DNA from: Odontesthes bonariensis
Taxonomy: Eukaryota; Chordata; Actinopteri; Atheriniformes; Atherinopsidae
Assembly: GCF_027942865.1 (NCBI RefSeq)
Contig: NC_134509.1
Location: 22,306,697 to 22,370,696, forward strand
Direction: 5' to 3'
Length of the DNA stretch: 64,000 bases
A model generated the notes under the pieces. The model saw only the letters and a list, made by a program, of their open reading frames with translations, was not told the origin of the DNA and did no database searches. The translations under genes were made by a program, and so were the position numbers. Positions 1-64,000 of this stretch are shown in pieces; position 1 is the stretch's first letter; each line of letters begins with the position of its first letter.

Positions 1-228
1 GGGTAAGTTTCTCTGGTGGAAGGGGTGCTGATTTAAGAGGGTGGTTAAATTGATAAAGTGGAGGAGACATAGCAAACAGTTTCCAAGTAACCGCTTGAAT
101 CACAGTGCGAACTTGCTTTCTTCCGCATTTAATGACATGACCAAAACATATGGATGAATATGTCTATGTACTATGTACATTTAAAACACATATTAGAGCT
201 GTTGGGGCATGTTTTCTGGAGGCTAAAG

Positions 229-550
229 GGTATACAGACGATCCTACTAAAAGATAAGCAGGTATACAGTCGGTCCTACTAAAAAATAAGCAGACATATA
301 GTAGGTCCTGCTAAAAAATAAGCAGGGATATAGTAGGTCGTACTAAAAAATAAGCAGGTATATAGTCGGTCGTACTAAAAAATAAGCAGGTATATAGTCG
401 GTCCTACTAAAAAATAAGCAGGTATATAGTCGGTCCTACTAAAAAATAAGCAGGTATATAGTAGCTCGTACTAAAAAATAAGCAGGTATATAGTCGGTCC
501 TACTAAAAAATAAGCAGGTATATGGTAGCTCGTACTAAAAAATAAGCAGG
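229..550. repeat. 32-bp minisatellite, about 10 copies
   Basis: A 32-bp unit repeats head to tail about ten times. Its core reads GTCCTACTAAAAAATAAGCA, preceded by GTATATAGTCG. Copies differ by a few substitutions (GTCGG/GTAGG, CCTACT/CGTACT). It lies upstream of the C-type lectin exons, most likely in an intron of that gene. Confidence 0.9.
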
Positions 551-846
551 TTGTTGTGTTCCCACGATAGCTTAAGAGCCATAATCACATTAAGAAGTTG
601 GAGGGTTGGTTTGTCGAACATCTGGCATTATGGTTCAGGAAACTTTAATCCAAGAAATGCAAAATGTCATAACTGCCGTTCCATAGTTCCATTACAAACT
701 AAACTAAACTAAAGAGACAAACTGCTACCTGAAAATATTTTCACCACGTACAGTTCTCCTGCTTTATGAGAATCACTTATTTCAATTTAAACCTTGTGTA
801 GAGAAAAAAAAACACTCCAATAACTCATATCTCTCTTTCCTCATAG

Positions 847-1207
847 ACCTTCATCAACAGCTTGTACAGCAGTGACAAAGAAGTCTGGATTGGGCTGACT
901 GATGGAGGAATAGAAGGGCGATGGAGATGGGTGGATGGGACACCACTGACCTTAACGTAGGAAGCTAAACACATGTCTCTCCTTATGACAAAAATCTGCA
1001 ATATTGATTACACCAAAGAGATGAACAGTATTTTCTTCTGATCATGAGGACTGTGCTTTTCTCTTCAGATTCTGGGCTAAAGGTCAGCCCAACAGCCATC
1101 ATGGGAGGGACCAGGACTGTGTGGAGTTCTGGCACCGTTCCAAAGGGAGCGGCGACTGGAATGATGAGAGCTGTACCATCGTGCAAAACTGGATCTGTGA
1201 GATATAG
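847..1207 (+). CDS. C-type lectin-like protein, last two exons (5' part outside window)
   Basis: Two exons encode the C-terminal half of a C-type lectin domain. Exon 847-956 follows CTTTCCTCATAG, reads FINSLYSSDKEVWIGLTDGG and on to RWRWVDGTPL, and ends at the donor AAC|GTAGGA. Exon 1069-1207 follows CTCTTCAG, starts FWAKGQPN, continues DCVEFWH...GDWNDESC and WICEI, and stops at 1205-1207. The join is in frame (AC|A = Thr). Landmarks of the fold are WIGL, the QPN tripeptide at the EPN/QPD sugar-binding position, WND (a calcium ligand) and the paired cysteines. In this family QPN with WND usually means a calcium site is kept, but sugar preference cannot be read off. Fish CD209-like and CLEC4-like receptors, usually type II membrane proteins, look like this. 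The start, membrane segment and first CTLD exon are not in the window; GGGTAAG at position 1 may be the preceding donor. Subfamily is uncertain. Confidence 0.85.
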
Positions 1208-1247
1208 CTTTGCTGCGCGAAGAGGAGTAAAGTTTTGGCAGAGTTCC

Positions 1248-1253
1248 AATAAA
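1248..1253 (+). promoter_or_regulatory. Polyadenylation signal AATAAA of the lectin gene
   Basis: AATAAA lies 41 bases after the lectin stop codon, where a short 3' UTR would end. Confidence 0.6.
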
Positions 1254-4200
1254 AACCATCTACTGTAAGGATATTACAAAAAGACATATTTGGGATTTCT
1301 TTTTTGGAACTGGAATTAATAGCAAAATTAGACGCAAAAACACAACTGAAGCCTGAGATGCACTATTTTGTGATGAGTAATATTTTGAAAATCAAATTTG
1401 GCAGACAGCTGATGGCGGAGCACACGCAGATGATGCAGGTTGCTTTAAGCTCAGAGATTTTCATAAATATCTGTAAATGTTGTAGAAACAACTCTGTCTC
1501 TGATGATTTTAACACTGTACAGTTTGCAGAATGTATTCATATGTTGGATTATGTCAAACTAATTTGTTTTCTTGATTACGTGATATTTTTTAAAAATCAT
1601 TATTGTTAGATTAAACAGGTTGTTTTGTATTTGTTCATCACTGCTATCTGGTTAGTGTTGAATAGATAGAACACATTGGAAATATTAATATGACTAAACC
1701 CATTTACTTAAATAAAACAACTTGCACTACAAGTGTAATAAATGATATAAAGATTGATTTTCTGTGATAGATGCCTGCAGCAGCTGAGGCTACCAGGCCT
1801 CCTCCTCCCAAACCACAGGGTCCCTCTTACACTGTGAGAGTAATCTCTCATGCATATCATTGGTCTCTCCTGGGTTTTCTTTCCTTTGAAACATGTATCC
1901 CCATATCCCATTTTGTACCCTTGACCACAACTTTCTATTTTTATTGTGGAGGACTTGCGGCTCAACTTGGATCATCCAACATGGCTGAGTCTATGCAAAC
2001 ATACACCAATAAGCCAAAACATTAAAACTACTGATAGGTAAAGTAAGTATTACAGCTCATTTTGTTACAGTCCAGCTCTGCTGGGTAAACCTGCATGTAG
2101 GTTACATGGATTTTAACTTGTCACTTAGCAAAACATTTTTTCAGAGCAGTCATGGACCAACCTTCTCACACACACCTTCAGTACATACTTCTGCACACTT
2201 CCCACTAATAAAAGGTTTCCATTTTACAGAAATAATCTGGAATTTACTACGTGTGGAGAGCTGAAAAAGTGCCTCGTTGATTTGTGTTATCTCTCCTACA
2301 GCATCAGACACTTTATTATACCTCTTCAAAGGAGAGGAGACAATGCTGTCAAACAGTTATTTATAGTATTAACATACAAACCATCAAACCGTGCACTAAT
2401 AATGTTTATCTTCCATAAATTTAACAATTGATTCAGTCGTACCTACTGGGATTAAAGTCATTGGCCATTGGAGTGAATGGAAGACACCAGTCTTAATCTG
2501 ATAGCCTGGTTGTTTCACGTTTGTAAAAAGTAGGCTATTTTCCTTCTTATGTCACATCAAACTTTGGAGATGACGTGGTGCTTTTCATTGGATTGTCCAA
2601 TTGTATAGCCTTTGTGAAACAACAGTGTAAAATATGCAGGCAGCAAAGCATCTAAGATGACTTTAGCAGTACATCTTCAGACTCAGTGTGGCAGTATCAC
2701 ATCAACATGTGTTTCTTTGTAGGCCCGCATGGACAACTTTCATAATATCTTTCTGTGTCCTGATGAAGTTTTCCAAATGTAAGAAAAGTCTATGAACTTA
2801 ATTGGAGTGGAGTTTAACTACGTGTAAGATGAAGTTCAGAACAGTGCAAATAGAAAGATTGTTAAGTATGGTGTATACACCGACTATAAGTCGACAGAGA
2901 GCTGTGCCATCCAAGAGCATCCAAATCATTCTTCTGCTGAGTTTGACCATGAGAGCCCACTAGAGGGAGATCATCCCACACTTTTCCCAAAGCTTAATAA
3001 TGAACATCCATAAAACAAACAAACACGCTATTTAGCATGTGCTGGTGCCCCCTTTGCCCATCACATACACCACATTATTATCCCTGTTTCTAACGGTAAT
3101 GCTTTCTAAGAGCAGTAATGGAGTCCCATTCATACTGTTTGAAAGGGTGGTTTTGGTGATACAGGAAGTTATTCATTACATCAAAATTTTACATGCACTG
3201 CACTTCGAACGAAGAGGATACTCATCTACAACATTAAAGATTAAAAGAGTGTTACATAAGGTTGATTCTATCACGGCTGGTTCTCTTCTATCATTTGGCT
3301 TGGTACTTACAAAGGCAGATATGCTATTTAGACCTCTCCAGGACTGCCTTTGCCTTTGTTGGAGCATGTTTTCACACATCTTGTGTTTTGTTTTTTATTA
3401 TATGCACTCAATAGGGTCTTGTGGGTAGTTTTTTCTTGTTTCTATTCAAAAAAAGATTTCATATGTCATATTTGCTATTAAGAGGTTTACCATATGAATA
3501 AGAAAACAGACATGCATACACAGACATAAGCATGTAACAGCAGGGGCCGGATACATATAACTGTGTCGATTCATTATTAAAACAGTGTGTATGCCAGATT
3601 TCTAAAGCTGTGTGTTCATATGGGAGTCTCTTATAAATCTCAGTCATCAAGAAACAACATGCATGAGCACAAATCTGATTGTCACACATTTTTAGACATG
3701 AATGGCTGCAGACACTCCTAGTTTGTTATTCTCAGTTCAAGACGATGTTTGCATCACAACTAAACAAAGGGAGGACCGACAACTCCTATTTTATATGCTA
3801 AACACAGCCTGTAACAGTGTGAGTGGAGATGATCAGCAGGAGGACTCAGATGTACAGATGGATCATGGTATGTTTGCTGCTTTCTTAAAACTGCCCTGAG
3901 GGAAGCCTATGTGCCAGAAAATTCAAACAATCTCTAAATATTTGTTTTCTTTTTTCAAGTGTCACTAGAGAGGTTTTGAATGAGTTAAATGTGATGAAAG
4001 GCTGCAGTTATTCATAGCATCCACATTTTACTGTAAAAATGTATGAAAAAGTGTGTGTGAGAACTGACAATGAGACAAAAAATGCGACGATTCAGTGAAA
4101 ACTGTTTTTTGTTTTACGGTAAATGATGTGACCTCCTCTGCTTCCACCTCATATCAGCGTTACTTTGCTTTAAAAAACATAGGTACACATGGTTTGAAGA

Positions 4201-6676
4201 ATGTCTGAGGTGAGCACACTCTCACTGCACATTATATATTTAGAATTTAGAAGGGCAGGAAAGGCATGGCTACACATGGTTTTTGTTTGCACTGATTGTT
4301 TATGCTTTTGTCTCCTGATTCCTCTACAGTGTTGATTGTTGATCCAACAAGTATGACTTATAAAAGATTTACATGATTACAGAGTATTAACTGCCAGGAG
4401 TTTACAAAAATGCAACTAACTCTCTGACGATCGTGGTTGCCTTGTTAATGAAGATTGATACTTGCAATAATTTTATACAAAGATACACATGGTTAATTGT
4501 TTATTTACACAAATACTGTCACTTAAAAAAACTAAAGTGCATTGCGTTTTCACTCTTTAAGGTCTTTCATTTCGGGATGCAGAAGCAGCGAGTAAAAGTG
4601 CTGATAAGGGATCATTTCTACAGTGTTAATTGTGTTGAAATTTGACAGTTGCTTCTAAATTGAGTCTGATTTGTCATGTCAGGGCAGATAAGCTTTCTGT
4701 ATGTTACAAAAACATTGGGAATATTTTTGCTTTACTTTTTTCTTTAAGAAAATGAATACCACATGCTACATTTCTTGCTTGCATAACTCTTTTTTTTTTT
4801 AAAAACACTTTGTCTTTATTTGCTTTCTACACATGGAATGGATGGACTCCGACTGTGACGGTCAGCCTTGGCTGTAATAGTCATCCCACATGGGCGGAAA
4901 TAAGCAAACTGTGTCTCTGTGTGTGTTTCTGTTTTATACATTTGTCTGCCTTTCCTGAATCTCTACTACTCCACCCACTCGTGCAGGTAGGAGGTGAGTT
5001 CTTGGTTTTACCACATTGCTGTGTGGGAGCAGCTCCATGTGCACTCATCAACTCTCAGAAAGGTAGAATATAAGTCTGAGAGTCTCCAGCTCACATACTT
5101 GTAATGTATTTGTATATACTGACGCACACAATGTGAATGATATAGCTTTTGTGCAATGGGGCATAAATGCATGAGATCACAACCTGGAAATGATCAGGGA
5201 GATTTAGGATAATAATAATACAGCTTGTGAGCTGTGCTCCACAGTGTGACCTTCACCCCACTGAACATTTATGAAGACACTTGAGAACAGAGACACCCAA
5301 AATAAATAAAAGCTCTCCGGAACACTATTAGATGAACTTTAACCTTGAACATTAAGTTAGAAACAATACAAAGCAAAATAGAAAGATGTAATGCTGGAAT
5401 AAGGCTGATTCTTATTCTTATGCTCTCCCACATACCTTAATTGAAATCATTCAAAGTTATTTATCAAGAAGTGTGCACAAAAAAAGTGTGAAAAGTTCCA
5501 ATGTTATTGTCATTTTATCATCTGTGCAACTTGGACACATGCACACGTATGTTAGATTTAAAAAACAAACCCTGACAGTAATAGCACTGATGGCATGCTG
5601 TGATGCACCTTGCTCTGTGAAATCCCAGCCTCCAGCAGGCACGCTATCTAGTTTCATATCGCACATATGAGGGAGAGGCCTGTAACTTTGCCAATGGGAT
5701 TCTTAAATGATTTTATACAATCCAAAGTCCACTCTTTCTTTCTCCTTCTATCTAACTCTCCCACATACAACTCAGCTCACTCAGCGGGAGCTGTCTGACT
5801 CCAGGAGGGAGTTTCTGGTCGGTAAGTTTTTACTCCACATGTAAGATCTCTTCCGACAACATTTGAGATTACCAAAACGTCTGACAAAGCGGTGATATTG
5901 ATGTAAAATTGTAGAAGAAAAATGTACATTCTGAAAGGACTCATCTTAGCACAAGAGTTGTAGCTTCATTGTTTCAATATTCCAAGCGAGGTTAAGTTTA
6001 TCTTAGTGTAAAAATATGCAAAAGATGTTTTCAGGAATCTGTTTTCTCAATAATTTGCTCAAAATGACTGAATAGGTGGAGGTGAGGCTGGAAGACCATG
6101 AAACATTCAGGGGAACTACTCTGAGGTATGATTTCTCTGATAGAGGGATGAATAGAATCAGTTAAACATCACACAAACTGGAAGTGAACATCACATCTTA
6201 CACAAAAGCTTAAGAATGAAAAAAAATGATGGATTCTGTAACAGCAGGACAATCCTAAACTCACATAAAGATAAAAAAACAGATAAAAAAAAGCACAAGC
6301 TGAATATCTTTCTATTAAAAAATAATTCTCCAACCTGAATATCATAGAAAAACTGTTGATCTCAAAAGAAGAGTGCATTCACAGAAGACTTTCATTCATT
6401 TGAATGAGCTGGTGCACAATTGAACTTCAATGCCCCCTGATAAACTTTACAACGTTGTATGCTGTAATATGCGGGAACATAATTCACTGCTTTATTACAG
6501 CCCTGCGTCAAGTTAATTAGATATCACCTCTGAGTCTTTACATCACTCATTATAATTCTAGGATTCTAGATTGTTGTTACATCTGCAGGGTGGTGATTAT
6601 CTCTAATAACTCAGCACCTGAATGACCCAAAGCTGGATGGTGTAAGGTTTATCTGAGACATCAGTCAAAAGGAATT
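1254..6676. other. Intergenic stretch, no gene recognised
   Basis: AT-rich sequence between the lectin and the GTPase gene. I found no exon with convincing homology and no clear transposon ends. Short open frames here (for example 3039-3428 and 3702-3899) resemble no family. The promoter and any 5' untranslated exon of the GTPase gene should lie in the last kilobase or so. Confidence 0.5.
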
Positions 6677-9600
6677 ATGGATCTTTTGAAAGACGAAACT
6701 GAAAAGTAAGAGCCAAAAACTTACTACTATAACTATAACTGCTCTTTTGTTAATCTCTTCAACTGGTTGTTTAGCTATTAATTTGTTCTTCACATTTCAA
6801 AGTCAAAGTCAATTTGGTGCATTGTCAGATAATGATTTTACTCTTCATACTCTGCAGGGTGAATGTAAAGAATATCGTGTCTAAATTCCTCCACAATGAA
6901 TCATCGGGGAGCTCTGCTGGCTCAAAGGAGAAGGACACAGAGTAGGACGAGTTTTAAAATGTTTTTTAAATCATTTTGGGACCGAGAAATTAAAGTATAT
7001 GGTGAAATTTGTGTGGCAAGGTTTTATTCACATAATGTTTTCAGATTGAAAATACCAAAGTCCGGTGGATCTTTGAGTGCGAGGTCTGAATCGTCTATTG
7101 AGCATCCTTTGGCTTTTAAAGGCACACGGTAAGATATCAGAAACTCACACACACACATTCATAAAATAATCTAGAGGAATAGTTTCACATTTTCCAAGAG
7201 TAAGATAAGATGTTTGTCACTAAACATGGTCGCCAGTTAGCCATATATATATTGAATTAACATAAATGTAATAGAAAGCTTATATTGTTTTATGGTGAAG
7301 GCAGCAGGTTCAATATGTTCTTACATTTAATGTAATGTTACCCTTAGATAGAGTGATTAAAATCATCTAAAGTCTCCCATTGAACACCATGTGGATTAAC
7401 TGTGGTCCACATGCTCTGCCTAGACACCAACCTATGCTTAATCTTATTGTAAATGCCCAGCTGAAGACGTAAACTGTGGTTTAATGTGGTTTAATGACAT
7501 TTCATTTTTAAGTTGTATGAAACGAGACTGAAAGTTGTTTTTAAGTGTCAACAAATGACCAGGACGAAAAGAGTTTCCATCATTTCAAATAACAGGGCTG
7601 AAAAACTGCATGGACAAGAAAATGACTAATTCTGTGTGCAAACAGATATATGTTTAATTAAAATGATAAAACCACTTTCAGACTGAAGACATTATCGTCC
7701 TGTGGATCTTTGAGTGCGAGGTCTGAATCGTCTATTGAGCATCCTTTGGCTTTTAAAGGCACACGGTAAGATAGCATCCAGGCAGTTAAGGGCACACTTG
7801 AAAGCCATTTTTATAGATGACATCACCATATTCAAACAGAGGGAGTATGGTATATATACATATAGTCTTGTTTCAGTCTAGTTTCAGTCAGCCCTTTAAA
7901 TCATGTGCTTTTAGTTTTTCCAGTAAAAAACTGTGGTCCACATACTCTGCCTAGACACCCACCTGTGCTTAATCTTATTGTAAATGCCCAGCTGAAGACG
8001 CAAACTGTGGTTTAATGTGGTTTAATGAAATTTGGTCTGTTTTTAAGTGCCAGCAAATGACCAGGACGAAAAGAGTTTCCATCATTTCAAATAACAGGGC
8101 TGAAAAACTGCATGGACAAGAAAAAGACTAAATTTGTGTGTCAGATACATATTTGATTAAAATGATAAAACCACTTTCAGACTGAAGACATTATCGTCCT
8201 GTGGATCTTTGAGTGCCAGGTCTGAATCGTCTATTGAGCATCCTTTGGCTTTTAAAGGCACACCGTAAGATATCAGAAACTCACACACACACATGCATGA
8301 AATAATTCAGAGGAATAGTTTCACATTTTCCAAGAGTAAGATAAGATGTTTGACACTGTCATTGTGTCTGTACACTTAACATGGTCGCCAGTTAGCCATA
8401 TATATATTGAATTAACATAAATGTAATTGAAAGCTTATATTGTTTTATGGTGAAGGCAGCAGGTTCAATATGTTCTGACATTTAATGTAACGTTACCCTT
8501 AGATAGAGTGATTAAAATCATCTAAAGTCTCCCATTGAACTCCATGTGGATTAACTGTGGTCCACATACTCTGCCTAGACACCAACCTATGCTTAATCTT
8601 ATTGTAAATGCCCAGCTGAAGACGTAAACTGTGGTTTAATGTGGTTTAATGACATTTGGGCTGGTTTTTAAGTCTTCTGAAACAAGACGTTTTTAAGTGC
8701 CAACAAATGACCAGGAAGAAAAGAGTTTCCATCATTTCAAATAACAGGGCTGAAAAACTGTATGGACAAGAAAATGACTAAATCTGTGTGTCAAACAGAT
8801 ACATATTTGATTAAAATGATAAAACCACTTTCAGACTGAAGACATCATCGTCCAGTGGATCATTGTGTGTGAGGTCTGAATCGTCGATTGAGCATCCTTT
8901 GGCTTTTAAAGGCACATGGTAAGATATCAGAAACTCACACACACACATTCATGAAATAATTCAGAGGAATAGTTTCTCGGACACTGTCATCATGTCCGTA
9001 CGCCATAAATGCAAATATTCTCTCAATTTTCTGTTCACATGCTTTATTTTACATGATGATACGAATGACTGAAAAATACAAGAGAGGTCATAAAATGCAT
9101 GTGCCGAATGGCTCTTGGACACCCCTACCTCTAACTTTTACAGGATATCAGCTATTTTTAGTCCATTAAACATCTAAATAGAAACAAAAATTTAAGGCCA
9201 CCTGTTTGTTTTTCATACAGACATAATTTGGAGTATTGACCTGTTTCAAATCTAAGAGTGAAACACAAGACAATATTTCATAGCTAATCTTCACACACAC
9301 ACATTCTTTTGACGTATATTGACATTTATGATAATCGAGCGCTCATATTGTTTCAGGGCGAAGGCAGCAGCTTTGATATTTTCTGGTTCTCAGACGGAGA
9401 CATCAGCAAAGGACATCCCACTTGACATAAAAAAGCAGTAAGATGGGATATTGAATCCATTTACACTTTAATGTAACCCTTATATAGAGTAATTAATAGA
9501 ATCTAAATTCTCCTCTAAACTCCATGTGGATTAACGTATGTTTAATGTGTGGAATATTATTGGCGTATTCAATAATCATGTTAACCCTTTAAATCACGTG

Positions 9601-12600
9601 TTTCCAGTGAAAAACTGTGGTCCACATACTTACACATGTACATAGATTTCAGCCTTAAATCACAACAAAAGGACAAGTCCTGAATGCAGTGTTGTTGTTT
9701 TTTTTCCTTTGTCCATGTTTCAGCCATCAACCAAGTTTAATGACATTAAAATGGTCATTTTCATGTAGTCTTGCTTTAAAGAATTACATCACGAGTAAAA
9801 TCCCAAAGATACAAGAGAGGTCATAAAAACATGTGCCAAAGGGCTCATAAAGCTGATGTTTTAGTTCGATAGGTGTGATTACACAAATATTTATTAAGAT
9901 TGTTAAATGAATTTCAGATTGAAGCCAGCGTGGTCAAAATCCAGTGGATCATTGTGTGCGAGGTCTGAATCATCTATTGAACATCCTTTGGCATTCAAAG
10001 GCACACGGTAAGATACTTCTCAAAGAAATTCAGAGCTTTCACATTTTATTTTCAGACTTAGAATGAAAAAGCTTGTCAATGTGAAACAGGGTGGATACCG
10101 TTAGTCCTGTTGCCTTCTTGTAAGATCATATTCTTTTGCTGAGAAGTGACTTTTTTCCCAGTGAAAAGGAGCTGTCTTGTTCAACACACCAAGGCCTTCA
10201 AGGGACGCCCGTCTGAAACACAGTTTTCAGCATAAAAAAAGCAGGCAGTTCCAATGAGATACCTCTTGTTTAATTTAGTGTATTTCATTTAGATTTGTTT
10301 GATTTATTTTTCCAGTGAAATGTAAGCAATATTAATCCAAAGAGCATTAATCAGGCACCCAGACTTTTATCCTGAACAGATTGACTAAGAATTTACACAG
10401 ACTTAAAACTGAGGTCTATAATCCCTAAAGTAAACCTGTATCAGCCTCTAAGACATTAATCAAACTGCATTTAGGATAAGAAACGGCCAATAATGGTATC
10501 ATTTAGTCATTGCTCTAAATTCTGGTGTAAATGTTTGCTCTTCTGTGTGTTGTACCACCCAATCTGCAACCTCCGAATAGCACTTCAGTGTGTAATCTTG
10601 ACACGCCTGCTGTGTGTGGTAATTGCAAAGCTGTCATGGTTGCTGCTCAAAAAGGTGTTCAGCGAATGATCACTTGATGTTGTCATATTTTCAGACTGGA
10701 GAGACCAGATGACTATTCTCTCTACGAGACTGAGTCAGACCTGTCTTCAAAGGACATTCCTCCTCATTTTGCCAACAAAACGTGAGCCAGACTGTTAAAT
10801 TCATCACAAGTCATCTTCACGTTTATCCCCAGCAGCTCCAATTTTTTCTAAAACTATTCTTGGCTGACGAGTGTTTTCAGAATTTATGCATCTTGGCTTT
10901 TTTTCAACTTTTGTCTTGAAAGTGAAGTATCGTGTGGGATACCCAAATACTGGGGCAGCCATGTGGCCTGTCCTTTGGACACTTCCAGGTGGGTTCTAGC
11001 ATAAAAACACAGTTTGTCAGACATCATGCTGTACTTACCTAATCAACAAGACAATCTGAAAACTCATACACCAGTATATATGGATGTTGTGCTTTGTGTG
11101 TGATGAGTTACAGGTTCATAGCACAATGTCCTCCATCTGGTGCATATCCAGTGCTAAGAACTGATCCCGGAGCCCCTAAAGATGCCACCCGCAGCAGGTG
11201 AAATTCACTCTACTTCAACCAAAATAATATGTAATTGATCTGAAATATCTTGCTGGCACTACAACAGTCAAGCATAGGAAGCAGCACTGTAAAAAAAGTT
11301 ACCATGAGCACATCAGTCAACAACTTGTCACATTACTGTAAAAAAAAAAAAGCTTATTTCTGCTGAAAAATGCAGATTAGTGACATATTCGTGCTTCTTT
11401 ATTGTACTTGTTCTGATGTCATTGTCATTATGAGAGGTTTCAAAAGATGAGCTGAATTGTTTCAGACAGGAGAAACAATAATAAGCAGGACTGCATGCCA
11501 CATTGTTAAAGCTCACACTCAAGTTCAATAGCTCATCTGAAGTAATCTTAGAGGGCAAAAGTGTGATTTAAATGTTTGTAAATGAGGACAAATAGTGGCT
11601 TAATTTACTTCCACATCCAGACAAACTTGGTGTATTTCGAAAAGTGCAATAAGTTTGCACTTTTTAACCTGAAAAATGAGAACCTTGTCAGCTACCTCAT
11701 GTGGCTCCCTTCTTGCTTAATCTTGTAATAGCAGGAACAAAAGATGATCTTCTCTCTTGTTTTGCCTTTCACTCTTAGGTGGGACTATCCAAAGTCCACA
11801 GCCTCGTCTGAAACTTCTGATTATTCATCAGGACATTCAAAAGATTCTCTATACAGTGAGGATCCACCTTCACACGATGACATGTGAGCCCCTTTAAGAA
11901 TGAATAAATCAATAACCGTGTATACTGTTGATGATGCACACGTTGGTGACAAGATGCGACTGCTCAAAATGTTTGATTAACCCATCAGTGTGCAATAAAT
12001 GCCTTTATAGTAAATAAATAGGTAAATTAATTCTGCAACATTTACATGAAGTATTAACTTGTGAAGAAATGATTGAAACACCATTTTATTTTATGATTAA
12101 TATTTCAGGTTATTGGTTCGGAGGTTATTAATTTCTTTCACACTGTTGGGCCATTCCAACCATTGTAGTTTGTAAGTTTATTTAGATTTGAGTTCATTTT
12201 GAGAGCCTCATCAGTCAGCCTTTAATGCTGAGAGCCTCAGTAATATGTATATATTTTATTTATCTTTGTTATTTGGTGATTAATTGCTCCACCTTCTTGT
12301 TCTCTTAACAGACACGATGAGGTGATGTGTGACACTTGTAATCAGACTGCTGCAGTGAAGACCTGCCTGACCTGTAACAATTCCTTTTGCGAGTCTGATG
12401 CCCGGCAGCACCAAAAACTGCTGCCGAGACACATTCTCATAGATTTGAGCCTTGATTTTGAGAGAAGACGCTGCCAACACCTTCAGATGTCTCCGGATTT
12501 CTTTTGTAGGACCGATCTGATGAAGATTTGCAGCATTTGCGTGCAGCGAAATCACAGCGGACATGATGTCATTTCACAGAGGGCACAGCATCAGGTGAAA

Positions 12601-15533
12601 ATATAAAAATGTGTAAAAAACTGTGTGTGTGATATTTCATAATGGTGCTGTGCTGCATCTGTAATAAATGTTACTGTTTTGTTATAGATGCCTGGTGGTG
12701 AGGACCTTGGACAGACCCATGCAGGTGACTGACATTTTAACTGTTTTATATTGCACTTCAGTGACTCTGAGTTACTGAACTTATGAGTTCAAAGTTCTTC
12801 AGCTGATTAAGCATTTTCACTTGATTTAAGCAATTTGAATTGAATCAATTGAAAAACATAGAAAATAACTGCTTCAATGAAACCTTTTGAAAGCAATAAA
12901 GTTTAATCAGATAATCCCATCAGACCAACTAGGAAACAAGGAAGTTTGAGGTTCTTTGTTGTTATCTATTCACAGGCATGTGACATCCTTCAAGGAGTCA
13001 TGATAAAGACGTTGTATAAAAATGCTTTGTAGTTTATCTGCAGTCAGGTGTGTTGTTGGCTGCATTTACCTGTTAATATTTCTTCATCTCTGGAGTAAGA
13101 TACAAACTGCCAAACTAGTTTTAAGTAACTCACAAATGCAATGCCTGCAGTCCACCTTAAAATCTGATCCCAAAAGTCCATTAAAAACTTCAGATTTGTC
13201 ACATTCATTCGCTGATATCCTGTTTTCATGACAAGAGTATGTACTGGCTCCTGTTGGTAAAATTAGATATGATGAAATTCGTCTCACAGCTTGGGCTTGC
13301 TACATTTCGCTTGCTTTCTTGTATGAGTGTAGAGGTGGAACAGAATGACTTGTTGCTCTGTCTTATGTTGGCCAGCAGTGCCCCCTCCTGGTAACATCAC
13401 GTTCCACTCAGTGAAGCCAAACTCTGTGGTCCTGAGCTGGGGATGCCCGCTGGAACTAGAGGGACCAAAACGCTTCAGAATAAAATGGACGTCTTTCATT
13501 GAGGAGGAGAGTTCCTTAGTCATTGAAGATGTTTGCAAAATTGAAATTAACAACCTTCAGCACGGACAACAGCATCTGTTCAGTGTGGCAACAGAAGATG
13601 AAGCTGGAAATCTAAGCCAGTGGGTCACAGCACGTGTTTGCACAGGTAAAATTCAGGAATCCTGTTCACTAATCATATTTCATTTGGCAAATTGATACAT
13701 TTACCAGTGACTCCTCTCTTGTAGCGGTGCCGCCCCCTCGACATTTAACCAAAAGACATTCAGACTCTACGTCTCTGTCGTTACAATGGACCAAAGGAGA
13801 AAACATGGAGAGAATTCCACATCAATTTCTCATCAAAGTCACAAGTCCAGGAGAAGAGCCCCGAGTAATCCACACCAAAGACTGCTACAAGATGTTCTCT
13901 GGTTTAAAGGCAGACACAGAGTACAAGTTCTCTGTTTCAACAGTGCTGAAGGACATGTGCAGTAAAGCAGTTTCTATAACTGTTCACACAGGTGAGATGT
14001 TGGAATAATCTAATAATCTAAAACTGCATTGGCCCTAAAGCTACTTTTTGTTTCTTCTTGCATATTAAAATAAATTTTGCACAGTTTATATTTGGAGCGA
14101 TGTTTTGCAGGCTCTGTGCTTTGCTGGAAGTGTAAAGATTATGCTAGTTCTGCCTCCAAGTCTGCTTGACTATCTGACAAGCTGGGTGGATATCACTGCA
14201 ATATTTAGCAGGATCTCCCATGACAGTTTGCAGCATGGTAACATATGTAGTGCTGCATCCCTGGCCCAGAGTGTTACCCCCTCCTCTTTTTCCACTTCCA
14301 AGAACGTGCAGCTGTTTAATTAAAGGACAAGACCGTTTTTTTGACATTGGGCCCTTGATTTCACATTATAACATGATGTTCTACTCACCCCTGCTTGTTG
14401 TTGGTCATTTGGAGCTGTTCCGAAGATATTCGAGAGGCGTCTGGCTGCTCTCTTGAGATATTCGGCCATGAAACGGTTTCCTATGGGCAACGTTATACAG
14501 GCACAAACTACGCTGTTTATAATTTATTAATTACTGTACACTAGCACTGATAACGTGGAGGTGCGTCGCTTACTTAAAAAAATCCGGGTTACTGTAATTT
14601 TGAATTTTAGCCGAATGAATAAATAGGCAGCAGGTCTGTGGGCTGTCTGTGGTAGTAGCACGACGATGACGTCAGTAACACCCACTTTACGACAAAAAAT
14701 CAAAATTACAGTAACCCGGATTTTTTTAAGTAAGCGACGCACCTCCACGTTATCAGTGCTAGTGTACAGTAATTAATAAATTATAAACAGCATAGTTTGT
14801 GCCTGTATAACGTTGCCCATAGGAAACCATTTCATGGCCGAATATCTCAAGAGAGCAGCCAGACGCCTCTGGAATATCTTCGGAACAGCTCAAAATTACC
14901 AACAACAAGCAGGGGTGAGTAGAACATCATGTTGTAATGTGAAATCAAGGGCCCAATGTCAAAAAAACGGTCTTGTCCTTTAACAACAGCAGTTTAATTT
15001 GTCTGAGATCACCGGAGCCTGAAATGACAAAAGCAAAACAATAATAAACAACCCTGAGCTCTCCTAATGGAGATTGGAAATTTTAAAGAATGACACAGCT
15101 CAAACAGATAAGGGCTTCTCACTCCAACAAAACTGCTTCATCAATTTTTTAAAAATACTCAGAGAAAAATACTAAAAACTCTCTACACAAAATTCATGTC
15201 CACGCCCCCCAAAACCCCCCATTTGTTTTCATTAGGGATGTACTGATAGTGTAATTGTTGGCCAATATTGATGTTAAAAATAATAATTTGGTGGATAGTC
15301 AATACTGATTGGACTAGTATTTCTGTCTTACATCACACTGTCTTTAAATAGGCATCAATTAACCAAACTTTATCACAACCTTTAACATGAGAACCATCAT
15401 TTTTGTGAAAAAGAACATTCTCAAAAGCGTTTTTAGCCTATTAAAGTATTACCTGCTCAATGACTTTCCAGTACTTCATTGGTCAAGCAAAATATTATAT
15501 AATATATATGTTTTGGCCAATATATATATATAC

Positions 15534-15575
<42 letters not shown>

Positions 15576-18213
15576 ATACCTATTTTCAGTGATCTATGGC
15601 TACATTTTCACGAAGATAAAATATGTATACGGTCAGAGACAAACCCAAAATAACTATTAGTGGAAGTAGTAGTAGTGCTCATGTTTAATGAATGCATGAA
15701 TGAATGACGGATAAGCAGAACCTGTACATTAATTACATTTTTCTTTTCTTTTGACAGAGCCATGTCTCAGGGAGGTGCTGTCAAAGATCGGACTTGAAGA
15801 CCAGTATGACAACAAGCTCTCAGTTAGTGATTTCCTGGAGATCACTCAAAATGACATATCAGAGAGAAAATCGGAAACAGCAAAATCCCTTCCTGAGGCT
15901 TTTTTAAAGAGTGTTTTGATGTCAAACACGAATGCTAGAAGTGTATCGAGTGTTGTGGACACAGAGAAGGAGAAGGTTATCCACCCCTTGGACCTGATAA
16001 CTGCATTGTTTCTCTGCTCAGACAGCTTTTTACAGCAGGATTTAGCTCAGAAAATGGCACTCTGCCAGTTTTCTGTGCCGCTCTTGCTGCCTAACAGTGA
16101 AACAAGAAAACTCACGATGATGCTATGGTCCATGCGGGAAATCGTTAGATCCTTCAGACCTTCACAACAAGCATTCAGAAAGACAAGCTGTGAGGAGAGA
16201 CTTGTGCTCTTTGATATTCCTCTGATATCTTTTGTTAGGCTGGGGAAGACATTCTTGTCCAAGTCTCAGACGTTAAACAAACTGCTAAGTAACGCCGAGC
16301 AGCACCATGACAGGTTTTATCATTTTGACTTGGCGCGTGGAGATGTGCCCAGAAGAATTTCAGCCGGGCTTGTTGAAATCAGCTGGTACCTCCCGTGTGG
16401 AAACAGAAACACGGACAGATTCTCGGAACCACTGGCTGTTGCTAACCTCAGAGGAGACATCAGGGCCTGTGACCAGCAGTTCTCATTTCTCTATCGGACA
16501 TCTACAGCTGTTTACGTCTTCTGTGATGAATCAGAGGTTGATTACTTCAAGACTCTTCAAGGAAAACAAGGGAAAGCAAAAGTCATTTTGATTTGCAGCA
16601 GACAAGGCAAAAGCTCTATACTCAAAATGATGACCTTGGAACCAAGCTTCAAAACAAAGAATTTGAGTCTGAATAATAGGACCGAAACAGAACTGCTTAA
16701 GGCTCTCCAGGAATCAGTCACTCAGATACTTGAGAGCAGCCCAGACAAAGTGTCGCTCGCAGATCTGGCTGAAACAGCGCGCTGCTGTGAGATCCTGATT
16801 GATGAGGATAGTGATGAATGCCAGAGTGCCGGAAAGAAAGCTAAAAACATCACTACACATGTTGCCACAACCTCAGAGTTCAAAGACCAAGAGCTGCCTT
16901 CACAGGGACACACCTGGAAAGCACTTTCATGGGTGGAGATGGAGAACTGGAGACTGCGCAAAGTTGGCAGCCAAAATACAGAGGACTACCGCAAATGGTT
17001 AAAAAAAAAAGAAAAAGAGCTCAAAAAGAAGCAGCAAAGATTTGATGCCTCAGCTGTGATGTTAAGATTCTTTCAAGGTGTGGGTACCGCATCGCAGCGC
17101 TACTTTTTCCTCAAATGGCTGGAAATGGAACTCGGTGATCTGTCCCGGTATCAGCTGTCACCTTTGCAGGATCGATACAAAGAGCTGAACCAGAAGTCTC
17201 CTAAAAACCCAGAAAAAATCGCAGCAATTGACAAGCTAATTTCTGTTTGCTCTTTACGAGTAGACCACTTTTTCCGAGAGTGCGGGCAGCTGTATGCATG
17301 TGCGAGTAGCCTGCCAGAGTTCTTCAAACAGAGAAAAACCATGGAACAGTTCCCGGCACTGTGTGCACAGATGCTGCTGGATGGTTTCCCTCTTGAGCTT
17401 GTTGATGGGGATGCAGCAAACATCCCCATGAAATGGATTAGGGATGTGCTTACTGAGCTTCATTACATCATGCAAGACAACAGTAAGCTCAAAGTCATCA
17501 CAGTCATTGGGGCTGAAAACTCAGGAAAATCGACTCTGCTCAACACCATGTTTGGGCTCAGGTTTGCCGTCAGCAAAGGAACATGCACCAGAGGGGCATT
17601 CATACAGCTAATCAGTGTCAGCAAAGATGTCAGGAGGGAGCTGGGCTGTGACTGCGTCATTGTCATTGACACAGAAGGACTGAAGCCACATCAGATGGTC
17701 GAAGATGATCACAGCCACGAACGTGACAAAGAAGTAGCGAGCCTCGCTGTGGCACTCAGCGACATCGCAATTGTCAGTGTTTCCAAGGACAGCTCCACAG
17801 AGACAGACATCTTGACGGAGGTGCTTCGTGTTTTCACAAGGCTGAAAAGTGGAGGCGAGAAGCCGCTGTGTCATTTTGTACATGTTGACAAGTCTGGGGT
17901 GTCTGCTGTTGAGAAGGAAGGAGATAAGGAGTTGGTACAACAGCTCAATGTGATAATCCAGAGGGATGAAGGGATGAAGGAGGCCAACATCACAAAGCTC
18001 TCAGATGTGATGGAGTACGATCCAAACGCATGGAACTGGTACATTCCTCCAGTTTGGAGGGGAACTCCACCAATGGCTTCATTCAGTGTTCATTACAGTG
18101 AGACTGCATGTGCTTTGAAAAAGCAACTGATTGGGGACCTTAAAAAATGCCCGGGCAGAGGTGATCTGACACGTTTTGCCACAATAGTAGAAAGTCTATG
18201 GAAGGCCCTATGA
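6677..18213 (+). CDS. Chimeric B-box / fibronectin III / URGCP-VLIG-type large GTPase (17 exons)
   Basis: Exons: 6677-6705, 6858-6941, 7045-7128, 7682-7765, 8181-8264, 8835-8918, 9357-9437, 9918-10007, 10695-10781, 10923-10988, 11114-11197, 11779-11883, 12312-12594, 12688-12724, 13376-13645, 13725-13991, 15758-18213. All junctions are GT/AG and in phase, giving 4,275 nt and 1,424 residues. Order in the protein: start MDLLKDETEK; an acidic and serine-rich region of short exons with the recurring motif RSESSIEHPLAFKGT (about residues 10-320); tandem B-box zinc fingers (about 321-415); two fibronectin III domains (about 428-606); and a URGCP/VLIG-type region whose GTPase domain starts near residue 1190. 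URGCP and the interferon-induced very large GTPases (GVIN/VLIG) are cytosolic or nuclear GTPases. The N-terminal part is typical of TRIM-like adaptors, so a role as an immune-induced effector or scaffold is a reasonable inference, not shown. A RING finger was not seen. The start is the first ATG in the open chain; further 5' exons are possible. Exon structure is inferred by eye, without transcripts. Confidence 0.85.
7278..7321 (+). pseudogene. Relic of a deleted exon inside an intron
   Basis: This intron segment matches the acceptor and first bases of the real exon at 9357-9437 (GAAGGCAGCAG after a TATTGTTT tract). The acceptor AG is changed (TTTCAGGG to TTTTATGG). Most of the exon body is missing: similarity resumes only in the downstream intron (ACATTTAATGTAA...CCCTTAGATAGAGT). 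It indicates that the ancestral repeat block contained this exon and lost it by deletion. Confidence 0.65.
8433..8476 (+). pseudogene. Second relic of the same deleted exon
   Basis: Almost identical to the relic at 7278-7321 and in the equivalent intron of the second duplicated block. It has the same lost acceptor and the same internal deletion relative to exon 9357-9437. The deletion therefore came before the block duplication. Confidence 0.65.
12312..12594 (+). CDS. Tandem B-box exon of the chimeric GTPase gene
   Basis: This single exon encodes two consecutive B-box-like zinc fingers. The first reads CDTCNQTAAVKTCLTC, then FCESDARQH and PRH. The second begins CQHLQMSPDFFC and continues TDLMKICSIC and HSGHDV. 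The C-x2-C...C-x2-C...C-x2-D...H and C-x2-H...C-x2-D...C-x2-C...H-x2-H spacings match B-box 1 and B-box 2 of TRIM proteins, and the style is that of fish finTRIM and TRIM25-like proteins. No RING precedes it. B-boxes normally bind zinc and mediate self-association. The exon enters in phase 2 (AT|A) and leaves in phase 0 at CAG|GTGAAA. Confidence 0.85.
13376..13645 (+). CDS. Fibronectin type III domain 1 exon (chimeric GTPase gene)
   Basis: A 90-codon exon, phase 1 to phase 1, encodes one complete fibronectin III domain. It has the opening PPPGNITFHSV, VVLSWGCP (strand B tryptophan), FRIKWTS, and L...GQQHLFSVATEDEAGN with the tyrosine-corner-like region. This is the usual one-exon module found in TRIM-like and VLIG-like fish proteins. 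The acceptor used is TTGGCCAG|CAGTG, chosen because it matches the phase of the second domain. Confidence 0.85.
13725..13991 (+). CDS. Fibronectin type III domain 2 exon (chimeric GTPase gene)
   Basis: An 89-codon exon with the same phase as the preceding FN3 exon. Landmarks are PPPRHL, SLSLQWTKGENM, HQFLIKVTSPGEEP and FSGLKADTEYKFSVSTVL. The LKADTEYKFSV stretch is the classic tyrosine corner of the fold. Donor CACACAG|GTGAGA. Confidence 0.87.
14324..14979. mobile_element. Palindromic TTAA element (MITE), copy 1, in a GTPase-gene intron
   Basis: TTAA flanks both ends (14320-14323 and 14980-14983). The ends are AGGACAAGACCG and its complement. Arms of about 280 bp are nearly perfect inverted repeats around a unique centre of about 100 bp (about 14604-14696). 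It has no coding capacity. A second copy is at 60620-61267. TTAA target duplications are made by piggyBac and Kolobok transposases; the Kolobok element in this window shares the start TTAAAGG. In the transcript of the GTPase gene this would form a long hairpin. Confidence 0.88.
15520..15574. repeat. (TA)n(TG)n microsatellite
   Basis: An alternating TA tract followed by about 14 TG units, in the last intron of the GTPase gene. Confidence 0.9.
15758..18213 (+). CDS. URGCP/VLIG-type GTPase exon (last exon of the chimeric gene)
   Basis: One 2,456-nt exon encodes the 3' 818 residues. It opens EPCLREVLSKIGLEDQYDNK, the conserved start of URGCP and GVIN/VLIG proteins, in which a long helical region leads to the GTPase domain. 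P-loop: GAENSGKSTLL at about 17509-17541. Later come a threonine-rich switch region (KGTCTRGAF) and the Walker-B-like DTEGL at 17668. A KxD-like base-recognition site may be HVDKSG. The exon follows TTTTGACAG and joins the FN3 exon as G|AG (Glu). The open frame appears to extend to 15751, but those bases are the acceptor. The protein ends about 235 residues after the P-loop, as in URGCP, and lacks the long C-terminal half of the very large GTPases. Such genes are often single-exon in this region and multicopy in fish. Confidence 0.93.
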
Positions 18214-19856
18214 GACAAACCATTTTTTAAAAACATTTCATACACAGACAAGCAAATGTAAGCTTTACATGCTTTCCGTTAGCATAAAATCATTTAAATG
18301 TGAGAAGAAACAATTTAATTTCTCATATATTTCTGACCCAGACTGTTCAGAGATAATAAGAAAGGTGTAGCCACTGATTCCACTGCGAAAAGACTCTTTG
18401 GCCCAGGTCATGGAGCAGGTTGTTGACTAGGTTGGTCCCGATTCCTATTTTTTACAGTCACTCCGATCAGGATTGGGTCCCATTTCATGACCTTGAGTCT
18501 TTGGGTCTGTTTCATATCATAATTGAATTCTGAGTGTATCAGTGTGTATGAGGCTGTGATCACACAGCACTGATCATGATGGATTTGTAATTTTGTTGTG
18601 TCATGTTTTTACTGTATATTGCAAAAGAAAATGCCAAAAAACTGTAGGGTGCATCCGCAACCAACACGTGGCATCAAATGACCAGCATAGAGAGTGTTAC
18701 TGATTAGGAAGTTAAGACTCATATCAGTACTTTAGATCACAGCAAAACAGCCATGTTGATGTCAGCAGCTGCTGCAAAGAAGGAACACGTGTTAAATGAT
18801 CTTTATTACGTTCTTAAGTTACGGATTCTAACATTATATTATTATATATAATTAATTTGTGTTTAAGAATAATCTGTTAAAGTGTCGCCATTTGAGCTCT
18901 AAGACTTTCCTGCTGGGTTCAAGTTGGACATGTAAAAGTGACCTTGAAGTTGTGCCCAACGGCAGATTAGCAAAGCAGTGGAAGTGCTGTGAAGTTTGCC
19001 GTTATTATGCTCAACATGAAATAACTGAAAACTATCTAATGAATAAAAACGTGTTTATTGTCAGTCTTATTCACTTGTTTTTGTTATTTACATTGCCTTT
19101 CTGGCCTCTTGAACACTGTACAACATTAAAAGGTTTATGTTCTTGCATAATTGTATTCCAAGAATTTCGCCAAGAGGAAAGTGCATGAATAAATAAGTGC
19201 AAAAATAAGTGCATGGACATACAATAGTAGCAGACACCACACAAACATATTGTCAGTATTATTAAACATGTTTTAAAAAACATTGATTTGTTCATATTGG
19301 TTAAATTGCATCAAGTTAAAGTGCAAAGCTAAAAATAAGTTCAAAGTAACATGGTACGAATGCATGAACATTATCCTCCTATGATTTGTACAATAAAGGT
19401 GTGTACATATGATTTTATGGACTTGTTCTATTAACAAAGCTCTCATTGTTTCCATAAGCTTCAGAATTTTCCAGTCAACAGGTGCTGACTGTAAAACTTG
19501 TTGTTTAACTTATAAAATTCATAATACTTCAATGATAAATATGAATATTTATATACATGTTTCATCTATCCTCAGATTAACATCACATATTAGCTGCAGG
19601 GCTACTGGTTCATGCGAATTTGAAAACAACAACAAAAAATAGATAATAGCTAAAGACTTATAGTGTCAGCCAGATTTGATTAGATTTTATCAGGCTTTTA
19701 GATCTAATTCTTTCACATATTTACAGATATTTACCAACGCTTTGGAGCCAGAATCTATAATGTTATTAGACACATATTACATTTATACAACAGTATGACA
19801 TTAAAGGGATTCACATACTTGAAAGGTGAAGGAGGTAACTGAAAAATTACAGACAC
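18214..19856. other. 3' flank of the GTPase gene; no gene recognised
   Basis: It holds the GTPase 3' UTR. Candidate AATAAA sites near 19042 and 19187 are far from the stop, so the true poly(A) site is unsure. A stretch near 18430-18490 (CCGATTCC...CTCCGATCAGGAT) looks like a worn fragment of the hAT-like repeat seen at 32.7 kb. Confidence 0.4.
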
Positions 19857-20521
19857 TGGCTGTGTTCGAAACCGCATACTTCTCCTACTACTCCTACTAC
19901 TCCTACTACTCCTACTAACTTTTTGAGTTAGTATGCGAGTTTTAGTAAGCGTGAAATTCCCGGATGCATACTAGATTCGCCGAAATGTTGAGCATGCATC
20001 ATGAGGTTACTACTCATACTCAAACTACCCAAGATGCAACGTAACGTGACCTCGCCGATCGTCATTTCCTGTCAAAACGGCAGTTTCAAGCTAGCTGCAA
20101 CGAGGGTAAGTTCACTTCCTGTTTTCAAAACAAAAGCACTAATTGTATCGTAATGGCGTTCCCTATGATAAAAGGCAACAGGTATTTTTTTTTGTGAAAA
20201 TAACCGGAAGTAAGTTGCTCACTACGGCTAATTTTAGTAGCGCAGAATTTGTCGGAACAAAATTGTAAATAGCCGGTAATTTGTCAGATTTTCAATACGT
20301 TGGGGATCTAAATGACTACTTTCTCGCCTGAAAATGTTTGAAATGTTGGTAAAGTTTACAGACTTTACAGAGAGTGTTTCGGCTCGGGCAGGAACAAAAT
20401 GCATTGTGGGTAAACGCTCTGCGTACTGTCTGATCGATGAGTATGCAGTATGGAAGTATGCAGTTTGCAAGTATGTAGTATGTAGTATGTAGTATGTAGT
20501 ATGCGGTTTCGAACACAGCCA
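19857..20521. mobile_element. Non-autonomous DNA transposon with 23-bp terminal inverted repeats
   Basis: The left end TGGCTGTGTTCGAAACCGCA is matched by its reverse complement at the right end, and inversion continues into TAC/GTA-rich tracts. Just inside are short tandem repeats: CTCCTACTA on the left and GTATGTAGTAT on the right. There is no open frame of interest. I could not find a convincing target duplication, so the superfamily is open (hAT or Harbinger-like). Confidence 0.75.
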
Positions 20522-20614
20522 CTAAGTAGATTTTGTACATCAAGAAGAAGCAGGAACAGTGCACAGTCTGGTCCATGTTGTGTTCAGTGCAGAAGTGGGA
20601 GATTTGCTCAAGAG

Positions 20615-23600
20615 TCAGCGAGACATCATTCGCACAAACTCTGCAGAAAGAGAGAATTTATTGTTATTATTGGTTAAGGGAAGGTGTTCCATGATCTCCA
20701 TCATCTACCATCGAACAATAAGCTTGATCCCCCCCCTGCGCTGGACACAACTTAAAAGAAAAGTAATCCTTTCCTGTGGATACCAACTAAAAGTGCTTTC
20801 CTTGTTTCTTTTTTTGCCCTCAGCTCTCTAACCTTTCTAAGGTATATCTCACCTTCAAAGTCCACCTGTCCGTCCCCGTTGAGGTCCACGTCTCGCAGGA
20901 TCTCGTCGATCTCGCGGTGGTTGAGCTGCTCTCCCATTAGTTTCTTCATGGCTTCCTTCAGCTCCCCAAGGCTAATCTGACCATCGCCATCAGAGTCAAA
21001 CTAGGAGATTAAACAGTTTAGGTATTCATATACTTCGTGGGGAAAGCATCAAAAGGAGGACAGAATGTGTGTGTATTGTATTACAGACCTCTCTGAAGGC
21101 ATCCCTTAACTCTTTGACCCCAATCATGTCTGCAGTCTCAGCGAGCATTTTAGGACCCATCAGTTCCACAAAGTCCTCAAAATCCACTCTGCCTCCACCT
21201 AGAAAGAAAATAATGATCTTTTAACATCTTTCACTAGCAAGCAAATCAACAGCTTCATCCATCATTCAGTGATATGAGTAACACAAGATGTTTTTTCAAA
21301 GGCACAACCTGTGTTTGTGTCATATGGGACACTTCATGTCATATCAAAGAGGAAGGAACAACCAGAAATGTTGTACCTTGTTCTGACAGCTACTCCATGA
21401 CAGCTCGTCTAATTCTATTAGTGGAAGATTGTTTTAGACATTTAGAAATGTGTGATTATGAAGGACTCACAGATCTGCTGGCTGAGTTCTATAAGTTCCA
21501 TCTCTGTTGGCATGTATCCCATAGTCCTCATACACTCGCCCAGGTCCTTACAGCTGATGAAGCCATCTCTGTCTTTGTCGAACTCCTTGAAGGCCTCACG
21601 CAGCTCTGCAAGTTAGAAAGACATGTGTGATGAGGAGAGGAGCTAGCCTGTGAGAGAGATGTATTGCTGTTGTATGAAAGTAAAAGGTGAGAATTAGCTT
21701 TTTGTTATTATAGCCAATTTTTTTTTATCAGAAAACAAGACATTCATCATGGTAATGTGTTGTTTTCAGGTGCTAATTCCAGTAAAAACTTTTGGTTTCA
21801 AATTCTACACGCAGCGGCTTCACCTAAATGATCTGAATATTTGCCCATAAAGGTATCGTGTAAAGTTGTTATTGTGTCTGTTATGTCGAAGGCCATAACA
21901 ATCATTCACCAGGGTTGTCAAATTCAATTGAAAGATTCCAGTTTCAGTTCCACTCTCTCATGAGAATCAAAAATCTGTATAATTTTTTGGGTTCAACTTT
22001 CAGAAAATTAAAGAAAACAAAAGACAAAGCAAATGGATCCACTTTTCCATCAATTGGATGTATGCCAATAATTATTAAGTGAATAAAAGAAACAAATATA
22101 GATGAAATCATGGAAATATTGCTACATGTTTGCTTCATGTATTCGTTTGAAGAACAAAGCAGTTTTTCTATTGTTACACCAAAATTTTTTATTTTTACCT
22201 TTACTGACATTTCAGTTGCATGCTTTTTGTCTCGGCTTTTATCCATTCACCAACTGAATATGTGAGTGTTTCTGTTTTTATTTAAAGCAGGGCTCAGTAA
22301 TACGGGTTTGTTTACCATGCAATACACACCCCAAAGCTGTAGGGGGAGCGCCGTAGAAAATAGGCGACAGTCAAGCCAGACTGTCGTAAACCCAACAGAG
22401 GCAATTTACGGTTTATTTTTCAAGACACTGGCAGAGAGTTGGAGAAGTAGAGATGCTTAACTCGAATCTTTTGGGTAATCCGGGCTGATTGGATCATTTT
22501 GAGGAGGGGATTCGAGTTATACGGACCACTTGAATCATTTATTAAAATAAAAAAAATAAAAAAAACCTTTCTGCCGTTTAGTGGCTATGCGCCTCGCCTT
22601 TTTATGTCCCATTTATCAATTCAATTTGATAAATCAAAGAGCAGCCTACGGCTACAAGTTCATTAATTTATTTTTGTCAAGTAATAATTCAATGCCATTT
22701 TATCTGAAAGCCAGACACAACAGCTAGTGTGTGCATTTACACAGGCTCTGGGTGACTCAGCGGTCAGACGGGCAAGTAGCGGTGGTTCTGCCATCACGAT
22801 ATCTATTACAAACTATATTACAACTCTAGAAGCTAACCGCATTCAATTTAGCCGTCGACAGCTAATGGAGAGGGGGTGTGTCTGTCAGGCTACCTGGCTC
22901 GGCTCAGAGCCCTTTACGACCTGCCGTGAAGCAGTAGTTCTCGGCTCTCGTGTGTCGCGAGACTTCCAGAGCTAAACAAAGCATGTGGCGCCACAGGCAA
23001 AGTTGCAAGCGCTGTTTCGGGCTAGGGCCACCAGATGGAGATGGAAATGTTACCGTTTTCATCGCAACGGGTCAGCCAAGCAAACTGATGATTGCCAAGC
23101 AATTTTATGACCATGAAAAAGTTGCATAGCATGTCTTTAACAAATTGTAAAAACACACATGAATCAGTCATACATCACTCTGAAAAGAGAGGAGCTTGGA
23201 TGTGAATGTTTTTTTGCTCACTTACTATAATAAGTCAGATGAGAGAGCAGAAAAAATACCTTTTATTCATCCAGATATTTCTGGATATCATGTCATATTT
23301 AGGAAGACGCCGGTCAGTTATGTGAGCTGAATGATTGCTGGCTCAGATCAGAAAAAGCTGCTGAGCGGATGCACGGTGGTGTGGTGGTTTAGCGCTGTCG
23401 CATCACAGCATGAGGGTTCTTGGTTTGAATCCCAGCTGGGGTCTTTCTATGTGGAGTTTGCTTGTTTGCATGTACAGGTTTTCTCTGGGTGCTTATTCTA
23501 AATTGGGTCAAATCAGTACAAAAATGCTGAGAGTTATCAGGATTATCATTCTATTCAGATGGAACTGGTGTCTTCCAGGATGCCAACATCCTAACCCATG

Positions 23601-26600
23601 AAGTATGAAGGAAAAGGAAGTGACACATACGGCATCCTCCAGCCTTTGCTATCACCAGATGTTGGCCTGGATCAGCACTGATGGAGGATTTGACCCAACA
23701 TGTTAGGCAGCACTCTGATGAAATATCTTTTGGAAGACTGACATTTCATCCTTCCATCTGGCTGCCACAGACTTCAATTTCAGAGTCAATTTCAAGGATC
23801 AACACAAAGCATTAGGCCTGTCAACACCTTGCCAAGGGGCATTATGCTGGTTTTAACCCTTTAATTTGTCAGTTGTGGTTGTATTAGGCTTTCGACTAAG
23901 CATTGTCACCTGAGTCAAAGTGGACTAAAACTCTGAGAAATATCTGCGCCTGTAAAGTTAAAAAGAAGTGGTCCTAAAAACAAACTTCTGTAACAGAGAC
24001 TTCATGCTAAATGATTATCACATCTGAATTTGTCACTACAACCTTTAAAGAAAGGCTAACTCAGATTCTGCTGTTTTCTATCCTTTTTAAAACTGCTTAC
24101 TGTGAGCCTGAGTGCAAAAGGGCAATACAAAGTCTTCGGAGGGCCTCTTTAAATGGTTTCTTACCACAAACCTGATTATTTGCCAAGCTTGAAAGTGGTA
24201 CCCAGAAATGTAGTATTCAAAATTCATCTCCAAAAAGACCAGATGGACTGAGTTTATCCTTTTTTGTTGTGTATTTTTGTGAATATGAAATGTGAAAACA
24301 TGAGTCAGACACGAGAAACAAGAGGGATAGAAAATACACTGTGAAAAATAATCTTTGAATAATAATCCTTCACTTTGACCTTATATAACTGAAGTAAAAA
24401 AATAAACATTTGTGCAAAGTCAGGAACTCTGCAGTGTAGATTTTCACAGTCAAACAGAAGGTTTGAAACGACAGCAAATCAGGAGAAGAGGAGGAATGGA
24501 GCGGGAGACGGAGTGAGGATTTGGATTAAGCTTTTGATGTCTCTGTACCTTCCATTTCCTCTGGTCGCAGATCTCTATCCTGTTGTGGCATGGGTTGGAG
24601 AGAGGGCATAAATAAAGAGAAATAAAAGTCAGTCATCTTGTACTTTTAGCCTCATTCCCTGCATCTTGTTCCATAAAATAACAAAATTGCTGGAAACATT
24701 GTAGCACCTTGTGGTTCTACTCCTTCATCTTTCATTCCTTTGAACATTTTTCTATTTCATACTCATCTGCTTGAGCAGAAATTCTATAAAGGGATTTTGT
24801 TGTTTTGATCTAACTGACCCTTACAACCTTTTTGGTTGAGCTGCTGTGTCCAAAGTCATACTGTCTGCTGTTAATATGCTCCACAGCGAGCATTTAAAAT
24901 GTATTAAAAACTGGCAGATGCACAAAACAATCAGCTTCTCTTTGACCTCCTGCAGCAAAGCTGATGACACTTTTGTGTGCTCACACTGTTCTGAACCAAA
25001 TGCAACTTGAAATTAAACACTTCAAATTAAATTGTAAAAATAAATCAAACTCATACAAAATAAAAACTCTATTATGACATTAAAAATCAATGACACTTTG
25101 ACAAATATAGAAATCACAGCTTCCAGTTGATATTGAAGTGGCTTCAGGGAGTGCCGGCGTGGATAAAAGGTGACGCAGGTTAAGTCTCTTCACGACATGT
25201 TCTGCGAAGCTGTGACATCAGCAGCAGGAATAATACAGATTAGAGAATGCAGAGGAGACTGCAGAGGCAAGGAGATTACAGCAGTGAAATTGTATTACAA
25301 ATCATGAAGGCTTATCTGTTCATCATTTCCCTATCTGTTGGCTGACTTTCATCTGCATTTCCACTGCAGTTTGGTCAGATTTTGCTTTAACTGAAATGAA
25401 CACACATGCACAGGTTGAATGAAATCCCAAGGTTCAGCCGCATAGGAAATTATTCTTCGTCTTACAGTTTTTGTCTTTTGTTCCAAAACTCTGAGAGCAG
25501 CTGGTTGTTTTAGTCAATAATGAGTCTTCATTTTTTAAGTTTGTTGCTGTAAAAACTTGTTGATTCCCAATTTGCTTCCATGAAGGTAAAGAAATTCTGT
25601 GGGAAACTCAAATGGAAAGAAGGACATTAAAAGACAACAGTGCACACTGAAACTAATTATAGCGCACTCTAGAAAAGCATTCAGTCCACAGCTCTTTTTT
25701 TTTGTTGTTGCTTTTTTTCTTTTCATCAGCCAAAGGGTATCAGGAGAGATTAAAAACCAGGAAAGGCCATGAGTCTTAACCTGTGTATTTCATGAACTAA
25801 TCTGTGCACTCTGTCGAGGAATCCCAAAACATCTCTCTTTCTATCACTGTGAGATCAGGAAGTTAATGCCTGTGATAATTCAGAAAATATTCCACATAAT
25901 TAAACTTCTCCATTCGCAACTGTCCTTTGAAATTAAAGCCAACATTACTCCCAATAACAGCATGTTGATTTGATTGTATGTGCTCAAAACCTAAAGAGTT
26001 TCCACGGCCATCATTTAAGTTTAAGTTCGTTGCTAAGCACTGACCGTTAACACTGGAACTGGGTGGAAATGACATTTTGTAGGTATTTGAACATAGTTTA
26101 ACACTGAACATTAAATGAATAAATTGGCATAAAAGTATATCTTTTACATGTTCAGTTGACAGAGAGCTACATCCATTTGGAGAGGTGTTTCCAAATTGAT
26201 GTGTAAGACAAACTCACTCCTCTTCCTTTCAGCTCAGTCTTTTGTAACAAACTCCTGATCGAAAATATTCAGCATTTCAGCTGCTAAATGCTCCTGTTCT
26301 GTGATGACAGCTGCATACTGTGGCAGCAAATGAGGATAATCAATGTAGAGGGACTGGAAAAAAAATCAAATACTGCTGAATACCAGACAATGTTAAAAAA
26401 AATGCCACGTGAATGTGTTTTGTGCTGTAAAAGTAGAGTGCTGGAGGGTTTATCGCAACAGAAGTTGCTGACTGTAGCAGCTTTAAGGTTTGGAGACAAA
26501 ATTGCTGCTACTTTCTCATTGTTTCGAGGGTGACCAGCCTTAAAAATGTAACACGTGTAAATTTTAACAATGCGTGATGGATAATCAGTCAGTGCTGCAG

Positions 26601-28345
26601 ACATTAATATAATTCCCTGAAGCTGGCGACAAACACTGATACATGAAGCCAAAACACACCAGAGTCAGCCTCAAAATACAGGGAAATAACAAAGTACCAT
26701 CTATGATTAGAGTGAATGTATCCACAATGGATTCTGTATAATCACATTTCTTCTTCAGACTTCTCGGTTTAGGGTCAATTATCATCTCTGGACTGAGTGG
26801 CTCTGTATAGCACCGCCATTTTGTGACCAAACCACGGGTGTAATGGCCTTTTTCAATTAGCTACACAGTCACAAATTTATGATACCGATCTCTGTCGTCT
26901 CCCTATGTAATGCATGAATTCTCTTTGCCCCTTTTTTTCTTTGTGTGCACAGCTGTTGTGCTCAAACACCGACAAATACAGGACTGACTGGGAGGTGACA
27001 TGAGGAGGTTAAAGATGTCATTGATGGAGAAGGGAGGGGCTGAACTGATTCCGTGGATGACTTTGACCCCACCTTACTGAGGAGAGTTGGGTCACTCTGA
27101 AAATGGAAGGGTTTTTCAAGGATTCAAGCAATGACGTTCAGGCTATATTGTGTCATTTTTGCGGTGCGAGGATTTAAATATCATACATACAAGTTGGCTT
27201 TGTGCGAACCCCTGTCTGAGGAAGATACAAGCAGGCCCCACTATGTTGTGCATCATGTTGCAGTTCTCAACCAGAGCGCTCAGGGGCTCCTCGCTCCCTC
27301 CTTCCTCCTCCTCTTCTGTGTCCGCCTCCCCAACACCACCCAGGGACCCCTGCATTGCAGCAGCCAATTGGGTGCTGCTTCCTTCTACAGGTGACGTCCC
27401 CTTACAGGAGAGGGACCAATTGGATTACAAAACAGATAGTTATTACCTTTAATTTATTGACTCAGACAGAAATAGTTTATTCATACATTTTTGCTCTCTT
27501 ACATATTTATATCTAAATTTAAACTACAGATTATTCTGACGAAGAACAAAACTAATAATTAAATCTCAGCACGATCAGGGTCTCATCGGTTTGTTTCCTT
27601 ACCTTCTCCCTTTTACTGTTCTTTTTTGAAGCCTTGTTGATGTTTCCCATCACCCTGTCTTCCTGTCCCCCCACCCTCTCTTTCTTCCTTGGTGTGCCCA
27701 ATACTTCTTCCAGGTTTTTTTCCTTCTTCTCTTAGTCTTCCTCTCTGCTCAAATATCACATAAAAGCACCAAAATCCATGCTAGATCCATTGCATCACAG
27801 AGGGCAGCGCCTTTCAAAACAACAGGGATTGTGTCCACTACTACTACTACTACTACTACTGAAAGCGACTCCTGTCAGAACATGTGCCTCAGTCCCAGAT
27901 CCTATTGGTCCACTGAGAAGTGAGGCAGGTACATGGTGCCACATTAAATCCTAAACTCCTGCGCTGTCTTGATGAGCTTTGAGACGTTTAGTTTGACATT
28001 ATGGAAGTGCAGCAGGGGGATGGAGAATGATGAGGTGGGGTGGGAGCGCTTGGTCATATCTGGGCTAAAACAACCTGCTGGTGCCAGACAGTGGCTCTGA
28101 TTGCAGGACTCGTTTTTACCGTTTTCTCTCTCCCTTTCTAACTCACCTCCCCCCTCTGTCTCTCTCACATACAATCACAGACACACAGTTTTTTCCTGTT
28201 TATCCGTCACCCCCTCATGTCACAAGTGATTCCTTCAATTTGGTGCAACTTAATCTAATCCATGCCACCCACCTTTCCCACTCTGCTTCTAAAACATCTT
28301 ACTTATGGTCTCAAAATGACTAGTCTGACAAAACTCTGAGTGTTA

Positions 28346-28383
<38 letters not shown>

Positions 28384-31300
28384 ATGTTGAGAGAGAGGCA
28401 AAGGGGGAGGGGATGGTAGAATTATAGATGGAGAGTTGGCTGCCTGTATAATCCGTGGAATTTCAGATTAGAGGGAAAAGAGTTATGTTGACAGGCGATG
28501 GGAGTAATGGGGCTGCGAGTGGAAGAAATAGAAGAGGAAACATCTAATTAGTCAGCCACTTTTTGAGGCTTATGAAACGAAGAATGGTTGAAAAGAAAGG
28601 TTGTAACCTCCAGAGAATGAGACTTTGGAAAAAACATAGAAGTATTTGTCAAAGGAAAAAAAGTTATAGAAATATTGCAGTTATAGCTTTGAATGCCCAT
28701 GCCTCTAGGAAATGTTTGACAGATAGATAAAAGAGGCCTGTAAATGTACCTACTAAATTAGACTTTGGGCAACTAATGTATGTTAGTCGTGGCTTTTGAC
28801 TGTATGTGTTTTCAAATGGGGAAACAAAGTAGAAGAGATACAATATTTGTGAAGGATCTAAAATTCTTCCTCTATAGAAAAACATGAATTGAAAACCTGA
28901 CGTTAAATGAAGAAACAGCCTCTGGCACTAACTTATAAAGCCTATTATAAAGGATGTTATGCATCAAGAAAAGTAAATAACTGGATGGATCAAGGCAGAG
29001 TGGAGAGTTCATGTTTGAAAATCTGAATATATTTTTTGACATAAATGGTTGTAGGGTGCAAACAATTAGACCATATTTATAGTCAAATAGGTAGAAATAA
29101 CTTACATGATTAAAACAATTCATGCTGAAATGAGGGTTGCTTTTCTAAAGTGTCAAACAACTGCAACAAAGTACCATCTCGATGGCTGAAATGTCCCAGC
29201 AACAACAGTCTAATTGTATTCTCACCTGCTTATATAAATGCTCTTTCTAGTTGTAGCTACACCCTATAGCAACACCATCTGGTCTAGCTGTAATCATCTA
29301 AGGATGAATAATACGCCAGCTATAGATGAACAATAACACGTGACACATTACAATGCGTCATTATTTATTGAACAAAATGCTGGCAGTACGTAGAAAACTA
29401 GTGGCAGCCAGGTGCTGCTGATCAAATTTACCAGACCATCATCAAGTGTGAGCACCTCTACAGAAGCAGAGGTTTCTGGTCTGGAGCATTCAGGTGTGTG
29501 TTAACATAACGCCAAGAAGGAAAGACATCAGCAATGATCTTAGAGAAGCAATTGTTGCTGCCCATCAATCTGGGAAGGGTTATAAGGCCATTTCTAAACT
29601 AGTGCAGGAGAAAAGGAGAAAGCCTCTTCTCTCTAAAAAAGAACATGGCAGCACAGCTTAGGTTTGCAAAGCTGCATCTGAACAAACCACAAGACTTCTG
29701 GAACAATGTCCTTCGGTTGGTGATTGAAATGCTGTGGTGGGACCTTAAGAGAGCTGTGCATAAACCAATGCTGCAATGCAAACCTCAATGGACTGAAACA
29801 ACATTGGAAAGAATAGTGCTGCAGGTGTTTCTGCCTGTTGAGTCATGGAATAACCTTAATGTCTCACACACTGTTTGGCTTAATTTTGGGTTAATTTTGT
29901 TAAATAAATTATGACTGTGTAATATGTCATGTGTAGTCGTTCATCTGAGGATTATTTAAAGTCCTGGTAAAGAAAAGATCATTTTTTTCTATTATGAGCC
30001 CATATATGTAAACCTTTAGACCTGGTATGGGGTATACATTCTTTTCCATATGACTCTATATTCCATCCTGAGTAATGTTTAAACTTTAAAGTGTATAAAC
30101 TTGTCTTCTTTATCCATAATCAGAGGCAAAATGTATAATGTTTTGACTCCAGATATCAATACAATGTCAGCGTTAGCAGTAACATTCAGTATCATCAGAT
30201 TTTGCCCCATAGTAAGAGTTAATCTAGTTTTGTGTGGGTGTGGCTGTGTTTCCTGAGCTGATGTCTGTTGTGATGCGACTCATGCTATGCTGCGTGCATG
30301 CCAGAGATTAGCACATGAGAAAGGCTGAGGCTGCAGCCCTAATACTCTGTGGTCAGTTAAGGACAACAAGCATATTTTTTATAATTGTCTACAATACTCA
30401 TTATCCATTCAGACCACCCCCACCTTTCTGTTTCTTGAGCATCACCCTCTCCATATTTTTCTCCACTTACATATCTCTTGTTGCTCACTTTTTCTGTGCT
30501 ACGTGTCTCTCTATATGCTTGCTTGTTTCCTCAAGCATAGGTAAAAATACAGAGTTTATTTTCACATGATATATGGACATAATATTTCTAATTCATTAGG
30601 CATTTTTGCAGGAATTCATATTAATTCTTGTGCGGGATGTGTAAAAGCCACTATCACCAGCAGAGGGCAGCAAAGTACAGCCTGTTTGGAGCTGAAAGAT
30701 GACCATAAACTCAGAGGTAACTCTCCAACACAACCAACAGATGTCAGCCTCATGCCTTCCTATGAAACACAATTGCTCATTGTATTAATCGAAGAATCAT
30801 TTGCAATGTTTATTAATTTTTTACACAACATGACATTAAACATTAACATGTTTAACAACGGGTTTAACCATTATGAATCACTAAGTTCCTTCCAGCTCCA
30901 AAGACTCCAAATTCTCCCTCAACCTGGCAGTCTGACCTTTCAATGAACCTGAGCTAGATAAAAAAAGAAGAAAAATAAAAAACATATATTGTTTTTTTTT
31001 TTAATTTAGAGTCTTTCCAGTGAAGAAAGGACAGATAATAATGAGATGGCGTGCATCCAAGGATAGTCTCTTTGTTATATAATAGTATGTGCCCTGACCA
31101 CTGATCCAGCTTGACACCCGGCAGATTGATTGAAAATGGAAGACTAAGTCTTGTAATGGGATTTTCCTGGCCTTGCTTTCACTTCTGTGCTTTCTAAACA
31201 TGCACAGAATTCTTCAGAATAACTTGAGCCACGATAGTGTCGCTGGCTTTAAGTGGAATCATTGCACAATGCAAAGTTGTGCAAGAAAAAAAATTACTTC

Positions 31301-34300
31301 TACAGGAAACCAGTTTGTTTTGCTCAGGGTAAGAAAAAATACAAAGATAAGGGCAAACATCCTGCTTCATTTAACAGCTTGGTGCGAACATAAAGCGCCT
31401 CAGCCTTAAAACCCAAACGCGGCAGCTGGGTGAGAATTTGTATTTGTGCTCCATCCCTCGACAACAGCAAGCACAGATGCCTGAAAACATAGCTAGAAAG
31501 CAGGCCAACAGAAATTCCTGAGCTGGGGTGGCAAAAATATGATGGACACTTTCCAAAAGTTGGGATTTTCCATGCCCTGCTATGTGAATAGCCTTAGTTA
31601 CAGCCTGCATTGTATCACTGTCTAAATCTGCATCTCCTATAAGGTTGGAACCATAATCCCCATGTATTAAAGGCTGGTAATGACACTTCTTATTGAAGAA
31701 TACCAAGCCTTTTAATGTCAGAACATTAATGGAAACATAAAAAGCTCATCCCTTCAGTCAGTCTTTGTCTATACTCAGTACTACCCACATCCATATATCA
31801 ATGATTTCTAACCCTAAACGTGAGATAATCTCTCCTGCAGTTTGATTTACATGCATCATATATGTAAAACGTTATTGGATATGTAGCTCTAACTGAGGTG
31901 TACTGGTTTGAATCTGTCCGAGTAAAGATGAGGTTGAATAGTGACATTAACATAACCAAATCCCATGTTTGATCCACACATTTAAGAGAATCACTGACAG
32001 GTCACGCTGTGACCGAATGAGATGAACATGATGTACATCATTCAATGTATAAGCTCTTTCTAGTCCATTAAGATTTACAGCATGATTGCAATAATTCCAG
32101 GTCTTATGGCTGCATATAACTACAATAAATACATTTGATTTTATTGTCATCACAATGTTTACATTTACGGTGGATCAAACTGCTTTATATGACGTGAGTT
32201 GTTGCAAATTTACAAATATGCTGTTATTTCTGGTTGCTGTAAGCCAGTTTTTTAAACGGCACTCCTTTTGTTCTGCACTCAAGCAGAGGACAAGGTGAGC
32301 ATTTAGCAGCTGAACAGACAAATGTTTGCAAAACACAATTGTTGGTTATCAGAATAAATAGATTAAGAGCAATTTAATACCAATCAATAATGTCATATCA
32401 GTTGGTCGGATAGTCACTACTTTGAATTCATACCAGCTGCTCTTTACATGTTTGCTTTTTTCTTTCTATGTTGAACATAAATGCAACAAAATTCCAAATA
32501 AAGCGACTCTCTTTCACATATTTTATTTCTTTTTTGTCCGACAGTGAGGCTATACTTCTAGAGAATAAACATAACCTTAGCATCATATGACAAAATTACC
32601 ATACATATTATTTAAAGACAACATATGTGCAAATTTTAGCTATATTCATATTAGTGATGCTCCGATCAGCATTTTTTGGACTGATCACCTATCACGATCA
32701 CCAAAATCATGATCTACCCGATTGCCGATCACTGCCGATCGCGGAATGAATCGGACATTTCCATGCCTTTCATCTAGCAGAGAGTGCACCATTTATAGAA
32801 ATTAAACCGCCAGAGGTAGCTGGGGACATGTAGAACAAGAATCTGGTGGAGTTTGCAGTAGTGATGCTCCGATCGATCCGCTGCCGATCATGATCGGCCG
32901 ATAATGCCCAAAAATAGCCTGATCGGCGATCGGAAAAATATGCCGATAAAAATGCCGATCACGTGACGTAAATTACTAGCAACCACTTTCTAATGTGGTA
33001 CGTGACGTGTGTACAGAACCGAACAGGCAAAACCTCTACAGTGCATCTCGCCAACATGACCTCTCCTGTCTGGAATTTCTTCAAAGTGTGTCTGAAAGAT
33101 GTGAAACTTACTGCGGTCACGCCATCTGCGCTTCAGAGAGGTACGGTCGCGCTAGCTACGGATTTATGGTGCATTCAAGTGCACCCCGTAAACTCAGAAA
33201 TCTATATCGAAGTTGATTTTCATTTGTGGGAATACATACACCTGTCATTACTTGGTTGTTTTTTTTAACTACATTCTTTTTAATGATTAAAACAAAATGA
33301 TAGAACAAAATTATTTAAGCATATTCAGAATCAAACTCATTTCTGCATAGTCAGATTTGAAAACTTCCTTTAGAACCAAATCAAAATGTTCTCTGCCGAC
33401 TCCACCAGATTCTTGTTCTACATGTCCCCAGCTACCTCTGTGGTGATTTTCAAGTCATTTCACTGCATCATTGTTTAATAATCTGATGCTGACATCATAC
33501 CCAATGGATGATGTATATGGGCAGATTAAAATATTAATAGAAAATTAAAAAAAACAATTGTTTTCTGCAAACTCCACCAGATTCTTGTTCTACATGTCCC
33601 CAGCTACCTCTGGCGGTTTAATTTCTATAAATGGTGCACTCTCTGCTAGATGAAAGGCATGGAAATGTCCGATTCCTTCCGCGATCGGCAGTGATCGGCA
33701 ATCGGGCAGATCATGATTTTGGTGATCGGTGATCAGTCCAAAAAATGCTGATCGGAGCATCACTAAAAAAAAGCAAACAGATCCCATCTCTGTCCAATTG
33801 GATCTCTCACAGTGGGGTTACATAGCAGTGTAAAGAATCGGATTAATGGCTAAATTACAATAAGACCGAGTTATTAAATTCATGTATACATCTTAGTTTG
33901 ACTAAAAATTGGACCGGATCGGGTTAATCGCAGTCGGATTAAGAACCCAAGATAACTCGGTTGATAAACGTGCTTGTAGACAGTGAAGCTCGTGGTGAAT
34001 TGGACTTTGCGTTCTGCGCATGGTCGAGATTTTTTTCCCGGGGTCGTGACCCGGAAGTCAAAGGAGACGATATTACTGTTGTTGTCGCCGCCGTCGGAAA
34101 GAAATGAACAACACAATGGAGAATGCGCTGTTGTGCATCGCGTTTGTGCAACAAGCAGCTCATCACAAACGAAGTGTAGAGGGACGTAGCTTCATCTTGC
34201 TCTTCGTTCTCCATCTTTCTCAAATGCCTGAGTTTGTTGTTGTTGTTGGTGGTGAAGAGGTCAACAGGAAGTGGCTCTATTAGCAATAGTTGAAATGGGT

Positions 34301-37300
34301 ACAGCGCCACCTATCATACCGGGTATGACATGCTTTGTGCCTATGATTCCATTTACTCACCACCATGTATACTTGGATGATTACCCTTGTTCAAATAAGG
34401 AGCATGATCCAACTATAACTATAAGCGAATTAAAGGCCTACATAAAGCTGACACTACACCCAATACATAATGATAATACATACACAGAGGAACAATAATG
34501 ATCATTGGACCCTACACCAAAACATTTCATAAACGCATGAAATTTGCGATTTTGAATTTGCCGCTTGGAAATCCTTCCTGGAATTCCAGACTGGGGGCGG
34601 GGCTTCCGTGCGACGTCACATGACGTCTCTTCATTGTCTTCTTCATTGTCATCAACAATATTCGGATCGAAGTTTGCCGTGAAGAAGCTGTCCAGGTCTG
34701 GCAAACTGCTGTTGATTGTTGGGGGTTGTTCCAGCAGCTGGCACTCGAGACGTCACACACCTGTCGTCTGCTACTTCCAGTTTGCCAAATTCGAGTCAAA
34801 TGTGGTGATAGTTTATTGGGCCTAATCAGGACTATCCAGGGGCCTAAAATTATTTTAAAATCATAAAAAATGCATGGTATATAAGGAATCGATCTGCTAT
34901 TTCAGTTTTGTGCAAAAAAATCACCTTTCTGTAGGCCTTTAATCTCATCATGTAGACCCACTGACTGTCCTGTCACCATTGGTCCCTCTGTCTCATGCAG
35001 ATGTATCTTGGCAGGAGGTGGACAGAGCTAGCCTAGAAATCTAGACGCCCCTAGCGACCGCAAATTGGATTTGCTCCCTGTACAGCTTTTTGCTGTACGG
35101 GTCTGGCTTGCTAGGCTAGGACAGAGCAGCTGCACAGAGTGAACCACTATCTGAAATCCATCTCAGGTGGCTCAAGCTGCCACACTCTATCTGGAATTCC
35201 ATCAGATCTTTGGAAGATTCCCCTCTTTTCCAAAACAAATGCCACAAACAATCACGAGTTACCTGCATTAGTGTTTCTTCACTTGCATAAAATACACTCA
35301 GGCAGGAAATATCGCTTCCTTAGGTCAGAAGAACAGTGGATTCTGTATCCTTAAAGGCTGGAATTCACCAGAGTATTCACATTGATCAAAATCATTACGT
35401 GACCAATTTGATTCTTACTACAAATACTAACGACCACCTCTGCAGAGACGAAGAGACTCTGCAGAGGTGGTATGTATTGAGACAAACTGTGCTTCTGGAA
35501 GCACGGCTCAGAATGGTTACTTTTTCTTCTAGATTTCTACATCTATATGTCACAAAATACATGAAATAAAAACTAACAAACACAAACCTTGCACTGTTTT
35601 GGTTTGACTGCGTTACAGTAATGCTATTTAAGTGACTATTTATAGGTTACGGTGAGGGTTTAGGGTTATTACAACAAGCTTATCTTGTAATAGCCTAATA
35701 TGGCCAAACTTTTTTTTTTTTTTTTTTGCCCAAAACTGAAGTATTTTTTCAGGACATTCACAAAAACAGTATTTCTTACAGTGTGTAACTGTTCCTATGC
35801 ACATACATGTCAAAAGAGAGAAAGAGAGCGAGAGAAACTCGTGGCCCGGTACAAAAATGAAGAAGTTTGGGGCACTTTATAGCTTAACAGGTAGCTGGTT
35901 GAGCAGACGTTCCTTGTATAGAAGCTGTAGTTCCTCAAAGCAGCCGGCTCCGGTTTGAGCCCCGCCCTGGAGCCCTTCCCTGCATGTCTGCCCCCTTTCC
36001 TGTCTATCCACTGTCAATTACATGCCATCAGTTCCCATAAAATGTTTAAAAAGGGTCAGGGTTGAAAATGCATTTTGTGACAGTTTTAGTATGTTTATGT
36101 TTTTGGAAGACGCTTTTATCCAAAGCAACTTACACTCATATCCTAGGTAGGCAGGTGGTGTAAGGGGGTCTTGCCTAAGGACTCCTACTGGAGGTCGTTC
36201 ATTTCATGCGGGTGGGTCAGGATTCAAACCACTACACTATCCAGTGCTAACCTATGTAAGAAAACAGTCTCCTTCATACATGCGTTGTGCCTACTCAAAA
36301 CCCCGTCTTCATTAACCCGCCGCTGTTTCTTCCCATAATTCACACATGCCAAATAGAGGCAAATTAGCCCCACATCAGTGACAGCATTGGTTAGAGCAGA
36401 GATACTCATTGCGCGGCTCGCGAGCCACATGCAGCTCCTCAAGCTTTAATCGGTGGCTCGCACTCGCAAAGTAGCTTATAACAATATGGTAACAATAACA
36501 ATACATTTTTTCAAATAACATACAGCGAATACAGCACAGTATTAAGTATTTTTATCAAGTATTAATTAAGGCTTAATGGTGTTTATTAAAGCTGTTAAAC
36601 CTGGCAACACAGCCCGCTTAAACCACCCTCACACTTGACTGTAGTGCACGCTAGCTCCTTTAGCCAGCGCAACATGCAGGAACAATAAATCGGTTTTTAA
36701 TTAAAAAAGTGAAAAACCCAGCACAAAAACCATGCTCATCTTGAATGTCTCACTATGATTACAACAACAAACTACAAATACAACATGAAGAAAGTCAAGG
36801 ACATGCATGCCAACTTCCGCTCATCCCAGTATTAAGGTAAATATGATCTTAATTGAAAATGTTTTGGCTGTGTTGTTTCTTTTTTTGTGGGATGTTTTAT
36901 ATGTAGAAATGCATATTTGCAAAAGGGGAATTTAGTATGTTGTCGTAAAAGTGGCACTTCCCTTGATTTTGCTCTGCCAATGTGGCTCTTGTGAAAAAAA
37001 TAGTGAGTATCACTGGGTTAGAGTGACGTATCAGTCCTGGCTTGAAAAGGTAAATGTGAAAGAGGCTTGTTTTTTTTTTATGAACACTGCAGAGCTTTTA
37101 ATGTGTTACTCAATGTGTGCTGAATAGCAAGTGATTCTGATTCAAAGTCAGAATTGCTCAGTTTAGAAAAAAATCAAGCCTGTTTTCTCTTTGCGAGGCG
37201 GACTATTAATTTACATCTTTTCAAAAGATATCGTCCAAAAGTTGCACAAATATGTTCGTTTGGAAAGAACAGGAAGTTCTTACTAACCAGACTTGATGAG

Positions 37301-40300
37301 ACATGAAAAACTATGAAAATCTGAGGCAGTGGTGTAGTCTACCTTTTTGAGGTGGGTATACTGTATAGTTGGCCAGTCATTGGCCCGTGGTACAAAACTA
37401 GGGGTCGGGACTCGGGACCCCTCGGAACCAATAGTAGCCCCTTAATGCACGCCGTACCTCCAGTGGCGCGCTGTAATAGTCATTGAAAAGTAATAAGTAC
37501 CATAGTACTACAATACTATGACATAACACAGTTAGGATGAAAAGCCCTCTAAAAACTATGACAAAAAATAGGCCAATGTAAAGTTTCATTTTTAAGCATT
37601 TTCATCTATGACAATCAAAAATGTTACTATCAAGTAGGCCTACAGCAAGTCAAGCCCAAACAAAATGAAATGAACTGATTTTTAAATGTAGGCCTATAGA
37701 AATATAGCCTGTTTTGTAAACTCATCACATGCACTAAAGGTTTTTGCATCTGACATTATATCGCAGTAACAGTGTAGTAGATAATGTAATTACCATTGCC
37801 TAAGTACAGATACATCTCCCCATCCATGCATACCATGGAGATAGCATGGTTCTGGCTAGTAAATAAAGTTTAGTTTATGATAGATAAATTACTTAATCCA
37901 GACAGCCACTGTACATATCATCATGTAGACCATATACAGACAGGTATGGCGATTAGGAGTTTTTCCCAAAGAAGAATCCCAGATAAACAAACGTCTAGAA
38001 TTTTAAACTAAGTAAGCAAACGTGGATCAGAGTAGCTAGCTTGCTAGTATTGAGAGAAGAACGAAAGCTAGACTACAGCATGACTAGCCTGTGTTATTGC
38101 CGTGTTATGTCCACAAATTAAACAACCTAGAAGGGTAACTTGGTAGCAAAGTCTCATAAAAAGCGTGAATTATGTTTTTGACTCAACTTAACTTACTTTC
38201 GGAAACGTCAGGTCGGGCAACCTTATTAAAAAAGTTCCTAAGGTCTTGCTGTCCCTTGCGCCTGGCCATGATCCTCGTCGTCCCCAACTAAAAACCTGGA
38301 ACGCTGCTGCTTTGTTTAACCTGGCAGCTCGCGGTCGGCTACCTAGCGAAATTCACTGGCATGTTTTCATCACGCATTGAGGCTTTTCAAATAATAATGA
38401 TCATCATCATAATAATAATATATTGTAACGACCCAGAATTAAGGTAAAAGCACACGGACTGGCTTGTTTCCTCCTCTCCCTGTCAATCACTGGACCGCAG
38501 GTCATCACTCAGGTGTGGGCTGGTGATTGGGGAGAGGAGTGGGCGTGGGCCAGTCTGTGTGCAGGTTTGGTGTTCTCCTGGGGCTGGTTGCGGAGCAGGA
38601 CTGAGAGTCACCCGTGTTCTGCGATTGTACTGCTTGTAATAACTTAATAAAGAGCCGTTCGGCTATCGCGTCTCAGAGCCTCCGTGAAGTCATTACAATA
38701 TGTTCACGAAAGTTAGACAACGTGTTAATAAATCACTACCATACCTGTCAACAGCCATGGAAAAGTGTGCCCTGGAAATGCAAACTCTCGGGTTGAGATG
38801 ATGAGATGATAATTCCATAATCCGATCAGAATGGTGAGAACATGGAAAACATATCGTATCAGCCCATTCCAGATGTACAATGACTTTTCGTAGAAGCCTC
38901 GACTTTACAAAGTCCTTTCCTTAGCCACTAAGCACCTACGTACGCACCCCATGATAGATTTTTGTCTTGGCTGACAGCGAGACATAAAAAACGCGTCTGA
39001 TTGGTTGGAGATTGACTGACTGCCGCAATTTCCGAATGAATGCAATTCTGAAGTGTTGTCGTTGTATTGTTAAATTATAACAAGGCTTCCATGAAAAGTG
39101 GTAGTTGATGAAACGTGGCTGTGCTATTCTAAATATTGAAAAACGAATTTTAGGTGGGTATACTGAGCATTTCAGGTGGGTATACTGAGCATTTCAGGTG
39201 GGTATACTGAGCATTTTAGGTGGGTATACGGAAATCCCCCCAAAAAAGAGGTGGGTATACGCCGTATACCTGCGGTAACTGTGCCATTAGAAGTAGAACT
39301 GTGTCCCACATCCCCTGCTCTCATTCTCAACCACCAACCTACCACCAAAAGGAGGATAATGCCTTTGGCACCTGTCCAGATTGAGCTTTTCATGTGATGT
39401 TAAAGTTAGATGTGAGTTCCCTGTGAAGTCCATGAGGTCGTATGGATTAGAGATTCTGTTCTGCAATTGGATGAAGCGATAGAAATGTCACAGAGAAGTC
39501 AGAACTGCATTTTTATTATCGCTATATCCTTGAGTGTAGAGCACAACTGTTGCTGCACAGTGCCCCATTCATTATGGTCTATCAACTAACCCACTTTTAA
39601 ATCTGTTGGCAAAATCTTCTCCTGTTTTTATAGCAATGCCCTTGTTGCATTGTGTGCATTTCTAACCTTTTAAGTTTATTTATTAGAGGCTTTACTTTTC
39701 ACATCCTCAATTTGAGTGTTGTCTTTTATAGACAAAAGTCAATACCACAAATGAATAGCACAAGTGGTTCTCTGTGACATAGTACAGAGGTTACTGTGCA
39801 GCACGAGTCTGAAAATAAAAATAAAAAAAACAATATTTAATGTTGTGTTTGTAAAGAAAATCAGACAGCTTTTCAGAGTAGATCCACTTTTAAACCTCAT
39901 CTTGTTCCTGAAAGTTCAGCTCTTTCTTTAGCAGCGTAAATAAAACTTATCTAAGCTTTAATCTTCCTTTGCAGCGCAAACAATCTCTTCTTTAATTCTT
40001 GATAACATTCAGCCTTCCATCCCTCATCCCTGCCCACCCTTTCCTCCGTTTCTCATCATTCGGTCCATCTGTTGCTGACTGTATGGATGACTAATGTGAA
40101 CAATCATAGCAACATAAAAAAAAAACAAAGCAAAACACAATGTTCTTTTCTTCTCTGTGGACAACTGAATAATATTCTGGGATTTTTAAGCACAAACTTA
40201 TGTGACATAAACTCACCACAGGCAAAGCTCTCTTATAATACTGTCTGCCCTTGTGCAGCATATTACCACACGTTTCCTATTTCTACACAATCACTGTTTG

Positions 40301-43300
40301 TTATTTTATTCTAATGTAAGCTTTGTGTTTATATTCCAGGGAAATTTTCATTGTGACAACAACAGGTGAAGCTGCAGACATTCAGGAAAGGGTCACGCTA
40401 GGCCAACAGTGCGGTAAAACAGCCTTCCACTACCATTAAGATTACTTCATGAGCTCATTAACAGGTTAACAGGTAACACTTTTTACCCGAATAGAGTAGC
40501 TGGCATGGATTAACAGATTCAAAGTGCATAAAAAAAGATATTTGTCGAACCATGTGTACTGATGCCTTACCAAGTTCTTTTCTATATTTGTTAATCTATA
40601 TCTGTGACAAGACCTGGATAATATGTATCCGTGGAATATGAAGAGGCTATTTCGGTGAAGCACCTGAATTTGATTAATTTTAAGTTGATAGCTGCTGGCA
40701 TTAACTGTACCAGATGTGGTGACTGTATCTTCAAATTGTTCAGTGGTGCATCATGTGAATCTGTCCTTTGCTATAATAAGTCATCAGAAGTCTACAGTTT
40801 AACTGACTGCTGGATAAATGTGAGAATGATCAAAACAGTGGATTTTATCTTTGTTCCCGTAAAAAAGCTGACATTTTACATGGGAACTGAAAGTGTCTAA
40901 CACAAATATTATGGCGCATTTTCCAAGGTAACCAAAGCCATGACAATTGCAAATATAATTATAGTTTACGTGCTTTTAGTCACTGGCAAAACCAAAACTA
41001 AAGGAAACCCCCACATTATCTCACCACAGTGTTTTTTAGACTTCCTTAAATAGAGAAGAGGACAGGAAAGTATACTTCCACATTCGTGATCTTGAGCTTA
41101 AATGTCATGTTATCATGTTCTTGCTAAATGTGTCAACACAAAAATGTTATGCAATTCTTCAAAGGAAAGTCTATATGGGCGGTTGAAATATTTTTCACAC
41201 GCCCATATCAATCAATAAATAAATATATATATATATATCTGTGATGACATGACTGAGATGAAGATAAATTGTTCTAAATGCCTCCGGGTGACTGGATTCA
41301 GTATAGTGTCACGAACATGGGGTTTTGCGCCATGTTTTTAGTTCTTAGTTTGGTGTTTTATCATGTTTTAGTTTCTCATGCCTTGGTGTTTAGTTCCTGT
41401 TTAGTCTTTAGTTTTCTAGCTCATGTTCACTCATCAGTCCGCACAGCATTTAGGTTCCCTGTTTTCTCACAGTCATGGTGAGATCCTCACCCTTCACGCC
41501 ACGCCACGCCACGTCAAGTTCTTTGTTTTGTCATGTTTTGACATGTTTTGTTTTCATAGTTCTAGTCTTGTCATCCGGCTCAGCCGGGTTTTGCTTTAAC
41601 CTTGTTTTTGATCAATAAATCAAATCTTGTTTTTTGAAGTCTGCATTCGTGTCCTTACGCCTCGCAATCATCGCACTCCACGGAAACATAACATATAGAT
41701 CATAAAGCCCATCCCTCTGCATGTTTGAGAATAGGACTGAAGCCAAATGACACCATAAAAGTAAACCAAAAATAGATTTGATACCATTTCTGTCACATAA
41801 GTACCTATTATCACACGGAGATTTAGCTAATTAACGTCTCTGGTCATTCTATAAAAAATGGTTGACTCCAAAACACTCCCAACACCTCTACAATTTATAC
41901 AGGGATACAGTATGATGTGTGTAACTACTACAGCTTGTTTTCTTAATGTAGAATCTGCTGGAAATAAGAATTGTTTTTATAACTGTAAACAGCAGTTTAT
42001 ATCCAAGGATACCACGGCTATGTTGCATTGGTGTGTCACTACAGTAGTTCAGAAATGAAAAACCACTGACTCGAGTGGGCCTTCGACATTTTTAGTTGCC
42101 ATCACAGTCTGTTAAATGCTTTCAAAAGGAGTAGCATCCAGTTGGTTGAAAGCACCATTTTATGCTTGTGGATCTTTCACATTAGGCCTTTAAAGCCATA
42201 AATATTTATGGATTATTCTCTAGTTTATTGGACTCCAGTGTTACGTAATATACCCATTTTTTTTAAGAAAGTAAAAGTTGTCACAAAGTGAATGTGTACA
42301 ATGTTATTCCCCTGCTTCTCATCATCTGAGTTTCAAACAACTGATAAGATTGCATCCAGTGCAGATATATTTATAGCATTTAGTCTTTAGTCTTTGCAGT
42401 GTACAGTTGTTCACCATCTAATTGCACTAACAATTCTAGAAAGAAAAAAAAGGAGAAAACGTTTAGGTTCAATTGTAATTCTTCAATTTCAGTTTTTTAA
42501 CACCAGCTGTGAAAATACATGCAAGTAGTGCTTTAAATAAGATTTTCCGCTCGTACATGGCAGGGTAGTAATCATTCCTCTGTGGGATTTGTCAGTGCCT
42601 TCTGTTTTTTTGTTTTATTCCGAGACCGACTCCATGATGTTGACTTCAGAGAATGGGGGAGACGATGCCGTCGATCAGAAAAGATTCAGAATCTGAAAAG
42701 CTTAAACTTGTGCACATGCAGTGCTACATGTGTGAAGAAGTATTCAACATACTGTGGTATGTCAGCCAAGCATGTAAACAATGCCACATAACACAAGAAT
42801 GCCACCTTGAAGAGTATTCATACACATAATCATCTGAGTTATTTGGTGCTTCAGTGTCCTACCTGTCCAAAGACAGAGGCAACGATGGGGCATAGCTTCC
42901 GCTTGTCTCCCTCTTGCAACCAGATGTCATCAGGGTCTCCAACAGGGGACGAAAGGCTCAAGGTCTTGGCTTTAGACTTTGGTGGTCTCTTTATACTAGC
43001 TGAACTCCATCGCCTTATTGAATCAATCTTCTTCTTGATTGAACCCTGGAAAATGGAGCATAAAAGAGAGGTGAAAAAGGTTTATCATTCAACTGGAATT
43101 AGGGTTTAATGAATAGGTGAAGGGTCAGATAACTGGACTGACTTTGACTCGCTGAACTCTTCAAACTTAAATGCAATGCAAAATAAAGAAGCTGCTGCAA
43201 CAGGAGTAACTTCGTGATGTACCGGTTCAAAAAGACCCTGCACTAACAAAAGTTAATAAAAAGGAAAGTTGCTTGGAAATAAAATAATTAACTGAAAATT

Positions 43301-43564
43301 AAATTACTTCTACTTAATTAAATCACTGACTACAAACTGAAGTTGTCTTTGAATGAATACCAAATTTAAATGATAATTCAGTTTGAAAGCTGTAAACAAA
43401 TGACTTGAGTATTGACACCCCGGATCAAAACTTGTGCTTCCGTAGTTTACCACTGGCAGGACGGAGCACGTTACAGCCACATTTCAGCATGTACATCCAC
43501 TGACCTTCTTTACTAATTTCCCCTCTTGCACGTCCACAGACGGTACTCTTTTCATCTCAGTCAT
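20615..43564 (-). CDS. cabp2: Neuronal EF-hand calcium-binding protein, CaBP2-like, caldendrin-type isoform
   Basis: Exons in coding order: 43505-43564, 42863-43045, 24549-24579, 21471-21605, 21089-21198, 20853-21000, 20615-20640. All phases agree (693 nt, 230 residues). It starts [10 protein letters not shown], runs through a basic serine-rich region to [10 protein letters not shown], and joins [18 protein letters not shown]1 loop [12 protein letters not shown] and EF3 loop [12 protein letters not shown] are canonical. EF2 ([14 protein letters not shown]) is degenerate as in all CaBPs. EF4 ([15 protein letters not shown]) is canonical, and the end is FVRMMSR. The short linker SQQICGG resembles CaBP2 (SQQISGG) rather than CaBP1. 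CaBPs are calmodulin-like calcium sensors that tune voltage-gated calcium channels in retina, hair cells and brain. The VFGQ|DRDL junction matches caldendrin, so family is sure and paralogue (cabp2 versus cabp1) is likely only. The intron 24580-42862 is 18 kb and packed with repeats. Confidence 0.88.
22286..23136. mobile_element. Candidate TTAA-flanked dispersed repeat
   Basis: TTAA lies at 22282-22285 and 23137-23140. The ends AGCAGGGCTCAG and AGACATGCTATG (reverse complement of the right end) are only weakly similar. The body is GC-richer than the surroundings and looks like a dispersed repeat. The open frame 22727-22975 is not recognised. It could be chance spacing of TTAA. Confidence 0.35.
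23371..23500 (+). mobile_element. tRNA-like SINE-type repeat fragment
   Basis: It begins GCACGGTGGTGTGGTGGTTT, with GCGCTGTCGCATCACAGCA and a B-box-like GGTTTGAATCC, then GTGGAGTTTGC. This pattern is common in fish genomes. It is cut short at the 3' side. Confidence 0.55.
24580..27190. other. CaBP intron, nothing recognised
   Basis: Intron between the DRDLRPEE exon and the alternative L-type exon. AT-rich; no exon or mobile element was recognised. Confidence 0.5.
27191..27650 (-). CDS. cabp2: Alternative first exons of the CaBP gene (myristoylated L-type isoform)
   Basis: Exon 27603-27650 encodes [16 protein letters not shown] and ends at the donor AAG|GTAAGG. The glycine at position 2 with N, K and S nearby fits an N-myristoylation signal, as in the MGNC start of CaBP1 and CaBP2. 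After a 253-bp intron, exon 27191-27349 follows GCAATGCAG. It carries an acidic stretch and then [20 protein letters not shown] and RQGFAQSQL, which matches the L-CaBP1/CaBP2 segment GPACIFLR. Its donor CTT|GTATGT is phase 0 and joins DRDLRPEE at 24579. This gives a 218-residue isoform. The exon order suggests a second promoter just upstream of 27650, which would give a membrane-anchored form beside the caldendrin-like form from 43.5 kb. Confidence 0.85.
27837..27860. repeat. (ACT)8 microsatellite
   Basis: Eight ACT units in a row, about 190 bp upstream of the alternative CaBP start. Confidence 0.9.
28349..28382. repeat. (TG)17 microsatellite
   Basis: An uninterrupted TG run in the large CaBP intron. 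Confidence 0.92.
29440..29870 (+). pseudogene. Decayed Tc1/mariner-type transposase fragment
   Basis: The segment reads like a Tc1 element with pieces deleted. AAGAAGGAAAGACATCAGCA leads into GAAGCAATTGTTGC. Further on, a frame at about 29645-29710 encodes [19 protein letters not shown], a hallmark of Tc1 transposases. The next expected part (the DE catalytic region) is missing and replaced by a later segment ([13 protein letters not shown]...). No terminal repeats were found. Non-functional. Confidence 0.75.
29950..32640. other. CaBP intron, nothing recognised
   Basis: AT-rich intron sequence without recognised exons or transposon ends. Confidence 0.45.
32652..33765. mobile_element. hAT-like inverted-repeat element, mosaic and nested
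   Basis: The left end TAGTGATGCTCCGATCAGCA has its inverse at 33746-33765, and arms of about 200 bp match (32652-32860 and 33566-33765). A second copy of the end, TAGTGATGCTCCGATCGATC, starts near 32862, so one element sits inside another. The 30-bp motif CCAGATTCTTGTTCTACATG occurs three times in the region. No 8-bp target duplication was found around the outer ends. Confidence 0.7.
33056..33240 (+). pseudogene. hAT transposase BED-finger remnant, frameshifted
   Basis: The frame from 33056 encodes [20 protein letters not shown], like the start of BED zinc fingers in hAT transposases and ZBED proteins. The expected cysteines ([12 protein letters not shown]) lie in the neighbouring frame, so the fragment is broken. 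It lies within the hAT-like mosaic 32652-33765. Confidence 0.5.
34434..34938. mobile_element. TTAA-flanked element with a minus-strand coding fragment
   Basis: TTAA at 34430-34433 and 34939-34942, with inverted ends AGGCCTACA and TGTAGGCCT. Inside, minus-strand frames (34438-34704 and 34527-34799) overlap. One reads [20 protein letters not shown] then an acidic run; I do not recognise it. The TTAAAGG start is shared with the other TTAA elements of this window. Confidence 0.6.
35026..35121. mobile_element. Short palindromic repeat (GCTAGCCTAG...CTAGGCTAG)
   Basis: AGCTAGCCTAGAAATCTAGA faces its rough inverse TCTGGCTTGCTAGGCTAG, with an inner hairpin CTGTACAGC...GCTGTACGG. It looks like a short non-autonomous element. 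Confidence 0.5.
35884..36050 (+). mobile_element. tRNA-derived SINE-like repeat
   Basis: A tRNA-like head with a B-box-like GGTTTGAGCCCC is followed by CCCTTCCCTGCATGTCTGCC and CTTTCCTGTCTATCCACTGT. This tail is typical of a SINE-like family in percomorph fishes. The A-box part is diverged. Confidence 0.55.
36094..36235. mobile_element. Dispersed teleost repeat fragment
   Basis: GACGCTTTTATCCAAAGCAA, CTTACACTCATA, then GGGTCTTGCCTAAGGAC and CAGGATTCAAAC. This order is typical of a widely dispersed fish repeat. Class not settled. Confidence 0.5.
36397..37015. mobile_element. hAT-family non-autonomous element with 8-bp target duplication
   Basis: The ends CAGAGATACTCA and TGAGTATCACTG are inverted repeats. 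Inner similarity continues (GAGCCACATG versus GAGCCACATT on the other strand). The element is flanked by perfect 8-bp direct repeats GGTTAGAG at 36389-36396 and 37016-37023, as hAT transposases make. 619 bp, no transposase. Confidence 0.88.
38197..38269 (-). pseudogene. Possible first coding exon of an hAT-type transposase (relic)
   Basis: The minus strand encodes [20 protein letters not shown] then SES, followed by the donor-like AAA|GTAAGT. A start with basic residues and a LRNFF motif resembles the N-terminus of hAT transposases of the ZMYM/TTF type. No continuation was found. Confidence 0.35.
38424..38697. mobile_element. Solo LTR, 274 bp
   Basis: It runs from TGTAACGACCC to GTCATTACA, so it has the TG...CA ends of a long terminal repeat. 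It is flanked by ATAT at 38420-38423 and 38698-38701. AATAAA at 38646 would be the polyadenylation signal. No internal retroelement genes are present, so it is a solo LTR. A 5-bp reading (AATAT) with the end shifted by one base is also possible. Confidence 0.7.
39152..39230. repeat. 22-bp tandem repeat, about 3.5 copies
   Basis: The unit AGGTGGGTATACTGAGCATT plus two bases repeats with minimal change. Confidence 0.85.
39300..41300. other. CaBP intron, nothing recognised
   Basis: Ordinary AT-rich intron sequence. Short open frames such as 40631-40900 resemble nothing known to me. Confidence 0.45.
41307..41693. mobile_element. Solo LTR, 387 bp, with 5-bp target duplication
   Basis: It starts TGTCACGAACATGG and ends GGAAACATAACA, with perfect TATAG duplications at 41302-41306 and 41694-41698. 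It contains a CACGCCACGCC run and AATAAA near 41614. TG...CA ends plus a 5-bp duplication are diagnostic of LTR retroelement insertion; the lack of an inner region shows that recombination left a solo LTR. Confidence 0.85.
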
Positions 43565-46225
43565 CTTTGTAGTCCAGCTGGCTTACACAGAGAAGTCTTC
43601 TTTCTCTCTGAGTCTCGGTCTCAGTCACTCTCTCTTTATCTGTCCCTAGAGCATCTGACTCCAGCTCATAATCTGAGGCGTATCTCCAACCGCTTTGGCT
43701 CCTCCTTCTCTCATTGCTCTCCCTGGCGCTCTCCATCTTTCAGCTCTCCTCCTGTCTCTACATCCGACACTCACCATGTCATCCGTCTGCTTGTATCCAT
43801 CTTTCTTCTTGTTTTTTCTCTATCCTATTATCATTACCATACACGTTTCTTTGTGCACAATATTTTTACCTTCAGTCTTAACAAATTAAAATATGTATAA
43901 ATGTGTTTTTATTAGAGTAACTGGAAAATAAGGATAGCCAGCAGAACAGTGTCGGTGACAGCTCACACATCTTGTCTATTATCAGCCCGACACTATTTAA
44001 AATTTTCTGTTCATGTATTTGGCATCTCTAGTAATCCTGTATTTTTTTCCCGACTCGTCCTTTGATCTCATCTGCTAGGATTCTATTGTTGGCTTGTCCT
44101 CAATCCTCTGCATTTTATAGTGCTTCCCATTGTTTATCATATTTCTCATATGGGACCGTGCACACACACACGCTCATAAACACTTTACACGCACAGTATG
44201 ACGGGGGTTAAACAAACTGTTGGGTTAAAACGTGATCATAGGTGTGGCAGGAACCGCTTTAGCAGAGGAATTAAAGAGTGTAGCAGTAAGTGAATGGAGA
44301 TTAGAGATTATTACCACAAGAGAGACAAAAAAATAGACAAAGAGAGAAAGGATGGTTTCGATGATCTCTGCCTCTTTCTCATCTGTGTCTTTGCACAAAC
44401 GTTACCACACAGGAATGTTGCTGGGCCTCCCAAAGGTTAAGTTTCATATTAAATCCTCACATGAGTTCACTACACAAGAAACGAAACAAAATTCTTAGTT
44501 ACTCAAAGCAGAGACAAACATGTGAAACAAGCCAAATAGTTCAAATAAGACAGCTGTAACATATCTTTACTTGCTTTCAGATCAGAAAATGATGTGCTTT
44601 GTTATCACATTTTCTTACTTCAACTCTTCTACTTGAGGGAGCAAATCACTCCCATTCTGGAGTAAGCAATCCTCTGCCAAAATTACAAAATATATACTTT
44701 TCTCTGGAAACAGGATTATCATTAATGAGTATTATCACGAATAAGAGGTCACATAATCGAAAAAGAAATATGCAGCCTCGCCCTTTTTTATTTCCACCCA
44801 AATCCAAGTTCAAATCAGCTGAAACTCCTTTGCTCTTGCTTTGCTTTTAACTGCACATTCATTTTAGCTGTTATAAAGTTAATTTATTTAAAGAAAGAAA
44901 CAAAATAATAATGCTCTACTAGCTGCCTGTACTGCAAAGCAGGTTCAACCTGTCCAAGGTGTCTTCAAGTGACCCGGCTTAGCTGACCCTAATTATGAGA
45001 TTGCATTAAGCGAATTACAAAGATGGACAAACCTTGAGCAGTGGACTTCCTCCAGGAAGAATTAAGTATAAACCTCACAAAATATGGTGAATACAAGCAA
45101 GCAATTCATGCCAAAGCAAGGAGAGATACCTTGCAAATGTCACAGTGGCACATTATAAAGAAAACAATCACACATATAATATCTGATAAATCAGTGTGTT
45201 GCTATTGGTTTTTATGGCTATTCGAACTATTCTTTCAGCTGTAATTCTAGCGGCACCAAAGGTCCTGGGAACAAGTTCAGACCAAATATGCGAACACAAT
45301 TTAAACCGTGTTTAAACTGGTCTAATGTTGTATCTTGCCCTAGGAGAACAAGTAAGAGGCTTAGATGCAATTATCAGTGTTTTCACAAAGATTCAATATA
45401 CAAAGACCTGTAAAATCATAAAAGAACGACATTTCTTTTAAATGACTTGAAACCAACAGAAAATCGTTTGCACCACCCCTTTAATTAAGGGATCACCTTT
45501 AATGAAAAAGGTGGAGCAGGGTGTGTTAACCGCCCCCAGCCAATGCAGAGAAAGATCCCAGATTTGCTAAGAAAAAAGTTGAATCTGTGTTAATGTTGTT
45601 TTGGTGACATGCAGCAAGGTCCCCAGTCAGGATTCTCACGTGTGGCACATGTGTCTTTTAGTTTGAAGGTTTGGCAAAAACCTGCTAAAACAATACCTCA
45701 AACCAGCAGAGCATTAGTATGTTAGCATACACAGCAAATAGTTAGCAATAGAAAGTCAGTGTTCATTACATTCCCTATCACAAGGAAGCACTCTTATTAT
45801 TAACCTGTACTTATTCGCTTGATCAGAACCCTTTAGTGCAGTTTTTGAACATAGAGGGAACTCCAAAGCAGCATTTTTTGATCTGAAGGGTTTTTCATGC
45901 TAGCAATGTGACAGTTGTTGAATGCGTTCTAAAGGAAATGTTGGTGAAATGTATGTTCTTGTGTAATTAGACACCTACAGTTGTGTTTTCCTAATCTTAA
46001 TCGAGTGCTTTCAGTGCATAACAAAGTCAAGTATCAGTGGAGGACAGAAAATGCAAGAAAAAAAAGACAAAAAAAGGATTAAAGTAATTAAAAATAGCAA
46101 TGTTCAGGTTGGACTTGAACACGAGTCCCATGTTTGGATGTTACGTTGCCCTTTTGAATGACATTTTCCTTTTCCGGGTGATATATCCAAGGGTAATGCA
46201 CCCATGAAAAAGAGGATTCACAAGG
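43565..46225. other. 5' flank of the CaBP gene, nothing recognised
   Basis: Upstream of the caldendrin-type start. The promoter of that isoform is expected here; the stretch 43565-43800 is pyrimidine-rich on the plus strand. No gene or clear mobile element was recognised. Confidence 0.4.
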
Positions 46226-46480
46226 TTAAAGTCAAAAGTCAAAGTCAGATTTATTTGTAAAGCATATTTCATATACAAAACAGTTCAAAGTGATTTACAT
46301 AAAATAAAAGCATTGCAGCAGTGTAAGAAGCATTAAAAATACATCAATGAATATAAAGAGAAACAAATAAAATAATTAAAATGAATTAAAAACAAGCAAC
46401 AGTCAAGATAAGTTCAAAGATATCGTGCAGATTTCATGCATAGACACATGAGATAAGAAATGTTTTTAACCTGGATTTAA
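46226..46480. mobile_element. SINE/LINE-tail-like dispersed repeat
   Basis: AAGTCAGATTTATTTGTAAA, CATATTTCATATACAAAACA and GTTCAAAGTGATTTACATAA form a phrase common in dispersed fish retroelements. The boundaries are unclear, and similarity may continue to about 46700. Confidence 0.5.
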
Positions 46481-46729
46481 AAATGTCTTGAGATGAGTTC
46501 TAAGGAAGCATTGAGCATTGGACATACAATAACTTGGACACACTGACCCTCATGTCCAAACCTTTGACTGATCTGGTAAATTTAGGATGAAAAGCTAAAT
46601 ATGCACCTGATACGTTTTGCTGGATCAATGAAGTGAAAATATAATGATCAGCTATCCTAAAGCTACAGAAGTAGACTGACTGAGAAGTAGACATTATATT
46701 CAGGACAACAAATTTATTTTGAAAATTAC

Positions 46730-48630
46730 AGCACAGTAAGGGTTAAATGGTTAAATAAGCTAAGTAAACCATTCCATCCCACTTCCGCTATCAGTTCTGT
46801 AGCGCTACTGACATGCAATTTCAAAACAGCCGGTGCCTTCCTCATGTAATATGTTGTTAAGATGTCCTTATTTCACATGTTTACCGCCTTGGTGGTTGTT
46901 TACTGTGGGAGATCCACAGGAATGTTGGGCGTGTAAAAATAGATTATAGACTCTGGAAAGTGAACACTCAACTCCTGCACCCTCCCTACATGCTTAGTGT
47001 ATTTTAATTGCAGTGCACAGCCATGTTGTGCTGATGTGCTTGTGTTTCCGTGTTTCCAGACATGTTTTCCTGCAGGTGCATCCTTGAAAGTTCCTTTGTG
47101 TTCAAGTGTGCACTAGAGCACAATGTGTCATTCTTCACTATATCTTTGTACCAGTTTTGTAACCACAATCACCCAAAACCAGATGTTTGCCATGACTGTG
47201 GGATTAATTTGATTTATGCATAATTTGAAATGGCACATTTTGAAACAGTCTAAACCAGGGGTTTCCCCCTACATACATTTTGGGAAAGAAAACACCACAG
47301 TCATTCCTGAGATAACCACATGATGCTGTTTGACATATCCAGACTAAATTGAATTCATAAACGGCATAAATTAGTTTGTGACTTTGTGGAAAACAGCTAA
47401 ATTTCCTCAGAACTAATGCATCTGAGCTCTCTACGTACAGAATAATAATTAATCCTTTAAATAACTAATATAATATTTCTTTGCTTCCATTCACTGAGTG
47501 TCCCTTAAAACAGTTTGGAGTTTAAACTTTGGTCCAAACTGTTAACTTAAGATGCATTTCCACTACAGGAGCCTTTTCCATGAGTCAGGGTCTTTTAGGG
47601 GTCCTGTCCAAAGCCCCCTCAGTTTTGACCACAGGGAACGGGGGATAAAAACAAGTCCCAGGGGAGATACTTCAGCCCCCAAAGCAGCCCTGTTTGGGAA
47701 GTACACCTTTTGGTTGGAGTTTGCTGCACTAGAAATGTCTGATTGGTGGAGTATTCCCAATGCTTTATATCCACCTTTCTGTCTCAGTATCAGGTTTAAT
47801 GTCCGCAATAGCTCATAAATCTGTTATTTTCAAGTTGCACCACAGGAATAGTTCTTACCGTTTCTAAACTCAGACTTTTATCTCGGCAGCTACACGAGGA
47901 GACAAAGCTCCGATTGTGAGAAGAATACTGTTAGATAAGCAATAAAACATTACCATGTGATTGTTTCACAGTAGTTATGTAGTGAGATACAAATAAGAAC
48001 ACCCAAAACCCTGTAGAAATGTGCAACAGATTTTAAAGGAACGGAACAGGCACTTAAGCACTAAGAGCATTAAAGTGCTAATCTGTGATCTTTTCGCTGC
48101 GGTTACGCTCAAAGACAAAAACAAAAACACCCCAAACCCCACAGAAATGAGTAACACGGGCAAATTTTGAGTACAACTGATGCACATTTCCTTGTTTCTA
48201 GGTCGGTCTGATCACAGAGCACTGTGTCTGCGGAGGACAGCAGAGGCCATCGCAGCTGTGATTAACTTGATATTTAGAGCAATGGAATGTTATTACCACA
48301 GCCCAGGCAGCAGCAGTTCTGTAAAAAATACCCCAAAGCCAAACACACACAAGTTTGTTACATGGACAGATTTTAGTTTAGTACAGCTAAGAAAAACCTC
48401 TTGGAGTTAAAAAGTCCATCTAGGTTCAGCATTGCAGCCCTGAGACTCAGGGGAGCACAGACAGGGTGGAGCAACACACTTCGGCTGACTTTATTTCTAA
48501 TCTCCCCAGACCTTCAGAGAAATTAAAACTGACCCTGGCCTCAATTATTATTTTACCCCCCGGAAAAGCATCTTCATGCCATTTAATTCCTGGATGCTAA
48601 TGGTTGAAATGCATATTTTCTCTATTATCA
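46730..48630. other. Intergenic; one possible worn element at 47545-47815
   Basis: Mostly unremarkable. The stretch from 47545 (GCATTTCCACTACAGGAGCC) resembles ends of non-autonomous fish elements, but no matching inverse end was found. Confidence 0.35.
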
Positions 48631-48639
48631 AGAATCAAG

Positions 48640-50325
48640 AATCTTTATTGTCACTATGCAGGCATGATGAAATTTAGTTCAGGAGCTCTTGGCTTTGTAT
48701 ACACAAAAAATATAAAAATATATCAAAATAATATACAACAGAATAAAAATAGTAAAAGTTAAAGTAAAAAGTAAAAAAGTTAAAAGTTACAGTGCAATCC
48801 GGTTATTGTATGACTGTATTGTACATATTGCAGCATAAGTAAGTCAAATAAAAGTGAAGTGCAGTGCGAGTCTCTGTCTGCAGAGGTTTATAATAATCAG
48901 TCTATGGGTGGGGGTGGAGGGGTGGATGCGTGGGGGTATGGGGTGATGGATTTTACAGCTCTGGGGAAGAAGCTGTGTCTCAGTCTGTTGGTGTGTGTTT
49001 TGATACACCTGTACCTCTTTCTGGACGGAAGATGCACAAATAGTTCATGTCCTGGGTGTGTGGGGTCTGTGGCTATACGACTGGCCCTCCTTTGGACTCG
49101 GCCGTCATATATTGAGTCCAGGTGTGGGAGAGGACTCCCCACAATCCCCTGTGCTGTCTTGACCACACGGGCCAAGAAAGTCTTTGATCCAGAAGCACAG
49201 GGGGCCAGAAAGTCCCAGGCTGTGAAGTTTCAGCGTTAGCTTGTCTGGAATCACAGTATTAAAAACTGAACTGAAGTCCACAAATAACATCCTGACGTAG
49301 GTGTTGGGATGCTCCAGGTGAGTCAGGGCCGTGTGTAGTGCTAGTGAGACTGTGTCCTCTGTGGATCGGTTCTCCCTGTAGGCGAACTGATGTCTGTCCA
49401 GAGTAGCAGGAATGATGTCCTTGATGTGACTTAGGACAATCTTCTCAAAGCACTTCATGATCACCGGTGTCAGAGCAACAGGGCGGTGATCGTTGAGGCT
49501 GGTGATAGGTGATTTTTTTGGCACAGGCACAATGATGGAGGACTTGAGGCGAGCAGGAACTGAAGCGAGCTGCAGGGACAGGTTGAAAATGTCCATGAAA
49601 ACTCCAGCCAGCTGATGAGCACACAGCTTAAGAACCCGACCTGACACCTTATCTGGTCCTGCAGCTTTTCTTGTGTTGATCCCCCTCAGGGTGGAGCTCA
49701 CCTGGTGTTGCTGCAGGACAAGAGCCTGGGCTTGCTCCTCAAGTGGTGGCAGATGAACAGTCTCTCTGCTGCCAGGTGTGTCGAAGCGCGCAAAAAAACT
49801 GTTTAGGGTGTCAGGCAGGGTGGGGTCGTGGCTGATCTTCTGGTTGCTGTTCCTGTAGTCTGTTATGGTTCTGATGCCTCTCCACATTTCCCGTGGGTTG
49901 TTGTCGGCAAAGTACTCCTCAATGCGCTGTCTATACCTGCGTTTGGCCTGTTGGATGCCCTTCCTCAGTTCTGTAGGCCATCCTGTCACCTGACCTGTAG
50001 GCTGCATCCCGAGCTTTGAGCAGAGACCGCACCGTGCTGTCACACCATGGTTTCTGATTTGGAAACACCTCGACGGTCTTTGTGGGTACAACAGCATCAG
50101 TGCAGAACTGCAGATAGTCCAGGACAGATGATGTGTAGGCCTCCAGGTCTGAGCTGTCTTTTAAAACTTCCCAGTCAGTCATTTCAAAACAGTCCTGTAG
50201 TGCTGAAGAAGCCTCCTCAGTCAGTCCATACCTGAACTGTTTTGGTGGATGGTTTTGTCCTGCAGATCAGAGGTTTATATGCTTTATCAGCTCCACAGAG
50301 ATGTGATCCGACATGCCCAGGTGAG
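48640..50325 (-). pseudogene. L2-type LINE retrotransposon, 5'-truncated and internally deleted
   Basis: Read on the minus strand. The first part (about 50325-49985) holds the end of the endonuclease domain (SDHISV, then a linker [20 protein letters not shown]). A one-frame shift near 49985 leads into the reverse transcriptase: [64 protein letters not shown] and [11 protein letters not shown]. The usual FADD catalytic box is missing because the middle is deleted. The C-terminal piece follows at about 49175-48897 (DPTHPGHELFVHLPS). The 3' end carries the short repeat TTCTTGATTCTTGAT, as in teleost L2/Maui elements. It is dead; no stop-free frame spans it. Confidence 0.88.
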
Positions 50326-50339
50326 GAGCTGCTGTCATG

Positions 50340-51868
50340 CTATTATGTTTTGAATGATGTCCTTCTTGTACCAATGATATTTGCGCTTATGTCAAGTAGA
50401 GGAGGTTTTTTTTTTCTAATTCACTTCTATTCAAACAAGACACAGAGCTCTGTGGCATGTTGATACAAATGTGAGCCTATGTCAATGCTTTAGTGGCTTG
50501 GAGAGGTGACTATGTGTTAACAACACTACATGTTGCCTTAAACTGAAAGAAACCAGTATGTGGACAGCCTTAGGTCTGCAACAGGGGTCAAAGGTTTGGA
50601 AATGTTCCAGCTGACGCTGTTACAGTTTGTGACATAGTATTGTGACATCAAAATGAAAGTACCACATTCAGAAATGTGCAAAACCACATTGATTGATCAA
50701 GGGCTATGTTAAGGAGGCAAGAAACTAGACAACTCCCACTTCCTCTTAATCAGATAGAGCAAGTCCTTGCAGCAAACACATTTTCATGTGGCTGCATGTC
50801 GCACCACTATCTCCGACATTCAAACTAAGCTCAACAAAAAGTAAAGAGAAGTGCTGCTTTTGGAACTGTCCTTACTCACAAACAGCAGAAAACTCATCAT
50901 AAACTTGATAAAGTCACTGGGATCCTGGTCTTGTTGTGGAGGACAAGGGTAAGTATAATTTTGACATTTTTTCTAGTTTTAAGTAATCTTGTGTAATTTT
51001 GTATAATTTGTGAAATGAAAGGTTTGCATCTGGAATCTGTTAGTAACAGCAGGTAAATATGCACATTATTATTATGTATTTTCATGCAGATATGGAAGTT
51101 CTTCACCAATGACCAAACAGAACTTACTAGAAAATTTGGAGTAGAGCCTTTTGAGGGACATTTTTTTCATTTCAAATCCCACTTCTGTTGGATTTCTGAC
51201 CTTTTCTGTTACCAAACCCTCTACTTTCTGACTATGCACACGATATTTCCATTGATTTTCTTCCTTTTCCCCTTTTTTATTATTTAATGTACATTATGTA
51301 GATGTGAAATTAACATGTTTTCCTTTTACAAAACTCTGCTTGTATAATCTGTATAAGTTACAACCATCATTGTGGCTAAACCAGCGGAGCTCAGAGGAAG
51401 GTACTGGATTTTTGAAGATTAACATTAGGCTCACCTATGATGAGAGAGCAAGAATATTTGTGCATCATTATTATAAATACATAATTTGCAACGTTCAAAA
51501 CTGGAAGCTCCTATGTTGAGCAATCATAGAGAGTCCCAGGTTTGTACCAGCTGTTGTTAAAAAGCAGCCATGAAGACAAACTGAATCACGACGCCAGTTA
51601 AAAGTAACACCTCTAATTTATTAGTGCATGCAGTGTGTGACAAGTTGAAAAACATCTTGTTATGGCTCAAAAAATTTGACATGTTGCGATAAATGTGTCA
51701 TTAGCGGAAGTACATTTCTTTACAGATTGTCAAGACCACAATTTCTAAATAATAAATTACATTTAAAGACATATGCATCTACATTGTTACAGTAACAAAA
51801 AAATTGTCAAAATTAAGAAGCAGATTGCCAAAGACTATAGTCCACCCTTACAGCTGAGCTTACATAGA
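50340..51868. other. Intergenic, nothing recognised
   Basis: AT-rich; no recognised coding sequence or transposon ends between the L2-type LINE and the LINE tail at 51869. Confidence 0.45.
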
Positions 51869-51990
51869 TTCAAGATTCAAGATAGTTTTACAGTATTTGT
51901 CACATACACAATCATACACAGTACAATGTGCAGTGAAATTCTTCCTGGTCCTGCTACCAATAAAAAGAGAATTAAAATTAAATATAAAAT
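51869..51990 (-). mobile_element. LINE 3' tail fragment
   Basis: ATTCAAGATTCAAGATAG followed by GTCACATACACAATCATACA and GTGCAGTGAAATTCTTCCTG is the 3' end of an L2/RTE-like LINE on the minus strand. Only the tail is present. Confidence 0.6.
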
Positions 51991-52366
51991 ATGAATAAAA
52001 ATGAATAAAAATATAAAATAAGAATAAAAAAAATGCATCTGAAATGTACAGTATTAACAGTATTAAAGAAATGACAAGGGTACGTAGCTGTTCTGCTAAT
52101 CAAATTCAAATGAACATAAGCAAGCGGCCCAGAACCAACTTCCATTTGGCCCAGCATATCGTTCTGACAGAATAAATGAATAAATATATAAAAATCAGAA
52201 GCCTTCAGACATTTCTACATTGATGGAATAAATTCCTACAGTAGTACGGACTATGAATGCAACACTGGGTTACCTAGCAACATTAAACCCATAATGCAGC
52301 ACGTTGTTGTGTTTTTGAAGTTGTACCACAGCCATTATAACTAACAGCCTTGCCACTTACTATTAA

Positions 52367-52938
52367 AGGGATAATCCGGAGTAAAATGCACTTTAGGTCA
52401 ATTTACGGGATGTTGGGAGTACATACGTTGAGTTGACATCAAAATCATTTTATTCTGATGTGTTTTGAGAATTTTGATTTGACCGTTTTCAGCCAAAAGT
52501 CGTTAGCCTGGAGGAGAGTGGGGCATATGGTATCGCCGCTACAAAACGCTATTTTTACACCTCTTCTACAGCTCCAAACAACATAACACTTACGTGGTAG
52601 TGAGTAGAGGGTCCCTAAATCCAAACAGAAGTGTCCCGAGGTCTTCATGTGGTCGGATAGAGAGTCCAGAATGAATTTAATAAAGCCAGTATCTTTCCGG
52701 AAATGCTCCTGCTGCAGCTGGCATCTTCAGCGTAAAGTCCGTATAGTAGAGCCGAGTGTGGAGTAACACGCTCTGGAAATTCACAATTTCGTTGCCGTTT
52801 TTTTTTTACAAACATAGTCCAGTATTTCTTTCGAAAGTGAAATGAAGTTGTATGCAACAGCAAAGCCTAGCTTACTAACATGTTGGAATTTTATAAAATG
52901 TCACGTGACCTTACGTCTCGCGTGACTGTTTACGGAAG
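52367..52938 (+). repeat. Left terminal inverted repeat of the Kolobok element
   Basis: The reverse complement matches 58208-58788 with only scattered differences, for example CATTTTATTCTG versus CATTTAATTCTG, and about 10 extra bases (CTAGCCTCC region) in the right copy. The match runs to TGTTTACGGAAG. It lies just upstream of the plus-strand gene and probably contains its promoter. Confidence 0.92.
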
Positions 52939-52988
52939 AGGCTCTGATTGAGCAGCAGAGAAGAGCAGGAAAGAGAAAACTTAGCAGG

Positions 52989-53712
52989 ATGGCAGAGAAT
53001 CTCTACGAAGAGGAATATTTTGGATTTGATTTTGAATTCGATGGCCTGCCATACCATTTCGAACCTGAATATACAGACGAGGAATTAAAAGAAATGGAAG
53101 AGGAGGAAAGAAGGAGAGCAACAGAAATGCAGCAGGCGGAGATTGCTGGAACCCAGCCGCGAGTTGATGGCAACTGGTGGTGTGGCTGTGGGCGATGTGC
53201 GCCCATGGCCACCGAAGAGGAGTGCCTCTGTTGTCTTGAGTGGGACCTTTTGCACCGCGGCGAAGATAGTCCTAGAGAGGATGGACAATGTTTCACGGAG
53301 GAGGAAAACTTCTCAGGGTTTCTAAACCCGATGGTGTTAGAGGCATTTTTTCATGTCCCTAAAGTGAACTGGAAAAGGCAACCCAAACCTGAGGGACCAA
53401 ATGGGCAGCTGTCTAACAAGTAAGTAGCTTACTTACGAGGTTGATTGTTTTTCTTGTTTGAATTGTGTTTGGCTGTTGTGACCACACGTACTGAGAACTT
53501 GACCCAAAACTTACCGACTCTTTTCTTATCCACTCAGTCAATACAGACTAGTGGCCTACCGCGTTGAACTTGAATGGGCATTGAAGGGCGAGCGGCTTGG
53601 ACGCGGCCAAAGACGTCCATTACCCAGCTGTGTGGTGGCGACCATGAGAACAAAGTACCCCTCTCCCACTGGGGTTTACCAAGGCTTTCAGGAGTCTGAG
53701 GAAATGTTTTAA
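52989..53712 (+). CDS. Free-standing P2X7-receptor C-terminal (ballast) domain protein carried by the transposon
   Basis: Exon 52989-53419, donor AACAA|GTAAGT; exon 53538-53712 after CACTCAG. 606 nt, 201 residues. An acidic N-terminus (FGFDFEFDG, then a glutamate-rich helix, residues 8-50) leads to a cysteine cluster GNWWCGCGRCAPM (61-73) with ECLCCLEWD (78-86). Next come NFSGFLNPMVLEAFF (107-121) and the core AYRVELEWALKG (150-161), RPLPSCVVATMR (170-181), YPSPTGVYQGF (184-194). The last blocks align with the human P2X7 tail (AYR...W...LPSC...R..FP...G.Y.GF). In P2X7 this domain is cytosolic and holds zinc and a guanine nucleotide. Here no P2X channel part precedes it: the protein has no membrane segment. 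Its role in the element is unknown; it could be a transposition accessory or captured host cargo. Confidence 0.9.
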
Positions 53713-54059
53713 AGTATGTCTTTGATGTGTTTTTCATAAAGTTTTGTAAATTATTAGGAAAATGTAAATAAACAGTATTTTTTCGCAACTTCCATCATCC
53801 TATCTGAATTACTTGCCTTTATACCATCACATACAACAATTCCACAGTCTGAGTACCAGTATGTAATGGAAAACATTTATTTATATAAATATATATGTAT
53901 TTAAAAAAAAAACACTACTGCAAATAATTATTATGAACATTCGACTACAAGAGATAAAACAATGAAAGAAAATAGAAGGAATTTTTTAATATTTACAAGG
54001 CATTTTGAACATGTGTTTATTGAAATGTGCTTTATTGACTCAAAGGGTCAAGATTTGCA

Positions 54060-57000
54060 TTATGATTTCTCAAATCTAGACTTGGTCTTTGAAACCAATT
54101 CTTTTGTGTCTGGACGTGGGACAGGGGCTATGTTTTGAAGTAATCTTCTTTGATGGGGTTTTGGTCTGGGCCAAGCTTCAATGCTCTCGCTTTCCCTGAT
54201 GTTGAGAACTCTCTCTATGAGGTCCTGACGGAATGCCTGGGATGTCTTCTCATAGATGGGTTTGGCAACCCATTGATGGCTCTGTTTGGAGTAGGCAAAG
54301 TGGTACTTGGGTTGTCCTAATACACACAAACACACACACACACATTTTAGTTGATGATCAGTTTGTCAGAATCAACTATGCAGAGATGGTGTACAAATTA
54401 TGTATATTCAGAAACAGACTTCACTCTACCTTCTGCTGTTTTTGCCTTTTCTCTGCCCACATTGGCATTGTGGTCCATGATGGCCAGTTGGGCTCTGGCC
54501 CTCATTCCATCATACTTGAAATGTAGCCTCTTCTGTGCGTATTTGAGGATCACAGAGTGGTAGACCTCCAGAGATCCTGTATAAGGATTATATTACAACA
54601 TCTTTTTAAAAACAAGTTACACAGAAATGTGTATAGAGAAATGATATTTCAAACTACTGATGACAAATATGACTATAAAAAACAGAACAGAGGAAGTTGC
54701 ATAGCTAGGAATACTACTTGTTCTTGCACCTCACAATTATGTATGTTTAGACATAGTATTGCTTACAAACATCTGTGTGTATGCATGACATACCTGTGTG
54801 CTTGAAAAGAGCCATGTGGGTGATGTCACGGAGGAGATTCTTATCCTCCACAAGAGCTGTCAGCGCACGGAAAGACGGTGAATCAGTCTTCAACCATCTC
54901 TTCCTCCTTTGTTCCTCTGCTGTCAACGGTGGATGGAAACAACTGCATGCCTTTTCACCATCCTCCCACCGATGTACACCACGAATGTGGTGAAGCAGTG
55001 AGGTCCAGCGTCGGACACATTCCTAACAAATACATAATTGACTGAGATGTGCTCCTAGCACCTTTTGACAGCTTCTACTACTGTGGTCTCTGTGTCTTGT
55101 TCTTCAGTACTGTGATGCATATCATAACATTGCATATTGCCAGATGTAAAAAGAATAAAGACTGCAGCCATTCATTATTACCTCTTTGTCACCGCCAGAC
55201 GAACTGCACGACCAGTACAGATGACGGCTAATGGACTTCAACCATGGCTGCAGCTCCTTGTTGTCCTTTTTATTGGCTGCACTTACCAGCCTCTTCATGA
55301 AACCTATGTACAACATCAAAAAAGCATTTCATATTTCAAAAGGGCAAAATAGAGATTGTCTGTATGCGTCTTCATCTTGAATTTGTGGCTACTTACTTTT
55401 ATTTACGTGCCACGGATCAAATTCATGGCGAATTTGGCTGTACTCCTCTTTCATCAACTTCCGTATGGAAGGAGCCCTGTCTGTTGTGAGTACACCGACA
55501 TCCACCCCAGGGAAAGTAGGTAATCAAGGCCTCTTTTAAATCCCAGGGACTCCATGGCAACTGAGCTTGTCGTTTCAGAAACCTAATGGATAAAGAAATT
55601 ACTTATTAGACTCAACATGTGATCCCCAAGCAATCAATTGCTTTTGTCTTGAGAACTTTCACTACATTGAATAATCATATGCGTATTTACCTGTACAAGT
55701 TCAAAATGAATTATTTCTTTGGTGCCGTCATCTTGGAACGAGTAAGTCGAATACTTACAACAGAAACCTGTTGAAACAACATATATGAGCAAAAATGTAC
55801 AAAGCAGTGTATCTGTCCAAATTCAAAAGACTATCATGCTTACCCGGACTGTCACACCTTGCATCTCCACATATTTCCACCTTGTTTCCAGATGCAGACT
55901 GTTGACGGAGGCGCTCCATAACTTTCATTTCTTGTTCTTTGTATGCACTGTTTACCACTGGTATGAAGTATTTCAACTGCATGGCAAAGAACTGGCTCGA
56001 ACTGGGGATTTGCAGATTCATGAGATTTGCCCATTCTTTTATCTCTGTATATGTGCTGCCAGTGAACAGAATTGAAGCACAGACAAGAAGATTGTTCCGT
56101 GGCATCCCCCTTGTTTCTGGACATGATGTCCACTCCCCTGTATGTCCATTCAGGCATGTCCAGCATATTTTGATTAGACTGCCTTGTGTAACAACCCTCT
56201 TGTCCTCAACTGCAGTTGCACATGTATGGCAAGTCTGGAAAAGCTCCATGAGTTTGAACTCGTCAACAAGCCATTTCTTCCCTGCATATCCACTTCCTGT
56301 TCCACTGCCAGAACCGGAACCAGAACCTGTTCCAGGGCTGGAGGGAGATGTCTCGCTCAGTGGCACAAAGCTTTCATCTGCTGGGTCCTCCAAGTCAATC
56401 TCCCCAAAACTTATGCTCATGTCATGTGCAGCCTCTTCTTGAGCATGTTCCTGTTGTATCTGCATCGTTAGAGGTTTTAGAAATTAAACTAAACATCTGG
56501 CATTGACCTCTAATTATAATGTGAACAATAAAAGTGAAAGTTTCATTCAACTCACTGTAGATGGAAGTGCACTAGCTGCGCCGTAAAGAGTCAAATCTGA
56601 CTTAGATGAAGTACCACTCTCCTTGTCATAAAGAAACAAAACACATTGTTAATTTTGTAATGTGTTGGAGTCACACTGGTGACACAGCAAAATGACAGCA
56701 ATGGCGTTACAATGCTTACCTCTGACAATCTCCATGTTGGGGGGCGTGCTAGGTATGTCCCGGAGGATGATGGCTTTGTGCGTGGCCTGACTACTGGCTG
56801 TGCTGGACTTGACAGAGACAGACTAACACCAGACAGCAGACCACAACGCCCAGATGCAGAGTGTCCCTCGCCATCTCCAAGCTGAGTTTTGTTCGGGGTG
56901 GACTGTGGTACAGCAGCTAATTCTGATGCTTCCAAACATATGGGGGCATCAGAACCACTTACCTATAATGAATAAAATAAATTGGGTCAAAACACAAATA

Positions 57001-58196
57001 GTTGAACGTCAGTTTACAAAAAAGATTGTTTTTAAAAAACAGACAGAAATTACTCAAATTATCATACGACCAGAGAAGCAGGTTATGAAACAGGTTGTGA
57101 AAGCCTAAAAATGTAATATCAATTCATATGCTCAATCTAAGGGGGAGCATACTGGTTTTTGGAGTCATTGAAAGCATCTGTACTAGTTGTATACTTTACT
57201 GGGTAGGAACAGACATGGACCATATCACAACCCTCACCCTCCCCCTCTAGTTGTATACGTTACTGGGTAGGAACAGACATGGACCATATCACAACCCTCC
57301 CCCTCCCCCTCTAGTTGTATACTTTACTGGGTAGGAACAGACATGGACCATATCACAACCCTCACCCTCCCCCTCTAGTTGTATACTTTACTGGGTAGGA
57401 ACAGACATGGACCATATCACAACCCTCACCCTCCCCCTCTAGTTGTATACGTTACTGGGTAGGAACAGACATGGGCCATATCACAACCCTCCCCCCTCCC
57501 CCTACCCCCTTATTGAGCTGCATTCACAGAGCCCAACTCGCCCATTATTTATTGCTCCCCCAAATAGGCTACCCTTACTCCATATATTGGCAAACATACA
57601 AAATGACTTCATTGATTCATGACTTTATCACACATTATAACAGACAAATACACGAATTCTAAGACAAAAAAAAAAAATGCAAAGTTACAGGTAACTCAAA
57701 GTAGTTTGGCCAACGTTATCTCAGTCCCTCCCCCACCATGTTTACTTTAGGTATCGTGTATTGGGCTACAACTCAACGGACAGGCTAATAAAACAAACAT
57801 TTAATTCAAATACATTACCTCTAGAACGCCAACATCTTGAGCGGCTTTTGGAATTGCGTTTTTCCTCAAGCGCATTCGTTGTTTTTGGCCACCATGTCGT
57901 CTTTCCTGGGTCAAGTCATCCGGGTCAAAATGTGCACTGCAAACTCGTAAGTCTCTCTGCTTCAATGTGTCGACCGGCGTGTTCATATCAATTTTTAATA
58001 TCAACAGCCATTGTTTCAAAAGTTGTGAGTCGTGAAAAGGCAGCCTGTGGAACCTCACAGGATTATAACATTTCATCCGCGTCCCGCAGCCAGGATAGGA
58101 ACAAACACGCACCATAACTCCAAAAGTTTGCTCCGCTGTTTGTTCACCAATCTGCTCACACACCTCTCCTTCTTCTGTGATGGTCACTCCAGTCAC
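54060..58196 (-). pseudogene. Kolobok-type THAP transposase, ten exons, frameshifted in exon 6
   Basis: Exons in coding order: 57819-58196, 56720-56962, 56556-56621, 55844-56459, 55691-55767, 55397-55582, 55182-55303, 54794-55022, 54430-54576, 54060-54316. Every junction is GT/AG and the phases agree, except that exon 55397-55582 is 186 nt where 184 is required. Inside it the frame must shift twice, once in the A run near 55539 (GGATTTAAAAGAGG) and once in the C run near 55517 (TTTCCCTGG), so two single-base insertions are inferred. Exon 1 has a THAP zinc finger: C32, C37, C86, H89, with FHRLPF at 49-54. Later: a C-x2-C...C-x2-C knuckle (residues about 300-340), GDARCDSPG (about 427-435, first catalytic Asp), TTDR (second Asp, after the shifts) and GSLEVYHS (Glu). 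Length would be about 772 residues. It would cut and paste the element at TTAA sites in the nucleus. Confidence 0.9.
57184..57503. repeat. 64-bp minisatellite, five copies, exact period
   Basis: TAGTTGTATAC starts at 57184, 57248, 57312, 57376 and 57440, always 64 apart. Units are almost identical, differing at TACTTT/TACGTT and CCTCACC/CCTCCCC. It lies in the first intron of the transposase. Confidence 0.93.
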
Positions 58197-58207
58197 GCAA
58201 AAGACGT

Positions 58208-58788
58208 CTTCCGTAAACAGGAGGCTAGGTCACGCGAGACGTAAGGTCACGTGACATTTTATAAAATTCCAACCTGTTCGTAAGCTAGGCTTTGCTGTTG
58301 CATACAACTTCATTTCACTTTCGAAAGAAATACTGGACTATGTTTGTAAAAAAAAAACGGCAACGAAATTGTGAATTTCCAGAGCGTGTTACTCCACACT
58401 CGGCTCTACTATACGGACTTTACGCTGAAGATGCCAGCTGCAGCAGGAGCATTTCCGGAAAGATACTGGCTTTATTAAATTCATTCTGGACTCTCTATCC
58501 GACCACATGAAGACCTCGGGACACTTCTGTTTGGATTTAGGGACCCTCTACTCACTACCACGTAAGTGTTATGTTGTTTGGAGCTGTAGAAGAGGTGTAA
58601 AAATAGCGTTTTGTAGCGGCGATACCATATGCCCCACTCTCCTCCAGGCTAACGACTTTTGGCTGAAAACGGTCAAATCAAAATTCTCAAAACACATCAG
58701 AATTAAATGATTTTGATGTCAACTCAACGTATGTACTCCCAACATCCCGTAAATTGACCTAAAGTGCATTTTACTCCGGATTATCCCT
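58208..58788 (-). repeat. Right terminal inverted repeat of the Kolobok element
   Basis: Inverse partner of 52367-52938. Its inner edge is only 12 bp from the transposase start codon, so the promoter for the transposase must lie in it. The open frames 58292-58510 and 58507-58710 are identical to inverse frames in the left repeat and are not genes. Confidence 0.92.
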
Positions 58789-58799
58789 TTAAGCCCCAT

Positions 58800-59555
58800 T
58801 GTACCGGCTTTTTGGCTGCAGTTCCACCAGAATTCCACTGGGCGCGTCAGTGGAGACCAGAATGAATGGGGCCCAATAGAGCTAGATGCTACAAATGGTG
58901 AGTTTCACCTAAGTCTCCTCAAGAGCGCTCAGATTTGAATGTAGTTTCTGAGAGCTCAACATGGGTTTCAAGTCAAAAATCTACTGAACGAGTACATACA
59001 TCCCTTTGATTTCTTACAGGTTGGCTTCTTGTTGTCCACAACGCGCTAGCATTGTGCTGATGACAGCTGGTCGACCGGCGAAAGAATGAATCACGACCAG
59101 AGGCACCGCTTGACGGCTCACTCCATACCAAGCGACAACAGAATTAAGATGGACTTTTTCCGCTTATGTTACCACAGCCTAAGAATCTGTGATGTTACCA
59201 CAGATTCTCTCTTACTACAGCTCTTCCTTGAAAACGCTGCTGCCTTTGAGACCAACAACAAGCAGGATTGTTGCCGTAAAGCGGCATCTCCGGTCGTAAG
59301 CTATGTATGTCGTCATATACACTTAAAATCCTTTTTTTAAGCAAATGAGTGGCTCTAAAAATCTAAAACTCAGCCATGGGTATTTTCTAAACATCCTCTT
59401 TCGAACACAACATTCGAATTACTAGAGAAAAAATTATATCTTGTGATAAGGGCACGCTAGGGCGTATAGCTCCTTAGGACTCCATTCATTCTGGTCTCCA
59501 AAATTGAGCGCCCCACGTGGAAAGAGGGTGGAACTGCAACCAAAATCGCCTCGTT
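58800..59555. mobile_element. Foldback element with diverged ~100-bp arms
   Basis: GGCTGCAGTTCCACC...GGAGACCAGAATGAATGGGG on the left (58816-58872) is mirrored by CCATTCATTCTGGTCTCC...GGTGGAACTGCAACC near 59482-59544. The arms differ by substitutions and small gaps. No coding capacity and no clear target duplication. The Kolobok element is inserted next to its left side. Confidence 0.65.
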
Positions 59556-59649
59556 GGATACCGGAAATGCACCGTGAGTTGCGAATCTGTAGTATTATAG
59601 AATCTGTGGTTGTACGAGTAAAATAATTAGATTTAACCCCGCCCGCCTG

Positions 59650-59870
59650 GACGGACAAATACCTGTTCATTTTACCGTCACATTCAAACGCGAAACCGAC
59701 GTGTTTAATATGTAATAAGTGTGTTAAGATTACACTGTGCGGAGGCACCACATCAAGAAACACCAGACTTTAAGCGCAAACTTTCACGAGGGATCCCAGG
59801 AGAGGGCTGCTCAAGCAGAGTTTGACTGCATGTTACAACAGGAGCTGAACAAGCATGCGCAGCCTAAGAA
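59650..59870 (+). pseudogene. BED-finger fragment of an hAT-type transposase, frameshifted
   Basis: One frame encodes KPTCLICNKCVKIT from about 59693. The expected histidines, RRHHIKKHQTLSANF and EGSQERAAQAEFD, are in the neighbouring frame (from about 59738). Together they give the C-x2-C...H-x4-H order of a BED finger, as in SCAND3/ZBED-like hAT proteins. A shift near 59730 breaks it. Nothing further downstream continues the transposase. Confidence 0.6.
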
Positions 59871-60490
59871 AGAGCTGCAGTATGGCAAGCCTAAAGTGCC
59901 ATATTGCGCATCTAAGTATCACGTTAAGATAGAAATTCACCCGCTAAAAGCGCCCGTTTCCCCGAAATTTCGCCGTTTTTTTCGCCGTCTTTCACCAACA
60001 AGCGCCGCTTTTTACGTCCGCAATGATGGTTCCGCAAGACCCGCGTCATGGACGCGCGTTGTCTAGGTAACGATGCACGTAAGGAACGCGCGTGTTGACC
60101 TGATAATACGCGCTTTCAAGAAGTGCGTTTTCCTAATATGATAATAATGTCTTTCCTTCTTTTCCGACAGCCAACGCATTTGAAGTGGTTGCGGCCAATC
60201 GCTGATCAAGGCAGCCAGACCAAGATAGTTCAGCAGAGATCTGCTTTGTGGAAAACTCTGCACAGATCTCTGTGTGGCAATGTTGCCAAAGTTCACTGTA
60301 CTGTATTGTCGTTTCACAAAGCTTTAATTTTAGGAATACAACTCCTACACATGCAATTCGCTGTTATTTTTAATCCATTTCCATGCATTTGTTCGTGTAA
60401 AAGTGTTTTCCATCGACATACATTGCTGACTAATGTTTTGTGCGTTACAGTTGGTATCTGGAGTAGTTTCCTCTCAACACAACAAATTGG

Positions 60491-60570
60491 TGGCACAGTG
60501 GTTACAGTGACTGCTTAGCATGCAAACCTCTTGCGTCAGTGCAGGTTCGAATCCCGCAGTGGCAATTTCA
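60491..60570 (+). tRNA. tRNA-like sequence (pseudo-tRNA or SINE head)
   Basis: It has a perfect A-box TGGCACAGTGG (60491-60501) and B-box GGTTCGAATCC (60544-60554), the internal promoters for RNA polymerase III, at Ser/Leu-like spacing. The T-stem GCAGG/CCCGC has one mismatch. The acceptor ends do not pair, so a working tRNA is unlikely. Confidence 0.4.
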
Positions 60571-60619
60571 AGTTTTCTCCTCATACTCTCTCTTGTTTCT
60601 AACCAAGCCCGTTTCTTAA

Positions 60620-61267
60620 AGGATAAGACCGGTTTTTTGACATTGGGCCCTTGATTGCACATTATAACATGATGTTCTACTCACCCCTGCTTGTTGTTGA
60701 ACATTTGGAGCTGTTCCGAAGATATTCGAGAGGCGTCTGGCTGCTCTCTTGAGATATTCGGCCATGAAACGGTTTCCTATGGGCAAGCTTATACAGGCAC
60801 AAACTATGCTGTTTATAATTTATTAATTACTGTACATTAGCACTGATAACGTGGAGGTGCGTCGCTTCCTTAAAAAAATCCGGGTTACTGTAATTTTGAT
60901 TTTTTTGTCGTAAAGTGGGTGTTACTGACGTCCTCGTCGTGCTACTGCCACAGACAGACCTGCTGCCTATTTATTCATTCGGCTAAAATTCAAAATTAGT
61001 AACCCGGATTTTTTTAAGTAAGCGACGCACCTCCACGTTATCAGTGCTAGTGTACAGTAATTAATAAATTATAAACAGCATAGTTTGTGCCTGTATAACG
61101 TTGCCCATAGGAAACCGTTTCATGGCCGAATATCTCAAGAGAGCAGCCAGACGCCTCGCGAATATCTTCGGAACAGCTCCAAATGACCAACAACAAGCAG
61201 GGGTGAGTAGAACATCATGTTATAATGTGAAATCAAGGGCCCAATGTCAAAAAACCGGTCTTATCCT
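60620..61267. mobile_element. Palindromic TTAA element (MITE), copy 2
   Basis: The same family as 14324-14979: ends AGGATAAGACCGG and inverse, TTAA at 60616-60619 and 61268-61271, arms of about 280 bp. The central unique segment is inverted relative to copy 1, meaning the element is inserted the other way round. Confidence 0.9.
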
Positions 61268-61754
61268 TTAAGTTTTTTTTTCTTTAGGCTATCCCTTGGC
61301 CGAAGGCCAGCGACCATGTTTCAACATGCCTCTTAAAATAGCACCTTCGAATCACGTGTGAACTCTTGCTTACATGAGTTATGTTATCTGTAATCAACCA
61401 AGAGCAGTTGCTCCATACATTTCAATTATGCACCCCCCCATCAAATTAAGCTGTATCTAGTTTTTATGTGGTATTGGACAAAAATGATTTCTTTTTCATA
61501 TCCATCTGTTCCTGTTAACGGGCCTAACTATTCTATAAGGAGTAGCCACACTGAACTTACCATTATCCAGGAGATGTTCCAGCTTGACTATTATGTTTTA
61601 TTCAGCTTCAAATGAATTCAATGCCCATCAGAAAACATGTAAAATTACCAATGACTAAACTAACAATATAGCCTGTGTTTCTGTGTACATGTAGTTCATA
61701 ATGCTGAAGGAACTGAACCAGAAAAAAAATATTTATTTATATTTACAATATTAA

Positions 61755-62672
61755 AGGGGAACTCCGGGGCATTTGAAGCGCATTTCCATTGCTAGAGGTT
61801 GTCAAATACTGATAGTAGGACACAGACCGGTGCAAATCGGCACTCCCTGTGTGGAGATCGTGCTGTTCGCGCAGCCTGTCATGCGAGGCTAATACGTGGT
61901 GGCTAGGGGCAAGCGCTAACCCTTCCACGTAAAACAACAACTTGCACACTGCAGAAACGTCACACCACTTTATAAACCATCCGACAATAAAGTCACAAGC
62001 CTTACCATCAAAACCATATGCATGGTTCTCACATTACTGGCATGGGGACGTTACAAAAAAACTTTATAAACAGCATGTCACTTACCTCTTGTCGGTAGGC
62101 GCACGCATGTGAAAGCCCAAAAGAGTCAATGGACGATAATCCCATATACAAAGCAATTATCTTCTCTAGAAAAACTGCGTTCAAGTATTTAAAACATTAC
62201 AACAATATTACTGGGCATGTATTGTTGTAATGTTTTAAATACTTGAACGCAGTTTTTCTAGAGAAGATAATTGTTTTGTATATGTGATTATCGTCCATCG
62301 ACTTTTTTGGGCTTTCACATGCGCGAGCGTACAACTAACCGGTGAGTTACATGCTGTTTATAAAGTTGTTTTGTAACGTCCCCATGCCAGTAATGTGGGA
62401 ACCGTGCATATGGTTTTGATGGTAAGGCTTGTGACTTTATTGTCGGATGGTTTATAAAGTGGTGTGACGTTTCTGCAGTGTGCAAGTTGTTGTTTTACGT
62501 GGAAGGGTTAGCGCTTGCCCCTAGCCACCACGTATTAGCCTCGCATGACAGGCTGCGCGAACAGCGCGATCTCCACACAGGGAGCGCAGATTTGCACCTG
62601 TCTGTGTCCTACTATCAGTATTTGACAACCTCTAGCAATGGAAATGCGCTTCAAATGCCCCGGAGTTCCCCT
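61755..62672. mobile_element. Palindromic TTAA element, second family, 918 bp
   Basis: TTAA at 61751-61754 and 62673-62676; ends AGGGGAACTCCGGGGCATTT and inverse. The arms of about 430-450 bp are nearly complete mirror images, meeting near 62200-62215. Open frames 61743-61949 (-) and 62478-62789 (+) are the same sequence read in the two arms, so they are not genes. Confidence 0.9.
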
Positions 62673-62907
62673 TTAACAGTCTTTCTCACTCCCTCCGCCC
62701 CACCTTCTGAGCTGCATGTAGAACAGCACTCATGTACACTACATGTACACTACATCATTGCGGACGTAAAAAGCGGCGCTTGTTGGTGAAAGACGGCGAA
62801 AAAAACGGCGAAATTTCAGGGAAACGGGCGCTTTTAGCGGGTGAATTTCTATCTTAACGTGATACTTAGATGCGCAATATGGCACTTTAGGCTTGCCATA
62901 CTGCAGC

Positions 62908-64000
62908 AGCATCCCTTCACGTTTCGTGGATATTGGCAAAGAAGAAAAGAAATCAGTGAAAGACTGCATGCTCGCGCGGTCCTAGATGAGGCGATAAATG
63001 ATGACAAAATGAAAAAAAGTGTGACATCCGCCATAAAAAAAATATACCTCTGTACATTTTATCATGTGCATTTTTAATTAGCCTTTGTCAGATCCGACTA
63101 AAAAAAATAAACTTTGATTTATTTTCAAAACATAAATTTGTTTTCTATTATCTTTTTTGATTTATCAGAGTTTTAACAGCTACTCACTGGTCAAAGACCA
63201 TTTCTGGCCCCGTTCATTTTGTTGGTCTGGACATCTGGCCCACCTGAATATGTAATTGAGTAGCCCTGCTGTAGATCCTTCTTTTCATAGCCAAAACTTT
63301 GTCTTATGTAGACAACAATAAAGCTGTTTATCTGACATAATCTTTACATCTTACAGTTAGGTTGTAAGCATGTTTTTCTTATTGCATATCAGGTGGCTGC
63401 CATCACGTTATTTTGTTCATGATTTTACGACGTTCATGGTTTCATAGTATTCTGGACATTTACACATTGACCGAAAAACATTAGACATAAACTGTATTGG
63501 TAAAGTTAAACCTCATCTATTTGAGAAGTGGTCCATCTACCATCACGGTGCATAACGTGTGTTTTTGAGCTAATGTTTATTTGGTGGTCGACCAGGAATA
63601 GCAGAGAAATGAGACATCTCTTCGTAATGTAATTCCAAGTAAGTGTAATATTCCCAGTGATGTTAAGGGGCAGTTTTGACACCAGAAGTGAGTCAAAAAG
63701 GGGTGAAGTTCTGATGAATTTTGTTGCATTGGATAGGATACAAAGCCCCCAAAAAAGAGAACAGAGCTGGGCTCAGAGAGGAAGAAGTTACCAGTCAGTT
63801 TTGCTGATCTCATGCCAGTGTTGTGAAATATGGAGTCCTTTCACATTTACAAAAACATATGAATAGCTGTCTTGGTTTTGCTCTGAATTGTGTTTTTGGT
63901 AGTTCTTAGGATGGGAACTTATTATCACCTATAAGAGACAGATTTGGTGAGAGGTGGAAGGATCAGAGTTGGACAGGATGATAATGATTGATGATGAAAC
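62908..64000. other. Window end; worn transposon sequence, no gene recognised
   Basis: A stretch at about 63205-63275 (GTTGGTCTGGACATCTGGCC...GAGTAGCCCTGCTGTAG) looks like the end of a hAT element and may belong with the BED fragment at 59.7 kb. The rest is AT-rich with no recognised feature. Confidence 0.4.

Follow-up and report, generated by a model that had tools for sequence, protein, structure and literature searches.

A Kolobok element with two convergent genes

The window, i.e., the whole 64,000-nt stretch of the Odontesthes bonariensis genome analysed here (G000:C4:22306697-22370696; assembly of 945 Mb in 187 contigs), contains a Kolobok DNA transposon of 6,422 bp spanning positions 52367-58788. 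The first-pass annotation had noticed TTAA flanks and inverted repeats of about 575 bp, and both were located: the TTAA target-site duplications at 52363-52366 (left) and 58789-58792 (right) and, by self-comparison, a left terminal inverted repeat of 573 bp on the plus strand (52367-52939, starting AGGGATAATCCGG) and a right one of 582 bp on the minus strand (58207-58788). At the left border TTAA is followed directly by AGGGATAATCCGG, and at the right border CCGGATTATCCCT is followed directly by TTAA. The repeats differ by 3 mismatches and one 9-bp gap and are so nearly identical that the insertion is probably young; the copy is almost intact. The termini, AG...CT, have the 5'-RR..YY-3' form that separates Kolobok from piggyBac according to Kojima & Bao 2022 (PMC9587614).

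Two genes lie between the repeats in convergent orientation, each reading inwards from its terminal repeat. The plus-strand gene corresponds to the second gene of Kol0 elements, which Kojima & Bao 2022 named KolX and to which they ascribed a ballast fold (PMC9587614). It has the two exons anticipated in the first-pass annotation. Exon 1 (52989-53419), supported by the ORF, Pfam, phmmer and the alignment, holds the start codon, an FEPEYT motif and the cysteines C65, C67, C70, C81, C82 and C101. The intron of the predicted splice model (53420-53537, GT..AG) falls within the ballast domain, and exon 2 (53538-53712), supported by the ORF and the alignment, holds R147, LPSC175, R181, GxYxGF and the stop codon at 53710-53712. 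An AATAAA at 53767-53772 on the same strand is the likely poly(A) signal. The predicted product of 201 aa, said earlier to match the cytosolic tail of P2X7, indeed matches P2RX7_C (PF20478) in Pfam with an E-value of 3.1e-13 and 50.5 bits (cut-off 23.5) and retrieves the rat P2X7 chain 6u9v in phmmer (E 2.8e-4). P2RX7_C was the only Pfam family found in this product and the P2X channel domain is absent, so that, in contrast to the P2X7 receptor (PDB 6u9v and others), the ballast stands here without a channel, as had been proposed. All seven cysteines that hold zinc in the P2X7 ballast are retained and the predicted fold is P2X7-like, zinc cysteines included, whereas the residues of the P2X7 GDP site, H547, R574 and K583, are L, V and S. 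The FEPEYT-like N-terminal motif is present in all 23 aligned KolX relatives.

The minus-strand gene (54060-58115) encodes a transposase, for which we built a splice model of 10 exons from open stretches and GT/AG sites (58115-57819, 56962-56720, 56621-56556, 56459-55844, 55767-55691, 55582-55397, 55303-55182, 55022-54794, 54576-54430 and 54316-54060), followed by a likely poly(A) signal AATAAA at 54031-54036 and a second one starting at 54021. The model is 747 positions long. Exon 6 (55582-55397) bears the sole frameshift of the window's transposase, a defect that the first-pass annotation had missed; the exon is open in one other fetched copy of the element, and unshifted copies therefore exist. 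A THAP domain was detected by Pfam in the ORF at 57801-58196 (E 2.6e-15) and in the joined model (E 2.5e-14), which also matched a Mutator-like transposase family (E 7.2e-7, 28.9 bits, cut-off 26.5). In an alignment of 18 transposases, i.e., that of the window and 17 picked from 118 protein-search matches, D401, D405, D469, D490, H493 and E617 are invariant (18/18). The first catalytic aspartate is either D401 or D405, and the DxxH motif reads D490-P-W-H493. Between DxxH and the glutamate, H549, H554, C565 and H567 are kept in 17/18. The THAP/DDE transposase reported earlier is thus borne out, and DDE, C/DxxH, THAP and an H2CH finger are described as hallmarks of Kolobok (PMC9587614, PMC6004289).

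Within the first intron of the transposase lies an array of five 64-bp tandem copies (57183-57503), which is variable in length and rides on the transposon, fewer copies being present in the element copy L029. Apart from this array, self-comparison of the element gave only the inverted ends and none of the long terminal direct repeats of KolobokP; the Pfam searches found no nuclease family, such as the His-Me nuclease of KolobokP, in either product and, in the transposase, nothing above cut-off other than THAP and Mutator-like, i.e., no piggyBac family. An Rfam scan of the window gave 0 matches. The element has TTAA, 5'-RR..YY-3' ends, DDD/E with DxxH and a zinc finger in common with the published Kol0 elements, together with a second protein showing P2X7-ballast similarity and seven conserved cysteines (PMC9587614). 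Judged by these sequence features and by THAP, it can be assigned to the Kolobok superfamily and, through its KolX gene, to the Kol0 lineage. Compared by published description, we found no difference in kind from Kol0 (PMC9587614); long repeats of about 575 bp, an intron within KolX and a tandem array characterise the family to which the window's element belongs.

Copies and relatives of the element

A DNA search of the genome with the KolX gene, in which the best 40 of 45 candidates were scored, gave five full-length copies (95-100% identity), one of them the window's own. With the transposase as query there were six long matches, five of which adjoin the five KolX genes on the opposite strand; at the sixth, on C1 near 10.08 Mb, the KolX DNA search found no match. 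On C3 a copy with these repeats is bounded on either side by TTAA within different flanking DNA. TTAA was also recorded at the two ends of the element copy L029. Because the gene recurs in other copies, its likeness to the ballast is not a product of chance. Searching with the terminal repeat yielded mostly gene-less derivatives (29 among the best 40 of 1,021 candidates), each about 1.2 kb long and composed of two facing repeats, the second arm lying about 140 bp from the full repeat. By eye, the same 471-nt arm recurs in 28 of these 29, and the arms are 95-99% identical to the window's repeat. Such internal-deletion copies appear far commoner than full-length ones. The question whether the gene is always present in copies of the element is thus answered in two ways. 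The five full-length genes were all found beside a transposase, but the gene-less deletions and one long transposase match are without KolX: KolX accompanies the full-length element and is lost from internally deleted copies. Of two further copies, one carries a KolX that is interrupted by a premature stop. Among the recent KolX pairs there is no clear constraint (four computed; dN/dS 0.20, 0.67 and 1.26 on few changes, the fourth without a silent change).

Beyond the window's own family, a search with P2RX7_C, in which the best 150 of 596 candidates were scored, gave at least 150 matches in the genome. We fetched 10 kb at each of 20 of the best places, one of which (L009) is the fish's own P2X7, discussed below. 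Kolobok-transposase matches at E<=1e-4 were obtained at 15 of the remaining 19 loci and lie, in each, mainly on the other strand from KolX. No such match lies within the 10 kb of L010, L020, L021 and L027 at that threshold, and two of the pairings are weak, the best match of L016 being upstream of KolX and that of L022 about 6 kb away. The first-aspartate motif was found in 11/19 loci on the strand opposite KolX, the sole strand searched. We would like to note that the 19 loci are not independent: L013-L015, L017-L020 and L023 form one family, in which about 6.7 kb of L014 recur in five members at 96.5-98.1% identity and shorter parts in two. In the six copies whose ends were printed, TTAA is found on the left in 5/6 and on the right in 6/6; the termini of L025 and L026 read AGCTATAATG...CATTATRGCT between two TTAA sites. 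KolX is thus carried by at least three Kolobok families in Odontesthes bonariensis. Between diverged families the protein is constrained: in 7/7 pairs replacement changes are far less frequent than silent changes (pN 0.13-0.27, pS 0.73-0.93, silent sites near saturation), and the only pair with a defined ratio gives 0.057.

A separate observation concerns L010 (G000:C17:5401000-5410999), where a ballast ORF lies at approximately 2998-3504, with neither a transposase match in the 10 kb nor any DNA-level similarity to the rest of the fetched loci; by its sequence it is a candidate for a domesticated host gene resembling zebrafish Nanor. Nanor is probably a domesticated KolX per Kojima & Bao 2022 (PMC9587614) and, as far as its description goes, is likewise a stand-alone ballast protein (PMC9587614, PMC7016195), but is a host gene, unlike the element-borne KolX.

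In other species, protein searches retrieved 40 KolX relatives and then, using a profile that included the rat segment, 176 (120 listed, with the best 8,000 candidates scored); none of the matches was recognised as Nanor. KolX and transposase are adjacent by locus tags in Mugilogobius chulae (WMY93_014378/014377). In Cirrhinus mrigala (M9458_050717/050716) they are adjacent by locus tags only, the longest contigs listed being different, and in Merluccius polli, Gadus chalcogrammus and Xyrauchen texanus they were seen by eye on the same contig, which does not amount to adjacency. Among viral contigs 10 stretches fit a pattern, none of them encoding a KolX relative. One KolX-like protein (P0230) is filed under Vibrio parahaemolyticus on a 1.8-kb contig and is probably fish DNA in a bacterial assembly.

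A second KolX type and the tail of P2X7

Whereas the window's type of KolX differs from the P2X7 ballast by an intron inside the domain and by additional residues that follow the CC motif and surround the conserved W, a second type (L010-L028), situated in other TTAA-flanked Kolobok elements of the same genome, crosses the ballast in one open frame, without the intron and the extra segments. Its cysteine motifs are present in 19/19 loci. In five of these (L010, L021, L022, L026 and L028) a pyrimidine-rich phase-0 acceptor lies 48-49 residues before WCxC; at the threshold used, the other 14 have no acceptor at that distance. The fish's own P2X7 has an acceptor 41 residues before WCxC, with other acceptors possible. 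The motif RHxAYR, found in the P2X7 of this fish and of mammals, occurs in 12/19 second-type loci but in none of 17 window-type relatives. Similarly, IPSCCVW of this fish's P2X7 occurs in 16/19 second-type loci, while PSCCVW occurs in 0/17 window-type relatives.

Several matches identify L009 as the P2X7 gene of Odontesthes bonariensis itself. The tail exon retrieves mouse P2X7 (9e3q) with an E-value of 5.2e-36, an upstream stretch matches rat P2X7 residues 324-347 (E 0.0039, the best matches all being P2X7), and another stretch matches the first 49 positions of P2RX7_C; no transposase match at E<=1e-4 was found in the 10 kb fetched. The mean identity of this P2X7 is 33.9% to the second type (9 rows) and 31.1% to the window's type (18 rows), and that to a tick sequence, 33%, is close to both.

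In a tree of 31 rows, which omits 10 near-identical loci (L012, L014, L015, L016, L018, L019, L020, L022, L023 and L026) and for which 17 KolX relatives were picked by hand from the protein-search lists, P2X7 and the second type stand opposite the window's type and the tick sequence with support of 91/74. When the tick row is left out, the window's type is set apart with 100/100, a split that on its own is silent on the place of P2X7. The tick row is mixed, with RHAAF like the second type and PSCVV like the window's type. AU tests rejected neither a placement of P2X7 with the window's type (p 0.137) nor one with the tick row (p 0.34), and the identity of the donor type is therefore put forward as a hypothesis. 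A first tree, made without the second-type loci, had grouped P2X7 with the tick across long branches and was discarded.

The one-frame ballast of the second type and the motifs that it shares with P2X7 hint at the donor type. Tentatively, and at rather less than even odds, we suggest that the tail of P2X7 came from the second KolX type, its single ballast exon having been trapped by a P2X4-like gene from an insertion downstream. Kojima & Bao 2022 derived P2X7 from a fusion of a P2X4-like gene with KolX, and in the available portions of their paper (PMC9587614) we found no statement of which KolX type gave the exon. What is new here is the second KolX type, with a one-frame ballast like the last exon of P2X7 and with P2X7 motifs that are absent from the window's type.

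Role and origin of KolX

The reading that we favour, with a probability of roughly 0.87, is that of a Kol0-type Kolobok carrying a transposase and an accessory gene, KolX, whose product acts in trans, the tail of P2X7 being a captured KolX domain and not the reverse. The near-identical repeats would give both genes one promoter sequence, since the start codons lie 49 and 91 bp beyond the repeat ends. By analogy with the family, the THAP domain of the transposase would bind the repeats, and insertion would be directed to TTAA, the sequence observed at the flanks of the element. KolX would work in trans with the transposase, most likely as an accessory protein that helps, e.g., to assemble or regulate the transposition complex, in a role that may be tied to the TTAA target. 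It is not needed in cis, because internal-deletion copies that have both repeats and no room for genes are common.

It is also possible, though on the unlikely side, that KolX, instead of helping transposition, regulates or suppresses the element or shields it from being silenced by the host. The spread of gene-less derivatives, for which KolX need act only in trans, agrees with such a function and the constraint on the protein suits any trans-acting role, but nothing in these data separates it from that of a helper.

As for the origin of the domain, the first-pass annotation had raised two possibilities, namely that the element captured a host exon or that P2X7 gained its tail from such an element. 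Transposons can capture exons, and the ballast domain is indeed common to a host gene, such that the element could have acquired it in a fish genome, from the P2X7 exon or from another ballast gene of the host. We regard this as very improbable. The window's KolX has its own start codon and the N-terminal motif kept throughout its aligned relatives, and its ballast is interrupted by an intron; between its type and the P2X7 tail of this fish, identity averages only 31.1%; and the gene recurs across several Kolobok families in this genome, and in other fish, too, it is found together with the transposase. In addition, the reported occurrence of Kol0 elements extends to vertebrates, annelids, cnidarians and sponges (PMC9587614), whereas typical P2X7 is reported from bony fish and tetrapods only (PMC7016195). 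The second possibility, that the tail of P2X7 is a KolX domain captured by the host, is the published conclusion (PMC9587614) and is consistent with our data, but our own tree gives no proof of the direction.

The idea that the plus-strand gene is an unrelated host gene beside or around which the transposon landed, as a single copy might be read, has practically no likelihood left, given that all five full-length gene copies have the transposase at the same place and in the same orientation, that on C3 these repeats, again with TTAA, are set in a different flank, and that the multi-copy data refute a chance neighbourhood of gene and transposon; a single host insertion, named earlier as the outcome that would speak against the find, did not occur.

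Ballast proteins have been reported from sponges to frogs (PMC7016195). Rump et al. 2020 reported that, from sponges to sea urchin, ballast genes are in linkage with two conserved markers and have not expanded into large families (PMC7016195). Marker linkage and lack of expansion are more in keeping with host genes than with transposons, but do not fit the genome of Odontesthes bonariensis, in which the statement on expansion is not borne out. The strings "transpos" and "mobile" are absent from the available text of that paper (PMC7016195). The find is real, and its main idea was already published by Kojima & Bao 2022 (PMC9587614); what the window adds is a further case, independent and well preserved, in which the P2X7-tail domain is carried by a transposon. 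It links a transposon protein to a poorly understood part of an immune receptor, the role of whose zinc and guanine-nucleotide sites is not established (PMC8410900). Since a living fish genome abounds in relatives of the presumed donor, the route by which the domain was captured and the function that the fold first had become testable.

Elsewhere in the window, a 32-bp tandem array of about 10 copies lies at 229-551. An 820-aa ORF on the plus strand (15751-18213) appears to resemble a very large interferon-induced GTPase, and a 330-aa ORF on the minus strand (49105-50097) resembles what we take to be a LINE reverse transcriptase.
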